64,000 nt of DNA, taken from positions 186,156 to 250,155 of the forward strand of contig CALAJQ010000006.1 of NCBI GenBank assembly GCA_937922785.1, given 5' to 3'. The position numbers and the translations under genes are program-made. The notes below the pieces were generated by a model, which was given only the letters and a program-made list of their open reading frames with translations, was not told where the DNA came from and ran no database searches. Of this stretch, positions 1 to 64,000 are shown in pieces; the stretch's first letter is position 1; every line of letters starts with the position of its first letter. This stretch comes from an uncultured Acidimicrobiales bacterium (GTDB taxonomy: Bacteria; Actinomycetota; Acidimicrobiia; Acidimicrobiales; SZUA-35).

Positions 1-579
1 GCCCACAATTGTGAATTCGTCTGCGTGATCTTGAGCTAACTGCTCAAAAGACGGGCCTTCCCGTCGGCAAGTAGGTCAATGCGGGGCCCAGAACCACAAG
101 ACCAACGGTCTGCCGTCGGCAACGCTGGTTAGGTTCACCGTCGAACCAGTCTTGATGTTTGTGAGCTCGGCACTGGGGAGATCAAAGGCGACCGGGGCTG
201 GAGCCGCAGTTGTTGGTGCCGCAGTTGTCGGCGCAGCGGTAGTTGGTGCCGCAGTGGTTGGAGCGGTCGTTTCCTGAGTTGGTTCCTGAGTTGTTTCTGA
301 CGGAGCTTCGGTAACTGGAGCTTCGGTGGTATCAGCAGCTGAAGTAGTGGTCTCTTCCGGTTCCTCGGCTTCTGAAGTCTCAGGTTCGGCCGGAGCTTCC
401 GAGCTGGTGGTGGTGTCGTCTTCAGCCTGGGCATTTGTCTGGGCATTTGTCTCTGAGTTGCCAGCACAAGCTGAGGCGCCCAAGCTCAGCGCCATCATCA
501 GAGCAATCGCCGATTTCTTGTGGTCTCCTCGCATCCCCGAGAGGGTACTCAAGGCTGTGTGGTGCTTTGGGTCGTTCAT
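1..579 (-). CDS. Thioredoxin-fold lipoprotein, probable selenoprotein (3' end beyond window)
   Basis: Exported TlpA/DsbE-like thiol oxidoreductase. The reading frame starts at 579 and overlaps the upstream stop as ATGA. It has a signal peptide with a lipobox-like ASAC (around residue 38), then a long Thr/Pro/Ala/Glu-rich linker (about 40-130) and the start of a thioredoxin fold (LVLWFWAPH). There the frame meets TGA at 76-78, but it stays open to base 1 and reads PTCRREGPSFEQLAQ, exactly what follows the first Cys in redoxins of this family. The motif is therefore UPTC in place of CPTC. A perfect hairpin follows the TGA. I infer selenocysteine; a TGC-to-TGA mutation or base error is the alternative. 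The remaining C-terminal part of the fold lies outside the window. Confidence 0.75.
50..78 (-). promoter_or_regulatory. Candidate bacterial SECIS hairpin after UGA
   Basis: On the minus strand the UGA (78-76) is followed by ten bases and then a perfect 6-bp stem GACGGG/CCCGUC (65-60 with 55-50) closing an AAGG tetraloop. That puts 16 bases between UGA and loop, at the lower edge of the usual bacterial SECIS spacing. A weaker lower stem (CUUG with UGAG) can extend it. One deviation: the first two loop bases are AA rather than containing G, unless the closing G-C pair is open. Confidence 0.6.
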
Positions 580-1157
580 GGGATGTTCAGGACCTGTCGG
601 TAGATGTATCCCTGTTTCTTTCGGTCCATAACCTCAAAAACTTCAGCGGCTTTGAAGCAGTAGGCCATTCGCTGGGCAATATCTCGGGTTACTCCGGCCC
701 CTTCGGCGATGTCGGCAGTTGTGAACCGTTCGGGCAGGCCAGAAGGGATTAGTTCACACAGTTCGGCCATGCTGCTGTATCGCTCGACGCCCGCAATTGA
801 TGTGAGTCGCCTGTCTGTTGTACGCCAGCCGCCCCGTCGCCTTCGAAGCTTGGGATCCATCACTTGGAACTTGTCGATGTGAGCCAGAACTATCTCCAGG
901 CTGAAGTTGGGATGGTCCAGAAGGGTTGGAACACTGACGAGCTCATCAAAGATCGAATAGAGAGATCCTTTGAGTGGCGACTTTCGGGGTTTGGATCCTT
1001 CCTTATGCAAAGTGGTCGTCACTGCGATCGGGTGAACCAGCACCATCTCGTACTGAGATAGAACATGGTCAAGTTTCTTACCCATGGCCCCGAACGAGCT
1101 GGTCTGAATTTCAATTAGCAGGTCGCCTTCGGGGCGGGGCCTGACGATGTCAATCAC
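576..1157 (-). CDS. Conserved hypothetical protein with nuclease-like N-terminus
   Basis: I do not know a name for this family. The protein has DLLIEIQT and VLVHPIAV segments, recalling a restriction-endonuclease-like beta core, and a C-terminal helix-turn-helix-like region (FTTADIAEGAGVTRDIAQRMAYC). The GTG at 1157 is the first standard start in frame. However, the frame is open for another 37 codons to a TAG at 1269-1271. The translated extension (GIGTLNEGSLHAALKNAY, then a stretch ending VPLKPFVI) looks like the genuine N-terminus of this family. The likely real start is a rare ATC at 1250 or 1259, with GGTGA just upstream. The stop overlaps the next gene's ATG. Confidence 0.6.
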   Translation of the reverse strand: MIDIVRPRPEGDLLIEIQTSSFGAMGKKLDHVLSQYEMVLVHPIAVTTTLHKEGSKPRKSPLKGSLYSIFDELVSVPTLLDHPNFSLEIVLAHIDKFQVMDPKLRRRRGGWRTTDRRLTSIAGVERYSSMAELCELIPSGLPERFTTADIAEGAGVTRDIAQRMAYCFKAAEVFEVMDRKKQGYIYRQVLNIP

Positions 1158-1257
1158 AAATGGCTTTAGGGGAACCTCGAAGCGGTCCCCGTCTTGGGCG
1201 TATGCGTTCTTGAGCGCCGCGTGAAGCGAGCCTTCGTTAAGTGTGCCGATGCCTGAG

Positions 1258-1312
1258 ATGTCACCAGACTAGAGCAGCCGACCTAGAGCAGCGGACCTAG
1301 AGCAGCCCGTCC
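1258..1312 (-). repeat. Short tandem repeat at gene 3' end
   Basis: Three imperfect copies of a unit containing CTGCTCTAG lie in tandem across the stop codon of the 1297-1668 gene. Each copy carries a TAG. The last copy also supplies the TAG that closes the frame upstream of the 576-1157 gene. Confidence 0.6.
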
Positions 1313-1668
1313 GCCTCAAGGACCTTGTTTGCCAGCTTCTTCGGAGCAACGAGCGTGTAGCTGGTGCGAAGCCACTCCTCGATCTCAAGCCAGCGGGCCT
1401 TGGTTGGTTTCTTGCGAAGAGTCACCGAAATCCAACCGTGGCGGCCGAGGCCATATCCCATCGGATCTACTTCGGGATCGCTTCCCACAACAGCAGTTGC
1501 CTCATCTTTGGGCAGCTTCAATCCGAGGCTCTTACCGTCGTCGCTGGCAAACAGGAAGTTCTTCTTGCCGACTCGGTAAGTCGGGTGATTGTCCCAGTTC
1601 TCGACGTTGACGCGTTCCCACTGAGGGAGCCGACCCATCATTTCTTCGAGTTTGGGTAAGTAGGACAT
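1297..1668 (-). CDS. MmcQ/YjbR family DNA-binding-like protein
   Basis: A 123-residue protein of the MmcQ/YjbR fold (CyaY-like, double-wing DNA-binding type). Family signs are the WDNHPTYRVGKKNFLFAS strand pair, the LGLKLP segment, GYGLGRHGWISVTL and the terminal helix WLRTSYTLVAPKKL. Its cellular role is not established. The start ATG at 1668 is preceded by TAACTT seven bases upstream and no SD, so it is probably leaderless. Length is normal for the family. Confidence 0.8.
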   Translation of the reverse strand: MSYLPKLEEMMGRLPQWERVNVENWDNHPTYRVGKKNFLFASDDGKSLGLKLPKDEATAVVGSDPEVDPMGYGLGRHGWISVTLRKKPTKARWLEIEEWLRTSYTLVAPKKLANKVLEADGLL

Positions 1669-1686
1669 CTATCTAAAGTTACCTAA

Positions 1687-2526
1687 CTAACTGAACCATT
1701 TCCGAATGGTTTGCGCAATCAACTCGGGGTCCTTGAACGGGCCGAAGTGATCCAGATCGAATTCGAACAGGGTCAGGTTCGAGTGTTCTGCGGCTGCAAG
1801 CCGCGTGAGTTGGGCAACCCCGTCAGCTTCGTTGCCGGCTCCGATGCCATAGGGCATCCTCAGTCGCCCTGCCGCATCCATCGATTGTGATCGCCATGCG
1901 TTGTCAAAAAGCTCGGCCTCGGTCGCAGGAGCACACGAGAGCGTGACCGTGCCGTCGTCCAAGTCCCGAAAGCCATGGTCGACGTAGGCGCGGAGCACAT
2001 CGGGTCGTACCGAATCAAAGGGGGGTCGAGAGGCATATCGTTCGAACGCCGCATCCCTCGAGTCAAAAACTGCTCGTCGCCTGGCCGCAGCTTCGGCCAT
2101 ACCTGAAGCACCCGGAGACTCCATGGTTGGAATCAGTACTGGTTCGAACGCCCACGCGGAGGCAAACGTGCCGGGCCTTCGGTCTTCAGCCAGCGCAATG
2201 GTTCCGCCGCCTAGCGAATGCCCAACGGCTCGAAGTGGGCCAGCATCGGGGTTTGCCTTTGCCAAGGCGCTGGTGACAGCAAGGAGGTCTTCGACGACGT
2301 CAGGCCAAGTTATGCCGGCGCCCTCAGGCAGCAGAGTTGAACCATGGCCCCTTAGATCGTGAGCTACGCATCGGTAGCTGTCGGTCAGATAGCTGGCTAA
2401 TGGGGCAAGCGTGTGACCGTGAAATCCAGTGGCGTGGCAGAACAACAAGAGAGGACCGTCGCCTCCGAGGTCATGGATGGCGACCTTCACTCCGTCGGTG
2501 GAGTCTGTGTAACGAGGGATCTGCAC
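1687..2526 (-). CDS. Alpha/beta-fold hydrolase
   Basis: A 279-residue hydrolase. Visible are the oxyanion strand LLLFCHATGFHG, the strand DLRGHG, the nucleophile elbow GHSLGGG and a C-terminal catalytic-His region (FEFDLDHFGPF). The substrate cannot be told. I chose the GTG at 2526 (VQIPRYTDS). The longer frame up to 2682 would run into the divergent methyltransferase gene and has no family-like sequence. Divergent from the gene at 2601. Confidence 0.85.
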   Translation of the reverse strand: MQIPRYTDSTDGVKVAIHDLGGDGPLLLFCHATGFHGHTLAPLASYLTDSYRCVAHDLRGHGSTLLPEGAGITWPDVVEDLLAVTSALAKANPDAGPLRAVGHSLGGGTIALAEDRRPGTFASAWAFEPVLIPTMESPGASGMAEAAARRRAVFDSRDAAFERYASRPPFDSVRPDVLRAYVDHGFRDLDDGTVTLSCAPATEAELFDNAWRSQSMDAAGRLRMPYGIGAGNEADGVAQLTRLAAAEHSNLTLFEFDLDHFGPFKDPELIAQTIRKWFS

Positions 2527-2600
2527 CGGACAAGAGATAGCAGACGCGCTCGCTGACCGGCCAAATTTGAACAATAGAAAGTTCGAAGCACAATAGTGAG

Positions 2601-3233
2601 ATGGTCTCTGTGCTTGCCCCGGCGGATGACGCCACCGAACCCACTTCTTTCGCCGGGCCCGATCACCCAATTCGCAAAGCAACCCGCCAGATTGCCTTTG
2701 ATGGAGGCTGGTCTCGCGAGCGGGCGGTCAAGGTTGGTGAGCTATTCGATTCGCTGTCGGGGGAGTGGCACACCGACCACAGCGACCCGGTCAGGTTGTC
2801 GCCGGTTCGAGACGCCCTGACCCGCGGCGAACTTGACACCAGCGGTTTGTGGGTGGAGCTTGGCGCGGGTACGGGAGCTGGCACCGAGGTGCTTAAACCC
2901 CAGGTCGACACGTTGCTAGCCATGGACTTGTCGTGGGGAATGTTAAACAACGGAGCCAACGTGGCCACCAGCAAGGTGCAGGCCGATAGCTCGGCGTTGC
3001 CGCTTGAAGCCAGCTCGGTGGACGTAGTGGTCTGCGTCAACATGTTCCTGTTCCCCGACGAGGTTGACCGCGTTCTCAAACCAGCGGGCCAACTGTTGTG
3101 GGTCAACACCATGGGTGACCAGACACCGATTCACCTTCCGGCTGATGACGTGGCCAAGGCCCTGCCGGGGGAGTGGGAGGGCATTACCGCGCACGCTGGC
3201 ACCGGATTCTGGGCTGTCTATCACCGGGCCTAG
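2601..3233 (+). CDS. Class I SAM-dependent methyltransferase
   Basis: A 210-residue small-molecule-type methyltransferase. Motif I is VELGAGTGAGTE (around residue 85), motif II is LLAMDLSWGML, the acidic loop is QADSSALPLE and motif IV is VDVVVCVNMFLFPD. A post-motif strand reads LKPAGQLLWVNTMG. The substrate is unknown. It stands alone between a divergent hydrolase and a membrane-anchored protein, so context gives no hint. Confidence 0.85.
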   Translation: MVSVLAPADDATEPTSFAGPDHPIRKATRQIAFDGGWSRERAVKVGELFDSLSGEWHTDHSDPVRLSPVRDALTRGELDTSGLWVELGAGTGAGTEVLKPQVDTLLAMDLSWGMLNNGANVATSKVQADSSALPLEASSVDVVVCVNMFLFPDEVDRVLKPAGQLLWVNTMGDQTPIHLPADDVAKALPGEWEGITAHAGTGFWAVYHRA

Positions 3234-3288
3234 TTAGTCCCAACGCGACCAGACCCTCAGTAACAACGGGGTATAACGTGGATGGTTC

Positions 3289-4515
3289 ATGGCGGCGTCA
3301 GATGAACCAGAGGTAAAGCCAGAGCTAATTGGCGTTGGCCAGAGTGAGACAATCGAGACCGAAGTTGTGCGCGATGGGGCCAGCCCTGCAAAAACTCTGC
3401 TGGCGCTGTTGGTAGTCGGTCTGATCGGGTTTGCGTTGTTTCGGCCTACTGGTGGGGACCTCGAAGCTGTTGAAGAAAACTCCGAGATCGCAGGCGAAGA
3501 ACCTGAGTCCGAGGCTGCAGAAACTGAGCCGACAACCACCACGGCAAAGCCGAGAGCAACGACAACTGCCGACCCCGAATCCGGCGAGGATGAGGACGGT
3601 GAGGTTCAACAGGGCGAGCCAGTCTTTGATTTTGAGACTGGGTGGGATTTGATTATTGGGAACAACAATTCGATAACTAGATACCGCCTTGATGGCGGTG
3701 ACATTGAGACAACGGCGAACCGTCGAGTTCCAATCGCGGTGGTTGGCGACTACCTGGTGACCTCGAGCCTGCAAAGCGACTCAGTCAGCTACGTCCCTCT
3801 GGACAACTGGGAAGATGACCCTGTGCCGATTGGTGGAGCGAGTCCCTTCTATGGCGCAGGAGGGCCCAACGCCATCCCCCACGAGGCAGGCGCGATTTGG
3901 TTGCTGGGAGGCACGTTCGAGTCTTTGACCTGGCGGCTGTGGGAGCTAGGAGACGAGCCCGTTGTCATTCGCGAGTTAGAGGCGCCGTCGAGCATTTTCG
4001 GCCCAGCGCCATCTCACCCCGAAATCATCGGCGCTACCTCCGGCGGAGTGTTCTCCTACAGCGGCGACGAGATCTCTAAGGTCGCAGACGGGCGTCTTAT
4101 GTCGGTCACTGACTCACACGCTGTCGTAGAGCAATGCGAGTCGCCTTTTTCTTGCGGAACATTTTGGCTAAGTCTCGACTCGTGGGAACCGGACCGGACC
4201 ATCATTACTCCACAGGTTGGGAACCCCTATTTCCTGTTCTTGATGGTCGTTTCGCCCGGCTCGAAGTATGCCTTTGTCTTTGACTATGAGAACGACCGAG
4301 ATCCTGGCCAGATATGGAACCTGACCACGGGCGAACCGGAGCATCAGGGATTTGCTGAGGAAGGCATTGCGTTCTCCCCAGATGGCCGGTTTGCCGCCGG
4401 GGTTTTACGGCAGGGCGGACTGGCGGTGATTGACCTTGAAAGCGGCGAGAGAGTTGATGTCGATCTACCTGGGGCTCGCGGGTTTGGCCGGATCGTATTT
4501 GCTCCGGCCAGCTAG
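3289..4515 (+). CDS. Membrane-anchored protein with propeller-like extracellular domain
   Basis: A 408-residue protein with a short cytoplasmic N-terminus and one transmembrane helix (about residues 34-52, TLLALLVVGLIGFALF). An acidic and Thr-rich spacer follows (about 55-108), then an extracytoplasmic domain of short beta-rich repeats (SPDGRFAAGVL and similar) that suggests a WD40/TolB-like propeller. It was not recognised as a named family. The gene is followed by a convergent lipoprotein gene that also has a propeller domain, which suggests parallel envelope roles but not a shared operon. Confidence 0.65.
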   Translation: MAASDEPEVKPELIGVGQSETIETEVVRDGASPAKTLLALLVVGLIGFALFRPTGGDLEAVEENSEIAGEEPESEAAETEPTTTTAKPRATTTADPESGEDEDGEVQQGEPVFDFETGWDLIIGNNNSITRYRLDGGDIETTANRRVPIAVVGDYLVTSSLQSDSVSYVPLDNWEDDPVPIGGASPFYGAGGPNAIPHEAGAIWLLGGTFESLTWRLWELGDEPVVIRELEAPSSIFGPAPSHPEIIGATSGGVFSYSGDEISKVADGRLMSVTDSHAVVEQCESPFSCGTFWLSLDSWEPDRTIITPQVGNPYFLFLMVVSPGSKYAFVFDYENDRDPGQIWNLTTGEPEHQGFAEEGIAFSPDGRFAAGVLRQGGLAVIDLESGERVDVDLPGARGFGRIVFAPAS

Positions 4516-4520
4516 CGCTC

Positions 4521-4573
4521 AAATGTCAGCTGGCGACACATTTCAGCGTTTTGTTGTCTACAGCTGACATTTG
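4521..4573. repeat. Diverged copy of palindromic repeat family 1
   Basis: Between convergent genes. It holds one left-hand unit starting AAATGTCAGCTG and a facing right-hand unit ending CAGCTGACATTT. These match the ends of the repeat units at 15493, 50347, 59512 and 60718, but the copy is degenerate. A small palindrome GGATGT-G-ACATCC follows at 4576-4588. Confidence 0.6.
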
Positions 4574-4607
4574 GCGGATGTGACATCCGGGTGTGACCCG
4601 CTGACTT

Positions 4608-6794
4608 CTAGTTGTTGAACGGTAGGTAGGTGACTTCGCTGAGGCCATCTAACTGGTGCACACCAACTCCGCCGTCTGAAATGCTGAACAGGTTGCCGTC
4701 GATGACAACAGTGCGGCTGATGTATGGCGAGTACGACCAGCAGTATTCGCCTTCATCAATTGGGGGCAGCGGTGCTGGTGCTGGCTCGATTGCTTCCACC
4801 AGGTCGGCTTCGGCATCAGTTGAGGACGCAGCATCGTCTTCGAGCAGCTCTGGCTCTTCGATGTATCCACCTTCGCACTGCTTGGTGACCGGGTGTGAAA
4901 CCCGACCCAGCTCGGTCAGTTCACCAGTGGCCCCGACCTTCACTAGGACGGCATCACTACCTTCGGTGCTTCCGCTCTGGTCATTCCATGAGTGGTAGTT
5001 GACTGGCACGATTGCCAACCGGTCTGCACCCCACCATGTGAACGCTCGTGCGTTCCAGCCAACCGGTGAGTCGCTGTAGCTGTTGTCACCGTCGAGACCT
5101 TCGGGCGCCAGGCGCATCGTTGCCACCCTCGTCGGGTTCAACATGTCGTTGACATCAAAGGTCGACATTAGAGCACCCGTGATGCGGCCATCATCGGTTC
5201 CGTCTTGTCCCACGCCGACTAAGAATCCATCGCCAACTGGATGGAGATAGTTGGAGAATCCCGGGATCTTGAGCTCACCAGTGGTTGTTGGCTTGGTGGG
5301 GTCGCTCAGGTCGATCGTGTACAGAGGGTCGATTTGCCTGAAAGTGACAACGTAGGCCACGTCTGACATAAAGCGCACTGCAAAGATTCGCTCGCCCTTG
5401 CCCAGTTCACCAACCTGGCCGACCTCTTTCAGCTCGCCGCCGGCCTCTTCAAGCACGGTGATGAAGCTTTCGGACTGGTTCTGACCGTCGTTCCACCAGC
5501 CTTCGGTGGTGGTGGCAACTCGCAGGTAGCCGTCACGCTCGCTGAGGCTGTATTGGCTCAGCATCGTGCCAGGCACTGACCCAGAGGCGACGTAGTTGGT
5601 CGACGTGTTGTCGGTGATGTCAAAGTTGTGAATCGCAGTTCGGAACTCTTGATCGCCACTAACTGGCTCGCCAGTTTGAGGATCGAACTCAGGCGGCCGC
5701 GATGTTGCCACTGCTAGCCGATCAGTTGAGGAGTAAACAGTCTGTCCTGTGCTTAGAACGCTGGTGGCATCGAGCAGCTCGAGGCCTTGCTCGGGATCGA
5801 TCGTCAGGATGTTCATAGAACCGAATCCGGAGAATTGACCGGGAATGTGGACTCGGTCGCAGTTGACCATCTGGCCTGACTCAATTACGTCGTCGCCTTC
5901 TTCGAGGCGATAGCCGGGAAGCCACTGCTCAATTGTTGACTCCTCGATTGCCTCTTTGTTGGCTTCGGTTGCTCTGTCTTCGCTGTTCTGGCTTTGTGGA
6001 AACAGGAACTCGAAGTTCTGTCCGACTGGAGCGGTCAAAACCACTCGAATGATCCCGTTAACCTCACGGGCGGAGATATAGGAGCCTTCGAACTTGAGAG
6101 TCCGAAGGATCTCGCCAGACTCAAGGTCGACTTCGAGGATCTGACTTGTCTGGGTGCCGGGGAAATAGCGGCCGGAGAAGTCAGCGTTAAGTGGCGTGTC
6201 GCTCCAACCTGAGGTCATTACAAAGGCTTTGTCGCCAGCAAGGAATAGTTCTCCGCCCCAGAAGTTGTCGCCAAGCCTGATCGTCTTGGCCACTTCGGGA
6301 GTAGGTCCTGTCACGTCGATGACCTGAATGTTCTGGCCGGAAACAACAACGAGTCGCTCGCCGTCGGTCTTAACAACGTCGGGTTCATCAACACCACGTT
6401 CTTGGTTGTTGGTTCCGGAGAAGCTCTCGCCTTCGCCGCCACCGTCGGATCCAGCTGCTTCCGGCGCTGCGAGATCTTCGGCAGCGCTCGTGGTTGCCGG
6501 CCGTTCGGCTTCGTCCGATGATGCGTCGTCCTCCATAGCCTCTTCCATGACATCAATGCCGTAGTAGCCGCCGTCGCCAAAGCCGTACGGTCCAACTCGT
6601 TCGAGACCTTCTGCTTTGAGATGGCTAAGAAGTTGGCCACAGTCGGCCGCGGTTACGAGGCCCGACGTAAGCGAGATTTCGCCCGAGGTCAGATTCTCAG
6701 ATGGAAGCGCGGATGGGTCGTCGGAGACACAGGCGCTTGCGAGGATGGTGAGAGCGCTAAGGGTGATGAGAGCTTTTTTGGATCGCATGTGCAT
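4608..6794 (-). CDS. Secreted beta-propeller lipoprotein
   Basis: A 728-residue lipoprotein with a charged start, hydrophobic stretch and lipobox ILASAC (Cys 22). A low-complexity Glu/Ala/Ser region (about 80-130) leads into NNQERGVDEPDVVKTDGERLVV. That is the entry to the bacterial beta-propeller domain family, in which blades report values, for example VIDVTGPTPEVAKTIRLG and TIDLSDPTKPTTTGELKIPG. Function is unknown; the family is typically surface exposed. The gene appears monocistronic, with 132 bases before leuD on the same strand. Starts at MHMR or MR two codons on cannot be separated. Confidence 0.8.
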   Translation of the reverse strand: MHMRSKKALITLSALTILASACVSDDPSALPSENLTSGEISLTSGLVTAADCGQLLSHLKAEGLERVGPYGFGDGGYYGIDVMEEAMEDDASSDEAERPATTSAAEDLAAPEAAGSDGGGEGESFSGTNNQERGVDEPDVVKTDGERLVVVSGQNIQVIDVTGPTPEVAKTIRLGDNFWGGELFLAGDKAFVMTSGWSDTPLNADFSGRYFPGTQTSQILEVDLESGEILRTLKFEGSYISAREVNGIIRVVLTAPVGQNFEFLFPQSQNSEDRATEANKEAIEESTIEQWLPGYRLEEGDDVIESGQMVNCDRVHIPGQFSGFGSMNILTIDPEQGLELLDATSVLSTGQTVYSSTDRLAVATSRPPEFDPQTGEPVSGDQEFRTAIHNFDITDNTSTNYVASGSVPGTMLSQYSLSERDGYLRVATTTEGWWNDGQNQSESFITVLEEAGGELKEVGQVGELGKGERIFAVRFMSDVAYVVTFRQIDPLYTIDLSDPTKPTTTGELKIPGFSNYLHPVGDGFLVGVGQDGTDDGRITGALMSTFDVNDMLNPTRVATMRLAPEGLDGDNSYSDSPVGWNARAFTWWGADRLAIVPVNYHSWNDQSGSTEGSDAVLVKVGATGELTELGRVSHPVTKQCEGGYIEEPELLEDDAASSTDAEADLVEAIEPAPAPLPPIDEGEYCWSYSPYISRTVVIDGNLFSISDGGVGVHQLDGLSEVTYLPFNN

Positions 6795-6926
6795 GTGACG
6801 ATGTCATCGACACTCTGGTTCCCGCTCTTTATTACGGTTCCGTTTCGCTCAATAATCGCTTCTGTCTGGGCGTAGCGCTCGGTGGGTGAGCGTTTCGAGC
6901 AGACAGATGCGAGGAAATAGGGAGTT

Positions 6927-7517
6927 TTAGGAGGTGGGGAGCCACGCCGGACGGGCGGACTCGAAGGTGTCGATCTCGTCTACGTGCTGGAGTGTGAGGC
7001 CGATATCGTCCAGTCCGTTGATGAAACGATGTTGGATTGAATCATCCAGAGGGAAGCTCTCGACCATACCGATCGCTGGAACTTCGATAGTTTTTCGGCC
7101 AACGTCAATGGTGAACTCAAGCGTTGAGTCGGCCTCGACGGCTTCCATCAGCTGACGGCTGACTTCGGCTGAAACCTGAACGGGCACGAGGCCGTTCTTG
7201 GTTGAGTTGTTGCGGAAGATGTCTCCGAAGCGAGGCGCTATCACAGCCTCGAAGCCGTACTGCTGGATGGCCCAAACGGCGTGCTCGCGGCTTGAGCCAA
7301 CACCGAAGTTTGCTCCTGCCAGCAAAATGTTCGCACCTTGAAAACGCTCATCGTTCAAAACGAAGCTTGGCTCGTCGCGCCATTCGGAGAAGAGGCCTTT
7401 TTCAAAGCCGGTGCGCTCAACTCGCTTAAGCCAGTCTGACGGAATGATTTGATCGGTGTCGACGTCGCTCCGGTCAAGAGGGACTGCAGTGCCGGTAACA
7501 ATTTCTACGGGGTTCAT
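6927..7517 (-). CDS. leuD: 3-isopropylmalate dehydratase small subunit
   Basis: LeuD, 196 residues and full length. With LeuC it isomerises 2-isopropylmalate to 3-isopropylmalate, and citramalate when a CimA route is present. Family motifs are DVDTDQIIPSDWLKR, GANFGVGSSREHAVWAI and FGDIFRNNSTKNGLVPV. It lies 39 bases downstream of leuC on the same strand, a two-gene operon. leuB and cimA lie 4-5 kb away on the opposite strand. Confidence 0.95.
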   Translation of the reverse strand: MNPVEIVTGTAVPLDRSDVDTDQIIPSDWLKRVERTGFEKGLFSEWRDEPSFVLNDERFQGANILLAGANFGVGSSREHAVWAIQQYGFEAVIAPRFGDIFRNNSTKNGLVPVQVSAEVSRQLMEAVEADSTLEFTIDVGRKTIEVPAIGMVESFPLDDSIQHRFINGLDDIGLTLQHVDEIDTFESARPAWLPTS

Positions 7518-7556
7518 CGTGGTGTCCTGTTAATGCTGAAGTTTCGGAGCCGGTAT

Positions 7557-8966
7557 TTAGGCGAGATCTGACGGGTGAGCGAAGGTGCCAGCGATAGCTG
7601 TTGCGGCGGCGACCTCGGGGGAGACCAGGTGGGTTCGACCACCCCGCCCCTGGCGGCCTTCGAAATTTCGGTTCGAAGTTGAAGCCGAGCGCTCGCCGAC
7701 AGTCAACTTGTCTGGGTTCATGGCAAGACACATCGAACAGCCCGGCTCTCGCCAATCGAACCCGGCATCGATGAAGATCTCAGGAAGCCCCTCGGCAAAG
7801 GCTTGAGCCTTAACTGCAGCCGATCCTGGAACCACCAAGGTGCGCATGCCGTCAGCAACTTTGCGACCCTTGGCCACCGCAGCCGCAGCTCGAAGGTCTT
7901 CGATGCGGCTGTTAGTGCACGAACCGATGAACACGGTGTCTACCTTGACGTCGCTGAACTTGGCTCCGGCTTCAAGGCCCATGTAGACCAGTGCTCGTTC
8001 GGCGGCGCCGCGTTCGCCAGCGTCGTCAAAGCTTGCAGGATCGGGAACCGAGCCAGCTAGGTCGGTAACTTGGCCCGGGTTTGTGCCCCATGAAACCTGC
8101 GGGAAAATCTGGGTGGCATCCATGATGACTTCTGCATCAAAAGTTGCGCCGTCATCAGTAGGAAGCTGCTTCCAGGCCTCGACGGCAGCGTCCCAATCTG
8201 ACCCGGCTGGAGCGTGCTTGCGCCCCTTGAGATACTCGAAGGTGACTTCGTCCGGAGCGATCATGCCGGCCTTAGCTCCTGCTTCGATGCTCATGTTACA
8301 CACGGTCATGCGGCCTTCCATCGAAAGAGCGCGGACAGCTTCGCCCCGGTATTCGATGACGTGGCCAATTCCGCCACCGGTGCCGATCTCGCCGACGATG
8401 GCAAGGATGAGGTCCTTGGCTGTTGAGCCTTCAGGCAGCTGGCCGTTAACCGTGATCGCCATTGTCTTGGGGCGTACCTGCGGCAGTGTTTGGGTGGCCA
8501 GAACGTGTTCAACTTCGCTTGTGCCGATTCCGAATGCCAGCGCGCCGAACGCACCGTGGGTTGCGGTGTGGGAATCTCCGCAGACGACAGTCATGCCCGG
8601 CAATGTGAGGCCCTGTTCCGGACCGATTACGTGAACGATTCCCTGGCCCTCAGAGCCCATTGGGTGGTTGGTGATGCCGAACTCTTCAGTGTTGGCTCGT
8701 AATGTAGCGATCTGCTTTGCACTGATCTCATCGGCAATGGGCTTGTCGACGTCGGCCGTAGGAACGTTGTGATCCTCGGTGGCTACTGTGAGGTCAGGTC
8801 GACGCACCCCTCGGCCGCTGATCCGTAGCCCGTCAAATGCCTGGGGAGAGGTGACCTCGTGCACCAAGTGCAGGTCGATATAGAGGGTGGTGGGCTCGCC
8901 GTCGGATCCTTCTCGAACCACATGTGATTCCCAAAGTTTGTCAGCGAGAGTGCGGGGCGCGTTCAT
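7557..8966 (-). CDS. leuC: 3-isopropylmalate dehydratase large subunit
   Basis: LeuC, 469 residues, an aconitase-family enzyme. The three 4Fe-4S ligands are visible in FIGSCTNSR (around 350) and GCSMC (around 413-416). [20 protein letters not shown] is the usual substrate loop. It forms a dimeric enzyme with the LeuD encoded just downstream. The start at [17 protein letters not shown] fits the family. Confidence 0.95.
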
Positions 8967-9019
8967 GCCCTGAGGTTATCCACAGAACGGCAACCTAAGT
9001 ACTTTTGAGACTTGACCCT

Positions 9020-11683
9020 CTATTTGCCGTTTTTGAGCGCCAGGGGGGTGCGGACCTTGTCCCGGAGCCATTCGATACCTAGGTAGTAGAACGGGAACGA
9101 GAAGAGCACTAGGAACGTGCTGGATAGCAGCCCGAAGATGATTGTGAAGCCCAGCGCCTCCCAGAACGGATCAGACAGAGCTAAAGGCAACACGCCGGCC
9201 ACGGTTGTAAGCGACGTTGTTACGAGTGGTCGGAAGCGCCTCCGCACAGCGGTTTGAATCGCTGTCTTTCTGTCTGCGCCGTCGCGCCTTTCTTGGTTTG
9301 CAAAGTCCGTAAGCAGAATCGTGTTGTTCACCGCAATACCGATAAGGCCCAACAAGCCCAACATCACAAAGAAGCTGATCTCGTTGTTGGTAATCAGCAA
9401 TCCGCCGAACACACCAAAGAAGCTGAACGGAATGGCCAAGAACACCAGCAACCACTGAAGTGACGAGCGGAACTGGAGTATCAGCAGAACCAACATTGCG
9501 ATCAACGCAATACCGAAGGCCCGGGGCATCGACGCAAATGACTCTTGGTTCTCAGACTCGAGACCGAAGTCGAACCGCAAAGCGTCTGCCGCTAGGCCCA
9601 GCGATTGCAACCGGTCTGAGGAGAATACGCTTTCAACATACTCCTGGGTCTGAGCTGTCGTGGTTGTGGTGTCGTCGGCGTCAAAGCGGGCCCGAATCTC
9701 AAGCATCCGTTCACCGTCCATGCGGGCCACTGTGTCTGTGAAAGCAACCTGAGTCTCAAGAACTTGGAAGGTTGAGCCGTTCGCTCGTTCGATGGTCGCT
9801 CCATCAAGTTCGGCCGCAATCTCCTGAGCTGCGGCCAGCAGCACAGCTGGGTCGTCGCCGAATAGTTGTGTCTGGAAGGGGAAAAGCGCTTCCGGTGGTC
9901 CGGCAGAAACCTGGCTAAACACGACGTCAGCGTCAGTTACAGCTTCTGCCAGTGGGTCGAGTTTGCTGGTTACTAGGTCAGGGGCTGTGTCCCTGGTGCC
10001 TAGAGGCGTCAGCACGATCTGGCCAAATGCGCTTACTTCAGAGCCGATGTAGGTGTAGACCTTTTCGACATCACTGCCAAGGATTTCTGCCGCCTCTTGG
10101 TTGACGCGTTGGGAGATGCTTTTGGCGTCCTCTATCGAAGTGCCGGGCGGGAAGTCATAGGTGACTGCCAGCTCTAGAGAGTCCTTTTGCGGCGGGAAGA
10201 TGTTCACGCCGACTTCGGGGGCAAACACAAAGAGTCCGATCCCGGTCATAACGATGCTCAACCCGATTCCAAAGACAGCGGCAAGAACACCCTTGGCACC
10301 AGTCATAGCGGGAAGCGACGCCAGAGCTCGGGCCATTGAGTCTTGAATCTTGCCGAGCGGACCCCCGCCAGCTGGGGCGGGAAGAATCAGGAATCTTGCG
10401 GCGAACGGAATGAAGATAAGCGAGAGAATGAGCGAGGAGACCAATGCGATCATCACTGTGATCGGCAAGATTTTGATGAAGTCTCCGAGGATCCCCGAGA
10501 TCGCCAACATGGGAGCAAACACCAAAACAGTGGTCACAGTGCCAGACACTGACGCTGCGCCAACGCGCTTAATAGCGTGGCCGATGATGGCCAACGGATC
10601 GCTTGAGTCTTCGCGGAATGCATCTATGGCTTCGGTTATGACAATGGCGTCATCGACAAAGAGACCGAGCGCCAGGATCACCCCAAACAACGAAATCGTG
10701 TTCAATGAGATGCCGACGAGGTAGAGGACGCCAACTGTGGTGGCGATCACCGTGACAATGAATAGGGCAGTGATGATGGACGCTCGCCACGAGATCAGAA
10801 ACAGGGCGACGATTGCTACCGCAACGATGCCGGTGATTACGTTGCGTTGAAGCGACCCGATCTGGGCTCGGACCAATGTGGCCTGGTCGATTGACACCGT
10901 TGCTTCGTAGTTGGCTGGCAGAAGCTCAGATGCGGCCGCCAAAGCGGCATCGCTGGCATCGCGGACTCCGAGTGAGTCAATGCCGGGGGTAGCCACCACA
11001 CCGATTGCGATCGAAGGCCGTACCTCCAGACCATCACCGGTTAATACCGTCAGCTGGTTGAACTCGCTTTCTCGTTCAATTGCCTCGCCCGTAGCGGGAT
11101 TAACACCTGTTGTTATTAGCTCGACGACCTCGGCTCGAGCAATGTCAGCCTGATCTGCAAAGGGCCCAACAGCGGTAATGGCTGCAGCTTCAAGTTCGGC
11201 TGCGGTGGCATCGGCCGGCCCTACCACTCCAACTAGCAGATCGTATTCGTTGAGGAACTTTGAAGCGTTGACGGCTTGGGCCTCGACCACCGCTTCGGCA
11301 GGTAAGTCTGTTTGGGCGACGGCCGCGTTGATGATGTCTACACCGCTAGCTGAGGTTTGATCAGAGTCCAGGTTCACCACAATCGTAAAAGAGTTAGGGC
11401 GGCTGAAGGAGGTAATCGAGTCAACCCCTGGGCTGGCCATCAGCGCTTCGTTCAGCGGGGCGACCACGTCTTGGTCTACAGCGTCGATGTCATCTACGAA
11501 GTAGCCGCCCCCCGCTACCGAGATTGGAACATCAACCGATGGAAAACCCTCGCGGGGCAAAAGCGTGAGATAGGAGACCAAGCCAAACCCCAACAACCCG
11601 ACCCATAGGACTGAGGTAAGCGCAGTCTGACGTGCGAAGAACTGGACGAACTTGCCGAGCGGCGTGGTCTTCATAGTCCCCAA
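9020..11683 (-). CDS. RND-family efflux transporter
   Basis: An 887-residue inner-membrane transporter of the AcrB/HAE type. It has an N-terminal helix, a first extracytoplasmic loop, and a helix bundle with LGLFVDDAIVITEAIDAF, which holds the proton-relay Asp pair. A second loop, including SFPPGTSIEDAKS-type sequence, and a second bundle (LLGLIGIAVNNTILLTDF) follow. It is shorter than Gram-negative AcrB (about 1040), as in actinobacterial relatives that work without an outer-membrane channel. No membrane-fusion partner is adjacent. The start may be three codons later at MKTTPLG. Confidence 0.85.
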   Translation of the reverse strand: MGTMKTTPLGKFVQFFARQTALTSVLWVGLLGFGLVSYLTLLPREGFPSVDVPISVAGGGYFVDDIDAVDQDVVAPLNEALMASPGVDSITSFSRPNSFTIVVNLDSDQTSASGVDIINAAVAQTDLPAEAVVEAQAVNASKFLNEYDLLVGVVGPADATAAELEAAAITAVGPFADQADIARAEVVELITTGVNPATGEAIERESEFNQLTVLTGDGLEVRPSIAIGVVATPGIDSLGVRDASDAALAAASELLPANYEATVSIDQATLVRAQIGSLQRNVITGIVAVAIVALFLISWRASIITALFIVTVIATTVGVLYLVGISLNTISLFGVILALGLFVDDAIVITEAIDAFREDSSDPLAIIGHAIKRVGAASVSGTVTTVLVFAPMLAISGILGDFIKILPITVMIALVSSLILSLIFIPFAARFLILPAPAGGGPLGKIQDSMARALASLPAMTGAKGVLAAVFGIGLSIVMTGIGLFVFAPEVGVNIFPPQKDSLELAVTYDFPPGTSIEDAKSISQRVNQEAAEILGSDVEKVYTYIGSEVSAFGQIVLTPLGTRDTAPDLVTSKLDPLAEAVTDADVVFSQVSAGPPEALFPFQTQLFGDDPAVLLAAAQEIAAELDGATIERANGSTFQVLETQVAFTDTVARMDGERMLEIRARFDADDTTTTTAQTQEYVESVFSSDRLQSLGLAADALRFDFGLESENQESFASMPRAFGIALIAMLVLLILQFRSSLQWLLVFLAIPFSFFGVFGGLLITNNEISFFVMLGLLGLIGIAVNNTILLTDFANQERRDGADRKTAIQTAVRRRFRPLVTTSLTTVAGVLPLALSDPFWEALGFTIIFGLLSSTFLVLFSFPFYYLGIEWLRDKVRTPLALKNGK

Positions 11684-11716
11684 ACCGTAGTTGGGTGCGA
11701 CTAGCGAACAGGAACT

Positions 11717-12187
11717 CTAAGGCTCGATTGAGACAACCGTCACAGACACCGGACCTGCTGGTGCTTCGAAGGTCACGGTTTCGTTCAGCTTCGCGCCCAC
11801 CAGAGCCTTGCCCATGGCCGACCCGGCACTCATCACTTCAATACCTTCGCGTCGCTCTTCTATCGACCCGATTAGGTACTTCTCGATGTCGTCGTCTCCG
11901 GCAAAGGCAATTCCGACGACGCAGCCGGCGGAGACCTCGGACAGGTCGACGTCGCCAGTTACGATTTCAGCGTTCTCCAACATTGCACCAAGGTGGCCGA
12001 TGCGGCCCTCCATTTTGCCTTGCTCCTCTTTAGCGGCGTGGTAATCGCCGTTCTCCTTCAGGTCTCCGAGTTCGCGCGCCGCTTCGATCTTCTGCGCAAT
12101 CTCAATTCGACCTCGAGTAGTCAGGTCGTCGTACTCGGTTTGGAGCCGATCGAACGCATCTTGAGAAAGTTGGTAAGTCTGGGCCAT
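11717..12187 (-). CDS. greA: Transcription elongation factor GreA
   Basis: A 156-residue GreA, which rescues backtracked RNA polymerase by stimulating transcript cleavage. The N-terminal coiled coil with its acidic tip region (ELGDLKENGDYHAAKEEQ) and a C-terminal FKBP-like domain (VGIAFAGDDDIEKYLIGS, SAGSAMGKALVGAKLNE) are clear. Upstream, TATCGT sits six bases before the ATG with no SD, so the mRNA is probably leaderless. Length is normal. Confidence 0.93.
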   Translation of the reverse strand: MAQTYQLSQDAFDRLQTEYDDLTTRGRIEIAQKIEAARELGDLKENGDYHAAKEEQGKMEGRIGHLGAMLENAEIVTGDVDLSEVSAGCVVGIAFAGDDDIEKYLIGSIEERREGIEVMSAGSAMGKALVGAKLNETVTFEAPAGPVSVTVVSIEP

Positions 12188-12218
12188 CTGGCCACGATAT
12201 CCGCTCTCAAGCGGGGAT

Positions 12219-12752
12219 TTAGCCTCTAAGCCGGGTGGCGAGGTTTAACCCTACGGCTGCGACTGCGCCAAGCAAGAGCCCAAGCGCATTCTTACCGTCG
12301 GAGAGGTAACCACGAAGAACGCTTCGCTCGATGTCGCCCCAGTCATAGACGGGGAGGTAGGACGCAACATGGGTCCGGTGGATAGCAAACAAGACCAGCA
12401 TTATCGCCATCACGTATACAAAGGCCGCGATTGTGGCCCGCTGTGAGGGTTCAGGGCGTCCCCCGCCAAGGCGTACGCCCAGACCGATAACTGCACCGAA
12501 CAGCACTGGTGTCCAAGGGCTTTCGACTGCACCAGCAGCGTCGACGTAATACCAAGCCGCACCGCCCACTACGGCCGGTCCAATAGCGCCGACAGCAGCC
12601 CCGAACGGGTCGAGCTTTGGGCGGCCCATTGTGCCGAGGTTTTTGCTCTTCTTCTTCAGCGGCGTGTTGTCACCTTTCGGTGCGTCTGCGCTCGCGTCGA
12701 TCCAGGCTTGAGGCATCTCTTGAATTGAGAAGTCCAGCTGGCTGTCATTCAT
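12219..12752 (-). CDS. Hypothetical four-helix membrane protein
   Basis: A 177-residue protein with a polar, basic N-terminus (KGDNTPLKKKSKNLG) and about four hydrophobic helices between residues 50 and 175 (GPAVVGGAAWYYV, VLFGAVIGLGVRLGG, AFVYVMAIMLVLFAI, LGLLLGAVAAVGLNLA). Not recognised as a named family. Three closely spaced ATGs (12748, 12752, 12756) leave the exact start open. It is divergent from leuB. Confidence 0.6.
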   Translation of the reverse strand: MNDSQLDFSIQEMPQAWIDASADAPKGDNTPLKKKSKNLGTMGRPKLDPFGAAVGAIGPAVVGGAAWYYVDAAGAVESPWTPVLFGAVIGLGVRLGGGRPEPSQRATIAAFVYVMAIMLVLFAIHRTHVASYLPVYDWGDIERSVLRGYLSDGKNALGLLLGAVAAVGLNLATRLRG

Positions 12753-12791
12753 TCATCGTGCATCGGAGCAAAAACCCGACAACTTGAGCGT

Positions 12792-12797
12792 TATCCT
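12792..12797 (+). promoter_or_regulatory. Probable -10 element of leuB
   Basis: TATCCT ends six bases before the GTG start at 12804 and there is no SD. Transcription would begin at or next to the initiation codon (leaderless). Confidence 0.5.
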
Positions 12798-12803
12798 CCC
12801 TCG

Positions 12804-13781
12804 GTGAGCGACTTTCGAATAGCTGTAGTTGGGGGCGATGGAATCGGCCCAGAGGTAATCGCCGAAGGCCTTCGGGTCATTGAGGCCGCAGGCGTCTCCC
12901 TAGACACGGTCGACTATGACCTCGGCGGGGCTCGATACCTCAAAGATGGCACTGTTCTAGAGGACAAAACCCTGTCTGAGTGGCGTGAGTTGGACGCCAT
13001 CTACCTGGGAGCGGTAGGTGCACCAGGTGTTCCACCAGGGGTAATTGAGCGTGGCCTGCTTCTGAAGATGCGTTTTGACCTAGATCTCTACGTGAATCAG
13101 CGTCCGTTTGTGCTCGACGGCAGTCATAACTTTGTTGTCATCAGAGAAAACACTGAAGGCACTTACGCCGGTGAAGGCGGCTTCCTTCGCAAGAACACTC
13201 CCCATGAGATTGCTACTCAGGGTTCGGTCAACACCCGAATGGGCGCTGAACGGTGCATTCGTTATGCGTTCGACTTGGCCACCAAGCGCAACAACCACCT
13301 CACTTTGGTTCACAAGACCAACGTTCTTACCTTCTCTGGCGATCTTTGGGAGCGAACCTTCAACGAGGTGGCAGAAGAATTCCCTGACGTTGAGACGGCT
13401 TACAACCACGTTGACGCGGCGTGCATCTACTTCGTGCAAGATCCGGCCCGCTATGACGTCATCGTTACCGACAACCTGTTTGGTGACATCTTGACCGACC
13501 TCGGCGGTGCTGTGAGCGGCGGCATTGGCTTGGCGTCATCAGCCAACCTCAACCCCGATCGCCTTGCCCCATCTATGTTTGAGCCGGTGCATGGCTCTGC
13601 GCCCGACATTGCTGGCCAGTCCAAAGCCAACCCGATTGCTGCCATCTTGTCCGGCTCTCTAATGCTGGACTTCCTAGGCGCTACCGAAGCGGCCCAGCGA
13701 ATCGACGTTGCCGCAAAGGCATGCGCTGAAGTAACTGGTTCGACCTCAGAAATCGCCGACGCTGTGATTGCGAAACTTTAG
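12804..13781 (+). CDS. leuB: 3-isopropylmalate dehydrogenase
   Basis: LeuB, 325 residues. It oxidatively decarboxylates 3-isopropylmalate with NAD, and probably also the methylmalate of the citramalate route. Motifs include GDGIGPEVIAEG, VIRENTEGTYAGEGG, DNLFGDILTDLGGAVSGG and FEPVHGSAPDIAGQ. The GTG start matches the family N-terminus. The gene ends four bases before the ATG of cimA, so the two are co-transcribed. Confidence 0.93.
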   Translation: MSDFRIAVVGGDGIGPEVIAEGLRVIEAAGVSLDTVDYDLGGARYLKDGTVLEDKTLSEWRELDAIYLGAVGAPGVPPGVIERGLLLKMRFDLDLYVNQRPFVLDGSHNFVVIRENTEGTYAGEGGFLRKNTPHEIATQGSVNTRMGAERCIRYAFDLATKRNNHLTLVHKTNVLTFSGDLWERTFNEVAEEFPDVETAYNHVDAACIYFVQDPARYDVIVTDNLFGDILTDLGGAVSGGIGLASSANLNPDRLAPSMFEPVHGSAPDIAGQSKANPIAAILSGSLMLDFLGATEAAQRIDVAAKACAEVTGSTSEIADAVIAKL

Positions 13782-13785
13782 CCAA

Positions 13786-15447
13786 ATGGCAACTGAACCC
13801 ATGGAAATCTCTCGTGTGGGGGTGCGCGACTCAGCGTGGCCACGCGCCGTTGAGATTTTTGACACCACGCTGCGCGATGGTTCTCAGTTCGAAGGCATTG
13901 CTCTGACCGCTGACGACAAGCTCAAGATCGCTTCTCAACTTGATCACCTTGGCGTGCACTACATCGAGGGCGGCTGGCCCGGTTCGAACCCACGAGACGA
14001 CGCCTTCTTCGCCCGCGCGGCAGACGGCGAACTGAATCTTGAGGTCTCCACACTTGTGGCTTTCGGTTCTACACGCCGCCCCAAAGGCAAGGTCGATGAC
14101 GATCCCACCTTGGCCAATTTGTTATCGGCCAAGACCCCGGTTGTTTGCATTGTGGCCAAGAGCTGGGACTACCACGTCGTGGAGGCCCTGCGGACCACTT
14201 TGGACGAGGGGCTTGCGATGATTAGCGACTCGGTTCGATTTCTGGCCGAGTCCGGCAAGCGCGTCTTTGTTGACTTTGAACACTTCTTCGATGGTTACAA
14301 GCGCAACCCGGAGTTTGCGATGCGGGCTTTAGAGGCTGCTGCAACTGCGGGTGCTGAGACTCTGGTGTTGTGTGACACAAACGGGGGAGCGTTGCCGCAC
14401 GAAGTTGAAGGCACTGTTCGGAAGATGGTGGAGACCTTCGGGGACCTCACAATTGGAATGCACACTCAGAACGACACGGGGTGTGCAGTGGCCAACGCTG
14501 TTGCTGGCGTTCGTGCCGGTTCGACTCATGTGCAGGGCACCATCAATGGTTACGGCGAGCGAACCGGTAACTGTGACCTCACAACGTTTGTGCCAAACCT
14601 CAGCTTGAAGATGGGGATCGAAACCATTGCCTCCGAGCGCATTAGCCGTCTTACCGAGGTAAGTCATCATGTTGCTGAACTAGTCAACTTGCCTCCGAAT
14701 GAGGCGTTGCCTTACGTAGGCAAGTCGGCCTTTGCTCACAAGGCAGGACTGCACACCTCTGCTATCGCTCGTCGTCCGGACGCATATGAACATGTGGACC
14801 CAGCCGCTGTAGGAAACGGAACCCGATTCCTAGTTAGCGATCTTTCGGGTCGTTCAACTGTGGAGCTCAAGGCCAAGGAACTTGGCATGGAGCTTGACGG
14901 CCGCCAACTTAAGGCTGTGCTGGATGAGCTGAAGACACTCGAGAACGCCGGGTATCACTTCGAAGCAGCCGACGCCTCGCTGCAACTTCTCATGAAGCGA
15001 GCGACCGGCTGGACCAACCCGTTCTTCAAGCTGGAATCATTCCGCGTCATGGTCGAACACAGGCCCGGCGAGAAGATGGCATTGGACGAGAACCCTTTGG
15101 GTCATTACGACGGGGTTGAAACCGAAGCCACACTGAAGTTGATCCTGGGCGAGGACCGAGTGGTGGCCACTGGTGAAGGAAATGGTCCTGTTAACGCTCT
15201 TGATGCCGGGTTCCGTGCCGCTGTCGGTGATCGATTCCCTGAGCTTGGGAACGTCAGTTTGACCGACTACAAGGTGCGCATCCTGGACTCTGAGAAGGGA
15301 ACCGGAGCAATAACCCGAGTTTTGGTTGACGCAACCGACGGCGATCGCCGGTGGACCACGATTGGGGTCTCCGAGAACATTATTGAGGCGTCCTGGCAGG
15401 CTCTGTCAGACTCAATTGTCTACGCCCTTTTAGGTCTCGACTCCTAA
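13786..15447 (+). CDS. cimA: Citramalate synthase
   Basis: A 553-residue enzyme of the citramalate synthase / isopropylmalate synthase family that condenses pyruvate with acetyl-CoA. An HMGL-like TIM barrel carries FDTTLRDGSQFEGI (catalytic Arg-Asp) and the metal site HTQNDTGCAVANAVAGV. A C-terminal LeuA-type regulatory domain (about 405-545) probably senses isoleucine. ATG 13786 is chosen because the upstream frame overlaps leuB. Together with leuB and leuCD it gives 2-oxobutyrate without threonine. No leuA is in the window, so a leucine-specific function cannot be excluded, but the sequence type is CimA. Confidence 0.88.
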   Translation: MATEPMEISRVGVRDSAWPRAVEIFDTTLRDGSQFEGIALTADDKLKIASQLDHLGVHYIEGGWPGSNPRDDAFFARAADGELNLEVSTLVAFGSTRRPKGKVDDDPTLANLLSAKTPVVCIVAKSWDYHVVEALRTTLDEGLAMISDSVRFLAESGKRVFVDFEHFFDGYKRNPEFAMRALEAAATAGAETLVLCDTNGGALPHEVEGTVRKMVETFGDLTIGMHTQNDTGCAVANAVAGVRAGSTHVQGTINGYGERTGNCDLTTFVPNLSLKMGIETIASERISRLTEVSHHVAELVNLPPNEALPYVGKSAFAHKAGLHTSAIARRPDAYEHVDPAAVGNGTRFLVSDLSGRSTVELKAKELGMELDGRQLKAVLDELKTLENAGYHFEAADASLQLLMKRATGWTNPFFKLESFRVMVEHRPGEKMALDENPLGHYDGVETEATLKLILGEDRVVATGEGNGPVNALDAGFRAAVGDRFPELGNVSLTDYKVRILDSEKGTGAITRVLVDATDGDRRWTTIGVSENIIEASWQALSDSIVYALLGLDS

Positions 15448-15492
15448 CCTGGCGGCGCCGATTCCAGCGCTGCGAGGTGTCAGCCGGCGGCC

Positions 15493-15597
15493 AAAAGTCA
15501 GCTGTAGGTGACAAAACCCCGAAATGTCAGCTGTAGGTGACATCTATTGTCACCTGGGGCAGAAATTTGAGGGAAATGTCGCCTGGGGCAGAAATTT
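15493..15597. repeat. Palindromic repeat family 1, four-unit copy
   Basis: Four 21-base units: two in direct orientation (15493-15513, 15522-15542; the second starts AAATGTCAGCTG and both end AGGTGACA) and two inverted (15548-15568, 15577-15597; each ends CTGGGGCAGAAATTT). The spacers are 8, 5 and 8 bases, so the whole can fold as one long interrupted hairpin about the 5-base centre. It lies between the convergent cimA and the 15610-16107 gene. Confidence 0.85.
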
Positions 15598-15609
15598 GGA
15601 GGGTGTGGG

Positions 15610-16107
15610 TTAGGCGCCGGCGCCGCCGAATTGGAAGACCATCAGAACCAAGGCCACAGCTAGCAAGAGCTGAACTAGTCCTTCTCCCATTGCCAGCTTC
15701 TTTGCAGCGGCCATCGCAGAGTTGTCAGCGCTAAGCAGCGAGTCGGGGGCGGCGGCCTCAGCAGACTCGGTCAAAGCAGCGATTGCCGGGCGTACCATGC
15801 CGTGGCTGATGCCAACAACAGCGAACCACACCACAAACGAAGCCGAAACCCACGGATCACCGAATCCGTGGAAGCCATCACTGAGCGCCACCAAGGCAAT
15901 TCCAAGGGCGAACAGTGCGTATATGGCGTTCATTGCAATGTTCGACACGCCTGCGGTCGAACGCAGAACAGAAATGGCATCACTAGCCTTGCCTTTAAAA
16001 GCGTTTGCGTTGTAAGCGCCATGGGCAATTAGCCCGCCAAAGCCCACAATTGCAGCCAAAATGTGCAGTAGTTCGACGATCCGGTAAAGAGTTGAGGTAA
16101 CACCCAT
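15610..16107 (-). CDS. DUF2269-like integral membrane protein
   Basis: A 165-residue protein with about four transmembrane helices (IVELLHILAAIVGFGGLIAHG, AIYALFALGIALVAL, WVSASFVVWFAVVGISHG, GLVQLLLAVALVLMVF). The His-containing first helix and overall layout resemble the predicted membrane family DUF2269. Function unknown. ATG 16107 is chosen because a longer frame would cross the divergent gene. TACCGT lies seven bases upstream of it. Confidence 0.65.
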   Translation of the reverse strand: MGVTSTLYRIVELLHILAAIVGFGGLIAHGAYNANAFKGKASDAISVLRSTAGVSNIAMNAIYALFALGIALVALSDGFHGFGDPWVSASFVVWFAVVGISHGMVRPAIAALTESAEAAAPDSLLSADNSAMAAAKKLAMGEGLVQLLLAVALVLMVFQFGGAGA

Positions 16108-16114
16108 GCTTCGC

Positions 16115-16124
16115 ACGGTAGTCT
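16115..16124. promoter_or_regulatory. Overlapping divergent -10 elements
   Basis: Only 23 bases separate two divergent start codons (16107 and 16131). The minus-strand -10 TACCGT (16120-16115) and the plus-strand -10 TAGTCT (16119-16124) share the TA at 16119-16120. Each lies 6-7 bases from its start codon. Confidence 0.5.
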
Positions 16125-16130
16125 CTGGCC

Positions 16131-16649
16131 GTGGCTGCTCCCGACTATGTGCCAACAGATCCGACCGATACCGTCCGGCGGTACTCGTCTCCTCCCTCTC
16201 GAAAGAGGTCCTGGAGTGCCGACCGCCCCGGTGATTTAGACCAGGGCCAACCTGAAGGCGTCCGCTTTGGCACTCAGGGCCCGGACCAGGGTTATGCATA
16301 TCGTCTGGTATCCCACTTTGACGATCGCCTCCAGCTGGGCAAGCTGTCTCGCGAGGACGTGGTGTCTGGTTGTGTTGCAATAGCTATGCGCCGGTCAGGC
16401 CTCTTTGGTAGAGGCCCCGTGATTCATGACCTGACTGCGGCTTTCAGTGTGTATGGCTTCCTCGATCCCGACGCTCCATCAGAGTTGGTAGAACTTCGCG
16501 AAAAGATGTTCAGCCAAATCGCCAATAGTCACCACTACAGCGAGCGCCGCGCGGTGGTCGACAAGGTCCTGACTTCTGCTTTGGAGCAACCTCACGGAGT
16601 AATCGTCAGTTCGTCTGAGCGCGATTGGCGCTCGAACCTCGCAGACTGA
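16131..16649 (+). CDS. Conserved hypothetical protein
   Basis: A 172-residue soluble protein with a disordered, Arg/Ser/Pro-rich N-terminal third. The compact second half contains YRLVSHFDDRLQLGKLSREDVVSGCVAIAMRRSG and ends SSERDWRSNLAD. It was not recognised. It starts at GTG, leaderless-like, and precedes gltX by six bases, so it is very likely in one transcript with gltX. Confidence 0.65.
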   Translation: MAAPDYVPTDPTDTVRRYSSPPSRKRSWSADRPGDLDQGQPEGVRFGTQGPDQGYAYRLVSHFDDRLQLGKLSREDVVSGCVAIAMRRSGLFGRGPVIHDLTAAFSVYGFLDPDAPSELVELREKMFSQIANSHHYSERRAVVDKVLTSALEQPHGVIVSSSERDWRSNLAD

Positions 16650-16655
16650 ACCCAC

Positions 16656-18032
16656 ATGACTGTTCGCTTACGCTTCTCGCCTGCTCCCACTGGTTACCTT
16701 CACGTCGGCGGCGCTCGTGCGGCCCTGTTCAATTGGCTCTACGCCCAAGCCGTTGATGGCACGTTCATTCTTCGCATCGAAGACACCGATGCTGACAGGT
16801 CTCAACCCCATTTGGTCGACGCCATTCATGACAGCATGCGCTGGCTCGGGTTGGAGTGGGACGAGGAGTATCGACAAAGCGACCGCTTTGATGAGTACCG
16901 ACGAGTTGCGAATGAAATGTTGGATGCCGGAAAGGCTTTCCGCTGCGACTGCACTCAAGATTCGGTTAAGGAACGTGCCGAGGCCCGCGGCGATACCTCA
17001 GGCGGCGGCTACGACGGTCACTGTCGTGACCGTGATGTTCAGCCCGGCGAAGGCGTGGTTGTTCGATTTCGCACGCCCGACACTGGCGTAACTGAGTGGG
17101 ACGACTTGGTTCGAGGCCATGTTTCGTTCGAAAATGCCGATCTTGAAGACTTCATCATCGTTCGCTCAAGTGGCGTGCCGATGTTCCATGTGGCTAACGC
17201 CTATGACGATTGGGACATGGGTATTACCCACGTAGTTCGTGGCGAAGATTTGATCAACACGGTGCCTCGGGTTCTCTTGCTTCGCGAAGCCATGGGTGGC
17301 GAGGGCCAACCGATCTTTGCTCACCTCCCGTTGATTGTTAACGAGCAGCGCAAGAAGCTCTCTAAACGCCGAGATGATGTGGCTGTCGGCGACTATCGCG
17401 ACCGCGGGTATCTGCCGCTGGCGATGCGTAACTACCTGCTCACCCTCGGTTGGGGACCCAAAGACGGCGAAGAGATACGCCCGATGGAAGAGTTCGCAAA
17501 AACCTTCGACTTGGCCGATATCAACAAGGCACCCGCTTTCTTTGACATCAAGAAACTTGACCACTTCAACGGCGAGTACATCCGTATGTTGAGCACTGAT
17601 GAACTGGTCGAAGTTTCAAAGCCCTTTGGCGGGGCGGCCATGGCAGACATGGACCAGTATCGACGGCTGCTGCCGCTTGTTCAGCCCCGCTTGAAGCGGC
17701 TCGACGAGATCGCAGGCCAGCTCCAGTGGGTTGTAGGTGATCCACCTGAACCAGTCGAGAAAGACTGGAAGAAGGTGATGACCAAGCCTGGTGTCGGAGA
17801 GGTTCTGGATCTTGTGGCCGAACGTCTCAAAGACTGTGAGTGGACTCCAGAGGCGCTTGAAGAGGTGGTGTTCGGTGTTGGTGCCGAGCTTGACACCAAG
17901 ACTCAGCTGCCCGTTCGGATGGCCATTTCTGGGTCGCGTGTTGGAATGCCTCTGTTCGAGCCGATGGCAGAAGTTGAGCGAGATGAAATTCTCCGGCGCA
18001 TAGCCGATGCCCGCTCAAAACTGGAGCAATGA
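16656..18032 (+). CDS. gltX: Glutamyl-tRNA synthetase
   Basis: A 458-residue class I synthetase charging tRNA-Glu, and probably tRNA-Gln in a non-discriminating form. The HIGH-type motif is RFSPAPTGYLHVGGAR at the start and the KMSKS-type motif is KKLSKRRDD (around residue 230). The C-terminal anticodon-binding helical domain is complete. tRNA-Glu and tRNA-Gln genes lie 6 kb further on. It overlaps the next gene by four bases. Confidence 0.95.
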   Translation: MTVRLRFSPAPTGYLHVGGARAALFNWLYAQAVDGTFILRIEDTDADRSQPHLVDAIHDSMRWLGLEWDEEYRQSDRFDEYRRVANEMLDAGKAFRCDCTQDSVKERAEARGDTSGGGYDGHCRDRDVQPGEGVVVRFRTPDTGVTEWDDLVRGHVSFENADLEDFIIVRSSGVPMFHVANAYDDWDMGITHVVRGEDLINTVPRVLLLREAMGGEGQPIFAHLPLIVNEQRKKLSKRRDDVAVGDYRDRGYLPLAMRNYLLTLGWGPKDGEEIRPMEEFAKTFDLADINKAPAFFDIKKLDHFNGEYIRMLSTDELVEVSKPFGGAAMADMDQYRRLLPLVQPRLKRLDEIAGQLQWVVGDPPEPVEKDWKKVMTKPGVGEVLDLVAERLKDCEWTPEALEEVVFGVGAELDTKTQLPVRMAISGSRVGMPLFEPMAEVERDEILRRIADARSKLEQ

Positions 18033-18676
18033 CCGAGGTCGAGTCTACCGACTCTCCAGAACCCGTCTCTCCGGAACCCGTCTCGCCCCGATTTGGGATT
18101 ATTCGCTTTTTTATTCTGCTAGCCCTGGTTTTGGTTCTCTACGTCTTCGCGAACTTCACCGATGTGTGGGTGGCCAGTCGTGACGAAGTCAAAGAATATG
18201 CGCCGGCTGCAGTAGTGCTAGGAGCGGCTCAGTACAACGGCGAGCCGTCGCCGGTGCTTAAGTCTCGGCTAGACCGGGCCCTCGAGCTGTACACAGATTC
18301 CCAAGTAGATCTTGTGGTTGTCACCGGAGGTGGCAAGTCAGGCGACATCACCACCGAGGCCAAGACCGGGTACGACTATCTTCGGGCCGCAGGGATACCT
18401 GACGAGGCGCTGTTGCTCGAAGTGCAAGGGGCATCGACCTATGAGTCGGTGGGAGCCGCGGCCCGGATCTTGCGCAACCGCGACATAACCCGAGCGATTC
18501 TTGTGACTGATGCCTACCACTCTCGTCGGGCCCAGCTAGTTGCGGAAGAGTTCGGCATGGACGCTCAGGTTGCACTGGTTGGAACGCCGTCCGTGGGCAG
18601 GCTTATTCGCGAATCAATTGCGGTGTCACTGGGGCGAATCACTTCGTTCCGCCGACTCGATTGGTACCAGGACTAG
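18029..18676 (+). CDS. YdcF/DUF218 family envelope protein
   Basis: A 215-residue protein with one N-terminal transmembrane helix (about 28-45, FFILLALVLVLYVFA) and a DUF218 domain. Seen are AAVVLGAAQYNGEPSPVLKSRLDRAL, VVTGGGKSGDITTEA, SYESV-like STYESVGAA and LVTDAYHSRRA. Relatives include SanA and ElyC, linked to envelope maintenance. The start ATG overlaps the gltX stop (ATGA). Confidence 0.85.
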   Translation: MTEVESTDSPEPVSPEPVSPRFGIIRFFILLALVLVLYVFANFTDVWVASRDEVKEYAPAAVVLGAAQYNGEPSPVLKSRLDRALELYTDSQVDLVVVTGGGKSGDITTEAKTGYDYLRAAGIPDEALLLEVQGASTYESVGAAARILRNRDITRAILVTDAYHSRRAQLVAEEFGMDAQVALVGTPSVGRLIRESIAVSLGRITSFRRLDWYQD

Positions 18677-18692
18677 ACCACGCTTGTTGGGG

Positions 18693-19175
18693 CTAGGTCA
18701 GCTCTATTGCGTTTAGCACTTCATTAATTTCTGGGATAAACGACGCCCTGGATATGTGGCTTCCCATGACTATGTAAAGCGCAAAGGCCCGACCGTTTAG
18801 GTGGAAGAACTTCTGCGCGCCTGATTGACCTCGTATGGGTCTCTGCATTCCTTCAGGCGCAAAGTCTTTGGCGCTGATCGTTGGCATCGAACCAGCTTGA
18901 TACAGGCCGGTTCCGATGACTTCTGGGCTTTCTTCCAGCAGGCAAATCAGAACGTCACCACTGACCATCCGCTCTACAGCGCCACTACCGAAATCTCCAC
19001 GGTTGGGCGGCAATGCGAAGTTGCCTAGGTGAACTCGGGGCGTGCGGACCGTTGTTGCCCCTTCCTCAGCAGCGCCACCTCCGGAATCCACTTCGGCTTC
19101 CCAGCCCGGAGGAAGTCCAAGGTTGATGCCGATGGCTTCCATTTTGAGCATGGGTCGACTCTCTGGAGGACTCAA
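18693..19175 (-). CDS. Hypothetical protein, last gene of the Mau-like cluster
   Basis: A 160-residue protein without signal peptide or transmembrane helix. GLPPGWEAEVD near the start and ALYIVMGSHISR near the end suggest a small mixed alpha/beta domain; not recognised. The start is a TTG at 19175 whose TTGA overlaps the stop of the preceding membrane gene, supporting translational coupling and membership in the five-gene minus-strand cluster. Confidence 0.55.
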   Translation of the reverse strand: MSPPESRPMLKMEAIGINLGLPPGWEAEVDSGGGAAEEGATTVRTPRVHLGNFALPPNRGDFGSGAVERMVSGDVLICLLEESPEVIGTGLYQAGSMPTISAKDFAPEGMQRPIRGQSGAQKFFHLNGRAFALYIVMGSHISRASFIPEINEVLNAIELT

Positions 19176-19795
19176 AACGCCACGCCCTCAAGAAACATCG
19201 CACCCGCAGTTGCCGTAATCAACACCAGCGAGACAGTACCTAAGAGCTGCACTCTGGGTGCGGACCGATGCAAGAAGCGGTGGAATCTCACGAGGCCTTC
19301 CGGCGAGTTGATCGACCCAGCAGTGGTTATCGAAAGGCCACGAACTAACCCGAATATGCCTCCAACCGCGACCGAGGCCGCCAGCGAACCAGTGGTGAAC
19401 ATTGCTGCCAGCCAGACCAAGATTGCCGCTGAAGTTATGTATGTGGCCACACCTGCTCCAAGCTGAAATCCGAACCCCATCCCGTAAACCCAACCCCGGA
19501 ATTCCGATAGCCAGTCTTCGTTTACCTGGCGGCGCAAAGAGGGAATTGCCTTCCCGGACATCTCAAACCCCAACGCAACAATTCCGCTAAGTGCAACTAA
19601 CGCAAGTGCGGCACTTTGGTTGATGGGCGAGTCGAACGTTACTTGGTAGGCCTGGCCGGTGAGCCATCCGAGGCCCCCGATCAAAAGGCCGATCGCCAAG
19701 CCGCCTAACAACGAGCCCAAAACGAACGCTGCTGCTGTATGGCCAAACCGATTACCTCGAGCCCGCTCACCGAGCGGATGGATGCTAGAAAGCAT
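19172..19795 (-). CDS. Hypothetical multi-helix membrane protein of Mau-like cluster
   Basis: A 207-residue protein with about five to six hydrophobic helices, e.g. FVLGSLLGGLAIGLLIGGLG, ALALVALSGIVALGF, GMGFGFQLGAGVATYITSA and LLGTVSLVLITATAGAMF. It has no cysteines. Topology recalls small DsbD/CcdA-like or sulfoxide-reductase helper proteins, but the redox residues of those are absent, so no function is assigned. It is the fourth gene of the minus-strand cluster, 93 bases after the thioredoxin-like gene. Confidence 0.55.
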   Translation of the reverse strand: MLSSIHPLGERARGNRFGHTAAAFVLGSLLGGLAIGLLIGGLGWLTGQAYQVTFDSPINQSAALALVALSGIVALGFEMSGKAIPSLRRQVNEDWLSEFRGWVYGMGFGFQLGAGVATYITSAAILVWLAAMFTTGSLAASVAVGGIFGLVRGLSITTAGSINSPEGLVRFHRFLHRSAPRVQLLGTVSLVLITATAGAMFLEGVAF

Positions 19796-19804
19796 CGATT
19801 CGCC

Positions 19805-19876
19805 TCAGGGCGACCAGGTCGAACGGATTGCGCCCAACACAGCGGCACCAAGCCCTAGAAGGGTCACCTCAAGCAC
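19805..19876 (-). CDS. Possible 23-residue hydrophobic peptide
   Basis: A GTG-initiated frame in the 93-base gap between two genes of the cluster encodes VLEVTLLGLGAAVLGA followed by IRSTWSP and TGA. It is a plausible single-helix membrane peptide, but no SD is obvious and it may be chance. Confidence 0.2.
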   Translation of the reverse strand: MLEVTLLGLGAAVLGAIRSTWSP

Positions 19877-19888
19877 GAGCCTGGCTGC

Positions 19889-20731
19889 CTATGAATCGAG
19901 GGAAGCGGGCTCGTGGTAGAGGCGAGGGTCTCCTGGAGTTATCCCGGCGTCCAAAAGTTCCTGATCAACCCGGTCTGCCCGATTGCGTCCTCTGAGAAGA
20001 TCGCGGCGCCGTACTTGGCCTTCGCTATATCCGGCATCGGCCAGCGCTCGCTCCAGAAGCTCAGAAACCAAGCCCCAGCTGCTGGCTGCACCCTCGCCGG
20101 CGATTGTGCCGCGCTTGCCGTCCACAAGAACAAAGTAAGGGGCGACCGGGATCTGATAGTCATCCCAAGCCTGGCTGGATGAGATTGTGACCACTCCCGG
20201 GGGAGCCATGGCTGCGACGTCGGCTGGGCTCTCTTCATTTCCGCCCTTGGTAACAATTACCAGCCGGGTGTTTGCCGGAAGTTTCACGCCGTCGGTGAAG
20301 GCGTTCCAGAAGCCAGCACAGGTTGCACAACCGGTTGTCAAAAACGCAATGAGGGTTGCGCCGTTCCCGTGAACCGAGATGGCGCGAGAGCCGCCGGTGG
20401 GTGAGGTTCCGACTAAGTCACTAGCTCTGCCCCGTGTTGCGTTTGCGGGGCCGGGGACTCCATCGATGGTCTTGATGTCGGGGTGGCTGTCAGTGAAGAC
20501 TTCGGTGGTCGGACGCATCCCCGCTGAGGGCTGTTGGCGGTCGAGGTTGATGAAAGGCTTCTCGGTGAGATCAACCGGAGCTGCCTGGACACCAGGGGAT
20601 TTGTCGGGGTCAAGGTTTATGCCTGCGTCGTGGAGTGCTCGCACTATTACTGCGTGGCTACGCAGCAGCCCAACCACAAGCGTTGTCAACATGGCGACAA
20701 CTGCAACTAAAAGCCAAACAACAACTGTCAT
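19889..20731 (-). CDS. MauD-like membrane-anchored thioredoxin
   Basis: A 280-residue protein with an N-terminal transmembrane helix (about 3-24), a spacer, and a thioredoxin-like domain (about 115-235). The redox motif is FLTTGCATCAGFW (CATC) and the cis-Pro segment is VAPYFVLVDG. A basic, Arg-rich tail follows. MauD-type proteins help form disulfides in the methylamine dehydrogenase small subunit. Here the gene sits directly after a 24-cysteine Tat substrate and a MauE-like gene, so it probably oxidises or isomerises that substrate outside the membrane. Confidence 0.75.
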   Translation of the reverse strand: MTVVVWLLVAVVAMLTTLVVGLLRSHAVIVRALHDAGINLDPDKSPGVQAAPVDLTEKPFINLDRQQPSAGMRPTTEVFTDSHPDIKTIDGVPGPANATRGRASDLVGTSPTGGSRAISVHGNGATLIAFLTTGCATCAGFWNAFTDGVKLPANTRLVIVTKGGNEESPADVAAMAPPGVVTISSSQAWDDYQIPVAPYFVLVDGKRGTIAGEGAASSWGLVSELLERALADAGYSEGQVRRRDLLRGRNRADRVDQELLDAGITPGDPRLYHEPASLDS

Positions 20732-20756
20732 CGGAATCCACCATTCACAAACTGCA

Positions 20757-22007
20757 TCAATTCTGAGCCTTCTCGAAATACTCAGGGCTTCCAGAAAGCG
20801 ACGTAGCTAAGACTAGATCGTCCTCGTCGGCTAATCGGACAGCCCAATACTCAAGGCCCTGTGGGTCCGGGCTGCGTCGCAAGAAACGCCAGTAAAGACC
20901 AATTACTCGCTTGCGTCGGGACTCGATCGAACCGTAGAACGATTTCGTGATTCCTGATCGGTCATCAGTGGCATTGGTTTGAGCCACCCAGTAGTCGAGA
21001 CCTTCACGCTCGGGCTCTCGTTCGAGGATTTCAACGTAGAGGCGGCGCACAAAACCCTCTGCGCTTCCAGAGGTCCGGAAGAACTCTTTTGACGCATACA
21101 ACAACGCTGCTACTTCGGCTGGAGTCGCTCCGGCCAGGATTACTCCTGTCCAGTAGTTGCGGCCGGCGTCATCAATGGCTCTACCGAACACAGAGAGGTA
21201 GAGATCATCGAGGAAGGACCCGATATAGACGGCGGTACGTGAAAGCGACTGGGACACACTGTGAAGTGGTTCCCCGTTGGTTACTCGAGTTGCGTACTCG
21301 AGCAACTCGTCGTTGTTGGGTGCCCGGCGCAAGTAATCGTTGAAGATGGCTCGGGTCCAGGCCAACGAAGCGGGAGTGGGGGCCAAGATCGATTCAAGGC
21401 AAGGCCGGTCATGGTTTCTGGTGGCGGGGTCGGTCCGGGCCACTGTGGAACAACCGGGGTCAATTTCCCACGGTTTAGAGCAAGTGACCACACGGCACAT
21501 GATTGGACCAACGCAGGTGATGTCGTTGTTGCAGTTGCCGTAACGAAACACCGTGCAGCCATCGGCGCGGTTGGTGCAAGTTCGGCATTGGCAGGTTGAA
21601 TCCGCTGCCCGGCAAGCCCCGGCTGGACCGCACGCACACGGCGGGTTTAGTTGATTGCAGTCCATGTAGTAGCGAGCCGCGCCATCGCAGAACGAGGAAT
21701 CGTCTACCTTCCACCAACCAGCCAGCATCGTGTTAGGTGGGCACGAATTCTTGCCATAGATCTGGCAGCAGAACTCGGTGTAGCCGTCGCAGCAAAGGTC
21801 GCTGCAATTGCACTCTTGTTTGGCCGCTCCGGTACGACGAGGACAGCTGCACAAGGCTGCGTAGGCGGTACCGGGTCGTAGCACGTAACCTCCACTAACC
21901 ACCACGGCGCTGCCAACCATCGCGCTTCGGTTAACAAAGCCCCTTCGAGTAGTGCGGGACTCAACAATTTTGGAAGCCCGGTCTGTGAGTGTGTCAGTGA
22001 AGCTCAT
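20757..22007 (-). CDS. Tat-exported cysteine-rich protein with C-terminal DUF4214 repeats
   Basis: A 416-residue protein with a twin-arginine leader (TTRRGFVNRSAMVGSAVVVSG). The next ~150 residues contain 24 cysteines, including DLCCDGYTEFCC, NSCPP, AGWWKVDD and CQCRTC. They resemble the disulfide-knotted light chain of methylamine dehydrogenase. The C-terminal half (about 225-415) holds two to three DUF4214-type helical repeats (DAGRNYWTG, REGLDYWVAQ, PQGLEYWAVRL), often seen in surface proteins. The Cys domain is thus fused to a surface module. Whether any Trp-derived cofactor forms is unknown. The start overlaps the MauE-like stop (ATGA). Confidence 0.75.
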   Translation of the reverse strand: MSFTDTLTDRASKIVESRTTRRGFVNRSAMVGSAVVVSGGYVLRPGTAYAALCSCPRRTGAAKQECNCSDLCCDGYTEFCCQIYGKNSCPPNTMLAGWWKVDDSSFCDGAARYYMDCNQLNPPCACGPAGACRAADSTCQCRTCTNRADGCTVFRYGNCNNDITCVGPIMCRVVTCSKPWEIDPGCSTVARTDPATRNHDRPCLESILAPTPASLAWTRAIFNDYLRRAPNNDELLEYATRVTNGEPLHSVSQSLSRTAVYIGSFLDDLYLSVFGRAIDDAGRNYWTGVILAGATPAEVAALLYASKEFFRTSGSAEGFVRRLYVEILEREPEREGLDYWVAQTNATDDRSGITKSFYGSIESRRKRVIGLYWRFLRRSPDPQGLEYWAVRLADEDDLVLATSLSGSPEYFEKAQN

Positions 22008-22711
22008 CGGCGTTTCCCTCTTCTGCGCCCGAGTCGGTTCTGAGAATGACCAGCTGAGTGGTCTTGGTCTTGTGGCGTTAGCGCAGAGTGATCCACGCTA
22101 AAGGTCGCCGTTTGGCCGTGATCGTGATGGCCGTGGTCAGTGGCGTGGTGTAGCTCGCCCACCAAAGCGGGTCCGTGAAGAAAGACAATGCTTCCAATGA
22201 CCAGTGCTGCCAAATATGGGATTGACACGGTCCAGCCTTGAGAAACTACGTTGCCAAACGATGGGAGTTCGCTGGTTGCAGTCGCCAACACTGCTACCGA
22301 AACCGCCAACGCTGCGGCGCTGAAGTTGAAGACCTTATGCATGGGTCCCGGTGGCGCCGCACTTTTGCCAAAGCAGCCACAGCTAGCGTCAGGGTCAAGG
22401 GCCTCAAGCCGAGAAATGAACGCGTTGAAGCCAACAAAGGTGACAGCAACTCCCATCGCGACAAGGACCGATAACGCTGTGCTTTGGCTGAAAGCAAAAC
22501 CAGCGAAAGCAAGCGTCATCTCGGCGGCGCCTAACAGTCGAGCGCCGCGGCGACTCACCTTGTACCGAGCTTCTATCGGGCCGCGAACCATGTGGGCAGC
22601 GACGAGAGCTTTGGCTGCTTGATCCGGACTAGTGATTTTCACGGCCCCACTCACGGCCAAAACCAGAAGCAGCGTTTGGTAAAACCCGACCAACATTGAC
22701 ATGAACGACAA
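22004..22711 (-). CDS. MauE/DoxX-like membrane protein with His-rich tail
   Basis: A 235-residue, four-to-five-helix protein of the MauE type. The DPDASCGCFGKSA segment (about 110) holds the family Cys pair next to the membrane. The C-terminal tail from about 190 is unusually His-rich (ELHHATDHGHHDHGQ, then DHSALTPQDQDHSAGH) and could bind metal. MauE proteins work with MauD in disulfide formation in the MADH small subunit. It is the first gene of the cluster, with 190 bases to the LacI operators upstream. Confidence 0.75.
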   Translation of the reverse strand: MSFMSMLVGFYQTLLLVLAVSGAVKITSPDQAAKALVAAHMVRGPIEARYKVSRRGARLLGAAEMTLAFAGFAFSQSTALSVLVAMGVAVTFVGFNAFISRLEALDPDASCGCFGKSAAPPGPMHKVFNFSAAALAVSVAVLATATSELPSFGNVVSQGWTVSIPYLAALVIGSIVFLHGPALVGELHHATDHGHHDHGQTATFSVDHSALTPQDQDHSAGHSQNRLGRRRGKRR

Positions 22712-22803
22712 ACGTTAGTCAACGGATCCAGCCAACTTGGTCACCCTAGGTATTGAATTGGACTCGCCTAGTAGTTGTGGTGGCCCTTGGTCAAGACTGG
22801 CTA

Positions 22804-22817
22804 TGGAAGCGCTTTCG
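22804..22817. promoter_or_regulatory. LacI-family operator O1 (imperfect)
   Basis: TGGAAGCGCTTTCG, an imperfect palindrome with the LacI/GalR-type CG centre at 22810/22811. It lies upstream of a TACACT hexamer (22827-22832) that could be the -10 of the regulator gene. Its centre is 36 bp from that of O2. Confidence 0.7.
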
Positions 22818-22838
22818 ATGTTGGGCTACACTGTGGCA

Positions 22839-22854
22839 TTGGAAGCGCTTCCAA
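22839..22854. promoter_or_regulatory. LacI-family operator O2 (perfect palindrome)
   Basis: TTGGAAGCGCTTCCAA, a perfect 16-bp palindrome of the classic LacI/GalR type just downstream of TACACT. Together with O1 it brackets the likely core promoter, so the regulator at 23042 probably represses itself. The 330-base gap 22712-23041 also contains the leader hairpin listed separately. Confidence 0.85.
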
Positions 22855-22900
22855 GTAACGACGAGCCCCTCCGCTGGTCGTTTCTTGTGCTTCGCACGAT

Positions 22901-22942
22901 CTCGTTGGGGTGGGAGATGTTCGCCGCACCTACCCCAACGAG
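22901..22942 (+). promoter_or_regulatory. Long hairpin in the leader of the LacI-type gene
   Basis: Arms 22901-22914 (CTCGTTGGGGTGGG) and 22929-22942 (CCTACCCCAACGAG) pair over 14 bp with one G-U, with a 14-base loop. A mini hairpin GTGC-TTC-GCAC precedes it at 22887-22897. No U-run follows, so a simple terminator is unlikely. Confidence 0.55.
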
Positions 22943-23041
22943 GTCCTGCATAGGCTCGACTTGAAACCCCCTTGCGGCATGTCCGAGCATGTCGGTAAAT
23001 CATGCCCGACAGTATTGACCGGAGGAATTAGAGTCCTAGCG

Positions 23042-24037
23042 ATGGGCAAACACGTGACGCTTGACGATGTTGCCCGTGCAGCAGGAGTCTCACGGGCAAC
23101 AGCTTCACGCTCGTTGAACAATCGCATCGGTGTGCGCGAAGACGTTCGACGCAATGTTCAGAAGGTGGCAAAGAGCCTGGGTTATCGCCCGAACCAAGCC
23201 GCCAGGACTTTGGCCGGCGGGAGCAGTTCGGTCATCGGTCTTGTTCTTGGCAGTGCCGGCCCGCGCTCTTACTCCTATGAAGCTGTGATTGTTCAAGAGG
23301 TTGCGAAGGCAGCATCGGAGAGCGACCTGGGGCTGTTGTTAGTTGCCGATGCTCTTGCGCCTAGTCAAGGTGTTCGGAATCTTCTAAGTGATGGACTGGT
23401 AAGTGGAGTGGTCGTAAGCGTCGTTGCAACGCGCAACCAATGGGTCAACGAGCTATTGGCTGCGGACATTCCGTCGGTGCTGATTGGCCAGGGTGAGAGC
23501 GAGTCTCCAATACGAACCGTCGAGGTTGAAAACCTTGAGTCTTCTGCTGAGGTTGTCGGACACCTGCTTGATACCGGATGCCGGCGGGTCGGCACTATCA
23601 CCGGCCCGCTGAATCGCTATGACGCCGCGATGCGTTACCGGGGATACAGACTGGCTCACGAAAGACGATCGCTTGAAGTTGATGACTCGCTTGTGTTCGA
23701 AGGAGATTTTGATCGTGACCGGGCCTATGAGCTTGCAGCGCCGTTGCTTGACCAAAACCCCGACGGCGTATTCGGAGCCAACGACCAGAGCGCACTGGCT
23801 GTTTATCGCAGAGCCATCGAACGCGGGCTTGTAGTGCCCGATCAGCTTTCAGTGGCCGGTTTCGACGGATCGTTCGCCGACGCCTATGTGAGTCCGCGAA
23901 TCACTTCGATGGTGCAGCCATTTCGGGAGATCGCCAGGGGAGCGGTCGGTGCGCTGATCGAGGTGATGGGCGGAAGCAACGACGTGTCTAGCCAGTACAT
24001 CGATCCTGACATCTTCTTTGGCGACACGACTCGATAA
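23042..24037 (+). CDS. LacI-family transcriptional regulator
   Basis: A 331-residue repressor. The N-terminal HTH is VTLDDVARAAGVSRATASRSLNN, with the hinge helix RPNQAARTLAGG. The periplasmic-binding-protein-like effector domain ends in FDGSFADAYVSPRITSMVQPFREIARGA. I chose ATG 23042 (MGKHVTLDDV), where the family begins; an upstream open stretch to 22910 contains the leader hairpin. No sugar-uptake or catabolic genes are adjacent. The nearest candidate target besides itself is the divergent MauE-like operon. Confidence 0.9.
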   Translation: MGKHVTLDDVARAAGVSRATASRSLNNRIGVREDVRRNVQKVAKSLGYRPNQAARTLAGGSSSVIGLVLGSAGPRSYSYEAVIVQEVAKAASESDLGLLLVADALAPSQGVRNLLSDGLVSGVVVSVVATRNQWVNELLAADIPSVLIGQGESESPIRTVEVENLESSAEVVGHLLDTGCRRVGTITGPLNRYDAAMRYRGYRLAHERRSLEVDDSLVFEGDFDRDRAYELAAPLLDQNPDGVFGANDQSALAVYRRAIERGLVVPDQLSVAGFDGSFADAYVSPRITSMVQPFREIARGAVGALIEVMGGSNDVSSQYIDPDIFFGDTTR

Positions 24038-24049
24038 GCGTGCTTATCG
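24032..24049. terminator. Hairpin at lacI-type gene end
   Basis: CGATAAGC-GT-GCTTATCG forms an 8-bp palindrome over the stop codon of the regulator and faces the 3' end of the convergent tRNA-Glu. No U-run follows on either strand, so termination activity is uncertain. Confidence 0.4.
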
Positions 24050-24062
24050 CTAAGTGAAGTAG

Positions 24063-24135
24063 TACCCCGTACGGGATTTGAACCCGTGCTACTGGCATGA
24101 GAAGCCAGCGTCCTAGGCCGCTAGACGAACGGGGC
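24063..24135 (-). tRNA. tRNA-Glu(CTC)
   Basis: A 73-base cloverleaf on the minus strand. The acceptor stem is GCCCCGT with ACGGGGT (G-U at the first pair) and the discriminator is A. The D arm is GTCTAGCGGCCTAGGAC. The anticodon stem CTGGC/GCCAG has loop TTCTCAT (anticodon CTC), and the T arm is CGGGTTCAAATCCCG. No CCA is encoded. Confidence 0.95.
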
Positions 24136-24189
24136 AGGCGCAGAGAGGGATCTTAGCGACCTATTTGGGCCGCTCAACCATTCTCTTAG

Positions 24190-24261
24190 TTCGGGGAGGA
24201 GGACTTGAACCCCCAATGACTGGATCAGAACCAGTTGTGTTGCCAATTACACCATCCCCGA
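24190..24261 (-). tRNA. tRNA-Gln(CTG)
   Basis: A 72-base cloverleaf on the minus strand. The acceptor is TCGGGGA/TCCCCGA with discriminator A. The anticodon stem ACTGG/CCAGT has loop TTCTGAT (anticodon CTG), and the T arm contains GGTTCAAGTCC. It lies upstream of tRNA-Glu, 54 bases apart, and is probably co-transcribed. No other feature is seen in 24262-24363 apart from the promoter of the next gene. Confidence 0.95.
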
Positions 24262-24363
24262 AGGATCGCCGTTGTTTGCTGGCGAGGTGAACGGTTTAGG
24301 TTAGCTGGGAACTGGCAATTAGGCGACAGAGTTTCTTGTGAGACTTTGGTTACTGTCTAGGCA

Positions 24364-24654
24364 ATGGTCCGAATCGCTAGAAACCTCCTATTTGCGCTGG
24401 GTCTGGCAGCCGGTGTTGTTGCGTGCAGCGAACAAGACACAGTGCCGCTGGACCTCGATGGAACCATTCCATTGGTAGATCCGCCAGCTCACTCTGATGC
24501 CGGAAACGAAGAGGCTAGGGAGCAGGGTCAACAGTTAGCCGAACAACAGTGTCTTGACGACCCGCAGTTGGCTGAGGGCGTTGTAAAGATCGTGCAACCT
24601 GAGACAGACTTTGTGGTTGCAGAGATCGTTGTGGACTGCAGCGAAGTTCGCTAG
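24364..24654 (+). CDS. Small lipoprotein
   Basis: 96 residues. The signal LLFALGLAAGVVACS has a lipobox Cys at 21. A short mature domain with two further cysteines (EQQCLDDP, VVDCSEV) probably forms one disulfide. Function unknown. TACTGT ends seven bases before the ATG, with no SD. The stop shares a CTAG with the stop of the convergent fluC gene. Confidence 0.65.
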   Translation: MVRIARNLLFALGLAAGVVACSEQDTVPLDLDGTIPLVDPPAHSDAGNEEAREQGQQLAEQQCLDDPQLAEGVVKIVQPETDFVVAEIVVDCSEVR

Positions 24655-24986
24655 CGGCCGACGATCAGGCCCATCCAAGCGGCGCCGATGCCCAGTATCA
24701 CCGAAAGAACCAGGTAGACGGCTGCTTCGAAGCCCCGTCGTCCCCGAGCCAACTCGGCAACTTCATGAGCCAAGGTCGACCAGGTAGACATGGTTCCTAA
24801 CAGGCCAACCTGGAACGCAACGCTGCTGGTCTCAGAGTTCGCGACTACCAATCCCAGCACAAATGACGCAACCAGGTTCACAACTAGTGTGCCAATAGGT
24901 AGATCGGCGTTACCGAGTTGAGCAAACAGATAGCGCAGGATTGCTCCGGCGGCCGCTGCGGCGGCTACTGCTAGATACGTGGTCAT
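24651..24986 (-). CDS. fluC: Fluoride channel subunit FluC (CrcB), second gene
   Basis: A 111-residue, four-helix fluoride exporter. The pore Asn lies in IGTLVVNLVASFVLGLV, and GLLGTMSTWSTLAHEV is the helix-break Phe/Ser region. The ATG at 24986 overlaps the stop of the preceding fluC (ATGA), which settles the start. Two adjacent fluC genes usually mean a heterodimeric channel. Confidence 0.9.
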   Translation of the reverse strand: MTTYLAVAAAAAAGAILRYLFAQLGNADLPIGTLVVNLVASFVLGLVVANSETSSVAFQVGLLGTMSTWSTLAHEVAELARGRRGFEAAVYLVLSVILGIGAAWMGLIVGR

Positions 24987-25381
24987 CTGCTGATCCACCC
25001 TCTGCGCCAAAGGAAGCCGGCCAGGCCTACAGCCAGGATCACGCTAAGGATGGTGAGTGTCATGGCGTTTGAGATCTCACCTCGGTCGAAGCGGGCGGCT
25101 ACATCCACGGTGAAGGTGGCAAAGCTTGTAAGACCGCCGGCGAATCCGGTTGCTATGAGGGGCCAAACAGTTGCGCCAGCTTTGTCGGGGTCTTCTGCTG
25201 AGCTGCCTGGCTGGTAGCCCCGGCCCGCAATCCAGCCCACCAATGCGGCGCCGAGAGCGTTGATTGCAAGCAGCGCGAACGAGCGCACATCATCGTTGGC
25301 AACGTCAAGAATTGCCCATCGGAGGAAGGCCCCAACAACACCTCCCAAAGCGACTAGAGGCAGCGCCCGGTTTGATCCCAT
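24983..25381 (-). CDS. fluC: Fluoride channel subunit FluC (CrcB), first gene
   Basis: A 132-residue partner of the downstream FluC. Signature segments are GGVVGAFLRW, LLAINALGAALVGW (pore Asn) and ATGFAGGLTSFATFTVD. I chose MGSNRALPLV at 25381; the upstream extension lacks family character and runs into the divergent hydrolase. No fluoride riboswitch is recognisable in the 56-base divergent gap. Confidence 0.9.
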   Translation of the reverse strand: MGSNRALPLVALGGVVGAFLRWAILDVANDDVRSFALLAINALGAALVGWIAGRGYQPGSSAEDPDKAGATVWPLIATGFAGGLTSFATFTVDVAARFDRGEISNAMTLTILSVILAVGLAGFLWRRGWISR

Positions 25382-25437
25382 TCCAACAGTCTGCCCCAAG
25401 CGAGACCTGTCATGTTGGTACTCGTTACGATCATGGG

Positions 25438-26262
25438 GTGGACAACTCCCCATCGACATCAAATACGACGTTTGCCTCCACTCGTGACGGCTTCACCCAA
25501 TTGCGCCGCCATTGGCCCGCAACCTCCCCCAAAGCCGCTATTTTGCTGGTGCACGGCATCGGTGAGCATTCCGGGCGATATGAACACGTGGGCGCTCAGC
25601 TGGCCTCTAGGGGCCTCGATACTCTCGGTTTCGACAATCGGGGATATGGACAATCTGGTGGCAGGCGAGCGTTCGTAAAACGCTTCTTTCAGTTTTCTGA
25701 AGACGTTGAGGACCTGTTGGCTGAGCGGCGCAATCTTGGTGTTCCAGTGGTTCTGATGGGTCATTCACTTGGCGGACTCATCAGTACTGATTATCTGATA
25801 AGCGACTTGCCACAGCCTGACCTTGCCGTACTGTCCGCGCCTGCATTGGCGGCAGAGGTTCCGTCCTGGCAGCGCATTGCTGCACCGGCGTTCGCCCGAC
25901 TGACGCCAAAGCTGTTCATGCCATCAAAGATCGACGGCGCGATATTGACCCGTGACGCTGAAGTCGCTCGGGCCTATGAGACTGACCCCTTGGTCATCAA
26001 AGGGGCCACTGCGGGCCTAGGCAACGAGACCTTTGTTGCCATGGAAAGAGCCAGCGCCGGCATCGCTCGAATCAAGGTGCCTACCTATGTTCTGCATGGT
26101 GCCGATGACCAGCTGGTTCCGCCGTCGGCATCTGAACCGCTTGCAGCCTTGGGCAACGTGACCCGCAAGGTGTGGCCTGGGCTGCGGCACGAGTGTATGA
26201 ATGAGCCTGAAAAGGAAGAGGTCATCGACGCGATCGCAGACTGGATCGATTCCCAGCTCTAA
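25438..26262 (+). CDS. Monoacylglycerol lipase-type alpha/beta hydrolase
   Basis: A 274-residue serine hydrolase. Features are ILLVHGIGEHSGRYEHV (oxyanion region), FDNRGYGQSGG, the nucleophile elbow LMGHSLGGL, the acid in LHGADDQLVPP and the His in GLRHECMNEPE. This pattern is typical of bacterial monoacylglycerol lipases, or the plant MAGL/lysophospholipase-like group. The GTG at 25438 is used because the longer frame from 25264 lies antisense to fluC. It is followed by a good intrinsic terminator. Confidence 0.85.
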   Translation: MDNSPSTSNTTFASTRDGFTQLRRHWPATSPKAAILLVHGIGEHSGRYEHVGAQLASRGLDTLGFDNRGYGQSGGRRAFVKRFFQFSEDVEDLLAERRNLGVPVVLMGHSLGGLISTDYLISDLPQPDLAVLSAPALAAEVPSWQRIAAPAFARLTPKLFMPSKIDGAILTRDAEVARAYETDPLVIKGATAGLGNETFVAMERASAGIARIKVPTYVLHGADDQLVPPSASEPLAALGNVTRKVWPGLRHECMNEPEKEEVIDAIADWIDSQL

Positions 26263-26281
26263 ATCCAAAACCCTCAGCCCG

Positions 26282-26425
26282 CCGAACTGACCTGGGAACC
26301 AGCCACCAATTCCGAACTGACCTGGGAACCAGCCGGGTTTGACTGGCTACACCGCCAGTTCGGATTTTTTGGCTGGGTACACCGCCAGAACGAGAGCTCG
26401 TGGCTGGGTACACCGACAGAATCGG
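26282..26425. repeat. Palindromic repeat family 2 cluster
   Basis: Between convergent genes. Two direct units begin CCGAACTGACCTGGGAACC (26282, 26312). Three facing units are of the type TGGCTACACCGCCAGTTCGG (26344) and GGCTGGGTACACCGCCAGAA (26371, 26402 with one change). Related units occur at 29323-29407 and 51733-51784. Confidence 0.75.
26311..26370 (+). terminator. Intrinsic terminator built from repeat units
   Basis: TCCGAACTG (26311-26319) pairs with CAGTTCGGA (26356-26364), and six T follow directly (26365-26370). It terminates the plus-strand hydrolase. The arms are themselves members of repeat family 2. Confidence 0.7.
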
Positions 26426-26430
26426 GTTCG

Positions 26431-27675
26431 CTAGTCTGGGTCTAGGTAGCCGACGCCTGGCTTCCATTCGGGTGGGACTTCGGTGGCGGTTGCCGCCTTG
26501 GCGCTTTGGTCCGCCTGAGTGGTCGGCTCTGCATTAGCTGGCGATTTCCAAATATCTGAAGGCGGCTCGTAAGAAGGGTTGGCAAATGGGCTGTCTTGAG
26601 CTGGCCCGGTATGAGCAGAGCCAGCGTGGGCTGGTCCTGGAGCAGCTGTTGGCATAACGGTGGTTCGGTCCGATGTTGTCTGGCCGGGCTGGGGCGAAGC
26701 TTGTGGCCGAACAGCTCGGTGGCTGGGAGGAGCGGCATTGGCCGGTTTGGTTAGCTGAGCGCCGTAGTCACGAACGTTTGAGCCCGTAGGAGTCGAGGCG
26801 GCCTGTTGTGGAGCCACAACCTGCACTGGGGGAGCGTCGATCGGGCGAGCATGGATTGCCTTTGCCGGGCGGCGTCGGGCGGCATTGGGCCAGATCGCCG
26901 AAATCAGAAGCAGCGCAGCGCCTGCCACAGCCATGACTACAGCTGGCGGAATCATCGCTCCAAAGAAGACTTCAACTATTCCAGCAATCAGCGCTCCTGA
27001 CGCAGGCGCAAGTAGCCGGGCGGCAAACGGTACTCCGAACCCTAGGGCCAGCCAGAACAGCGAGGTTCCGAATGCCCAGAAAGCGACCCTTCGCAAGACT
27101 GCCGGACGGTTCTTGGCCAGTATGAGCGCTGCTAATGCGGCAACTCCGGCACCAATGGCTGAAAGCAAAGCGAAGGTTTCCACACCGCTGCGGATTGTGC
27201 CAAGAAACGCCAGTCCCGCAGTTGGCAGCTCGATGGCCAGTTCCGGCGCTTCGGGGATTTGGCCTTCAAGTTCTTGCCGATCGCCCACGAGTTGGTTCCG
27301 GGCTGCGATTCCAAGCACAGAAGCATCCAAAGTGACGTTTTCTTCGACCCCGAAAAGAGCATTCTGATGAACCTGCACGATGGCTCGCTGAAGCTCGGCG
27401 CTAATTCCGGGTTCTTCAATTGCATCGCTGGCGGCAGAATCAAGAGCCTGGCGAGGAACCGGGGGCGCATCCACCGGAAGAATCTCGCCCAGGCTGGTTG
27501 CGAGACGCCCAACTATTGCCGAGCGAACACCATCATTGTCGACCAATTGATCAGACAGCTGCTCGGATCGATCCGGGTTTAGGACCGTCTGAGTTAAAAC
27601 AAAACTGGCCCAGCTAAGAGAACCAACCAAAAGAGCCAAGCCCAAAACGAGCCCGGAGAGTGAACGACGCATCAC
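26431..27675 (-). CDS. Membrane protein with disordered cytoplasmic tail
   Basis: 414 residues. An N-terminal helix (LVLGLALLVGSLSWASFVLTQ) is followed by an extracytoplasmic domain (about 30-160, DNDGVRSAIVGRLATSLGE and an Ile/Val-rich part). Three to four helices follow (about 165-275), and then a Pro/Ala/Thr/Gln-rich tail of about 135 residues ending VPPEWKPGVGYLDPD. Not a recognised named family. It is transcribed away from map's 3' side as a single gene. Confidence 0.6.
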   Translation of the reverse strand: MMRRSLSGLVLGLALLVGSLSWASFVLTQTVLNPDRSEQLSDQLVDNDGVRSAIVGRLATSLGEILPVDAPPVPRQALDSAASDAIEEPGISAELQRAIVQVHQNALFGVEENVTLDASVLGIAARNQLVGDRQELEGQIPEAPELAIELPTAGLAFLGTIRSGVETFALLSAIGAGVAALAALILAKNRPAVLRRVAFWAFGTSLFWLALGFGVPFAARLLAPASGALIAGIVEVFFGAMIPPAVVMAVAGAALLLISAIWPNAARRRPAKAIHARPIDAPPVQVVAPQQAASTPTGSNVRDYGAQLTKPANAAPPSHRAVRPQASPQPGQTTSDRTTVMPTAAPGPAHAGSAHTGPAQDSPFANPSYEPPSDIWKSPANAEPTTQADQSAKAATATEVPPEWKPGVGYLDPD

Positions 27676-27726
27676 TACAGCTTTGCATCGTCAGCCCCCA
27701 AACGGGGGTAGCGTTGCCAAATCGCC

Positions 27727-28707
27727 TTAGTTCCGGGCTAGATCCCAGTATGGGTGGCCAACGGTGTTGGTTGGAGTGGTCAAGATCTGCGGGCCATTCT
27801 CGGTTATGAGAAGCGTGTGCTCGAACTGTGCTGTTCTTCCGCCATCAGCGGTTGATGCAGTCCAGCCGTCATCCCACATGCGTGACCGCCACGAGCCCAC
27901 AGTGATCATCGGCTCGATAGTGAAAGTCATTCCAACTTCGATGATGTCAGTTAGCGACGGATGGTAGTAGTGGCAGATCTGGAGATCGGTGTGGAACTGT
28001 TCGCCGATTCCGTGACCGACGAAGTCACGTACGACGCCAAAGCCATTTGCTTCGGCATGGGTCTGGATTGCTCGACCGATCTCGTTGATGGGTTCGCCTG
28101 GCATTGCTGCTGCAATGCCGAGGGCGGTGCAGTCTCGAGTGACTTGGGTGAGACGCTGAGACATCTCGTCAACCTCGCCTACATAAAACGTGGCGTTGGT
28201 GTCACCATGGACGCCTTCTTTGAACAGAGTGACGTCGCAGTTGACGATGTCGCCTTCTTGGAGCACTCGAGCGTCAGGAATTCCGTGGCAGATCACTTCG
28301 TTGACCGATGTGCAAACACTCTTGGGGAACGGATCTAACACGCCCGGATAGTTCAGAGGCGACGGGTATGAGCCAAGTTCAATTGCCCGCTCGTGGACTG
28401 CAATGTCAATCTCTTCGGTGGTAATGCCGGGCTTAATGATGGTGCCTAGGTAAGCCAGCGTGTCCGCTGCGAGGACGCCCGTGCGACGCATACGTTCGAT
28501 GACTTCGGGAGACTTGACTCGCGGTTCGTCCCACCGTTCTACGTCGCCGCCATCGGCCCACGTGGGCTTGTCGATGGTGTCTGGAACAGGCCTTATAGGA
28601 GAAATTTCGTGCGGAACGACTTCAGCCTGGCTCTGCTTATGGCAGCGCTTAAACTTCTTTCCACTCCCGCACCAGCAGGCTTCATTTGCTTTTGGTAACA
28701 GTCGCAT
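27727..28707 (-). CDS. map: Methionine aminopeptidase with N-terminal SEC-C zinc motif
   Basis: A 326-residue type I MetAP. An N-terminal SEC-C-type motif (CWCGSGKKFKRCH, about 11-23) probably binds zinc. It is followed by a pita-bread domain with HGIPD, DVTLFKEGVHGDTNATF (two metal Asp), GHGIGEQFH (metal His), FTIEPM (Glu) and FEHTLLITE (Glu). All five metal ligands are present. It removes initiator Met from nascent proteins; the zinc motif is thought to help ribosome docking. TACACT lies eight bases before the ATG. Confidence 0.93.
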   Translation of the reverse strand: MRLLPKANEACWCGSGKKFKRCHKQSQAEVVPHEISPIRPVPDTIDKPTWADGGDVERWDEPRVKSPEVIERMRRTGVLAADTLAYLGTIIKPGITTEEIDIAVHERAIELGSYPSPLNYPGVLDPFPKSVCTSVNEVICHGIPDARVLQEGDIVNCDVTLFKEGVHGDTNATFYVGEVDEMSQRLTQVTRDCTALGIAAAMPGEPINEIGRAIQTHAEANGFGVVRDFVGHGIGEQFHTDLQICHYYHPSLTDIIEVGMTFTIEPMITVGSWRSRMWDDGWTASTADGGRTAQFEHTLLITENGPQILTTPTNTVGHPYWDLARN

Positions 28708-28715
28708 TAGGTACC

Positions 28716-28759
28716 AGTGTAGAGAACAGAATCCGGTTGGTGTCTAGTCCCAATAGCAT
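28716..28759. promoter_or_regulatory. Divergent -10 elements of map and yqgE
   Basis: TACACT on the minus strand (28721-28716) sits 8 bases before the map ATG. TAGCAT on the plus strand (28754-28759) sits 6 bases before the ATG at 28766. Neither gene has an SD. Confidence 0.45.
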
Positions 28760-28765
28760 CGGAAG

Positions 28766-29302
28766 ATGGCACGGTCCTACAAAGGGCAACTGATAGTGGC
28801 TCGGCCCGAGCTCCTGGACGACAATTTCGATCGCACTATCACAGTGATCCTGGATCACAACGAGGACGGGGCCCTGGGGCTGGTATTGAACCGTCCAACC
28901 GCCAACGCCTTGGATGACTACTTCGCTGGTTGGGTCGATCTGACGCCGGAACCACGAGTTCTTTATGAAGGCGGCCCCGTTGAGCCTGAAGGACTAATTG
29001 CCCTGGCTGAGGGGCACAGTAAGGGAGCCCTCGGGTTGGGTTTGCACACCATCGATCTTGACGACGATCCGGTGTTGGCCGCTGCGGAGTTCACCCGAGT
29101 CCGGGTGTTTGCTGGTCATGCCGGGTGGGGGCCTGGTCAGCTTGAGGGCGAGATGGCCAACGGGGCATGGTGGACAATGGACGCATCCGAAGATGACGTG
29201 TTCAGCGCCAACCCCAATGAGCTTTGGACCACCGTTCTACGGCGGGCCGACGCCGAGCTGCAATGGTTTGCCCACTACCCCAAAGACCCCTCGCTCAACT
29301 AG
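28766..29302 (+). CDS. YqgE/AlgH family protein (UPF0301)
   Basis: A 178-residue YqgE/AlgH-like protein. Family signatures are KGQLIVARPELLDDNFDRTI, GALGLVLNRPTA, VLYEGGPVEPE and RVFAGHAGWGPGQLEGEM. The biochemical role is not settled. Length is standard. The gene is followed by duplicated AACTAGCCC blocks and repeat family 2. Confidence 0.9.
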   Translation: MARSYKGQLIVARPELLDDNFDRTITVILDHNEDGALGLVLNRPTANALDDYFAGWVDLTPEPRVLYEGGPVEPEGLIALAEGHSKGALGLGLHTIDLDDDPVLAAAEFTRVRVFAGHAGWGPGQLEGEMANGAWWTMDASEDDVFSANPNELWTTVLRRADAELQWFAHYPKDPSLN

Positions 29303-29322
29303 CCCAGTCTTAACTAGCCCGT

Positions 29323-29407
29323 TTCCGAACTGGCGGTGCCGGGAACCGCAACAATCGTTTCTGGCGGTGCCCACGACCGGATTCGGGCGTGGGCACCGCC
29401 AGAACGA
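29323..29407. repeat. Palindromic repeat family 2 copy with long hairpin
   Basis: CTGGCGGTGCCCACG (29361-29375) and CGTGGGCACCGCCAG (29388-29402) form a perfect 15-bp stem with a 12-base loop. Another unit (TTCCGAACTGGCGGTGCC) precedes it at 29323. It sits between convergent yqgE and the ABC permease. Confidence 0.75.
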
Positions 29408-29453
29408 GAGATTGCGAGAACGGGAGATTGCCAGAACGGGAAGCAGCTGGTGG

Positions 29454-31016
29454 TTAGGAAGTCATTGAAGTGATCATGTCGGGGGCTTTGCGGTCGGCCC
29501 GCTTGGCGGCCGCTCGTGACACAACAACAAAGATCAACGCGCCATAAAGCGGAGCCAACACCGTGACCGCAATCGAGAAGGCGGCGGACTCACGGGCATA
29601 GGCCAACCCGGCCAACACCGGGATCGACAGGATCAAGCCACTCAGCACTCCAGCGATTGTGAAAGCGCCGTTGAGGCAGCCCTCGCCGATTGCCCCGGTG
29701 GCGAACGGGTTTGGGTTGTCCTCTTCGGGGAACGGAGTTGGGGCCAAAGTCGAGGTGTAGGTTCCGACGCCAGCGCCGGTGAGAGCAAAGCCGATTCCAC
29801 TTGCGAGTCCCGCGGGCACAAACTTCCAGCCGCCGGTGTAACCCGCTACTCCCAAAGTCACTAGCACTGCGCCACTGACGCCTAGCAATATGAAAGCAAG
29901 AGCGCGTCCTCTAAGGACTAATAGCAATGAGTCCAGCGCCAGCCACTCGCCCCAAAGCGATCGGCCGTCGGTTCCTAACATGTTGGCTGAGGCCACCCCT
30001 GCGGTGAGGCCGGGAAGTCCGCCTAGAACCACTGCCGACGGATTTCGGTCAACAATGGCAGTTAGGAAAGGGGCACCTCCCACAATCAGAACTACTGCCT
30101 GAGAGACAATCTGCACTCTGTAGCGCGGGTGGCGGCGCATGTAGCGCAGTTCCTTGGCCAGCACGGCCCGCATCACCAAACGCGGTGATGACTCGCTGTC
30201 GGCCGTGAGCAAGTGGCCTTCCAACTCTTGAACTTCTGGACCTTCGTCGACCTCGGTTAGTGATCGATCTAGCACCTTGATCCACGCCATCACCGCGATG
30301 CCCCCAAGCGCCGCAGTTCCAGCGATCTCTACCAGTGGAATTACGATCTCGCCGGCAACCAGCCGAGCCAGAGCGTCGCCGGGCCACCCAAACGGAGTGA
30401 CGCTTAGGATGTCCGCAACCGGTTCGAGCCGGTCAAAGTTGGACGACCGACTGAATTGAGCCGTCAACTGAGCGGTGATGGCAACAACGCCGGCGCCGAT
30501 GCCGGCGATAACAGTTGCGAGGTCTCGGCTGCGTCTCTTGCGGAGGGCGGACCCGAGCGATGTCAATAACAGTCGCGAAAGCCCAACCGCAAGGCCGAGC
30601 GTTACAACCGCAGCAGCGAATCCAGCCAGCTTGGCGCCCACGCCTGGCGCTCTCCAGGCAAGAACCACAAGCGGCACTGCAGCCGCAATTGGGCCGGGGG
30701 CCACTAGCGCGGCGGCCGCCATGCCTGGGGCTAGCTGGTTTGCCGTTAAGGGAAATGAGGCCAGTCGAGTTGTGTCGACCATCTCGTCCGAAGCGCCAAA
30801 CATCAACGGAACGAGAGCCCAGCCAAGAATCATCAGAGCGGTTAGGACCGGAGCAAAGCGGAACAGATTCTCCAGGCTCGAGCTCAGTGCCATCACGGTG
30901 GCGATAGTGCTGAGCGATCCCGCAAAAAAAGTGAAAAGCAGTAACCCCAGCCCGGCGCTGGTTCGAAACGCATTGCGGAGAAGCCTCAGCTTCAACCGAA
31001 CCAAAATCCAAGTCAC
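29454..31016 (-). CDS. ABC transporter permease (12-helix type)
   Basis: A 520-residue polytopic protein. Hydrophobic segments run throughout (LGLLLFTFFAGSLSTIATVMAL, LAPGMAAAALVAPGPIAAAVPLVVL, FILLGVSGAVLVTLGVAGY and others). A central cytoplasmic loop (about 255-290) precedes a second half, as in ABC-2 exporters with fused halves. GTG 31016 is preferred because it follows the ATPase stop by four bases; the longer frame from 31061 would overlap the ATPase by 41 bases. The cargo is unknown. Confidence 0.8.
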   Translation of the reverse strand: MTWILVRLKLRLLRNAFRTSAGLGLLLFTFFAGSLSTIATVMALSSSLENLFRFAPVLTALMILGWALVPLMFGASDEMVDTTRLASFPLTANQLAPGMAAAALVAPGPIAAAVPLVVLAWRAPGVGAKLAGFAAAVVTLGLAVGLSRLLLTSLGSALRKRRSRDLATVIAGIGAGVVAITAQLTAQFSRSSNFDRLEPVADILSVTPFGWPGDALARLVAGEIVIPLVEIAGTAALGGIAVMAWIKVLDRSLTEVDEGPEVQELEGHLLTADSESSPRLVMRAVLAKELRYMRRHPRYRVQIVSQAVVLIVGGAPFLTAIVDRNPSAVVLGGLPGLTAGVASANMLGTDGRSLWGEWLALDSLLLVLRGRALAFILLGVSGAVLVTLGVAGYTGGWKFVPAGLASGIGFALTGAGVGTYTSTLAPTPFPEEDNPNPFATGAIGEGCLNGAFTIAGVLSGLILSIPVLAGLAYARESAAFSIAVTVLAPLYGALIFVVVSRAAAKRADRKAPDMITSMTS

Positions 31017-31020
31017 AGCT

Positions 31021-31776
31021 TTAGCCCAGCCAGTCGAGATGAACTGACTTCGTTTGGCCACCTACCGCATCCACGAAGACTTCCTCGAGCCGTCGACCAT
31101 CAGTTATCTGCGAAGTTGGCCCACCGGCCACCACTTTGCCCTGGTGTACAACGGCAACGTAGTCGCAGATGCGCTCAACCACTTCCATCACGTGGGAGCT
31201 GAACACGACTGTTGCGCCGCCTTCAACAAGTCTTTCAAGTAGCCGTCTTACAACCTGTACCGAGATCGGATCCACCGATTCAAATGGCTCGTCCAAGAAC
31301 AGCACCTTTGGGCGGTGCATCACCGCTCCTGCGAGGGCGATCTTCTTACGCATGCCCGCTGAATAGTCAACCACCAATCGGCTGGCGGCCTCGCCGAGGT
31401 CAAGCACCTCAAGAAGTTCAGTAGTTCGTTGGCGCGCAACCGCAGAGCTGAGACCTCGAAGAAGGCCCACATATTCGAGAAGCTCCTTGCCGGTCAGGCG
31501 GTCGAAAAGACGCAGATCTTCGGGTACTACACCGATACGTCGCTTGACTTCGACGGTGTCTTCCCAAACGTTCAGCCCGTCAACTTGGACAGAGCCGCTA
31601 TCGGGGCGAAGCAGTCCAGTGGTTATCTTCAGAGTTGTCGACTTGCCTGCTCCGTTGGGTCCAACGAGGCCAAAGAACGAACCCTGTGGCACACGTAGAT
31701 CCAAGCCATCTACAGCAACCTTTTCGCCAAACGCCTTTCGCACTTGCATCAGTGCGACCGCTGGTGTTTCGCTCAT
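31021..31776 (-). CDS. ABC transporter ATP-binding protein
   Basis: A 251-residue exporter-type ATPase. Walker A is GPNGAGKST, the signature is YSAGMRKK, Walker B is [14 protein letters not shown] and the switch is FSSHVMEV. It pairs with the permease immediately downstream. Its ATG overlaps the stop of the adenosine deaminase gene (ATGA), so the three genes form one operon. Confidence 0.93.
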
Positions 31777-32852
31777 AAACCAGCGTCTCTAAGCCGGGCG
31801 TAGCCCGGCTTAATCAATTCATTGATGATCTTGAGGCGCTGTTCAAAGGGCCAGAAAGAACTTTTCATTGCGTTAATGGTCAGCCATTCCATGTCCGAAA
31901 GGCCGTAGCCGAATGCCTGGTTCAGTTTGGCGAATTCGTCGCTGAGGGTCACGTTGCTCATAAGTCGGTTGTCGGTGTTCACAGTCACACGGAACCGCAG
32001 CTTGCGGAGAAGACCGATTGGGTGAGTCTCAATCGACTCGGCAGCGCCAGTGTTTACGTTCGAGGTTGGGCACATCTCCAGCGGCACTCGACAGTCTCTG
32101 ACATAGGCCGCCAGGCGACCAAGGTTTGCCTTACCGTCGGGATCGAAAGTGATGTCGTCAACGATGCGCACGCCATGACCAAGTCGCTCTGCCCCGCAGT
32201 AGTGCAGTGCTTCAGCAATCGAAGGTAATCCGAAGGCCTCGCCGGCGTGAATCGTGATGTGGAAATTCTCTCGCATCACAAGCTGAAAGGCGTCGAGATG
32301 GCGAGTTGGCGGGAAGCCAGCCTCAGCCCCTGCGATGTCGAACCCAACTACGCCTTCGTCACGGTGACGCAGCGCTAGCTCGGCAATTTCAGTTGACCGA
32401 GCCGCAGTTCGCATCGCAGTGCAGAGTGTGCCTATCTCGATGGTCTGGCCAGCGGAACCGATTCTGAAGCCTTCCAGTACCGACTCGACCACTTCGTCCA
32501 AGGTGAGCCCACCTTCGGTGTGAAGCTCGGGGGCGAATCGAATCTCTGCGTAGACGATTCCATCGTTAGCCATGTCTACTGCTGCTTCGGCAGCCGCCCT
32601 TTGGAGTCCATCTTTGGTCTGGGTCACTCCAACCGTATGGGCGAAGGTCTCTAAGTAGAGCTCAAGATTGCGTCGGTCAGCACCTCTGGTGAACCAAGTT
32701 GCCAGGTCGTCCGGGTCGGTGGTTGGCAAACCCTTGTACCCGTGTTCGGCGGCCAGGTCTATAACCGATTGGGGTCTCATGCCGCCGTCTAGGTGGTCGT
32801 GCAGCATTACTTTTGGAGCCGCTCTAATAACGTCAGCCGACAGTGTTTCCAT
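31773..32852 (-). CDS. add: Adenosine deaminase
   Basis: A 359-residue amidohydrolase that deaminates adenosine to inosine. Metal and catalytic residues are seen in [10 protein letters not shown] (HxH), HAGEAFG (His and Glu), ERLGHGVRI (His) and VTVNTDNRL (the Asp corresponding to the zinc-ligand motif). TACCGT lies six bases before the ATG, leaderless-like. It is the first gene of an operon with an ABC exporter, an unusual pairing whose logic is not evident. Confidence 0.92.
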
Positions 32853-32858
32853 CTGTCT

Positions 32859-32898
32859 ACGGTAGAGGCTGCAGTAGCGAAGGTGGTGACGTTAGCCT
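32859..32898. promoter_or_regulatory. Divergent -10 elements of add and dtd
   Basis: Minus-strand TACCGT (32864-32859) is six bases from the add ATG, and plus-strand TAGCCT (32893-32898) is seven bases from the dtd GTG at 32906. No SD is present before either start. Confidence 0.45.
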
Positions 32899-32905
32899 CG
32901 GCTAT

Positions 32906-33343
32906 GTGCGAGCACTAGTGCAAAGAGTAGACAGCGCGTCGGTAACTTCTGACGGTGAAGAGGTAGGCCGAATTGGCCAAGGTCTTTGTGTGCTGGTGGG
33001 CGTAACCCATAGCGACGATGAGAACGACGTGGCCAAGATGGTCGACAAGTTGTGGAATATCCGTCTGATGGATGATGAAGATGGCGTAATGAACCTTTCG
33101 GTGGCCGACACCACCAAGCAGTTGCTTGTTGTCAGTCAGTTCACGCTTTATGGCGATACCCGTAAAGGGCGAAGGCCTTCTTGGATCGGCGCCGCTCGCC
33201 CGGAGGCGGCTGAACCCCTAATTGATCTTCTGGTGGAAAAACTGAAATCGCTCGGTGCCGTTGTGGCAACCGGGCGATTCAGAACCGACATGAAAGTCTC
33301 TTTGGTTAACGATGGTCCCGTGACGGTGACCATCGAGGTCTAG
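32906..33343 (+). CDS. dtd: D-aminoacyl-tRNA deacylase
   Basis: A 145-residue Dtd that hydrolyses D-amino acids wrongly attached to tRNA. The family start MRALVQRV appears here as GTG-initiated VRALVQRVDSASV, so GTG 32906 is the start rather than the upstream frame. The active-site motifs SQFTLYGDTRKGRRPSW and NDGPVTV are both intact. Confidence 0.93.
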   Translation: MRALVQRVDSASVTSDGEEVGRIGQGLCVLVGVTHSDDENDVAKMVDKLWNIRLMDDEDGVMNLSVADTTKQLLVVSQFTLYGDTRKGRRPSWIGAARPEAAEPLIDLLVEKLKSLGAVVATGRFRTDMKVSLVNDGPVTVTIEV

Positions 33344-33354
33344 CCGAGAAGCTG

Positions 33355-34185
33355 TTAGTCGATGGTCAGCTCGATCACATGGCTTTCGGTCTTTGACTGG
33401 CCGCTGACGTCTCGGTAAGAGATGTTCACAACCAGCTTCTGTTGGCCGCTTTCGAGCAGCTCAGGGTCTAGCCAGATTCGAGCTACGTCAGTCTCGCCAG
33501 AGTGGAGTGTCTCGTCGTGGTGAAGGCTGGTGAACTTCTGCTGTGGGTAGTAGACGTCTAGGTCGCTTTCAACGGTCATTGCCATGTTGGTGGTGCGAGG
33601 AGCCAAGCCCTTGTAGTTGAACTCGACCCAGTTCTTGTCAGCTGCTGCTGGATCTGAGGACACCGAAGCCGATTCGGTCAAGATTGCGAAGTCGTCACCC
33701 TTGTACTTCTTGTTGGTCAGCTGAAGACGGCCGGCGTACAGCTGGTAGGTGCGTCCTTCGTAGCTCCAGCGGATGTAGACCAAAGCCTTCTTGGTTCCGC
33801 TGTTGCTGGTATCGGTTGTCAGCTTTACTGATGTGAAGTCGATCTCGTTGGATGACAATGTGTTGTTATCAAGCAGGCTTGTGTAGCCGTTTTGGTTGGA
33901 CGGATACTCGACCTCGATGCCTTTGGAGTTGGCAACAACATAGACCCGAACATTGGTTAGGTCCGCCTTGGAAGTCCAAGACAAGTTGACCCACTCTGAT
34001 GAACCCTGGGCCCAGTCCATCTTGGTGTTGGTAAGAAGAGTTGGCACTGGCACCGAGTAGCCACCACCGCTGTGGTGGTTTGAAAGTGTGCCTGGTGCAG
34101 ACGTCTGAGCAGATGACGGAAGGGCAGTTGCGCCCAGAACGACTGTGGTAGTGAATAGGGCGGCTAGGCCTCGCTTGATATTCAT
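33355..34185 (-). CDS. Secreted protein of unknown function
   Basis: 276 residues with a Sec signal peptide (MNIKRGLAALFTTTVVLGATALPSSAQ). The beta-rich mature part has two similar immunoglobulin-like halves: WVNLSWTSKADLTNVRVYV with later IDFTSVKLTT, and WVEFNYKGLAPRTTNMAMTV with later TDVARIWLDP. There are no cysteines. It looks like a surface or secreted adhesive-type protein, but no family was recognised. The start at 34185 is preferred over 34194 because it begins the signal peptide. Confidence 0.6.
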   Translation of the reverse strand: MNIKRGLAALFTTTVVLGATALPSSAQTSAPGTLSNHHSGGGYSVPVPTLLTNTKMDWAQGSSEWVNLSWTSKADLTNVRVYVVANSKGIEVEYPSNQNGYTSLLDNNTLSSNEIDFTSVKLTTDTSNSGTKKALVYIRWSYEGRTYQLYAGRLQLTNKKYKGDDFAILTESASVSSDPAAADKNWVEFNYKGLAPRTTNMAMTVESDLDVYYPQQKFTSLHHDETLHSGETDVARIWLDPELLESGQQKLVVNISYRDVSGQSKTESHVIELTID

Positions 34186-34245
34186 GCCAACCACAACGGC
34201 CCGATATCACGATTTCTTTACTCAGATAGCAGATTTACCCAGGGT

Positions 34246-34626
34246 TTAGCCCCGGCAAGTCTCCTGGTATGAAAAAAGCACAAGATCGCGAAGGTCTTGG
34301 TTGTCGTTTAGCCGCTCTAGAAAGGCTGAATAGCTGGATTCTGCGATCTCGGCTTCGGCCAGTGCCTCGGTTAAAGCCTCGGCTCCGCTGGTCTGGTCAG
34401 CGAAGGTTCGGCGCTGGAATTCACAAACCCATTTGGCCTGGAAGTTGACCAAATTGGCGTCCGCATCGCTTAGCTCGACCCCTTCAGGTTCGGCGATAAG
34501 GGTCGTCTCAGGGATCGAGAAGGCTATTGAACTTGGCGTTTGGGCCGGTGAGGAGCTTGAGCTAGAGCACGAGGTCAAAATGACTACAAGCACCATGAAT
34601 GAAATATTTCTAACCAGGGCAAACAT
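34246..34626 (-). CDS. Small lipoprotein
   Basis: 126 residues. The lipobox is VVILTSC (Cys 20), followed by a Ser run and a helical domain with two cysteines (KWVCEFQRR and YQETCRG at the very end) that could pair. An AAGGA sequence lies upstream of the start. Unknown function; on the same strand as the 33355 gene, 60 bases upstream of it. Confidence 0.6.
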   Translation of the reverse strand: MFALVRNISFMVLVVILTSCSSSSSSPAQTPSSIAFSIPETTLIAEPEGVELSDADANLVNFQAKWVCEFQRRTFADQTSGAEALTEALAEAEIAESSYSAFLERLNDNQDLRDLVLFSYQETCRG

Positions 34627-34701
34627 GACAGTCCTTCGGCGGCATCTTCAAGATGTTGAACCCTCAGTAATTTCCTCTTAAGAGGCTCTAGTCCGGTTGA
34701 T

Positions 34702-36642
34702 TTGAGCCGATGGGAATCGGTGTCAATTGCACGACCGGGCGTCGAGTCGTTCCCCTCTCCAACAGCATCGCTTGCCGACTTCCTCTGGCAGCGAATTTCG
34801 ACGCGCCTCGAGGTCGAGTTCAGCCGGCTGGAATCAGTAATTGCGTTTTTGTTTGAACGCCCACTTAGCGGAGCCGAAGTTGCAGAGGCGTTGCGGCTTT
34901 GCCGATCGCTGTCGGCCACATTGGCCAAGCTCGGAGTTGGCGCCGCGTCTGATCTCATTAGGTCAGCGGCCGCCCCACTTGACAGCCCCGACATCGGCGC
35001 AAAGGACGCAATTGCGCTGTCAGCGATCCTTGACGATGCCCGACTGGCATTGGCATCAACTGTTGCTGACACTCGTCTTGCGTCAGATCAAGGCAGTCAT
35101 TTGCTGGTCATCAGCTCGCCCCTTAAGCAAGCCGATGATCTTATGTGGGTGGCAATAAGCCAGGGTCTCAAAGTTACCTACCACGAAAACGCTCTCCGCC
35201 CGATGGTGAAAGGTGAGCGCCCGCCCGAGGTAATAGTGGTTGCGGTGCCCGAACCTGACCTTGGACAGGCCTACCCACTGCTACGAGCGATATCAGAGAC
35301 TTATCCGTCTGTGCCACTCATTGTGCTCAGCCCAAGCAACACCCTCGAACAACGACTCCGTGGTGCGGGTTTGGTCTCGACGATGATTCAAATCGATACC
35401 GATCCAATGGACGTCTTGTCTGAGCTACGGCTTTCGCTGGCTCGTGAACGTCAGGGCTACCAGGTTGTTGCCATTGGCAAGAGCTCTGATTGGCTTAGTG
35501 CTCGTCTAACTGCCAACGGTTTGACTGCTCGTGTCGAGCGATCCCCGGGGGCAGCTTTCCGAGCAATCGCAGCAGGCGAAGCGAGGGCGATCGTGATCGT
35601 CCAAGACGCCGACTCTCTGACCGCTGTTGAGATGACGGCGCTTCTCAGAGCCGACATGGCCACCCGCGACGTCACCATCGTGGTAGTAGCTGACAAGTCG
35701 GTCTCAAGTGGTGAGTTGTTCGCTGCCGGCGCCGACACGGTCTTTGGAAAAGACGCAGATCTAAACGACCTCACAATTGCCGTCAAATCTCACCTTGTTC
35801 GATCACTAACTGCTGAGGCTCGTTCTGCTGCTGAGTCAGGGCAGGTCACTTTGAAATGGCCACCAGCCGTTGTGCTTATCGAGCGCATGCTGATGGGGGC
35901 GATGAGGCGCAACTCGCCTGTTGGGTTCGCCCTCATAAAGCTTCCCGAAGACAGATCTTCAAACCGGGATGCCCAGATACTCAGCGAGTTTCGACGGGGT
36001 GACGTCATTGCTCGCTATGACGATCAGCATCTGGTCATCGTGCTTGGGGGAGTTCCTCGGAAGACGCTCGTGGCTCGAATGAACGCACTGGTTGAACAGT
36101 ACAAACTGCGTGCTAGCGGTGGCCGCGTGGCGTGCCTTGAGTTCCCAATTGACGGCCGCTCTGTGCAGGATCTGGTTACTGGCGGATTCCGCATGCTTGA
36201 TCGCTCGGCCGAAGCTGAAGGGCCAATGGTTGTGGGGGCCGACTGGAGGCCTGACGGCGAGAAGCCACCAGACGTTCTGATTGTTGACCCCGACATGACA
36301 TTGGGCTCGGTCCTAAAGGCAACAATGGAGCGGCGAGGCCTCAACGTTGAGCACCAACCTGACTCACTCTTAGCTATCAACTATCTAACTGGGGAGACCG
36401 ACCGGCCCTTGCCACGCGTCGTAGTTCTGGAGCTCGAACAACAAGGCGTAAGCGGCATGCAATTCCTGCGTCAGGTTCGGGCATCGGGCAATCTCGGTTT
36501 CATCAAGGTTGTCGTGTTGTCATCGAGGACCATCGAGGCCGACATGCGTCAAGCATTTGAAATGGGCGTGGCGGACTATGTAGCCAAGCCGTTTTCGACG
36601 CCGCTGCTGCTCCACCGCATCCAGCGGGTTCTGGACAGCTAA
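34702..36642 (+). CDS. Multi-domain regulator with degenerate HPt, receiver and GGDEF domains
   Basis: 646 residues from a TTG start. An N-terminal helical HPt-like domain (about 20-125) lacks the phospho-His (LCRSLSATLAKLG). Two receiver-like domains (about 130-250 and 255-370) lack the standard acidic site. A GGDEF-like domain (about 385-510) has RYDDQHLV in place of the GGDEF loop. A C-terminal receiver (about 525-646) has VVVLELEQQGVSG, with Glu at the phospho-acceptor position, and an intact VAKPF Lys. It probably works as a phosphorylation-independent scaffold. It overlaps the HEAT-repeat gene as TAATG. Confidence 0.7.
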   Translation: MSRWESVSIARPGVESFPSPTASLADFLWQRISTRLEVEFSRLESVIAFLFERPLSGAEVAEALRLCRSLSATLAKLGVGAASDLIRSAAAPLDSPDIGAKDAIALSAILDDARLALASTVADTRLASDQGSHLLVISSPLKQADDLMWVAISQGLKVTYHENALRPMVKGERPPEVIVVAVPEPDLGQAYPLLRAISETYPSVPLIVLSPSNTLEQRLRGAGLVSTMIQIDTDPMDVLSELRLSLARERQGYQVVAIGKSSDWLSARLTANGLTARVERSPGAAFRAIAAGEARAIVIVQDADSLTAVEMTALLRADMATRDVTIVVVADKSVSSGELFAAGADTVFGKDADLNDLTIAVKSHLVRSLTAEARSAAESGQVTLKWPPAVVLIERMLMGAMRRNSPVGFALIKLPEDRSSNRDAQILSEFRRGDVIARYDDQHLVIVLGGVPRKTLVARMNALVEQYKLRASGGRVACLEFPIDGRSVQDLVTGGFRMLDRSAEAEGPMVVGADWRPDGEKPPDVLIVDPDMTLGSVLKATMERRGLNVEHQPDSLLAINYLTGETDRPLPRVVVLELEQQGVSGMQFLRQVRASGNLGFIKVVVLSSRTIEADMRQAFEMGVADYVAKPFSTPLLLHRIQRVLDS

Positions 36643-37706
36643 TGGAGTTCCGCCTGTTTCTAATCGCCTGGGCCTGCCTCGGCGTCACGATTGCCCTGTA
36701 CCTGCTCACAGGAGTCAAGCGGGACGTCTCTGCGCGTATCAAAATGCGACGCACCGAAGAGCTTCTACCAACGCTTAGCATCTTGCTTTTTGATGCCAAT
36801 GACAAAGCTGGCGAGGCGTTTGAGTCGTTGGCGAAGGTGAACCGAAAGGTCCTTCTGGATGTTTCGCAATCACTCTCGCTAGACATCAACGGCGAGGCCA
36901 GGCAGAGGCTTCAACAGTTGGCCCGTAGCACCGGGCTGGAGCGCAGCATCCGGCGTCGCTCAAAGTCGCGTCGTTGGCGCCACCGTGTTCAGGCGGCCCA
37001 GCTGCACTATCTGGTAACCCACCCCGACTTCAAACGCACCCCGTTGCTTAGCGACCGGCACCCTCTGGTGAGGGCCCGGGCCGCAGAGGCCTTGACCGCA
37101 GAGCAGGCCATTACCCACGTTCAGGACTTGGCGATGCTGTTAGGCGACGATTCCCTTGCCGTGCGGATGGGTGCGCAGAATTCACTCATCCGGGCTGGCA
37201 CGGCGGCGGTGGAGCCGCTGCTTGCCTTGTTAGGTGCATCTGGCCCGCATGTTTCTGATGCGATGGAAGTTGCGGCGAACCTCCCCGACACTCGCCTGGT
37301 GGAGGCTTTGGCCAAATATGCACACTCTTCTGACCCCCGGCTCCGAGGGATGACAGCAAGCGCCCTTGGTGGTGGAACCGGATTGGGCGCAATTGAGCTA
37401 CTTCACGAGCTACTTGGCGATCACGAGGCTGATGTTCGGGCAGCCGCAGTTTCGGCGTTGGCCCGTCTGGAGTCTCGGGAATCAGTGGGCGTAATCGGTG
37501 CTCTTTTGGCCGATAGCGAGTGGCGGGTTCGTCGAGCAGCCGGTTATGCACTTGATGGCCTGGGGGCAGCGGGCCAGCTGATCCTGCGTCGATCGCTAGA
37601 CCACCCCGATCCCTACGCCCGAGACATGGCCAGACAGGTTCTTGACGGTTCAATGGCCTTAAGTGCTAGAGCCAGAGCTTCAGTTCAGTATGTGGGAGCC
37701 TCATGA
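36642..37706 (+). CDS. Membrane-anchored HEAT-repeat protein
   Basis: 354 residues. One N-terminal helix (LFLIAWACLGVTIALYLL) is followed by a basic linker (SIRRRSKSRRWRHR, about 101-114). About seven HEAT-like helical pairs run from residue 115 to 335 (HPLVRARAAEALT, DSLAVRMGAQNSLI, DPRLRGMTASALGG, EADVRAAAVSALARL, EWRVRRAAGYAL). It is probably an adaptor between the regulator encoded upstream and the glycosyltransferase encoded downstream, with which it overlaps (ATGA). Confidence 0.8.
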   Translation: MEFRLFLIAWACLGVTIALYLLTGVKRDVSARIKMRRTEELLPTLSILLFDANDKAGEAFESLAKVNRKVLLDVSQSLSLDINGEARQRLQQLARSTGLERSIRRRSKSRRWRHRVQAAQLHYLVTHPDFKRTPLLSDRHPLVRARAAEALTAEQAITHVQDLAMLLGDDSLAVRMGAQNSLIRAGTAAVEPLLALLGASGPHVSDAMEVAANLPDTRLVEALAKYAHSSDPRLRGMTASALGGGTGLGAIELLHELLGDHEADVRAAAVSALARLESRESVGVIGALLADSEWRVRRAAGYALDGLGAAGQLILRRSLDHPDPYARDMARQVLDGSMALSARARASVQYVGAS

Positions 37707-39094
37707 GCACCTTCTTCGAATTCGTTCCGGTTTTGCTAGCGGCATGGATCGCGTTAGTGATCGGGCTTCAACTCCTGATCATCGCCAGCGCCCTCTATGA
37801 GCATTGGCGAATCTCCAACCAGGATGAGTTTCAGATGTGGGAACGGGTCATGAGCTCTCCGCTTGCCCCAAAGATCTCGGTGATCGTGCCGGCCTACAGC
37901 GAGGAACTGTCAGTTTGTGAGACGGTTAAGGGTTTGCTGGCGCTTTCGTACCCGAACCTTGAAGTTGTGGTTGTGAATGACGGATCGCCCGACAACACAC
38001 TTGGCACCCTTCAGGCCGAATTCGACTTAAGACCGATTCACCCGGTCTTTCAAAAGGTCATTCAAACTCAGGAAGTACGAGGCATCTACAAATCTCACCT
38101 TGAGACCGAACTTGTGGTGGTCGACAAATTCAACGGCGGCAAAGCAGACTCCTTGAACGCTGGCATGAACATTGCCTCCGGCGAGTTAGTGTGCGCTATC
38201 GACGCCGACACCTTGGTTGGACCCGACGCCCTCCAGCACCTTGTTGCTCCGTTCCTGCATAGGGCCGACACTGTCGCAGTTGGCGGCACTGTACGCCTTG
38301 CCAACGATTCTCAGATCCGAGCTTCAGCGGTTTCTGAACTTGTTGTTCCACGCAAGCCAATCCCTGCATTACAGGTGGTGGAGTACGTGAGAGCATTCAT
38401 TATCGGCCGCCTTGGTTGGAACCCACTTGGTGGAAACCTGATCATTTCAGGGGCGTTCGGTTTGTTTCGCAGGTCTAGTGTTCTTGATGCTGGGGGATAC
38501 GAGACGGGTTCCATCGGCGAGGACATGGAGCTGATCGTTCGCCTTAGGCGAATGGGTTACGAAAAGGGCACCCCCAATTGGGTTGAGTTTCTAGCAAGCC
38601 CAGTTGCGTGGACCGAGGCTCCTGAGTCTTATCGAGTCCTGGGTCGCCAACGCAATCGTTGGCAGCGAGGTCTGATGGATGTTCTTGTTAGGCACAAGAA
38701 ACTGTTGTTTAACCCCAAGTACGGCAGCGCTGGAATGCTGGCCATGCCTTACTACTTCGTGGTTGAATTCCTCTCGCCGCTAGTAGAGACAATTGGTTGG
38801 ATCTTCCTGCTGGTTGGTTTGGCTACCGGCTCCATAAGCCCGGCTGCTCTGTGGTTGGTACTGGCTGCATACGGTTTCGGAGCGATCTTGACTGTGGTGT
38901 CGTTGTGGTTTGACGACGTCGTGAATCACCCTTATCCGCACCTGAACTCACGGGCGAAGTTGGCTGGTTACGCAGTACTGGAACAGTTTGTCTATCGCCC
39001 GGTCACGATTGCGTGGAGGCTGTGGGGCGTGAGACTGTTCTTGCAAGGCCGAACTGAGTGGGGTCAGCAGGTCCGCAAAGGCTTTTCGGGCTAG
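37703..39094 (+). CDS. Processive family-2 glycosyltransferase
   Basis: A 463-residue membrane GT2 of the cellulose/poly-GlcNAc synthase type. An N-terminal helix is followed by VIVPAYSEE, VVVNDGSPDNT (first Asp), CAIDADTLV (DxD), SIGEDMELIVRL (acceptor-site ED) and RQRNRWQRG (QxxRW), then C-terminal helices. It should make and extrude an exopolysaccharide. There is no co-export or deacetylase gene next to it. It is last in an operon with the pseudo-regulator and HEAT protein, which presumably control it. Confidence 0.85.
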   Translation: MSTFFEFVPVLLAAWIALVIGLQLLIIASALYEHWRISNQDEFQMWERVMSSPLAPKISVIVPAYSEELSVCETVKGLLALSYPNLEVVVVNDGSPDNTLGTLQAEFDLRPIHPVFQKVIQTQEVRGIYKSHLETELVVVDKFNGGKADSLNAGMNIASGELVCAIDADTLVGPDALQHLVAPFLHRADTVAVGGTVRLANDSQIRASAVSELVVPRKPIPALQVVEYVRAFIIGRLGWNPLGGNLIISGAFGLFRRSSVLDAGGYETGSIGEDMELIVRLRRMGYEKGTPNWVEFLASPVAWTEAPESYRVLGRQRNRWQRGLMDVLVRHKKLLFNPKYGSAGMLAMPYYFVVEFLSPLVETIGWIFLLVGLATGSISPAALWLVLAAYGFGAILTVVSLWFDDVVNHPYPHLNSRAKLAGYAVLEQFVYRPVTIAWRLWGVRLFLQGRTEWGQQVRKGFSG

Positions 39095-39108
39095 CTCTGT
39101 TCTGGCTA

Positions 39109-39172
39109 GCTCTGTCGGGTTACAGCTCTGTCGGGTTAGAGCGCTGTCGGGTTAGAGCGCTGTCGGGTTACA
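39109..39172. repeat. Tandem repeat, 16-base unit x4
   Basis: Four contiguous copies of GCTCTGTCGGGTTACA with one or two changes. On the minus strand each carries TAA, and the fourth contains the actual upp stop codon. Partial copies (GCTAGCTCTGT) continue to 39090 at the glycosyltransferase stop. Confidence 0.9.
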
Positions 39173-39797
39173 GCGTGCCGTACAACCGATCTCCGGCGTC
39201 ACCTAGTCCTGGCCGAATGTACGCGTTGGAATCAAGCTGTGGATCTTTGGCGGCCAGGGTGATTCCCACAGTTGGGTGTGCCGTCAGCACCGCAGCGACG
39301 CCAGCATCACAACCCACGATGCTGAGGAGCCGAATATTCGTGCAGCCTTCAGCTACCAGTGCATCAATTGCCGCCACTGCGCTGCCACCAGTGGCCAACA
39401 TTGGATCAACCAAGATGACCTCGCGATTGGCAATGTCTGATGGGAGCTTTTGGTAATAGGGGACTGGTTCATGGGTGTCGTGATCTCGAGCCATCCCTAA
39501 ATGTCCGACGGGGGAGTCGGGCAGGAGTGTCAGAATCGACTCAACCATCACGAGGCCAGCGCGAAGAATGCCGACTACACACGGTCGAGGCTCAACCAGA
39601 ACCTGGGTTTCAGTTTCTTCGAGAGGTGTATGGATTGTCTTTGATGTTGTGCTCAAACCACGCAACGCTTCGTAGGCCAGCAGAAGGGTTACTTCTCCTG
39701 CGGTTCGCCTGAAAACTTCCGACGATGTGTTGACGTCGCGAAGTACCGCCAGCTTGTGTGTAACTAGTGGGTGGTCGAGAACCGTTGCGCCTGTCAT
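39168..39797 (-). CDS. upp: Uracil phosphoribosyltransferase
   Basis: A 209-residue enzyme that salvages uracil to UMP with PRPP. Motifs are HPLVTHKLAVLRD, ILRAGLVMVESIL, VILVDPMLATGGSA (PRPP site) and the C-terminal DAGDRLYGTL. Full length. It is convergent with the glycosyltransferase operon. Confidence 0.95.
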   Translation of the reverse strand: MTGATVLDHPLVTHKLAVLRDVNTSSEVFRRTAGEVTLLLAYEALRGLSTTSKTIHTPLEETETQVLVEPRPCVVGILRAGLVMVESILTLLPDSPVGHLGMARDHDTHEPVPYYQKLPSDIANREVILVDPMLATGGSAVAAIDALVAEGCTNIRLLSIVGCDAGVAAVLTAHPTVGITLAAKDPQLDSNAYIRPGLGDAGDRLYGTL

Positions 39798-39849
39798 GGG
39801 TAGAGCCTGTCAGAATAGAGAGTCGGCCGCACTTAGGAGCCCAAGCTGG

Positions 39850-40995
39850 CTAGACCGGGCGTCGACCCATCAGTGCCGCCTCGCCTCGCCGGGCAAGCTC
39901 GGAGGCTTGGTCCAAATCGTCGCCAAGGGCGGTGACGTGCCCAAGCTTGCGTCCTGGGAATGGGGACTTGCCATAAAGGTGGATGTGGATGCCTTCAACG
40001 GCTAGCGCCTCGGCTAGGTGTTGGGAGGGGTCGACACCGTCATATGCGCCCACCACGTTCACCGTCACTACCGCCGGTGCGTTCATTCGGGTTGGGCCCA
40101 GCGGAAGGTCCAGGACCCCGCGGACGTGGTTTTCGAACTGTGAAGTCGGGCTGCCTTCGATAGTCAGGTGACCGGCATTGTGAGGTCTGGCGGCTAGCTC
40201 GTTGATGACTAGACCATCGGGTGTGAGGAAGAACTCGACGGCCAAGATTCCAACGGCGTCCAGTTCGTCAGCAATTTTCAGAGCCAGTTCTCTTGCTTCG
40301 GCGGCAACCTGTGGGCCGATCGCGGCAGGAGTGCGAATCTCTTTGCAGTGGCTGTCAGACATCACGGTTTCCACTACCGGGTAACATCGCGCGTTCCCAC
40401 CCGGCCGTCTTGCCACCAGCACGACCAGCTCCTTGACGATCGATTGGTAGTTCTCAATCATCAACTCGCGGCCTTGTTGTTCTGAGATCACCGCCATTGC
40501 TTCGCCGCGGTTCTCAACAATCCAGTGGCTGCGTTGACCCGGTAACCCGGCTCTGACGCTCTTGATAACTGCCGGCCAATCGAAGACGTTGGTGAAATCC
40601 AATAGGTCGTCTGGGCTGCGGAGCTCGGCAAAGATTGGCACGTTGAATCCACGGTTGAGAAGAACTCGTCGTTGATGCATCTTGTCGAAGGCCGCTCTGA
40701 TGCTTGTAACTCCAGGTCGGATCGCCATTCCGTCAGCCTCAAGACGTTCAAGCAAACCAAGGTCTAGACGTTCATGTTCGAAGGTAACCACTTCACACGT
40801 CTGAACAAAGGAGGCGAGTGCGTCAGGGTGAGAAAAGACTGCGTCGGGTGCCGCCAGCACAGCGGAATCGCCAAGGTCCTCGGCAAGCAGCCGGGGGGTA
40901 ATTCCCAACTGAAGCGCCGCTGCGTGTGTCATACGAGCTATTTGGCCTGATCCGACAATGCCGAGTCGGTAGAGCGGTGGTAGATCGCTTCCCAT
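39850..40995 (-). CDS. purK: N5-carboxyaminoimidazole ribonucleotide synthase
   Basis: A 381-residue ATP-grasp enzyme of purine synthesis. Evidence: LGIVGSGQIARM (N-terminal nucleotide fold), VVTFEHERLDLGLLE, ATP-grasp strands (PAVIKSVRAGLPGQRS, ELVVLVARRPGG), VEFFLTPDGLVINELAARPHNAGHLTIEG and SQFENHVRGVLDLPLG. I chose ATG 40995 because TAGTGT lies seven bases upstream. purE, its usual partner, is not adjacent. Confidence 0.92.
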   Translation of the reverse strand: MGSDLPPLYRLGIVGSGQIARMTHAAALQLGITPRLLAEDLGDSAVLAAPDAVFSHPDALASFVQTCEVVTFEHERLDLGLLERLEADGMAIRPGVTSIRAAFDKMHQRRVLLNRGFNVPIFAELRSPDDLLDFTNVFDWPAVIKSVRAGLPGQRSHWIVENRGEAMAVISEQQGRELMIENYQSIVKELVVLVARRPGGNARCYPVVETVMSDSHCKEIRTPAAIGPQVAAEARELALKIADELDAVGILAVEFFLTPDGLVINELAARPHNAGHLTIEGSPTSQFENHVRGVLDLPLGPTRMNAPAVVTVNVVGAYDGVDPSQHLAEALAVEGIHIHLYGKSPFPGRKLGHVTALGDDLDQASELARRGEAALMGRRPV

Positions 40996-41080
40996 AAATA
41001 TGACACTAGCCCTCACCGGGAGCGAGGCTCTGCTTTAGTAGTATGCAGCGGTGGTTGAACGGCGTGGCGACGAACCAGAC

Positions 41081-42661
41081 ATGAACCGACGGCGCCTTTT
41101 GCTTGCGTTGGGCTACGGCGCTGCGACCGCCGTAGGTGTATCTGCATTGGGGCCATTGAGCTCAAACACGCCGGTAGAGACGCTGCCTGAGCCATCCACC
41201 GCCGCGCCAGCTCCTACCACTTCAACAACTTTGGCTCCCGAAGATGTCCCCTTTGTTTCAGAGGCTCCGCCTGAGACAACACCTGACCCAGCCGTAGTCC
41301 ATGGTCTCGTCTTGTTAGGCGGACGGGTGATTGACCCTGAAACGGGTTATGACCACCTGGCGGATGTGGCTATCGACGATGGTCGCATTAGCGCAATTAC
41401 GCCTGTTGTTGAAGGTCAGCCGCGTCTCATTGGCACTGACACCGTAGATGTAGCTGGCAACGTCGTTTCTCCCGGATTCATTGATCTGCTCAGCTATGAG
41501 CCGAACCCGTTGGGAATCTGGTTCAAAGTGGGCGACGGTGTTACCAGCAACTTGGGCATGCACGGCATAGGTAACAACGCCAAGGTCTTCTTCGATCGAT
41601 ACGAGGGCAAGGTTCCCATCAACTTCGGTGGTGCCTTTAGCCAGCACCTGATGCGTGGCTACAACTTGGGTTTGCGTGCTCACGAAGAAGCGAGCGAAGC
41701 ACAGATTCAAGCACTCCTAGATCTAGCAAGTGTGTCAGTCGCCGACGGAATGGCTGGGCTTTCCTTCTCGCCTGAATACTCGCCTGGCACCAGCAACACA
41801 GAGATCATTCGCCTGGCCGAGCTGGCAGTCCAGACCAACCAGGTCTTGTTCTTCCACGTTCGCTACAGCGATCCGACACCTCCCGGAACTAATGCTGAAG
41901 CCATTGAGGAGGTGCTTAATATCGCCCGCCAAACTGGTGCTTCGGTTCATATCCAGCACCTCACATCGACCGGTGGAACCTTCACCATGGCCGAGTCGCT
42001 TCGGACTCTTGAGAACGCCCGCCGCGAGGGCATCGACGTTACGGCTTGTGTCTACCCGTACGACTTTTGGGCCACCACTTTGGCCAGCGATCGGTTTGCT
42101 CCTGGGTGGCAAGACCGATTCCGTATTTCATATGAGGACCTCCAGGTAGCCGGTACTGAAGAGACCCTTACCGAACAGTCATATCCGGCAGCACGCGAAG
42201 CCAACAAGCTGGTAGCCGCCCTCGGCACAATTCCCGAAGAAGAGGTGCGGCTCGCGTTATCTCAGCCTTGGGTGATGATCGGCAGCGACTCCATTTTGGA
42301 GGAAGGTCTCAACAACCATCCTCGTTGTTCTGGCACATTTGCTCGAACCCTTGGTCACTACAGCCGAGATGTTGGTTTAATCACCCTTCGGGATGCCTTA
42401 GCAAAGATGACGATTTTGCCAGCCAAACGGATCGAGGGAATGATCCCGGCTATGAAGACCAAGGGCCGTCTCCAAGTTGGTGCCGACGCAGACATCACTG
42501 TGTTCGATCCGCTGACCATCATCGACACTGCAACGGTGGCTCGACCCGACCAAGCCTCGCTCGGCATCAACCACGTCATGGTTGACGGAACGTTTGTTAT
42601 GCGAGACGCCAACTTGTTGCGTGATCAGTTCCCCGGTAAGGCTCTCAGGGCTGGCAGTTAG
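41081..42661 (+). CDS. Exported D-aminoacylase-family amidohydrolase
   Basis: 526 residues. A Tat-like or Sec leader (MNRRRLLLALGYGAATAVG) and a Pro/Thr-rich spacer (about 30-75) precede the composite beta-sandwich/TIM barrel of N-acyl-D-amino-acid deacylases. The N-terminal metal motif that normally reads GFIDxHxH is here GFIDLLSYEPNP, without the HxH. Later elements are present: FFHVRYSD, SVHIQHLTSTG and MIGSDSI. It ends with the usual GADADITVFDP strand. Activity may be altered or use a single metal. Family is sure, substrate unknown. Confidence 0.8.
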   Translation: MNRRRLLLALGYGAATAVGVSALGPLSSNTPVETLPEPSTAAPAPTTSTTLAPEDVPFVSEAPPETTPDPAVVHGLVLLGGRVIDPETGYDHLADVAIDDGRISAITPVVEGQPRLIGTDTVDVAGNVVSPGFIDLLSYEPNPLGIWFKVGDGVTSNLGMHGIGNNAKVFFDRYEGKVPINFGGAFSQHLMRGYNLGLRAHEEASEAQIQALLDLASVSVADGMAGLSFSPEYSPGTSNTEIIRLAELAVQTNQVLFFHVRYSDPTPPGTNAEAIEEVLNIARQTGASVHIQHLTSTGGTFTMAESLRTLENARREGIDVTACVYPYDFWATTLASDRFAPGWQDRFRISYEDLQVAGTEETLTEQSYPAAREANKLVAALGTIPEEEVRLALSQPWVMIGSDSILEEGLNNHPRCSGTFARTLGHYSRDVGLITLRDALAKMTILPAKRIEGMIPAMKTKGRLQVGADADITVFDPLTIIDTATVARPDQASLGINHVMVDGTFVMRDANLLRDQFPGKALRAGS

Positions 42662-42681
42662 TTGGCGGCTGGCAGCTAGTT
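42646..42681. repeat. Tandem duplication over a stop codon
   Basis: GGCTGGCAGTTAGTTGGC is directly followed by GGCTGGCAGCTAGTTGGT, so the amidohydrolase stop TAG is duplicated. The CTAG of the second copy also contains the stop of the convergent gene at 42676. Confidence 0.85.
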
Positions 42682-43107
42682 GGTGCCGGCTCGCATCCAC
42701 ATGTCTGAGCGGATCTGCTCCAGGTAGTTGCGGTCGCAGTGTCCGTCGCAGTTAAGGGCTTCCAAGAAGCAATCGATCACGTGCAGCGTGAACGGCGTAT
42801 GAGCCTTCAACTCTTGGTCTGTCAGCGCACGCTCAAGAAAGTCCGAAGACAAGCTCGTTATCAATCCGTGTAGGAGGTACTCGGCTTGGTCTGGCTCCAT
42901 GTCGGTTTCCCAGCGAATGCACTCGCCCGACTTGGGTTCGATCCCAGCCCAGGTCTCGGCAAGGTCAATCCACTGCGAAAGCACTTCAGCATCAACGCTT
43001 GGACCAGTGCCTTCGGGAGAAAGCCGAAGCTCGATCACCAGCCGCCTTAAACATTTTGACCAGGCCCGCACCTGTTGGACCTCGAACGGCCCGACCTCTA
43101 AAAGCAT
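42676..43107 (-). CDS. Hypothetical helical protein
   Basis: A 143-residue, acidic, mostly helical protein with five cysteines: one in WSKCLRRL, one in GECIRW and three near the C-terminus (IDCFLEALNCDGHCDRNYLEQI). It has no signal peptide or membrane segment. Not recognised. The gene follows the Nudix gene by 10 bases on the same strand, so the two may be co-transcribed. Confidence 0.55.
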   Translation of the reverse strand: MLLEVGPFEVQQVRAWSKCLRRLVIELRLSPEGTGPSVDAEVLSQWIDLAETWAGIEPKSGECIRWETDMEPDQAEYLLHGLITSLSSDFLERALTDQELKAHTPFTLHVIDCFLEALNCDGHCDRNYLEQIRSDMWMRAGTN

Positions 43108-43117
43108 TGCCTAAAAC

Positions 43118-43657
43118 TTAAGCACAAAGCGCGGAATGAACCAAGGAGACAATTGGCACTTGGCTTTTGTGCAATTTCGTCTCTGCGTCTAGCAGAGAGA
43201 ACCACTGCAGCCTGTCTACCTCGGGAAACTCAACAAATTCGCCCGATTTAGGCGGCCATTCCATTTCAAATGTGTTGGCACGCATTTCGGAACTTCCGAA
43301 GTTCGTAACATTCAAATCGCCCTCAAGCACGAACAAAGACAGGTATTTTTTCCCGATGTCGATTGTTGGCAGAGCGACAAGATCACCGGGTGGAGGTGGT
43401 GCTCCGACCTCCTCGGCGAACTCTCGCCGAGCTGCGTCAGCCAGGTTTTCGCCTGCTTCGACGATGCCCTTTGGCACCGACCAACCGTGGGTGTCTTTGT
43501 TCCGCCAGAACGGCCCGCCGGGATGGGCGAGCAAGATCTCGAGGTCGCATTCGCCAGTGCCGGCCCTTCGATAGAGCACGATGCCAGCGCTAGTGTCTTT
43601 CTGTTTTTGCGGTTGGGTCTGGGCTGTCTGGGTCTCGGTGTTGGGCTTGTCCGCCAT
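43118..43657 (-). CDS. Nudix hydrolase
   Basis: 179 residues with a polar Gln/Thr-rich lead (about 1-22), then a Nudix fold. The Nudix box GIVEAGENLADAARREFAEEVGA is complete (G-x5-E-x7-RE-x2-EE). It is preceded by SAGIVLYRR and WSVPK, as in the diadenosine-polyphosphate / predicted DNA-ligase-linked subgroup. The exact nucleotide substrate is unknown. TATTCT lies nine bases before the ATG. Confidence 0.88.
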   Translation of the reverse strand: MADKPNTETQTAQTQPQKQKDTSAGIVLYRRAGTGECDLEILLAHPGGPFWRNKDTHGWSVPKGIVEAGENLADAARREFAEEVGAPPPPGDLVALPTIDIGKKYLSLFVLEGDLNVTNFGSSEMRANTFEMEWPPKSGEFVEFPEVDRLQWFSLLDAETKLHKSQVPIVSLVHSALCA

Positions 43658-43705
43658 CGGCTTCTCAGAATAACAGTCGGCGCAAACGTCGCCTAGATTT
43701 GATCC

Positions 43706-44692
43706 ATGGTCTTACGCATTGGAGTTCTGGGAGCCGCTGGCATCTCAGATAAAGCACTGTTCATTCCCGCCGCTGAAGCCGACGGGGTAGAGGTAGTCGC
43801 AATTGCGGCCAGAGATCGCGACCGTGCCCAAGCTCAGGCTGACCAGTGGGGAATCGGCCAGGTTCTTGACACCTACGCAGACGTTGTTGCCCATCCAGAT
43901 GTCGATGCCATTTACAATCCGCTTCCGATCAGCGCCCATCATGAGTGGACAATTGCCGCAGTGGAGGCTGGCAAGCACGTCTTGTGTGAGAAGCCCTTTG
44001 CTTCGAACACAGCCGAAGCAGTCGAGATGGTTGAAGCCGGAAACAAGGCAGGCGTGGTTTTGATGGAGGCCTTTCACTGGCGTTACCACCCGCTTGCCGG
44101 TGACATCGGATTTGTTGTTGGCTCTCAAGCCTTAGGCCAGTTGCAGACAATCGACGCTTCATTCTCGGTGGAGATTCCGCCCACCGATGAGGTTCGACAA
44201 AGCTGGGAGCTTTCAGGTGGAGCGCTGATGGATTTGGGTTGTTATCCAGTGCAGTGGGCTCGTTATGTTGCCGGACGTGAGCCCGCAGTTTTTGCCGCCA
44301 CAATGACCGAGGGTCGACCCAACGTAGACATCATCACTGACATCGAACTTGACTTTGGTGCTGGCCTCACCGGCCACCTGCACACATCGATGAACCCTGG
44401 CGCCGAACGGGCTAACTGGCTGAAGGTGACGGGTTCGGAAGGAACTCTGCGGGTAGACAATCCGCTTGCGCCCCACATGGGTCACAAGGTCACTCTGACG
44501 ATCGGCGAAGACGTCAACAGCTATGAGGTCGAAGGCAACAGCACCTATGGCCATCAGCTCGAGGCATTTCGTGATGCAGTTGTTGATGGGGCTCTGATCC
44601 CCACGGGTGGCGACGACTCAATCAACACAATGAAGGTGATTGACGCCGCGTATGTTGCCGCCGGTCTGCCAATCAGAGGGACCACTCTCTAA
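43706..44692 (+). CDS. Gfo/Idh/MocA family oxidoreductase
   Basis: A 328-residue NAD(P)-dependent sugar or cyclitol dehydrogenase. It has an N-terminal Rossmann fold (IGVLGAAGISDKALFIPA) and DAIYNPLPISAHHEWTIAAVEAGKHVLCEKPFA with the catalytic EKP Lys. A C-terminal beta-sheet domain includes GGALMDLGCYPVQWARYVAG. The closest type is the dehydrogenase group with D-xylose-like substrates, but the substrate cannot be set. TAGATT is six bases before the ATG, and no SD. Confidence 0.9.
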   Translation: MVLRIGVLGAAGISDKALFIPAAEADGVEVVAIAARDRDRAQAQADQWGIGQVLDTYADVVAHPDVDAIYNPLPISAHHEWTIAAVEAGKHVLCEKPFASNTAEAVEMVEAGNKAGVVLMEAFHWRYHPLAGDIGFVVGSQALGQLQTIDASFSVEIPPTDEVRQSWELSGGALMDLGCYPVQWARYVAGREPAVFAATMTEGRPNVDIITDIELDFGAGLTGHLHTSMNPGAERANWLKVTGSEGTLRVDNPLAPHMGHKVTLTIGEDVNSYEVEGNSTYGHQLEAFRDAVVDGALIPTGGDDSINTMKVIDAAYVAAGLPIRGTTL

Positions 44693-44730
44693 CTCAACCC
44701 GCTAGCGCATCAACCGGGCTGATCGGCTGA

Positions 44731-45513
44731 CTACAGATCATCGATGAGCTTGAAAATCTCGGCTTGATCGAATCCAGCGGCCTGGCCGGCAGCCCTAAGT
44801 TTCGCTTCGACGCGTGCTTTGAAGTCGGTCAAGTCGGCCGACTGGGCTTCGTTCGGGTTTGACGCCAGCATCGTCGTTTCGTGCTGAGTCTCATGGCACG
44901 CCAACGCGTTGAACTTCGGGTCAAAGAAGCCGGTGACGTCTTCGGCATGGTCTGGCTCATCGGCTTCAAACAGAAGGATCATGTCTGGGCGATGATGGGC
45001 CACGCCTTGGTCAGGAAAAAACTTCGGATCTCTGGCCGCTACGACACCTTCAACAGTCAGAAGGCCGGCGTGTCGGTGATCGGGGTGTAGTCGATATCGC
45101 TTCCACGGGTCATGACCAAGAACGATGTCGGGTTTGAGCCTCCGGATCCATAAAGCGACCTCGGCCCTTTCGGCGAGGCTGCTATCAAGTTCGCCGTCAG
45201 TGTGGCCGAGGAAAACGACCTCGCCAGTTGCCCCTAGTGCCTTGGCCGCGGCACGTTGTTCAACCTGGCGGGTGGCGATGAGCTTTGCCTCGTCTGTGGT
45301 TGGGTCCCATGTGCCCTTAGAGCCGTCGGTGCAAACCATGATGCTTACTTCGCACCCCTCACTGGCCCACTTCGCCACAGTCCCGCCTGCTCCGAACTCG
45401 ACGTCATCAGGGTGAGCGGCAATGGCCAAAGCCCGCTTGGGGGTCGGGACGTTGCGACTATTTCCGTGGAGATGGACTGGCTCAGGGGTGAGGGGGTTTT
45501 GGGCAGCACTCAT
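44731..45513 (-). CDS. PIG-L/LmbE family deacetylase
   Basis: A 260-residue zinc N-acetylglucosaminyl-type deacetylase. The zinc motif AIAAHPDDVEFGAGG and the second His in RLHPDHRHAG are intact. The family includes MshB and Mca of mycothiol metabolism, and the gene could serve that. The ATG overlaps the stop of cofC (ATGA), so it is translated as its second cistron. Confidence 0.88.
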   Translation of the reverse strand: MSAAQNPLTPEPVHLHGNSRNVPTPKRALAIAAHPDDVEFGAGGTVAKWASEGCEVSIMVCTDGSKGTWDPTTDEAKLIATRQVEQRAAAKALGATGEVVFLGHTDGELDSSLAERAEVALWIRRLKPDIVLGHDPWKRYRLHPDHRHAGLLTVEGVVAARDPKFFPDQGVAHHRPDMILLFEADEPDHAEDVTGFFDPKFNALACHETQHETTMLASNPNEAQSADLTDFKARVEAKLRAAGQAAGFDQAEIFKLIDDL

Positions 45514-46067
45514 TCGGCCAAGCCTTGCAGATCTTCGGGCACATCGACATCCCAGCCCAACTGTTCATCTTCCAGAATGATCCAACTCAGCCCTAACCGT
45601 TTGGCTTCTGCCGCGTGTTTAGCTGCCGATCCGGGCCCGTACTGAAAGACAAAACGCTGGCTTGTTGGCACAACCACAACGTTTGATCCGTCCTTGCGGC
45701 GGTCGGTGACGATGACAACGTCTTCGCTTCGGCCCGCTAGCCATGTGAGATCAGTAGCGAACGGTAGGTCGCCGTGAGCGATGATGACGCGTTCATGGCC
45801 TTCAGTTGCACACCATTGCACTCCTGCTGCCACTGCGTTGTTCAGCCCCTTGGGTTCACGCCAAATCACTCCGGCCCCATTGCTGAGAGCCCAGGAGGAG
45901 ACATTGGGGTCTCCGCATACAACCCACTTAGGAAGCCCGTCAGCAGCGGCCAACACTCCAGTGGCCATCTTCTTGGCCAAATCGGATCGCTCAGAAGGTT
46001 CGAGGACCTCAGACAACCGGCCCTTGGCCAAGTCAAAGGATTTGAGTGGGACGACAACCGCAATCAC
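45510..46067 (-). CDS. cofC: 2-phospho-lactate/phosphoenolpyruvate guanylyltransferase (F420 pathway)
   Basis: A 185-residue small nucleotidyltransferase of the CofC/FbiD group. It activates phosphoenolpyruvate or phospholactate with GTP for coenzyme F420. Signs are VVVPLKSFDLAKGRLSEVL (nucleotide-binding start), GLNNAVAAGVQW, ERVIIAHGDLPFA (metal Asp) and TDRRKDGSNVVVV. Other F420 genes are not in the window. TAACCT lies six bases before the GTG start. Confidence 0.88.
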   Translation of the reverse strand: MIAVVVPLKSFDLAKGRLSEVLEPSERSDLAKKMATGVLAAADGLPKWVVCGDPNVSSWALSNGAGVIWREPKGLNNAVAAGVQWCATEGHERVIIAHGDLPFATDLTWLAGRSEDVVIVTDRRKDGSNVVVVPTSQRFVFQYGPGSAAKHAAEAKRLGLSWIILEDEQLGWDVDVPEDLQGLAE

Positions 46068-46073
46068 CCCGCC

Positions 46074-46098
46074 AGGTTAAGGGCCTAGCCGCTAGCTT
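46074..46098. promoter_or_regulatory. Divergent -10 elements of cofC and the 46106 gene
   Basis: TAACCT on the minus strand (46079-46074) is six bases from the cofC GTG. TAGCTT on the plus strand (46093-46098) is seven bases from the GTG at 46106. The whole divergent gap is 38 bases. Confidence 0.5.
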
Positions 46099-46105
46099 GA
46101 TTCTC

Positions 46106-47626
46106 GTGGCTGGTAATGGTTTCACTTTCATCGGATCTTTAGATGCGCCAACTCTTGGCAGAGTTAGCTCGAGCGGGCAATTTCAGCCAGCCGACCAACC
46201 TTGGAGCCTCGACTGGTGGATTGGGACCGGCGACCGCTGGTTTAAGCCGTCTGAGGTGGCCAGTGTGCGGCAAAGCCGGCCGGGATCGGGTCCGGTTGTG
46301 GATACTCGAATGCGAATCGGTGCCGACGATGTTGTCTGTCGTGTGTTCGGGGTCGCAGCCGCCAAAGGTTCCGACGTCGTATTGGAGCTAACTAACGAGG
46401 CAAAGGCGCCAGTTGCGTTGGCCATCGTGTTGAAGCCAGTTGACCTGGAGAACCGACTTTGGCCAGGGTCGCCGGTTGTTATCGACGACAAAGGGATCCT
46501 TGTGTCGGGGCAGAGGGCCGTCATTTTCGACAGACCACCGAACGACTTTGGCGAGGTGGAAGGTTTAGACCTAACCACCGAACAGGCTGAACGTGTTGCC
46601 ATCTTCCCGTTGCTGCACTCGGCCACAGTCCGTCTCGTAGTTCCGGCTGAACCAGGTGCCGATGTTCGCACTTTGCCAGAAAGTGATGCCGTTGTTCGAG
46701 GCTGGGACTCGGTCCTGGAACGCTCGGGTCGAGTTTCGTTTGGCGACGCTGCTGTGACCCAGCAGGCCAGCGCTGCCCGGGCCCGGCTCCTGTTGGATGT
46801 ACCCGGTTTAGGTGAGCGAGTAGCAGCAGTCGAACCCGGCTCCGGGCGAATCCTGGAAGCGTTGGCCACCAGTGCTAGTGCTAACGACGTGGTCCGATCG
46901 TTACAGGCATTCGCAGCCGGTTTCTGTGTTTGGTTGCCCGGAGCGCCAAGCGACGCAGCGGCGGTTATGTCAGGCATTGGTGCTGCGGCTCAGCTCCTAA
47001 ACGATCCGGTCGCGTGTTTGGAGCTGGTTGAGCCGGCCGCTCAGCTGACTCACCTCGTTGAGCGGTCCGGTGATGGTGCTGCGGGTCGAGAGGCCCTTGG
47101 CGGGCTGGCCAAAGTCTTGAGGGCCGCCGGACATGATGAGCCCGCGTCAGAGCTCGAAGTAAGGGTCGCAGGTTGGGATGGAGCTCGTGATGACGTGCCC
47201 TCGACCTTCGAAGAGCTTGTTGGGTTGTCCCAACAAGCTAGCGAGGCAGGCTCGTTTGATTCCGACGACGCTGCGACCGCCGCTCGATACTGGCTAGGGG
47301 CTCGTCGGCTCCTGGTTAACGAGCGGCCAGGGCAACTAGACATCTTGCCCGAATTTCCTTCCGCGTGGCGAGGGGGGTCGGTTGAAGTTCATGATCTGTC
47401 CCTATTGTCATGCGCTGCCGGTGGGGCCAAGGCGTCGTTTGCGATTCGATGGCACGGCTACCGCCCCGCCTTGCTGTGGGATATCGCCTCAGACCAACCA
47501 ATGGTTCTAAGCTGCGCTTCGCTAGATCCAGATTGGTCTACGACGACACTAAAGGGCGAAGCGCTGCTTGCTGGCACCGCTGACGGTCTAGCTGCAGTTC
47601 CTGCGCCTGGAGACAGTTTCTCCTGA
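46106..47626 (+). CDS. Conserved hypothetical protein, glycosidase-like C-terminus
   Basis: 506 residues, soluble. The N-terminal half is beta-rich (DVVLELTNEAKAPVALAIVLKPVD). A helical middle part with Ala/Leu repeats runs from about 230 to 400. The C-terminus contains LDILPEFPSAWRGGSVEVHDL then ASFAIRWHGYRPALLWDI, which resembles the terminal beta-sandwich of some glycoside hydrolases. Catalytic residues were not identified. GTG 46106 was chosen because it follows TAGCTT by seven bases. The stop overlaps rnhB (TGATG). Confidence 0.6.
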   Translation: MAGNGFTFIGSLDAPTLGRVSSSGQFQPADQPWSLDWWIGTGDRWFKPSEVASVRQSRPGSGPVVDTRMRIGADDVVCRVFGVAAAKGSDVVLELTNEAKAPVALAIVLKPVDLENRLWPGSPVVIDDKGILVSGQRAVIFDRPPNDFGEVEGLDLTTEQAERVAIFPLLHSATVRLVVPAEPGADVRTLPESDAVVRGWDSVLERSGRVSFGDAAVTQQASAARARLLLDVPGLGERVAAVEPGSGRILEALATSASANDVVRSLQAFAAGFCVWLPGAPSDAAAVMSGIGAAAQLLNDPVACLELVEPAAQLTHLVERSGDGAAGREALGGLAKVLRAAGHDEPASELEVRVAGWDGARDDVPSTFEELVGLSQQASEAGSFDSDDAATAARYWLGARRLLVNERPGQLDILPEFPSAWRGGSVEVHDLSLLSCAAGGAKASFAIRWHGYRPALLWDIASDQPMVLSCASLDPDWSTTTLKGEALLAGTADGLAAVPAPGDSFS

Positions 47627-48321
47627 TGGTCCAGACGGTTCCGAAGCTCCGGTCTGCAATAAAGGCCAAGTCGCCTGGAATTGCCGAGGAGCGCGCGCTG
47701 TGGCGAAGTGCTGGGCCGGTCGTGGTCGGAGTGGACGAAGTGGGCAGGGGAGCGTGGGCTGGCCCACTGACAGTGGGAGCGGTAGTAGTTCCCAAAGATC
47801 GTCGGATCTATAAACTCAGAGACTCCAAAATGCTTACTGAGCCAGAGCGTGAGGCGATGTATGACCGCATCGTCAATTGGTGCGAGCAGTGGCATGTCGG
47901 GCACGCTAGCTATGCCGAATGCGACTTATTGGGAATGAGTGCCGCGCAGAAGCTCGCTGCTCGTCGAGCGATCCAAGGTCTAGGCGTTGAGGTTGATGCT
48001 GTGTTGGTGGATGGAAACTGGGATTTCGTTGGTCACCCGCGGACTCGCAAAATCATCCGGGGCGATTCAAAGAGCATCTCTATCGCTGCGGCATCGATCT
48101 TGGCGAAAGTAACTCGTGACCGGATCATGAGAGCCGAGTCAGAACACTTCCCCGGCTATGAGTTTGAGAACAACAAGGGCTATCCCTGTCCTAAGCACAA
48201 GGTGGCGTTGAACGCCTACGGGCCTAGCTCAATTCATCGACGCAGCTGGGCTTTTATGGACCACCCGATGCTAAGTGGCGTACGCCGACTACCGCCAGCG
48301 GGCCAGATCGAGCTTCTGTAG
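47626..48321 (+). CDS. rnhB: Ribonuclease HII
   Basis: A 231-residue RNase HII that removes RNA from RNA-DNA hybrids. The active-site motif is VVGVDEVGRGAWAGPLTVGAVVV (DEXGRG). Later are VLVDGNW (third Asp), GDSKSISIAAASILAKVTRDRIM and YPCPKHKVALNAYGPSSIHRRSW. It has an N-terminal extension of about 30 residues before the domain. Co-transcribed with the upstream gene. Confidence 0.95.
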   Translation: MVQTVPKLRSAIKAKSPGIAEERALWRSAGPVVVGVDEVGRGAWAGPLTVGAVVVPKDRRIYKLRDSKMLTEPEREAMYDRIVNWCEQWHVGHASYAECDLLGMSAAQKLAARRAIQGLGVEVDAVLVDGNWDFVGHPRTRKIIRGDSKSISIAAASILAKVTRDRIMRAESEHFPGYEFENNKGYPCPKHKVALNAYGPSSIHRRSWAFMDHPMLSGVRRLPPAGQIELL

Positions 48322-48336
48322 ATCTGTCAGCGCTAA

Positions 48337-49470
48337 CTACCCGACTGGGCGAACCCGGCCAGTCTCGGTTAACTGGAACACATCGCCGCTAGTCACGTTC
48401 ACTACCAAAGCGGGAAGAGCAGCAGAGTAAACGTCGTCGGCTTGAGTTCGAGAGATGATGACAGCATCACCCTGGATGACAAGCTGTTCTGGATACCAGG
48501 TGCCCGCTGCGCGGTCGAGGTCTATGTCGGCCACTTGTTGGCCATTCGCCGACCGGGTCACCAACAACCTCAGGCTGTCGCCAGTTGGAATGAGTCGGTA
48601 GATGTTTGCCCCGTCGGCTGAGATGTTGACCAGTGATGGGCATGTGTCATCGTTTGAGCATGGATCGGTGCCGCCGATTCGAGTGCCGCCAATTCGGTCA
48701 CCGCTAGCGGCGTTATAGAGAACCCAACCCTGGTTCGATCCGTCTGCGTTGGACCAGGCTCCAGTCAGGTAAGGGCCGGTCACGTGTACACGTTCAACTG
48801 AGGCGTCTGCCTCGGCCAGCGTTGACAGCACAACTGTGTCGCCTCCAGCGACAGGGGCCCGTTCCAAAACTGGAGGCTCACTATGGCGGATGTAGATGGC
48901 GTGGGCGACTCCGCCAATTGAAGTAATTCCCTGGAGAGTGATTGGGTTAGCGCCGTTGGGAATAGTCTCGGTGGCCTCGGTTGCGCCGGCTGGTAGCCAG
49001 TAGATGGCCGAGCTTTGTGCAGCGTCGGGCCCGGACTCGATTTGGTACACGATTCCGCCAGCCAGATCAGAGCCGGCTGTCTTGGCTCCGTTGGCGATTG
49101 GTGTGAGCGTGCCGTCGGTGGCAAGTGCGCCAACCCCGTCGTCAAATACCAGGACCGGCGCTCCAACTGATGCGGTGTTGTAAACGGTGCCTGGCGGCGC
49201 TGTGTCTGGAACGGTTGTTAGTTCTGAGCCGTCGGTTGTCGGTGTGGTTGAGCCGTCGCCGTTGTCAGTGCCGTCGCCGTCAGTACTGTCGACAGTGCCT
49301 TCGTCGTCAACCGAGCTGGTTGTGTCGCCAGCGGGGATCGTTAGCGGTGTTTCAGGCAACGAGTCATCAGACAGCTCAATTGATCCGGTGGACACGCAGC
49401 TGGCGGCCCCAAGGGTGAGCGCGAGTAGAGCAGTGCCCCAAAAGGATTGGCGATGTCTGGCAGTAACCAC
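48337..49470 (-). CDS. Lipoprotein with acidic/Thr linker and beta-rich domain
   Basis: 377 residues. The signal ends LTLGAASC (lipobox Cys about 25), with a Asp/Thr/Gly-rich spacer (about 35-90). A beta-propeller-like domain follows (VLVFDDGVGALATDG, GIVYQIESGPDAAQ, ANIYRLIPTGDSLRLLV). It resembles in build the 3289-4515 protein. GTG 49470 was preferred to the TTG at 49500 because it gives a normal signal peptide. No function assigned. Confidence 0.65.
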   Translation of the reverse strand: MVTARHRQSFWGTALLALTLGAASCVSTGSIELSDDSLPETPLTIPAGDTTSSVDDEGTVDSTDGDGTDNGDGSTTPTTDGSELTTVPDTAPPGTVYNTASVGAPVLVFDDGVGALATDGTLTPIANGAKTAGSDLAGGIVYQIESGPDAAQSSAIYWLPAGATEATETIPNGANPITLQGITSIGGVAHAIYIRHSEPPVLERAPVAGGDTVVLSTLAEADASVERVHVTGPYLTGAWSNADGSNQGWVLYNAASGDRIGGTRIGGTDPCSNDDTCPSLVNISADGANIYRLIPTGDSLRLLVTRSANGQQVADIDLDRAAGTWYPEQLVIQGDAVIISRTQADDVYSAALPALVVNVTSGDVFQLTETGRVRPVG

Positions 49471-49546
49471 GATGCAACAATAGGCAACGAATCGACCCAA
49501 TTGGTGCCCCCTGTTGAAGTGTCTTTCAATTGGTTACTCTGCACTG

Positions 49547-49939
49547 GTGGCCAAGGGTCTGTCAGGGCAGCAAAAACGGGTTCTTGCACTAGTCGGGTTC
49601 ACGTTTTTGATCTGGCTGGGCAGAATTCGTAACGTGGTCGGCGACGACACGCTGAGTGGTTTTGAGTTCGCTTGGAGTCTCGGAATCGCTGTTCTATTTC
49701 TGGGGTTGGCTGCGGCTTCGCTTGCCGCCAACCGAAGCGACGCCCTTAATCTCTGGGCTCGCAGCTTGGCGATATTTAGTATTGGCTACTGGTCTGTTCG
49801 TGGCATTCAGATTGGCTTCGCCGATCACGAAGCCGCCTTTATCGTTGTTCATAGTCTGCTGGCAGGAACTTCAGTGCTGCTGGGTGCATGGGTGCTTGTC
49901 AGCCAACTGCGAGATGCCCCGGTCTCAAATCCGGCTTAG
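49547..49939 (+). CDS. Small membrane protein with four helices
   Basis: 130 residues with four hydrophobic helices (VLALVGFTFLIWLG, AWSLGIAVLFLGLAAASLAA, LAIFSIGYWSVRGIQ, SLLAGTSVLLGAWVLVSQL) and short loops. Not recognised. GTG 49547 starts just before the first helix; an in-frame ATG at 49514 would add eleven residues. Confidence 0.6.
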   Translation: MAKGLSGQQKRVLALVGFTFLIWLGRIRNVVGDDTLSGFEFAWSLGIAVLFLGLAAASLAANRSDALNLWARSLAIFSIGYWSVRGIQIGFADHEAAFIVVHSLLAGTSVLLGAWVLVSQLRDAPVSNPA

Positions 49940-49968
49940 CTGTCGTTTGGCGCTAACCTGACGGCTCT

Positions 49969-50289
49969 ATGGGTGAGCCAGTCGCAGTAATCCAATCTGA
50001 TTCAACAACCGGAAATCGCGTTCGCTTCGAAACCAACCGTGCGCTGACGGGTATGGGCCACGAGCGATACACCGCTGGCGACGAAATCTACGGTGACCGC
50101 CCGCCAGACTTGCTAGCAAAGGCCTTGTTCGCCCATGGCGGCGTTGCCGCAGTGCATGTGTATGCCCAGACCGTCACCGTGACTTTGGAAGATGGCGCAA
50201 CCGCTGATGGTCTTAAGGAGATCGTGGAAGATATGTACATCTTCTACCGCCCTGGCGTGCCAGTGCCCAAACCAGAAGACTTCGAGTAG
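49969..50289 (+). CDS. Nfu/NifU N-terminal-domain protein
   Basis: 106 residues matching the Nfu_N fold: VRFETNRALT, RPPDLLAKALFAHGGVAAVHVYAQTVTVTLEDG. The domain usually precedes a CxxC Fe-S scaffold domain, but here it stands alone, with no cysteine. It may be an accessory to Fe-S assembly. TAACCT lies nine bases before the ATG. Confidence 0.75.
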   Translation: MGEPVAVIQSDSTTGNRVRFETNRALTGMGHERYTAGDEIYGDRPPDLLAKALFAHGGVAAVHVYAQTVTVTLEDGATADGLKEIVEDMYIFYRPGVPVPKPEDFE

Positions 50290-50320
50290 CCCTCGCGGCT
50301 CAACGCGCTCAAGCCCGCCA

Positions 50321-50422
50321 CCCCTTCTCTCCTTCCCCCCTTCCCCAAATTTCTGCCCCAGGTGACAATTAGTGTCACCTCCAGCTGACATTTGGCCCGA
50401 TTGTCACCTCCAGCAGAAATTT
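50321..50422. repeat. Palindromic repeat family 1, 76-bp copy with C-rich flank
   Basis: The repeat is 50347-50422 with units 50347-50367, 50373-50393 and 50402-50422 and spacers of 5 and 8. It differs from the copy at 59512 at three positions. On the left it is preceded by a C-rich tract (50321-50346) that is G-rich on the minus strand. It lies between two plus-strand genes. Confidence 0.9.
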
Positions 50423-50493
50423 CAACTTCGCATCAGTAACAGTTTTCTTCTGGCAACTGGACCTAGCAGCCGAGCGCGGCCGAAACTAGGCAA

Positions 50494-51702
50494 GTGGTAA
50501 CTCCCTATTTAGACGGCGTCCGAGTTCTCGACTTCACGCAGTATTTGGCAGGCCCGGCATGCACGCGGTTAATGGCCGAGGTCGGAGCGACGGTTATCAA
50601 GGTCGAATTGCCTCCACACGGTGATGCTGCTCGCTCGTTTGCGCCGCGAGTTAACAGCCGCTCTGCGTTCTTTGTTCAACAGAACCGGGGCAAACAGAGT
50701 CTTTGCGTCGATCTTGATACCGACGAGGGCCTGGACTTGATCCGAAAACTGGCGGCATCTGTTGATGTGGTCGTCGAGAACTTCAGCCCTGGGGTGATGG
50801 CCCGCAAAGGCCTGGACTACCAGACTTTGTCAGCGGACAATCCTGGTCTTGTTATGGCGTCAGTCTCTGGCTACGGACAGACGGGCCCGTTGGCGAATAG
50901 GTCAATGTTTGACTTCTTGGCTCAGGCCTATTCGGGGCTAATGCACATGACTGGAGATCCTGAGGGCGCCCCAACGTTTGCTGGGATGGGTTTAGCCGAC
51001 ACGAATTCCGGTGTGCATGCCTTTGCAGCTATCGGTCACGCGTTGTTCCGTAAGGAGCGCACTGGCGAGGGTTCCTACATTGATGTCTCGATGGTCGAAT
51101 CGCTCATTCACATGCATGAGTCGGCAATTCACATGCCGTCGCTTGATCCAGCGTATGAACCGATCAGACAAGGGCGTCACTATCAATTGGTTTCCCCCGG
51201 TGGCACGTTTCAGGGCCCTGACGGGTGGATCGTCTTGTTGTGCACGGTCAACCAGATCGCGAACTTGTGGGTAGCCCTCGGCCGTCCAGAGCTGGCAGAT
51301 GACGATAGGTTCGCCACCAACGAGTCGAGGATGGCCAACCGCGATGAACTCACCGATGTGATTGAAGCATGGATGGCCACGTTCGACACTAACGACCAGG
51401 TACTGGATGCGCTGGCCGAGGCCCGAGTACCAGCAACTGCCGTGCTCAATCCGGCCGATCTGGTGAACCAGGAGCACCTGCAGGCAAGGGGAGCGATCAC
51501 TGAGATCGTCGATCCAGCGATTGGCCCGATGACTGTGCCAGGGTTTCCCATTCACTACTCCCCGTCGCCCGATCCGCTGCACCTCGTTGCGCCAAAACTG
51601 GGCGAGCACAACGAGGCAATTCTCACCGAACTAGGCCTGTCAGCGGAAGAGATTCAGTCACTTCAGGCGTCCAAGGCCCTGCACCAGAAACCCCGCTCCT
51701 GA
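50494..51702 (+). CDS. CaiB/BaiF family (class III) CoA-transferase
   Basis: 402 residues, a family III CoA-transferase. Signs are GVRVLDFTQYLAGPACTRLMAEVGATVIKVE, VVENFSPGVMARKGL, MGLADTNSGVHAFAAIGHAL (catalytic Asp, around 169) and the C-terminal AP/PA cleft segments. The acyl-CoA pair is unknown. GTG start; the gene stands alone with repeats on both sides. Confidence 0.9.
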   Translation: MVTPYLDGVRVLDFTQYLAGPACTRLMAEVGATVIKVELPPHGDAARSFAPRVNSRSAFFVQQNRGKQSLCVDLDTDEGLDLIRKLAASVDVVVENFSPGVMARKGLDYQTLSADNPGLVMASVSGYGQTGPLANRSMFDFLAQAYSGLMHMTGDPEGAPTFAGMGLADTNSGVHAFAAIGHALFRKERTGEGSYIDVSMVESLIHMHESAIHMPSLDPAYEPIRQGRHYQLVSPGGTFQGPDGWIVLLCTVNQIANLWVALGRPELADDDRFATNESRMANRDELTDVIEAWMATFDTNDQVLDALAEARVPATAVLNPADLVNQEHLQARGAITEIVDPAIGPMTVPGFPIHYSPSPDPLHLVAPKLGEHNEAILTELGLSAEEIQSLQASKALHQKPRS

Positions 51703-51732
51703 AGTAACTGACCGGGCTACCAGTCACCATTT

Positions 51733-51784
51733 CGGAACCGACCTGGCTACCAGCCGGGATTGACTGGCTACACCGCCAGAACGG
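51733..51784. repeat. Palindromic repeat family 2 copy
   Basis: One unit of the CGGAACCGACCTGGCTACC type (51733-51755) and a facing unit TGGCTACACCGCCAGAACGG (51765-51784). It is similar in sequence and order to the cluster at 26282-26425 and lies 30 bases after the CoA-transferase stop. Confidence 0.7.
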
Positions 51785-51856
51785 GGTATTGCCGGGCGCG
51801 AAGGGCGAAGAGAACGGCTGCGACCGATGACACATTGAGTGTGTTGGGTTCGTCAT

Positions 51857-51890
51857 AGAGACATTTCTATTCGTGGCTCATGATGTCTCT
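51857..51890 (+). other. Small inverted repeat
   Basis: AGAGACAT (51857-51864) pairs with ATGTCTCT (51883-51890), loop of 18. It sits upstream of the larger structured element and may belong to the same transcript. The 358-base gap 51703-52060 holds this, the family 2 repeat and the element at 51929; no gene is seen. Confidence 0.45.
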
Positions 51891-51928
51891 TGTTAGCAAC
51901 AAACGCAGCCGGGGGATCCTGCTGTGGT

Positions 51929-52031
51929 GAACAAAGACCCGAGCGGTCAAATGGCTCTTCCCTACTTTCGTTACAACAATGGGGGAATCTCCCGAGCCAG
52001 ACGTTGGAGGGCGCCGCTCGGGTCTTTGTTC
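51929..52031 (+). ncRNA. Highly structured element before the desaturase gene (unassigned)
   Basis: A perfect 18-bp outer stem: GAACAAAGACCCGAGCGG (51929-51946) with CCGCTCGGGTCTTTGTTC (52014-52031). Inside are a second stem UGGCUC/GAGCCA and a third UUCCC/GGGAA around a loop. The element ends 29 bases before the desaturase ATG. It matches no RNA family I know (not tRNA, tmRNA or SRP RNA). Options are a cis-acting mRNA leader, a small RNA, or a MITE-like element, though no clear target duplication is seen. Confidence 0.5.
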
Positions 52032-52060
52032 TCAGTTGTGTTCTTGTAGCAAGATGGCTT

Positions 52061-53473
52061 ATGGCCGCCGACTACACCCTCGATGGACTCGACACTCGTC
52101 GAGCTGTAGAAAACGGTTTGGCCGACGCAGAGTGGTACCGGCCAAAGATAGATCCCGAGAAGCTCAGGGACCTCTCAGTTCGCTCCAACACTCATGCTGC
52201 AGTGACAACTGTTGCATGGTTCGGGCTGATCATCGCTAGCGGTGTTGCTGCGTTTTGGCTGATGCGGGGCGGCAGCTGGTGGGCGTTGTTGGCCTTCTTT
52301 GTATACGGAACCCTTTACGGCGGAGCGGCCGATTCTCGCTGGCACGAATCCGGTCACGGCACTGCTTTCAAATCTGATTGGGCCAACACGATCACCTACT
52401 ACCCCGCTTCGTTCATGTTGTTTCGTGAGCCAACACTTTGGCGGTGGTCTCACGTGCGCCATCACAGCGACACTGTTGTCGTTGGTCGTGACGCCGAAAT
52501 CGTGTTCCCGCGGCCTCCCAAGCTGGGTAAGTGGTTAGCGAACTATCTGAACATATTCGGCGCTCCCACGATGCTGGCCAGAATGGTGAGGCATGCGCGG
52601 GGACACATTTCAACTGCAGATCGCAGCTACATCCCCGAGCAAGAACAGCCGAAAGTGATAACCGAAGCGAGAGTCTTCCTCGGAATTCTTGTAGCAGTGG
52701 CTGTGTGGTGTGTTGGGACGATGTCGATCGTGCCGGCGCTGTTCATCGGCCTTCCCACTTTCTACGGAGCTTGGTTGGTGCTCCTGTTTGGAACAACCCA
52801 ACATGCTGGACTGCAAGAGAACGTCCTGGATCACCGCCTCAACACTCGCACGGTTTACATGAACCCATTGTCACGGTTCCTTTATCTGAACATGAACTAC
52901 CACGTCGAACACCACATGTTCCCGACCGTGCCTTACCACGCGCTTCCCAAGCTGCACGATGAGGTGAAGGACCAGTTGGTTGAGCCCTCTAGCTCGATAA
53001 TCGCTGCCTATCGCGAGATCGTCCCGGCCCTGATCAAACAACGCAAGGATCCAACTTGGGAACTGCCGCGAAATCTGCCTGCCGGAGTTCAGGCGGAGCG
53101 AGCGTTTGTTGGCGAGACGGCTCGTTCAGCTGAAGGTCGGGTCATCACAGATCGAGATGGTCGAGAGTGGGTTGAAGTGCAGTTGCAAGCTCAGCTGCCG
53201 ATTGACGCAGTACTGAGGGTGGACTGTGGTGAAGCCACCTACGCCATCTACCGGACGGCTAAAGGTATGTTCGCCACCGACGGCGTATGCACCCACAGCA
53301 GGCGCGTCCATCTGGCTGACGGTGTAATCGTGGGCAACGAAATTGAATGCCCCAAGCACAACGGCAGGTTCGAAATCGCCACTGGATTGCCGGTAAGAGC
53401 GCCAGTGTGTGTGGCCTTGAAGACCTATGAGATCATCCAAAGCCAAAGTGGCAGCAATCTGAGATTCGGCTAG
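52061..53473 (+). CDS. Fatty-acid-desaturase-type di-iron oxygenase fused to Rieske domain
   Basis: 470 residues. The membrane di-iron domain has helices at about 48-90 and His boxes HESGH, HVRHH and NYHVEHH. A C-terminal Rieske-type 2Fe-2S domain (about 375-465) has ligands CTHSRR and CPKHNGRFE. The pairing recalls MocD/MocE, where the desaturase-like oxygenase and its Rieske ferredoxin are separate proteins. Here the electron donor is fused. It could desaturate or hydroxylate a lipid, carotenoid or N-methyl substrate. ATG 52061 excludes the structured leader. Confidence 0.85.
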   Translation: MAADYTLDGLDTRRAVENGLADAEWYRPKIDPEKLRDLSVRSNTHAAVTTVAWFGLIIASGVAAFWLMRGGSWWALLAFFVYGTLYGGAADSRWHESGHGTAFKSDWANTITYYPASFMLFREPTLWRWSHVRHHSDTVVVGRDAEIVFPRPPKLGKWLANYLNIFGAPTMLARMVRHARGHISTADRSYIPEQEQPKVITEARVFLGILVAVAVWCVGTMSIVPALFIGLPTFYGAWLVLLFGTTQHAGLQENVLDHRLNTRTVYMNPLSRFLYLNMNYHVEHHMFPTVPYHALPKLHDEVKDQLVEPSSSIIAAYREIVPALIKQRKDPTWELPRNLPAGVQAERAFVGETARSAEGRVITDRDGREWVEVQLQAQLPIDAVLRVDCGEATYAIYRTAKGMFATDGVCTHSRRVHLADGVIVGNEIECPKHNGRFEIATGLPVRAPVCVALKTYEIIQSQSGSNLRFG

Positions 53474-53476
53474 CTG

Positions 53477-54514
53477 CTAGTCAACTTCCCAGGTTGCGCC
53501 CGACTTCAAAAGGGCGTCGAGGTCGCCTGGCCCCATCTGGTTGTTGGCCTCAACTAGCTGATCCGAAACGGCGCTTGCGTATTCGGCGTGTTCGACCGAG
53601 CGGAATACACCAAATGGGGTTGCCGAATTGACGTCATTTGCTAGTTGGGAAAGGGCGAAAGAAACCGATGGGTCCGGGTTCGCTTGATCGTGTACATGAA
53701 GAGCATCCTCGCCGACGTCAGCAATATTGACCACCTTGGCCGAACCGTTTTCGATGACCACACCCTTGTCGTTTTCGGCGCCAAAGCGAATCGGTTTGCC
53801 GTCAACCAAGTTGATCATCATCTCGTCGCGGTTAGCTCGCTTAACGATGCCGTCGTATACGCCGTCGTTAAAGACGTTGCAGTTCTGGTAGATCTCAACC
53901 AGCGACGAGCCGTTGTGGGCTTGAGCCTGGCGAAAGACGTTGATCATGTGCTTACGGTCCAGGTCATGGGTGCGAGCCACGAAGTTCGCCCGGGCACCGA
54001 CGGCCAAGCTGATCGGGTTAAAAGGCGGATCGATCGAACCCATAGGGGTCGACTTTGTTTTCTTGCCGACTTCACTTGTGGGCGAGTACTGGCCCTTGGT
54101 TAGACCATAGATCTGGTTGTTGAACAGAAGTACGGTCATGTTCACGTTGCGTCGGAGCGCGTGGATCAGGTGGTTACCGCCGATTGACAGCATGTCACCG
54201 TCACCCCCCACAACCCAGATGTTCAGATCGGGGCGAGCCACGGCAAGGCCGGTGGCGATGGCGGGGGAGCGACCGTGAATGGTGTGCATCCCGTAGGTGT
54301 CCATGTAATAGGGGAACCGCGCCGCACAACCAATGCCGCTGACAAAGACCGTGTCTTCCTTCTTGATTTCAGTGGCAGGGTCTGCGGCCAGTTCAGTGTG
54401 GAGGAACTGCATGGCGGCCAAGATGCCATAGTCGCCACAACCTGGGCACCAGCGAACGTCTTGATCGGTAGTCCAGTGGCCACGCTTGGTTGGGTCCAAG
54501 AATACGTCAGTCAT
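53477..54514 (-). CDS. korB: 2-oxoacid:ferredoxin oxidoreductase beta subunit
   Basis: A 345-residue thiamine-diphosphate subunit, probably of 2-oxoglutarate:ferredoxin oxidoreductase. The cluster-binding segment is RWCPGCGDYGILAAM. Later are VSGIGCAARFP and the TPP motif GGDGDMLSIGGNHLIHALRRN followed by NNQIYGLTKGQYSP. Its ATG overlaps the korA stop by one base (TAATG). It is convergent with the desaturase gene, whose end contains GCTAG-CT-GCTAG. Confidence 0.92.
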   Translation of the reverse strand: MTDVFLDPTKRGHWTTDQDVRWCPGCGDYGILAAMQFLHTELAADPATEIKKEDTVFVSGIGCAARFPYYMDTYGMHTIHGRSPAIATGLAVARPDLNIWVVGGDGDMLSIGGNHLIHALRRNVNMTVLLFNNQIYGLTKGQYSPTSEVGKKTKSTPMGSIDPPFNPISLAVGARANFVARTHDLDRKHMINVFRQAQAHNGSSLVEIYQNCNVFNDGVYDGIVKRANRDEMMINLVDGKPIRFGAENDKGVVIENGSAKVVNIADVGEDALHVHDQANPDPSVSFALSQLANDVNSATPFGVFRSVEHAEYASAVSDQLVEANNQMGPGDLDALLKSGATWEVD

Positions 54515-56403
54515 TACTTCGCCCCTTCGGCGTTGGCCTCTAGTAGTTCGATAGCGCTGCTTGCGATTTCTTCTGCGGTGAAGGGCAGGCCCGACACCTT
54601 TGACAATGGCCTTGCATCCACGAGGAACTCGGCTCGAACTAGTTTGACGAGCTGTCCTTTGTTCATCTCGGGAACCAGGATCTTGTCGTAGCTGTTTAAC
54701 ACGTCGCCAAGGTTCGCTGGGAACGGATGAATGTGATGCAGATGGGCTCGGTCAACGTTCTTACCTTGTTTCCGAAGTTGGTTGGTAGCCGCTGTTATTG
54801 AACCCAGCGTTGAACCCCAACCGAGAAGCAGAATGTCACCAGAGCCGGTGCCGTCAACTTCAATCTCGGGAATGTCATTTTTGATTCCGTCAATCTTTGC
54901 TTGGCGAAGATCGGTCATCAAAGCATGGTTGGCAGGGTCATATTCAACGTTGCCCGTGATGTTGGCTTTCTCCAGACCGCCGAGGCGATGCTCCAGGCCA
55001 GGTGCTCCGGGAATGGCCCACGGTCGAGCCAGCGTTTCGGGGTCTCGGGCATAGGGATGGAACACTGCGTTGCCGTCATCGTCGACACCGTTCTTTTCGG
55101 TGGTGAACGAAACGCTGATGTCGGGCAAGGTAGAAACATCAGGCAGCTTCCAAGGCTCGGCGCCGTTGGCCAAGTAACCGTCGGTTAGGTACATAACCGG
55201 TGTGCGGTACTTCAACGCAAGCCGCACCGCTTCGATGGCCATGTCGAAACAGTTGGCCGGAGTTGATGCTGCGACCACGGGCATCGGCGATTCGCCATGG
55301 CGGCCATACATCGCCATCATCAGGTCGCTTGCTTCGGTCTTTGTTGGCAATCCGGTTGAAGGTCCGCCGCGTTGGACATCAATGATCACCATCGGCAGTT
55401 CCATACTCATCGCCAGGCCGATCGTCTCGCCCTTTAGCGCAACACCAGGACCAGACGTTGTGGTGAATGCGAGGTGTCCACCAAAGGCGGCTCCAAGTGC
55501 AGCACCACAACCTGCGATTTCGTCCTCTGCCTGGAAAGTCCGCACACCGAAGTTCTTGTGCTTGGCCAGTTCGTGAAGGATGTCCGATGCTGGCGTGATC
55601 GGATAGCTGCCCAGGAACACCGGCAGCTTGGCCAGCTGACCCGCGGCAATCATGCCCCAAGCGGTGGCGACGTTTCCGGTGATGTTTGTGTAGGTTCCGG
55701 ACTCCTTGGGGGAGGCGCTTACCTGGTAGCGATGCCCAAAGATCTCTGCTGTCTCGCCGTAGGCATGCCCGGCGTGGAAAGCAGCAGTGTTGGCTGCGAC
55801 TACCGCTTCGTTCTTGCCGAACTTTTCCTTGATCCAATCAAGCGTGGGCTTGACCGGTCTGGTGTACATCCAGCTAACTAGCCCGAGCGCAAAGAAGTTC
55901 TTGGAGCGCTCTGCGTCGCGCTTCTTGACGTCCAGATCCTCGGTAGCGCCGACGGTCATGGTGGTCATCGCAACTTCGTGAACTGTGAAACCGTCGAGGG
56001 TGCCGTCGGTGCGAGGGTCCACCTCGTAGCCGCATTTTTCAAGGTTGCGCTCGTCGAAGGCGTCGGTATTGAGGATGATTGTGCCCGCGGTGCGCACCCT
56101 CGTCAGTTGGCTTTTGAGCGCTGCTGGATTCATGGCCACAAGAACGTCGGCTATGTCGCCGGGCGTGTGAACCGGATTCTCGCTTATGTGAACTTGGAAG
56201 GCAGAGACGCCCGCAAGCGTTCCCTGTGGAGCTCGGATCTCGGCCGGAAACTCTGGAAGCGTCGCTAGGTCGTTTCCGAACATGGCGCTGGCGGAGGTAA
56301 AGCGATCTCCAGTGAGTTGCATCCCGTCTCCGGAATCGCCAGCGAATCTAATGACGACGTGATCCAATGACTCTGAATCAAGTCGGTCCGCAATGTCAGT
56401 CAA
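54514..56403 (-). CDS. korA: 2-oxoacid:ferredoxin oxidoreductase alpha subunit (gamma-alpha fusion)
   Basis: 629 residues. The N-terminal gamma domain (about 10-190, FAGDSGDGMQLTGDRFTSA) is fused to the alpha pyrimidine-binding domain (SYPITPASDILHELAKH, FQAEDEIAGCGAALGAAFGG, QRGGPSTGLPTKTEASDL) and the C-terminal domain. This is the KorA layout of aerobic actinobacteria, where KorAB replaces or backs up 2-oxoglutarate dehydrogenase. The TTG at 56403 has a good SD, GGGGAG, seven bases upstream; the longer frame to 56484 looks non-coding. Confidence 0.92.
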   Translation of the reverse strand: MTDIADRLDSESLDHVVIRFAGDSGDGMQLTGDRFTSASAMFGNDLATLPEFPAEIRAPQGTLAGVSAFQVHISENPVHTPGDIADVLVAMNPAALKSQLTRVRTAGTIILNTDAFDERNLEKCGYEVDPRTDGTLDGFTVHEVAMTTMTVGATEDLDVKKRDAERSKNFFALGLVSWMYTRPVKPTLDWIKEKFGKNEAVVAANTAAFHAGHAYGETAEIFGHRYQVSASPKESGTYTNITGNVATAWGMIAAGQLAKLPVFLGSYPITPASDILHELAKHKNFGVRTFQAEDEIAGCGAALGAAFGGHLAFTTTSGPGVALKGETIGLAMSMELPMVIIDVQRGGPSTGLPTKTEASDLMMAMYGRHGESPMPVVAASTPANCFDMAIEAVRLALKYRTPVMYLTDGYLANGAEPWKLPDVSTLPDISVSFTTEKNGVDDDGNAVFHPYARDPETLARPWAIPGAPGLEHRLGGLEKANITGNVEYDPANHALMTDLRQAKIDGIKNDIPEIEVDGTGSGDILLLGWGSTLGSITAATNQLRKQGKNVDRAHLHHIHPFPANLGDVLNSYDKILVPEMNKGQLVKLVRAEFLVDARPLSKVSGLPFTAEEIASSAIELLEANAEGAK

Positions 56404-56548
56404 TGATCTCCCCTTGGGTCCAAAATTGTCTAGCACGTCCAGAGGCCTGATACATACTCGGTCCCGTGGCCGCTGCAGGCCCATGGTTTGGGCGGGCCAA
56501 GCGTCATTGCATCAGGTTTGGAATGCCCCGCCTGGCGCGCAGGTTGTG

Positions 56549-57634
56549 ATGTGTGTGCGGATCGTGACGAGTGGTTTGAGCCATGTCTTTCTAGCGGCCT
56601 TTCTAGCGGTTTTTCTAGCCGCGGCATGTGCCCCTACCGCAGGCAGCTCGCCAAACGCGTTCCACCCCGATGGTTGGGAGGGAGTAGAGGCTCCCGAAGA
56701 TGTCTATGACCCGCGCAAGGCCGGAGAAGAGTTGCCTGAAGGCTTCAGACAAGTGGTTGCTAGAGACGGAATTCGTCCGATCTACAAACCCAAGTTCGTA
56801 GCGGCGTCGGAGTCTCCCTGGTCTGACGACGAGCTTGTGATCGGAGTTGACTTAGCGGGCGAGGCAAGGGCGTATCCGGTCGGATTCTTGAATCGCAAGG
56901 AGATTGTTGTCGATCTTCACAACGGCATCCCAACTTTTGTCACGTGGTGACCGCTTTGTGGAACGGCGATGGTCCATCGTCGAGAAGTAGACGGGAATCC
57001 AATTGCGCTTGGCAACCATGGTGCGTTGTGGGGGAACGCAATGACCTGGTGGGATCACGAGACTGGAAGTATCTGGAGCCAACCGCTGGGCGAAGCCATC
57101 GCTGGCCCGTTGAAAGGTACAAGGCTTGAGTTGTTGCCCTCCACGCTTACAACTTGGTCAGACTGGCGTGAGCTGCATCCCGAAACAGTTGCCTTGGACG
57201 CCGACAGCACGACCGGAGATTTCGAGCTAGATGTTATGTCGATAGTCGTAGAGCTCGAAGATGAGTCGATCGCTTTTCCTGTGCCCTCACTCAGAACCGA
57301 GGGCCCAGCCAACAGCGACGTCGCTGGAGTCCCAGTGGGGGTAGTCGTTAGCCCGGGGTCTGACAACTGGTCGGTCTTCTCACGACAAGTGGGGGACAAG
57401 GTGGTCATGTTTGATCTAGTCGGAGAAGTCTTGGTCGAGCGGGGAGGTCCCGGTCGTTGGGATCCTGAACTAGGACTTCCGCTAGACGAGTCAGGCGAGA
57501 TACTAAACAAGCTTCCAGGCTTCACCTCATTCCAGGAGGACTACATCACGTTCTTTCCTAGAGGGTTTTTCTGGGTCGAGGATGACCAACTGATATCGGT
57601 TGACTCCCGCGGCCCGTATGAACTGGGCCAATAG
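56549..57634 (+). CDS. DUF3179 lipoprotein, probable selenoprotein
   Basis: 361 codons including one in-frame TGA. The signal VFLAAFLAVFLAAACAP has lipobox Cys at about 28. The DUF3179 domain follows: PIYKPKFVAA, GEARAYPVGFLNRKEIVVD, then GIPTFVTW-U-PLCGTAMVHRR, where family members have TYCPLCGTA. It continues WGNAMTWWDHETGSIWSQ. The TGA (56948-56950, codon 134) replaces only the first Cys; Cys 137 remains. The frame runs on without another stop to TAG at 57632-57634, and the family match is continuous across it. A SECIS-like hairpin follows. I infer Sec. The function of DUF3179 is unknown. Confidence 0.85.
56948..56982 (+). promoter_or_regulatory. Candidate bacterial SECIS hairpin after UGA
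   Basis: Thirteen bases after the UGA, CGGCGAUG (56964-56971) pairs with CAUCGUCG (56975-56982), 8 bp with one G-U, closing a GUC triloop. The loop begins 21 bases after the UGA and its first base is G, both as expected for bacterial SelB-binding elements. Confidence 0.75.
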
Positions 57635-57697
57635 TGCGCAATAGTGCGCTCGTCGATTCAAGTCATGGTTAATGTGAACCATGGAGCAAAGGACAAC

Positions 57698-59467
57698 ATG
57701 AGCAACGCTGATAGTCAGGACCAGGCCCGCTATGACCTGGTGATTAGTGGTGGAACTGCTGGCGGGCTTTCGGTGGCGATTTCGTCGAAGCGTTCCGGGC
57801 TAGGGAGCATCCGAGTGCTCGAGCCAACTTCGGGCGTCGCCTTCCCAGAACTGGTTGGTGAGAACCAGCTCGATGTTGGTCACGGCGAGACTTTGTCCTC
57901 GATTGAGGTGGACGGCAATGACCTCATTGTTCGCTCAAACCTTCGCAGTTATCGGACTAGAGGTTGTCTGGTGGCCGAGCGTGAGCGGGAGTCGGCATGG
58001 GTCCCGCCAATCCCTTTTCCCAAAAGTGACCGTGTTCTCATTGACGAACTGCCCGAGCACCTAACCGACACCGACGTGTTGGTTGTTGGGTACACAGATC
58101 ACTCCGTGGAGCTGTTGGCGGCTGGCGTGGCGGCCGGTGGAAGAATGGTATTGGCAGCAGGTGGCATGGATCCGGCGATGTTGTCACCTGCCGGTGAACA
58201 CATGTTGCGCCGTCTCGAGCGAGACCGGCGCGCCACTGTCTTGTACCGAGCAGTGCCCGATCAAATCGGCCTGGTCGATGAGTTCCCAATTGCCTATTTT
58301 GATGACCGCCGAACACCCAACCTTGAGTTTGACTATGTCGTTTTCGCGTCTCATCGTGAGCGTCCCGCCCAAGCTCGCGATTGTGTCAGCACCGAAGCGA
58401 TTGCCACTGGCAAGGTTTGGTTTCTAGGTGAACCCGACGCAGACGCCACAGTGCCAACCGCCCCAGGCAACGAGATTGGCTATCGGGTAGCAGAAGCCTG
58501 TTTCCCTGACCTACCGGTCACACCACCCCGATCCTCCCTTGAACAGCGGGCTCGACATGAAGGTGCGATAGACGAACTTCGGGCCGAGTATTACAACGCC
58601 ACGATCACCGCATTCGAGCCAACGCACTCCGACCTTTGGATCCTTCGCGTCAAGCCAGACGTTGGCGACATTTCTCATGCTCCAGGTCAGTACGCGTCGC
58701 TTGGGTTGGGCTATTGGGAGGAACGCATCGACGACAAGGTTGACGACGGCCTGGACGGCAAGTGGGGCAAGCTTGTTCGCCGGTCCTATTCCATCTCGCA
58801 CCCGATCTTTGATGAGCACGGCTATTTGGCGAATCAAGACGCCAGCGATGAGCTTGAGTTCTACATAGTTCTGGTTCATCCGACAGAAGAGCACGTTCCG
58901 GCTTTGACCCCCCGGCTCGCGCTAAAGCGTCCGGGTGACCGGATCTATCTTGGCCCGAAGGTGGCAGGCCGATACACGTTGAATGCGGTCACCGATCCGA
59001 CGGCAACCTTGCTGTTCCTGTCAACCGGTACGGGCGAGGCACCTCACAACGCCATGGTCACCGAACTGCTGCGCAAGGGTCACTCGGGCCCGATCGTCTC
59101 GGCTGTGACTGTGCGACAATGGGCCGACCTTGGCTACCGGGAGAAGAACGAACGCTTGGCCAAGCGGTACCCGAACTACCACTATCTGCCAACACCCACC
59201 CGCGAGACCGACGTTCCGAAGCGGTATCTACAGGATTTGATTCGTGATGGTGATTTGGACAACTTGTTGGCCGACTCGTTCTCTCCAGATAGGTGCCACG
59301 CCTTTCTTTGTGGCAACCCTCAGATGATTGGGCTGCCCGAGACTGGTGACGACGGCGAGATGGAATTCCCTGAACACGAAGGCGTGGTCGGTTTGTTAGC
59401 AAAACGCGGCTTCACTCTCGACAAGCGAGGCGAGCCCGGAAACATCCACTATGAGGAATACTGGTAA
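57698..59467 (+). CDS. Ferredoxin-NADP reductase fused to degenerate flavoprotein domain
   Basis: 589 residues. The N-terminal ~290 residues form a pyridine-nucleotide-disulfide-reductase-like fold (YDLVISGGTAGGLSVAISSKRSG, VLVVGYTDHSVELLAAGVAAGGRMVL) without a CxxC. The C-terminal half is an FPR-type ferredoxin-NADP reductase: GQYASLGLG, RRSYSISHP (FAD), LSTGTGEAPHNAM (NADP) and CHAFLCGNPQMIG. It probably passes electrons between NADPH and ferredoxin, e.g. from KorAB encoded 1.3 kb away. ATG 57698 has AAAGGA just upstream. Confidence 0.82.
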   Translation: MSNADSQDQARYDLVISGGTAGGLSVAISSKRSGLGSIRVLEPTSGVAFPELVGENQLDVGHGETLSSIEVDGNDLIVRSNLRSYRTRGCLVAERERESAWVPPIPFPKSDRVLIDELPEHLTDTDVLVVGYTDHSVELLAAGVAAGGRMVLAAGGMDPAMLSPAGEHMLRRLERDRRATVLYRAVPDQIGLVDEFPIAYFDDRRTPNLEFDYVVFASHRERPAQARDCVSTEAIATGKVWFLGEPDADATVPTAPGNEIGYRVAEACFPDLPVTPPRSSLEQRARHEGAIDELRAEYYNATITAFEPTHSDLWILRVKPDVGDISHAPGQYASLGLGYWEERIDDKVDDGLDGKWGKLVRRSYSISHPIFDEHGYLANQDASDELEFYIVLVHPTEEHVPALTPRLALKRPGDRIYLGPKVAGRYTLNAVTDPTATLLFLSTGTGEAPHNAMVTELLRKGHSGPIVSAVTVRQWADLGYREKNERLAKRYPNYHYLPTPTRETDVPKRYLQDLIRDGDLDNLLADSFSPDRCHAFLCGNPQMIGLPETGDDGEMEFPEHEGVVGLLAKRGFTLDKRGEPGNIHYEEYW

Positions 59468-59511
59468 ACGTCGAGCTCTCCCAAACTCTCGAGCTCTCCT
59501 CTCCCTCCCTC

Positions 59512-59587
59512 AAATTTCTGCCCCAGGTGACAATTAGTGTCACCTCCAGCTGACATTTGGCCCAATTGTCACCTCCAGCTGACATTT
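59512..59587. repeat. Palindromic repeat family 1, 76-bp copy (left of AbiEi-like gene)
   Basis: Units 59512-59532, 59538-59558 and 59567-59587 with spacers of 5 and 8. The reverse complement of the copy at 60718-60793 matches it at 74 of 76 positions. A pyrimidine-rich tract and a duplicated CGAGCTCTC block precede it. Confidence 0.92.
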
Positions 59588-59614
59588 GGAAGGCGCGACG
59601 GGAGTCGGAGTCAT

Positions 59615-60595
59615 CTACGGCAAGCTTCGCTGGCTTGCCCAAAGGCCGAACCGGTCGGGTTCTCGTCGCAAGCGCACAGCGGCGTTGCGGAACTCGACAC
59701 GGGTGGTTGACACAACAAAGCCGGGGTCAGACAGTTGGTCATAAGTGAACTCGAGCACTGCTAGCCCGCTTGATCTCAGAGTCTGGCGTTGACGATGATC
59801 ACGCTCAACCTGGCGGCGCCGAGACCCGTGGAAAGTGAAACCGTCGATGAACGCCACAAGGGGCACATCCCAGGCCAGATCAGCTTGGGCCACGAACTCC
59901 CCTCCGACGAAGACTTGGTCCTCGAAGCTCGGGCTGATGATTCCGCCTGCGGTAAGGATGGCGGCCGCCCGCCTGCTGGCATGGCCGATTGGAGTCGATT
60001 CGCTTTGTGCCAGCTCCGCCAGAGCTGATCGAAACTTGACGGTTCCGTCTCGACCCCTGCGCGCATGGATCTCTAGGCAATTGTTGAGCTGGCTACGATC
60101 GGTTTTCTTTAGCCGAATCGCACTGTCCATCGCTGCCAGCACTGGCCACTGGCGATGTTCGGTGGCAGCAAGATCCATAATCGTGCGTTCAACTCCGGAC
60201 ACTGGCAATCCATCTATCGTCTCGACTTCGGCTGTTTCTGTCTGGGTGGACTCGTGAACGCGAATCGTTTTTGGCAGGTGTTGAAGTGAGCCCCGCTCAA
60301 CCGTGAACTCCGGCTTTGCGTTGTCGTAGGGCTCGAGTCCGTGGAGCTTGGCCGCGTATCTATGACTGGCAAACCCCGACCCGGTTGCCGCAATGGCGTG
60401 CATCCACATCAAGTCACTTTCTTCAAACAAGGCATGGCGATAGACCCCGCGTCGAATCTTGGACCACCGACCGCGCTGCAACCTGTAGCGAATTTGCCGA
60501 GGGGTAAAACCTTGAGCAATTGCTTGGGCGGCGGTTATGACCCCCGCTTGACTCCGAAAGATGCCGAGTACCTGAGCATCAATTGATGAACTCAT
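59615..60595 (-). CDS. AbiEi-like antitoxin-domain protein with DUF559-type endonuclease fold
   Basis: 326 residues. The N-terminal winged helix of the AbiEi type (GVITAAQAIAQGFTPRQIRYRLQRGRWSKIRRGVYRH) is followed by the typical SHRYAAKLHGLEPY segment. The C-terminal Vsr/DUF559-like domain is ADLAWDVPLVAFIDGFTFH then RRRQVERDHRQRQTLRSSGLAVLEFTY. No AbiEii-type toxin gene is adjacent, so it is an orphan. The start at 60595 (AGGAA SD) fits; longer frame rejected. It is bracketed by inverted 76-bp repeats. Confidence 0.78.
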   Translation of the reverse strand: MSSSIDAQVLGIFRSQAGVITAAQAIAQGFTPRQIRYRLQRGRWSKIRRGVYRHALFEESDLMWMHAIAATGSGFASHRYAAKLHGLEPYDNAKPEFTVERGSLQHLPKTIRVHESTQTETAEVETIDGLPVSGVERTIMDLAATEHRQWPVLAAMDSAIRLKKTDRSQLNNCLEIHARRGRDGTVKFRSALAELAQSESTPIGHASRRAAAILTAGGIISPSFEDQVFVGGEFVAQADLAWDVPLVAFIDGFTFHGSRRRQVERDHRQRQTLRSSGLAVLEFTYDQLSDPGFVVSTTRVEFRNAAVRLRREPDRFGLWASQRSLP

Positions 60596-60717
60596 CAGAT
60601 TCCTGCCGTTCACGAGATAGCTGGTCGATGGCAGCAGCACTGCGAGACGACACCGAAAACGCGCCGTTGGCAGAACAACGGTAGTGAGCTTTTCGGTTTG
60701 GACCACCTCGAGCCGGC

Positions 60718-60793
60718 AAATGTCAGCTGTAGGTGACAATTGGGCCAAATGTCAGCTGGAGGTGACACTAATTGTCACCTGGAGCAGAAATTT
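60718..60793. repeat. Palindromic repeat family 1, 76-bp copy (right of AbiEi-like gene)
   Basis: Units 60718-60738, 60747-60767 and 60773-60793 with spacers of 8 and 5, in opposite orientation to the copy at 59512. It is directly followed by the G-rich tract at 60794. Confidence 0.92.
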
Positions 60794-60841
60794 GGGGAAG
60801 GGGGTGTTGAGGGGAAGGGGGTGGTTGTTGAGGGGAAGGGG
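60794..60841 (+). repeat. G-rich tract with quadruplex potential
   Basis: Six runs of four or five G, separated by AA or by short T/G-rich loops (GGGGAAGGGGGTGTTGA and two further copies with changes). It lies at the 3' end of the nitrobindin gene. Four runs with loops of 2, 6 and 2 bases satisfy a G-quadruplex motif. Confidence 0.7.
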
Positions 60842-60844
60842 TGT

Positions 60845-61339
60845 TTAGGTGGTGGGGAAGAGGTTGGCGGATAGGTGGTGGGTCATTTCTTCGCCTACTG
60901 CGGCCATGGCCATTTTGTAGCTCAGAACTTGTGCCCCAGGGTCGAACGTCATCACTCGACGCACGGCGCTAACGTCCTTTGCCGTGGCGGTGGTTGTTAC
61001 CGACACGGTTTCTAACGAGATGACGATTGCCTCTTCTGTGCTTTGCACGATTCCCTCGTAACTTTCGGAGATTCCGCTGGGCTGCACTACTTGGAACTCG
61101 ACTCGATCTGTGCCGACTGGTCGGATGTAGCCCGCCTCGGCGTGCAGCGGCAGCCCGGTTTCGGCGTGACGGGTCTTCTGGGTGTAGGCAAGAAAGGGCT
61201 TCCCAACGTGGCCAAAGCTGATCTCTTCGTTGTAATCGAAGCTTTTAATGGTTGGATACTCGCCCGAACCGGTGCCAGCCCAAGTGCCAAGAAGCCAACT
61301 GAGGTGAGCGATGTCTGGGTGGAGTGGGGGAGTGGCCAT
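60845..61339 (-). CDS. Nitrobindin-like heme-binding protein (FABP-like)
   Basis: A 164-residue beta-barrel of the nitrobindin/THAP4-like family: LSWLLGTWAGTGSGEYPTI, GKPFLAYTQKTRH, GLPLHAEAGYIRP, and HHLSANL with the proximal His near the C-terminus. Family members bind ferric heme and isomerise peroxynitrite to nitrate. Length and ends are normal. Confidence 0.88.
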   Translation of the reverse strand: MATPPLHPDIAHLSWLLGTWAGTGSGEYPTIKSFDYNEEISFGHVGKPFLAYTQKTRHAETGLPLHAEAGYIRPVGTDRVEFQVVQPSGISESYEGIVQSTEEAIVISLETVSVTTTATAKDVSAVRRVMTFDPGAQVLSYKMAMAAVGEEMTHHLSANLFPTT

Positions 61340-61398
61340 GGGTTCAGTATGTCGGGTGCCACAGCTTCGCTGCCACGGTTGCTCAACGTTTGTCCATT

Positions 61399-61443
61399 AA
61401 GTTACCGAGCAGCGCGAATCCCAAGTTACCGAGCAGCGCGAAT
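61399..61443. repeat. Tandem repeat, two copies
   Basis: A 21-base block beginning AAGTTACCGAGCAGCGC is repeated exactly at 61399 and 61423 (24-base period). It lies in the 198-base divergent gap between nitrobindin and the 61538 gene. Confidence 0.85.
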
Positions 61444-61537
61444 GTGTCTTTGGGCGGCGTTTTGGTGATCAAAGTTTTGCCCTGACTTGGATTCCTTCAG
61501 GGGAAGTGCTTAAATTTGCAAGTAATTGTTCTGAAGG

Positions 61538-62062
61538 GTGTTCGCGTTGTTCGAATCAATCAATGATCTTCCAAGCCACGTGTTCTTTGTGCACGTGCCG
61601 ATAGTCGCCATACCCGTCATGAGCCTGCTGGCGGTAATCATGGGCGTGCTACGGCATCCTCCGGCATGGCTGCGCCACATTGTGCTCGGCGGAACCATCC
61701 TCACGGTCGTGGCGACGTGGTTCGCAATTCAGTCGGGTCAAGCCTTTGACGAGATCATTGGTGACCGAGTTAACACCGACCGCCATGAGTCATTGGGCAA
61801 TACCACCATGTGGTTTGCGCTCGGTCTGGCAATTGCGGTGATCGGTCTGTCCTATGTCACTGCCAAGGCAGCGGCAAGCTTTGCCGCATCTGAAGAAATC
61901 GCAACGCCCATGAAGCAGGCTCGGATTGTGCTCTCCGCAGCCACCATCTTGCTGGCTGGGTTATCGACTGTTTGGGTCGTGAGAACGGGCGAAGAGGGTG
62001 CAAAGTTGGTGTGGAATGGCGTGATTCCTGCAGAGGCAGATCCTGCAGAGGTAGATGAGTAG
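61538..62062 (+). CDS. DUF2231-like membrane protein
   Basis: 174 residues, four transmembrane helices. LPSHVFFVHVPIVAIPVMSLLAVIMG resembles the HxxxxHxPIA start of DUF2231, and a second His-rich loop (TDRHESLGNTTMWFALGLA) may take part in heme or metal binding. It starts at GTG. It precedes a thioredoxin-like lipoprotein gene by two bases, so the two are one operon. Confidence 0.75.
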   Translation: MFALFESINDLPSHVFFVHVPIVAIPVMSLLAVIMGVLRHPPAWLRHIVLGGTILTVVATWFAIQSGQAFDEIIGDRVNTDRHESLGNTTMWFALGLAIAVIGLSYVTAKAAASFAASEEIATPMKQARIVLSAATILLAGLSTVWVVRTGEEGAKLVWNGVIPAEADPAEVDE

Positions 62063-62064
62063 CG

Positions 62065-62991
62065 GTGGATCGACGCTCGTTTGTTCTTGCCGCAACCAGC
62101 CTGGCCCTGGTCGGCTGCACCGCTGACTCAGCGGACAACGTCACCAGCCTTGTACCGATTGGGGCTGATGAAGGCACCCTAGACATTGTCGTTATGTTCA
62201 GCCCTTCGGTAGTAAGCGCTGGCATACCTCAACGGATGCCGTTTGGCTTAGTTCGAGACGGAGTCTTTGTGCTGGGTCCAGGTGGTGAAGAGGTTGCAGT
62301 TGAGATGTACAACGACGACACGGGGACGTTGGTTTTTGAGGGATCGGCAAGCGGACGAGTGGTTGCTCACTCCCACCCCGACAACGTTGACCCCGATCAT
62401 TCCCACGCCGACGTCGTCCGCTATTTTGCACCAACGCTGACGATTCCTGATCCTGGCCGGTTCCGGTTTGTTGTGAAGTCCGGCGAGCAGGTCGCAGCGT
62501 TTGGTGTCAACGTGCTTAACCAATCCGAAGTCGCAGTTCCCGGCATCGGCCAGCCGATGATCTCAATTGAGACGCCAACATTTGATAGCTCGGGTCCGGT
62601 TGACCCGATCTGTACACGGTCACCGGTCTGTGAATTTCACTCACACACCCCGGCCCAGATGCTGGCCGAAGGCAAACCGTTTGTGTTGCTTGTGGCCACG
62701 CCCTCATTCTGTCAAACCCAGTTCTGTGGTCCGGTGCTCGATGTCTTGATTGATGTTCAGCCCGACTTTGAAGACATAACAATGATTCACGCCGAGGTGT
62801 ACGAGAACCCGATTGAGGTCAACGGCAACCTAGGCGACCCGAACTTGCGCCCAGCGCCTGTGCTTGCCGCGATGAGGATGGACTACGAACCGAGCCTGTT
62901 TGTTGTGGGCTCGGACGGAATGGTCATCCACCGGCTCGACAACGTGTACGACGAGACCGAACTTCGAGCTGCACTTGAAGACGTGGTCTGA
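62065..62991 (+). CDS. Tat-type lipoprotein with thioredoxin-like domain
   Basis: 308 residues. DRRSFVLAATSLALVGC is a Tat signal with lipobox. A beta-rich region with His clusters (VVAHSHPDNVDPDHSHAD, about 100-117) comes next. A thioredoxin-like C-terminal domain (about 200-305) has LLVATPSFCQTQFCGPVLD, in which two Cys are four residues apart rather than two, and a likely cis-Pro in YEPSLFVVG. The role could be metal or thiol handling outside the membrane. Co-transcribed with the DUF2231 gene. Confidence 0.75.
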   Translation: MDRRSFVLAATSLALVGCTADSADNVTSLVPIGADEGTLDIVVMFSPSVVSAGIPQRMPFGLVRDGVFVLGPGGEEVAVEMYNDDTGTLVFEGSASGRVVAHSHPDNVDPDHSHADVVRYFAPTLTIPDPGRFRFVVKSGEQVAAFGVNVLNQSEVAVPGIGQPMISIETPTFDSSGPVDPICTRSPVCEFHSHTPAQMLAEGKPFVLLVATPSFCQTQFCGPVLDVLIDVQPDFEDITMIHAEVYENPIEVNGNLGDPNLRPAPVLAAMRMDYEPSLFVVGSDGMVIHRLDNVYDETELRAALEDVV

Positions 62992-63051
62992 ACCTTCCCT
63001 CACAATTTCTGTACCCAAGTAACAACTAACAACCGCAATGAAGGAAACAAA

Positions 63052-63627
63052 ATGAAAAAGCTATTTGCAATTCTGTCGATGCTCGCCTTGTTGGCAGCGG
63101 CATGTGGCGGCTCAGAATCTGAGCCCGCTGCAACCGACGCCCCCACCACTACTGCAGAAGTAATGGAGGACGAAGAGGCGATGGAAGATGACGAAGCCAT
63201 GGACGACGAAGACGCCATGGAAGATGACGAAGCCATGGAAGATGACGAAGCCATGGAAGATGAAGACGCCGCGCCAGCCGGCGACGCAGTTGAGGTCGAG
63301 CTAGTCGAATGGGCACTGAACGCCCCAACTGAAATCTCAAGTGGGACCGTGAACTTCAACGTGACTAACGCAGGGGAATTCTCACACGAGCTAGCAATTG
63401 TGCGCGGAGACAGCTACGAGTCGCTGCCGATGTTGGACAACGGCGCAGTTGACGAAGCAGCTCTTGGCGACGACTTCATCGGTCGAACCGAGACATTTGA
63501 TGGAGGGGAAACAATTACGGCCACTTTCGATCTCGAGCCCGGATCGTATGTGTTTGTCTGCAATATCAACTTTGGTCCTAATTCCCATGCAGCGGCAGGA
63601 CAGGTACTGTCGGTAACTGTTAGCTGA
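63052..63627 (+). CDS. Cupredoxin-like lipoprotein with acidic repeat linker
   Basis: 191 residues. The lipobox is LLAAAC (Cys 21). A linker of repeated EAMEDD/DEAMED units (about 38-72) leads to a cupredoxin-like beta-sandwich. Candidate copper ligands are SHELAIV (His), VFVCNI (Cys) and NSHAAAGQ (His, then Gln where Met is usual). GGAGG-type SD is missing, but AAGGAAACAAA precedes the ATG. Follows the thioredoxin-like lipoprotein by 60 bases. Confidence 0.78.
   Translation: MKKLFAILSMLALLAAACGGSESEPAATDAPTTTAEVMEDEEAMEDDEAMDDEDAMEDDEAMEDDEAMEDEDAAPAGDAVEVELVEWALNAPTEISSGTVNFNVTNAGEFSHELAIVRGDSYESLPMLDNGAVDEAALGDDFIGRTETFDGGETITATFDLEPGSYVFVCNINFGPNSHAAAGQVLSVTVS
63160..63270 (+). repeat. 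In-gene repeat encoding the acidic linker
   Basis: About seven degenerate tandem copies of a unit such as GAAGATGACGAAGCCATG. They code for the EDDEAM-type linker and keep the frame. Copy number may vary between strains. Confidence 0.85.
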
Positions 63628-63638
63628 TTCGAGGTTTT

Positions 63639-64000
63639 GTGGCCGCCAGTCCCGTATCAAATTCACAGACTCCTGGGAGCCAGGCAGTTGGCGAATCTGT
63701 TGACGGGACTGGCCGCCATCTAACCAATGTTGAGCTAAAGGCCTGGACCGGCTTTCTTGATGCCTCTCGCATGCTGGAGGAACGTCTGGCTTCGCATCTA
63801 AGCGATCAGTTCGGTATGTCCCACCGTGAATATGAAGTCTTGGTGAGGCTCGACGGAGCGGGAGGCCGGCTGAGGATGTCCACCCTTGCTCAGAAGATGG
63901 TTGCCTCTCAGCCGCTTATGACCCAAACGGTCAGCCGCTTGGAGAAACGAGGTTGGGTCAGGCGAGAGGCTTCCACTATCGATCGCCGAAGTACCGAAAC
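63639..64000 (+). CDS. MarR-family regulator (3' end beyond window)
   Basis: The first 120 residues are visible from GTG 63639, open to the window end. A disordered start is followed by the MarR winged helix: FLDASRMLEERLASHL, SHREYEVLVRLDGAGGRLRMSTLAQKMVASQPLMTQTVSRLEKRGWVRREASTIDRRS. The recognition helix and the DRR wing are intact. An inverted repeat lies in its first codons. It follows the cupredoxin gene by 11 bases on the same strand. Confidence 0.85.
   Translation, partial: MAASPVSNSQTPGSQAVGESVDGTGRHLTNVELKAWTGFLDASRMLEERLASHLSDQFGMSHREYEVLVRLDGAGGRLRMSTLAQKMVASQPLMTQTVSRLEKRGWVRREASTIDRRSTE

Follow-up and report, generated by a model that had tools for sequence, protein, structure and literature searches.

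A predicted selenocysteine-containing clade of DUF3179 proteins in Acidimicrobiia and Chloroflexota

DUF3179 (pfam11376) is listed, with the motif UxxC/T, as a selenoprotein family credited to Zhang and Gladyshev (2007) in the available portions of two reviews (PMC9312934 and PMC13188914); the initial annotation of the gene described here knew of no such described family. The listed family, from the Olavius algarvensis symbiont and with Sec forms in deltaproteobacteria, has its Pfam family and its UxxC motif in common with our gene. DUF3179 is also mentioned in the accessible part of an Idiomarina genome paper (PMC9230427). The main text of PMC9312934 does not contain the terms 'Actinobacteria', 'Acidimicrob-' or 'Chloroflexi', and that of PMC13188914 contains none of 'Actinobacteria', 'Actinomycetota', 'Acidimicrobi-', 'Chloroflexi', 'Chloroflexota' and 'Rieske'; the three mentions of 'DUF' in the available text of deep-Sep (PMC12013277) do not include DUF3179. 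Literature searches on DUF3179, on bacterial selenoproteins and on Rieske proteins together with selenocysteine, covering sources available in part, returned no paper on the selenocysteine (Sec) clade or its fold. For bacterial selenoproteins in general, the accessible text of PMC1088965 gives as a criterion an in-frame TGA aligned with the Cys of homologues in at least two distinct sequences, and as a SECIS feature a stem-loop just past the UGA whose small apical loop contains a G; our gene and its TGA-bearing relatives have both, although ten of the latter, from Chloroflexota, fold with a larger loop of 8 nt.

The window that we analysed is a 64,000-nucleotide stretch from an uncultured Acidimicrobiales bacterium. 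Its Sec-DUF3179 gene has the following features.

56549..57634, + strand: Sec-DUF3179 gene, 361 codons with the TGA read through, ending in a TAG stop
56549..56629, + strand: N-terminal hydrophobic stretch ending in the lipobox-like LAAAC (Cys27), a predicted lipoprotein anchor
56756..57244, + strand: domain 1, Sec-bearing, with a predicted Rieske-like fold (model and structure comparison)
56948..56950, + strand: candidate Sec codon UGA, residue 134, in UPLC
56957..56959, + strand: Cys137, its partner in the UxxC motif (row comparison)
56964..56982, + strand: predicted bacterial SECIS hairpin, with arms 56964-56971 and 56975-56982 and the apical loop GUC at 56972-56974
57254..57535, + strand: domain 2 (about residues 210-303 of the model), with a predicted Rieske-like fold and lacking a conserved Cys

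The start is that of the initial annotation, with other in-frame starts possible further upstream, and the anchor was predicted by a regular expression and hydropathy only. Read through, the protein matched PF11376 with an E value of 1.4e-49 and 169.5 bits, above the Pfam gathering cut-off of 27 bits. Each half also matched on its own, the part before the TGA at 1e-12 over profile positions 1-64 and the part after it at 2e-27 over positions 66-151, which places the TGA at profile position 65, the first Cys of CPLC. The initial annotation was thus borne out in describing a DUF3179 frame interrupted by a single TGA at this Cys, with a second half that retains the family match. The 8-bp hairpin with a GUC loop that it had placed 21 bases past the UGA was also there; 21 nt is the distance to the loop, and the stem begins at 13 nt. 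The PF11376 match spans only positions 1-151 of 292, and the remainder of the protein aligned with its own subfamily; a search of the window protein against NCBIfam gave no match.

We then searched for relatives in a genome collection in which each species is represented once; 121 were found and the best 80 kept. TGA stood at the Sec codon in 76 of these 80 loci, which correspond to 68 assemblies by accession prefix, and the other four encoded Cys (two with TGC, one with TGT, and L132 with TGC in CPQC). The scan used two patterns, one of them with Cys at the Sec position, and so if anything favoured Cys forms. The first stop past the Sec codon lay 210-248 codons away in 74 of the TGA loci; the remaining two stayed open up to their contig ends, 155 and 194 codons on. 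Those 74 genes terminated in TGA (33), TAG (29) or TAA (12), and downstream of the 33 terminal TGAs the hairpin never reached 7 of its 8 pairs. UGA thus appears to serve as both Sec codon and stop within the genes of one family; within the window, 9 of 35 hand-picked long open reading frames (ORFs) also terminate in TGA. Identity to the window protein was 38-65% in the 74 loci that were aligned, six of the 80 being left out: L134, which is cut by its contig, and L124, L140, L143, L148 and L152, in which the tblastn match overran the true stop, which lies 211-216 codons past the Sec codon.

Within the order, 109 of 397 genomes had a DUF3179 match at 1e-20, and 20 TGA-bearing rows from 15 genomes were listed; an additional TAG in one row (G099:C29) was the end of the gene. 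The 20 regions fetched from order genomes had TGA at the same codon in 19 cases, one of them cut by a contig end, and TGC in one, the second copy of G308. Among 396 genomes of the phylum, 65 matched DUF3179 and five had a TGA row, the window's included. The order search and the scan overlap, 18 of the 19 TGA rows besides the window's being genes of scan loci, and their counts are not additive. Eight assemblies each carried two Sec-DUF3179 copies (L078/L138, L081/L091, L085/L121, L089/L103, L112/L115, L113/L135, L116/L130 and L124/L128). Three records titled Acidobacteria (L084, L090 and L105) have Sec-DUF3179 genes that fall among those of Acidimicrobiia in the tree, by transfer or by mislabelling of a metagenome bin.

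The machinery for Sec decoding is encoded in the same genome. Its tRNA-Sec scored 66.7 bits against a cut-off of 47 and was called tRNA-SeC with anticodon tca by ARAGORN; SelA scored 385.1 bits (cut-off 267.9), SelB 296.3 bits (cut-off 242.25) and SelD 368.1 bits (cut-off 125), and selA adjoins selB in one operon (L050:6574-9590). The SelD of this genome (G000:C16:164748-165671, L072) is probably a selenoprotein too, because its gene has one in-frame TGA. A tRNA-Sec above the cut-off was present in 18 of 19 genomes with the TGA gene and in 14 of 16 further genomes of our choice; G023 (88% complete) was the TGA genome without such a match. The machinery is therefore necessary but not discriminating, as tRNA-Sec is common with or without a Sec-DUF3179 gene.

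The hairpin of the window gene has 8 bp, including one G-U. Across the 76 TGA loci, all 8 stem pairs could form in 60, 7 in 4, 6 in 1, 5 in 1 and 4 in 10, and the loop was GUC in 49, GUU in 13, GUG in 13 and GUA in 1; its GU was invariant in all 77 rows. By contrast, none of the 40 Cys-type loci (38 distinct) had all 8 pairs, and 7 pairs occurred only in a doubled locus. This tblastn-based control took in 40 of 41 loci, with L165/L044 and L172/L040 being the same places twice and L167 lacking the site. Mean fold energy was -11.9 kcal/mol for TGA loci versus -7.6 for Cys-type loci, a difference whose p value of 2e-15 is overstated because the sequences are related. Ten Chloroflexota genes, folded as single sequences, adopted another register of 6 bp with an 8-nt loop, which had no covariation over the whole set, and in L143 the lowest-energy fold was not the hairpin. 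The TGA, the open frame and the hairpin together are more than chance would give, because all three recur in many genomes.

Covariation, which had been suggested as a check on the hairpin, gave a divided answer. In 76 distinct rows, 92.6% of cells could pair, compared with 85.9% in shuffles and 22-53% in slid versions, and two-sided changes occurred in 18 cells, a number that none of 500 shuffles reached. However, these changes were confined to two pairs, as many as in 233 of 500 shuffles, and sliding the hairpin by -3 columns gave 20 two-sided cells versus 18 in the true register; the clearest compensatory case, L119, had two neighbouring pairs changed together. Covariation alone cannot decide the matter because the stem varies too little. 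Synonymous codon usage gave a test independent of covariation: in 59 TGA genes (the window's and loci outside Chloroflexota), the four least synonymously variable of 142 testable codon columns were hairpin codons, with the fifth outside the hairpin. These were Thr ACG (59/59), Ala GCG (57/57), His CAT (58/58) and Arg CGC or CGT (58), and CAT was invariant although CAC is the commoner His codon in these genes.

These results bear on two other accounts of the codon. The TGA could be a nonsense mutation or a sequencing or assembly error, leaving a pseudogene that yields a truncated protein only, and under table 11 the frame is indeed closed. Yet the same TGA recurs in 76 of the best 80 of 121 loci, from 68 assemblies, in a protein conserved at 38-65% identity, and the frame then stays open for 210 codons or more wherever the contig is long enough, which makes this account, judged from sequence, very unlikely, with scarcely any probability left to it. 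Alternatively, UGA could be read as another amino acid, by a suppressor or a reassigned code, given that, judged by comparison, translation runs through the in-frame TGA; but UGA is a normal stop in 33 of 76 of these genes and in 9 of the 35 window ORFs, the hairpin, tRNA-Sec, SelA, SelB and SelD are all present, and all 38 Cys-type homologues compared have Cys at this position, so we consider such a reading highly improbable. Assignment of UGA-134 to selenocysteine is supported by the pairing of TGA with Cys, the hairpin with its control in Cys forms, the codon constraint, some covariation and the Sec machinery. The initial annotation, which had proposed Sec at the conserved Cys, fared well here: homologues collected at this codon had TGA in 76 of 80 and Cys in the other four, there was no decayed copy downstream of the TGA among the 76 loci, and SelA, SelB, SelD and tRNA-Sec, whose absence it had set against its own proposal, are all in the genome.

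The Sec-DUF3179 protein is probably located outside the membrane: of the 76 TGA genes whose upstream sequence sufficed for the test, 72 had a hydrophobic N-terminal stretch and four had none at the thresholds used. A lipobox pattern occurred in 18 of those 72, the window's included. No neighbouring gene was common to the majority of Sec loci; the commonest neighbour cluster occurred in 11 of 77. A CcdA-like gene lay within 1.5 kb in 7 of 77 loci and was not found in the examined flanks of the other 70, the window's included. At L083, of which L084 is a near-copy and which was the one locus given a domain scan, the CcdA-like neighbour matched PF02683 and was followed by a redoxin/thioredoxin-like gene. 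These neighbours give hints of an electron source for the Sec protein.

Neither the flavoprotein gene downstream in the window (57644-59467) nor the korA-like gene upstream had a homologue among the neighbour ORFs of other loci. At 10 of 77 loci there is a + strand ORF that either overlaps the Sec gene or comes shortly after it; one of these (L122:6908-7610) looks by eye like a membrane protein and had no Pfam match. About 3 kb upstream in the window, a Rieske domain (53165-53431) ends an ORF (51890-53473) whose front part resembles, by eye, a fatty acid desaturase. An exported-looking window ORF with several Cys (62065-62991) had no Pfam match, and an ORF a few kilobases from selAB (L050:26-709) resembles it by eye.

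Structure prediction offered a view of the domain that carries the motif. The AlphaFold2 models, with Cys modelled for Sec, were confident (mean pLDDT 94.9 and 94.4). Foldseek gave no match at an E value of 0.001 or better against the PDB. In structure comparison, the best match of domain 2 was 1vm9 (Z 9.2, rmsd 2.8, 91 aligned) and that of domain 1 modelled alone was 4aiv (Z 7.7, rmsd 3.1, 98 aligned), moderate Z values that unrelated proteins with a similar arrangement may also reach. For the whole model, every one of the best 50 of 220 rows with Z of 2 or more was a Rieske protein, a Rieske oxygenase or a complex that contains one, and for domain 1 the best 50 of 177 rows were all Rieske-type, counting a few titles, such as nitrite reductase small subunits, that we take to be of this type. 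Thioredoxin-like folds were absent among the matches listed, which does not argue against such a fold. The Rieske ligands CxH...CxxH did not vary among 13 of the 15 Rieske domains found in the same genome, and they were absent from the 75-row DUF3179 alignment. Aligned by hhalign with these 13 domains, DUF3179 gave E values of 0.53 and 0.11, which are not significant and come from low-diversity profiles, and a sequence search of solved structures returned nothing at E up to 1. A tandem Rieske-like fold without a cluster is a good hypothesis drawn from the models. Placement of UPLC at the second Rieske motif (CPxHG) was rejected: the aligned ranges put Sec well before the places where, on our assumption about solved Rieske chains, the cluster motifs are expected, and the weak hhalign pairing also disagrees with it. 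DUF7340 was matched weakly by 39 of 75 members (best E 0.00065), and an uncharacterized Indivirus protein (BFVD A0A1V0SD44, E 4.7e-8) was the sole viral model match at an E value of 0.001 or better.

To place the Sec forms among their relatives, we compared 118 rows of domain 1 (75 Sec and 43 Cys) in a tree made by a quick method; three Sec genes are doubled in the tree and in the residue comparison (L156 = L109, L158 = L133 and L159 = L119). The Sec forms fell within one starred group of 80 rows, including 5 Cys rows, and the Sec/Cys label changed 5 times on the tree, compared with a mean of 35 when shuffled. One reading is a single gain followed by about four changes from Sec to Cys, but gain and loss cannot be distinguished by the tree on its own. 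Cys137 was present in all 80 Sec-clade rows and in all 38 Cys-type rows, and the Sec position was Cys in each of the latter. Within the clade, W133 (77 of 80), H143 (78), T166 (80), W167 (76) and H170 (80) were conserved, whereas Cys-type DUF3179 mostly had Y/F133, F/Y143, V166, M167 and R170; E118, D122, P135, R145 and W176 were common to both (37-38 of 38 Cys-type rows).

A Cys gene in an Acidimicrobiaceae record (L099:6001-7008) had TGC at the Sec position and kept all 8 hairpin pairs with the GU loop, so it is probably a recent Sec-to-Cys change that has left a fossil SECIS. The Cys forms L131, L146 and L157 had the GU loop with 5, 6 and 5 pairs, and L132 had 7 of 8 pairs without it. Besides its Sec form, G308 carries a Cys form (CPVC; L070:3934-5502) with a long C-terminal extension and 5 of 8 hairpin pairs.

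Taken as a whole, the explanation that we regard as very likely is a SECIS-directed Sec134 in an exported, membrane-held, two-domain Rieske-like protein with Sec134/Cys137 redox chemistry. SelB and tRNA-Sec would read UGA-134 as Sec, directed by the hairpin with its loop from 21 nt. The product would be exported and held at the membrane by a predicted N-terminal lipobox or transmembrane segment, and its two predicted Rieske-like beta domains would carry Sec-Pro-Leu-Cys in the first. Sec134 and Cys137 would form a selenol-thiol pair that cycles via a selenenylsulfide, reducing an oxidized substrate outside the membrane, which may be a peroxide, a disulfide or similar; in some relatives, electrons could come from the nearby-encoded CcdA-like transporter and a TlpA-like thioredoxin. 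Such a selenol/thiol redox role of a membrane-anchored, extracytoplasmic protein, which the initial annotation had also put forward for a site outside the membrane, is plausible from sequence, and the pair is favoured because Sec-x-x-Cys is invariant, the place is likely extracytoplasmic and there is no other conserved Cys. For the reaction itself, peroxide or disulfide reduction outside the membrane is our best guess.

The protein could also be a selenoprotein in which Sec134 and Cys137 bind a metal (copper, iron, mercury or an iron-sulfur centre) in place of thiol-selenol chemistry. The structural matches listed are Rieske iron-sulfur proteins, and two histidines stand out in the Sec clade: His170 occurs in all 80 rows, where 34 of 38 Cys-type proteins have Arg, and His143 in 78 of the 80, where 34 of 38 have Phe or Tyr. 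However, the Rieske CxH...CxxH is absent and just one Cys pair is conserved; the two histidines occur in only 2 of 38 and 0 of 38 Cys-type DUF3179 proteins, respectively, and His143 may be kept for the sake of the hairpin, to which its CAT codon contributes. We therefore consider metal binding unlikely and retain the selenol-thiol pair. A further-reaching proposal, which we put forward tentatively and hold to be rather doubtful, is that the family is a clusterless tandem Rieske-fold selenoprotein with a Sec-x-x-Cys redox centre, in which the Sec form (with His170, Thr166 and Trp167) was ancestral to the clade that Acidimicrobiia share with Chloroflexota, with Cys taking its place on several occasions; bolder still, Sec could ligate a metal centre.

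What emerges is a listed selenoprotein family, unstudied in the literature that we searched, that is widespread in Acidimicrobiia and Chloroflexota (76 TGA loci, 68 assemblies). Its genes are likely to be taken for truncated genes or pseudogenes wherever UGA is treated as a stop, and the model offers DUF3179 a fold and a redox site that can both be tested. Apparently new are the clade dominated by Sec, a Cys gene whose hairpin is intact and the predicted tandem Rieske-like fold without cluster ligands. Compared with the UxxC/T family in the available parts of the papers that list it, the window's clade is found in Acidimicrobiia, other Actinomycetota and Chloroflexota, and in it Sec is the rule. 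Cys-type DUF3179 proteins, including two of the same genome (L002 and L003), have a CxxC like the UxxC of the Sec clade, and unlike the Sec genes they have no 8-pair hairpin. Rieske proteins make up all the structural matches listed, yet the Sec-DUF3179 proteins have neither CxH...CxxH nor a significant profile match to them.
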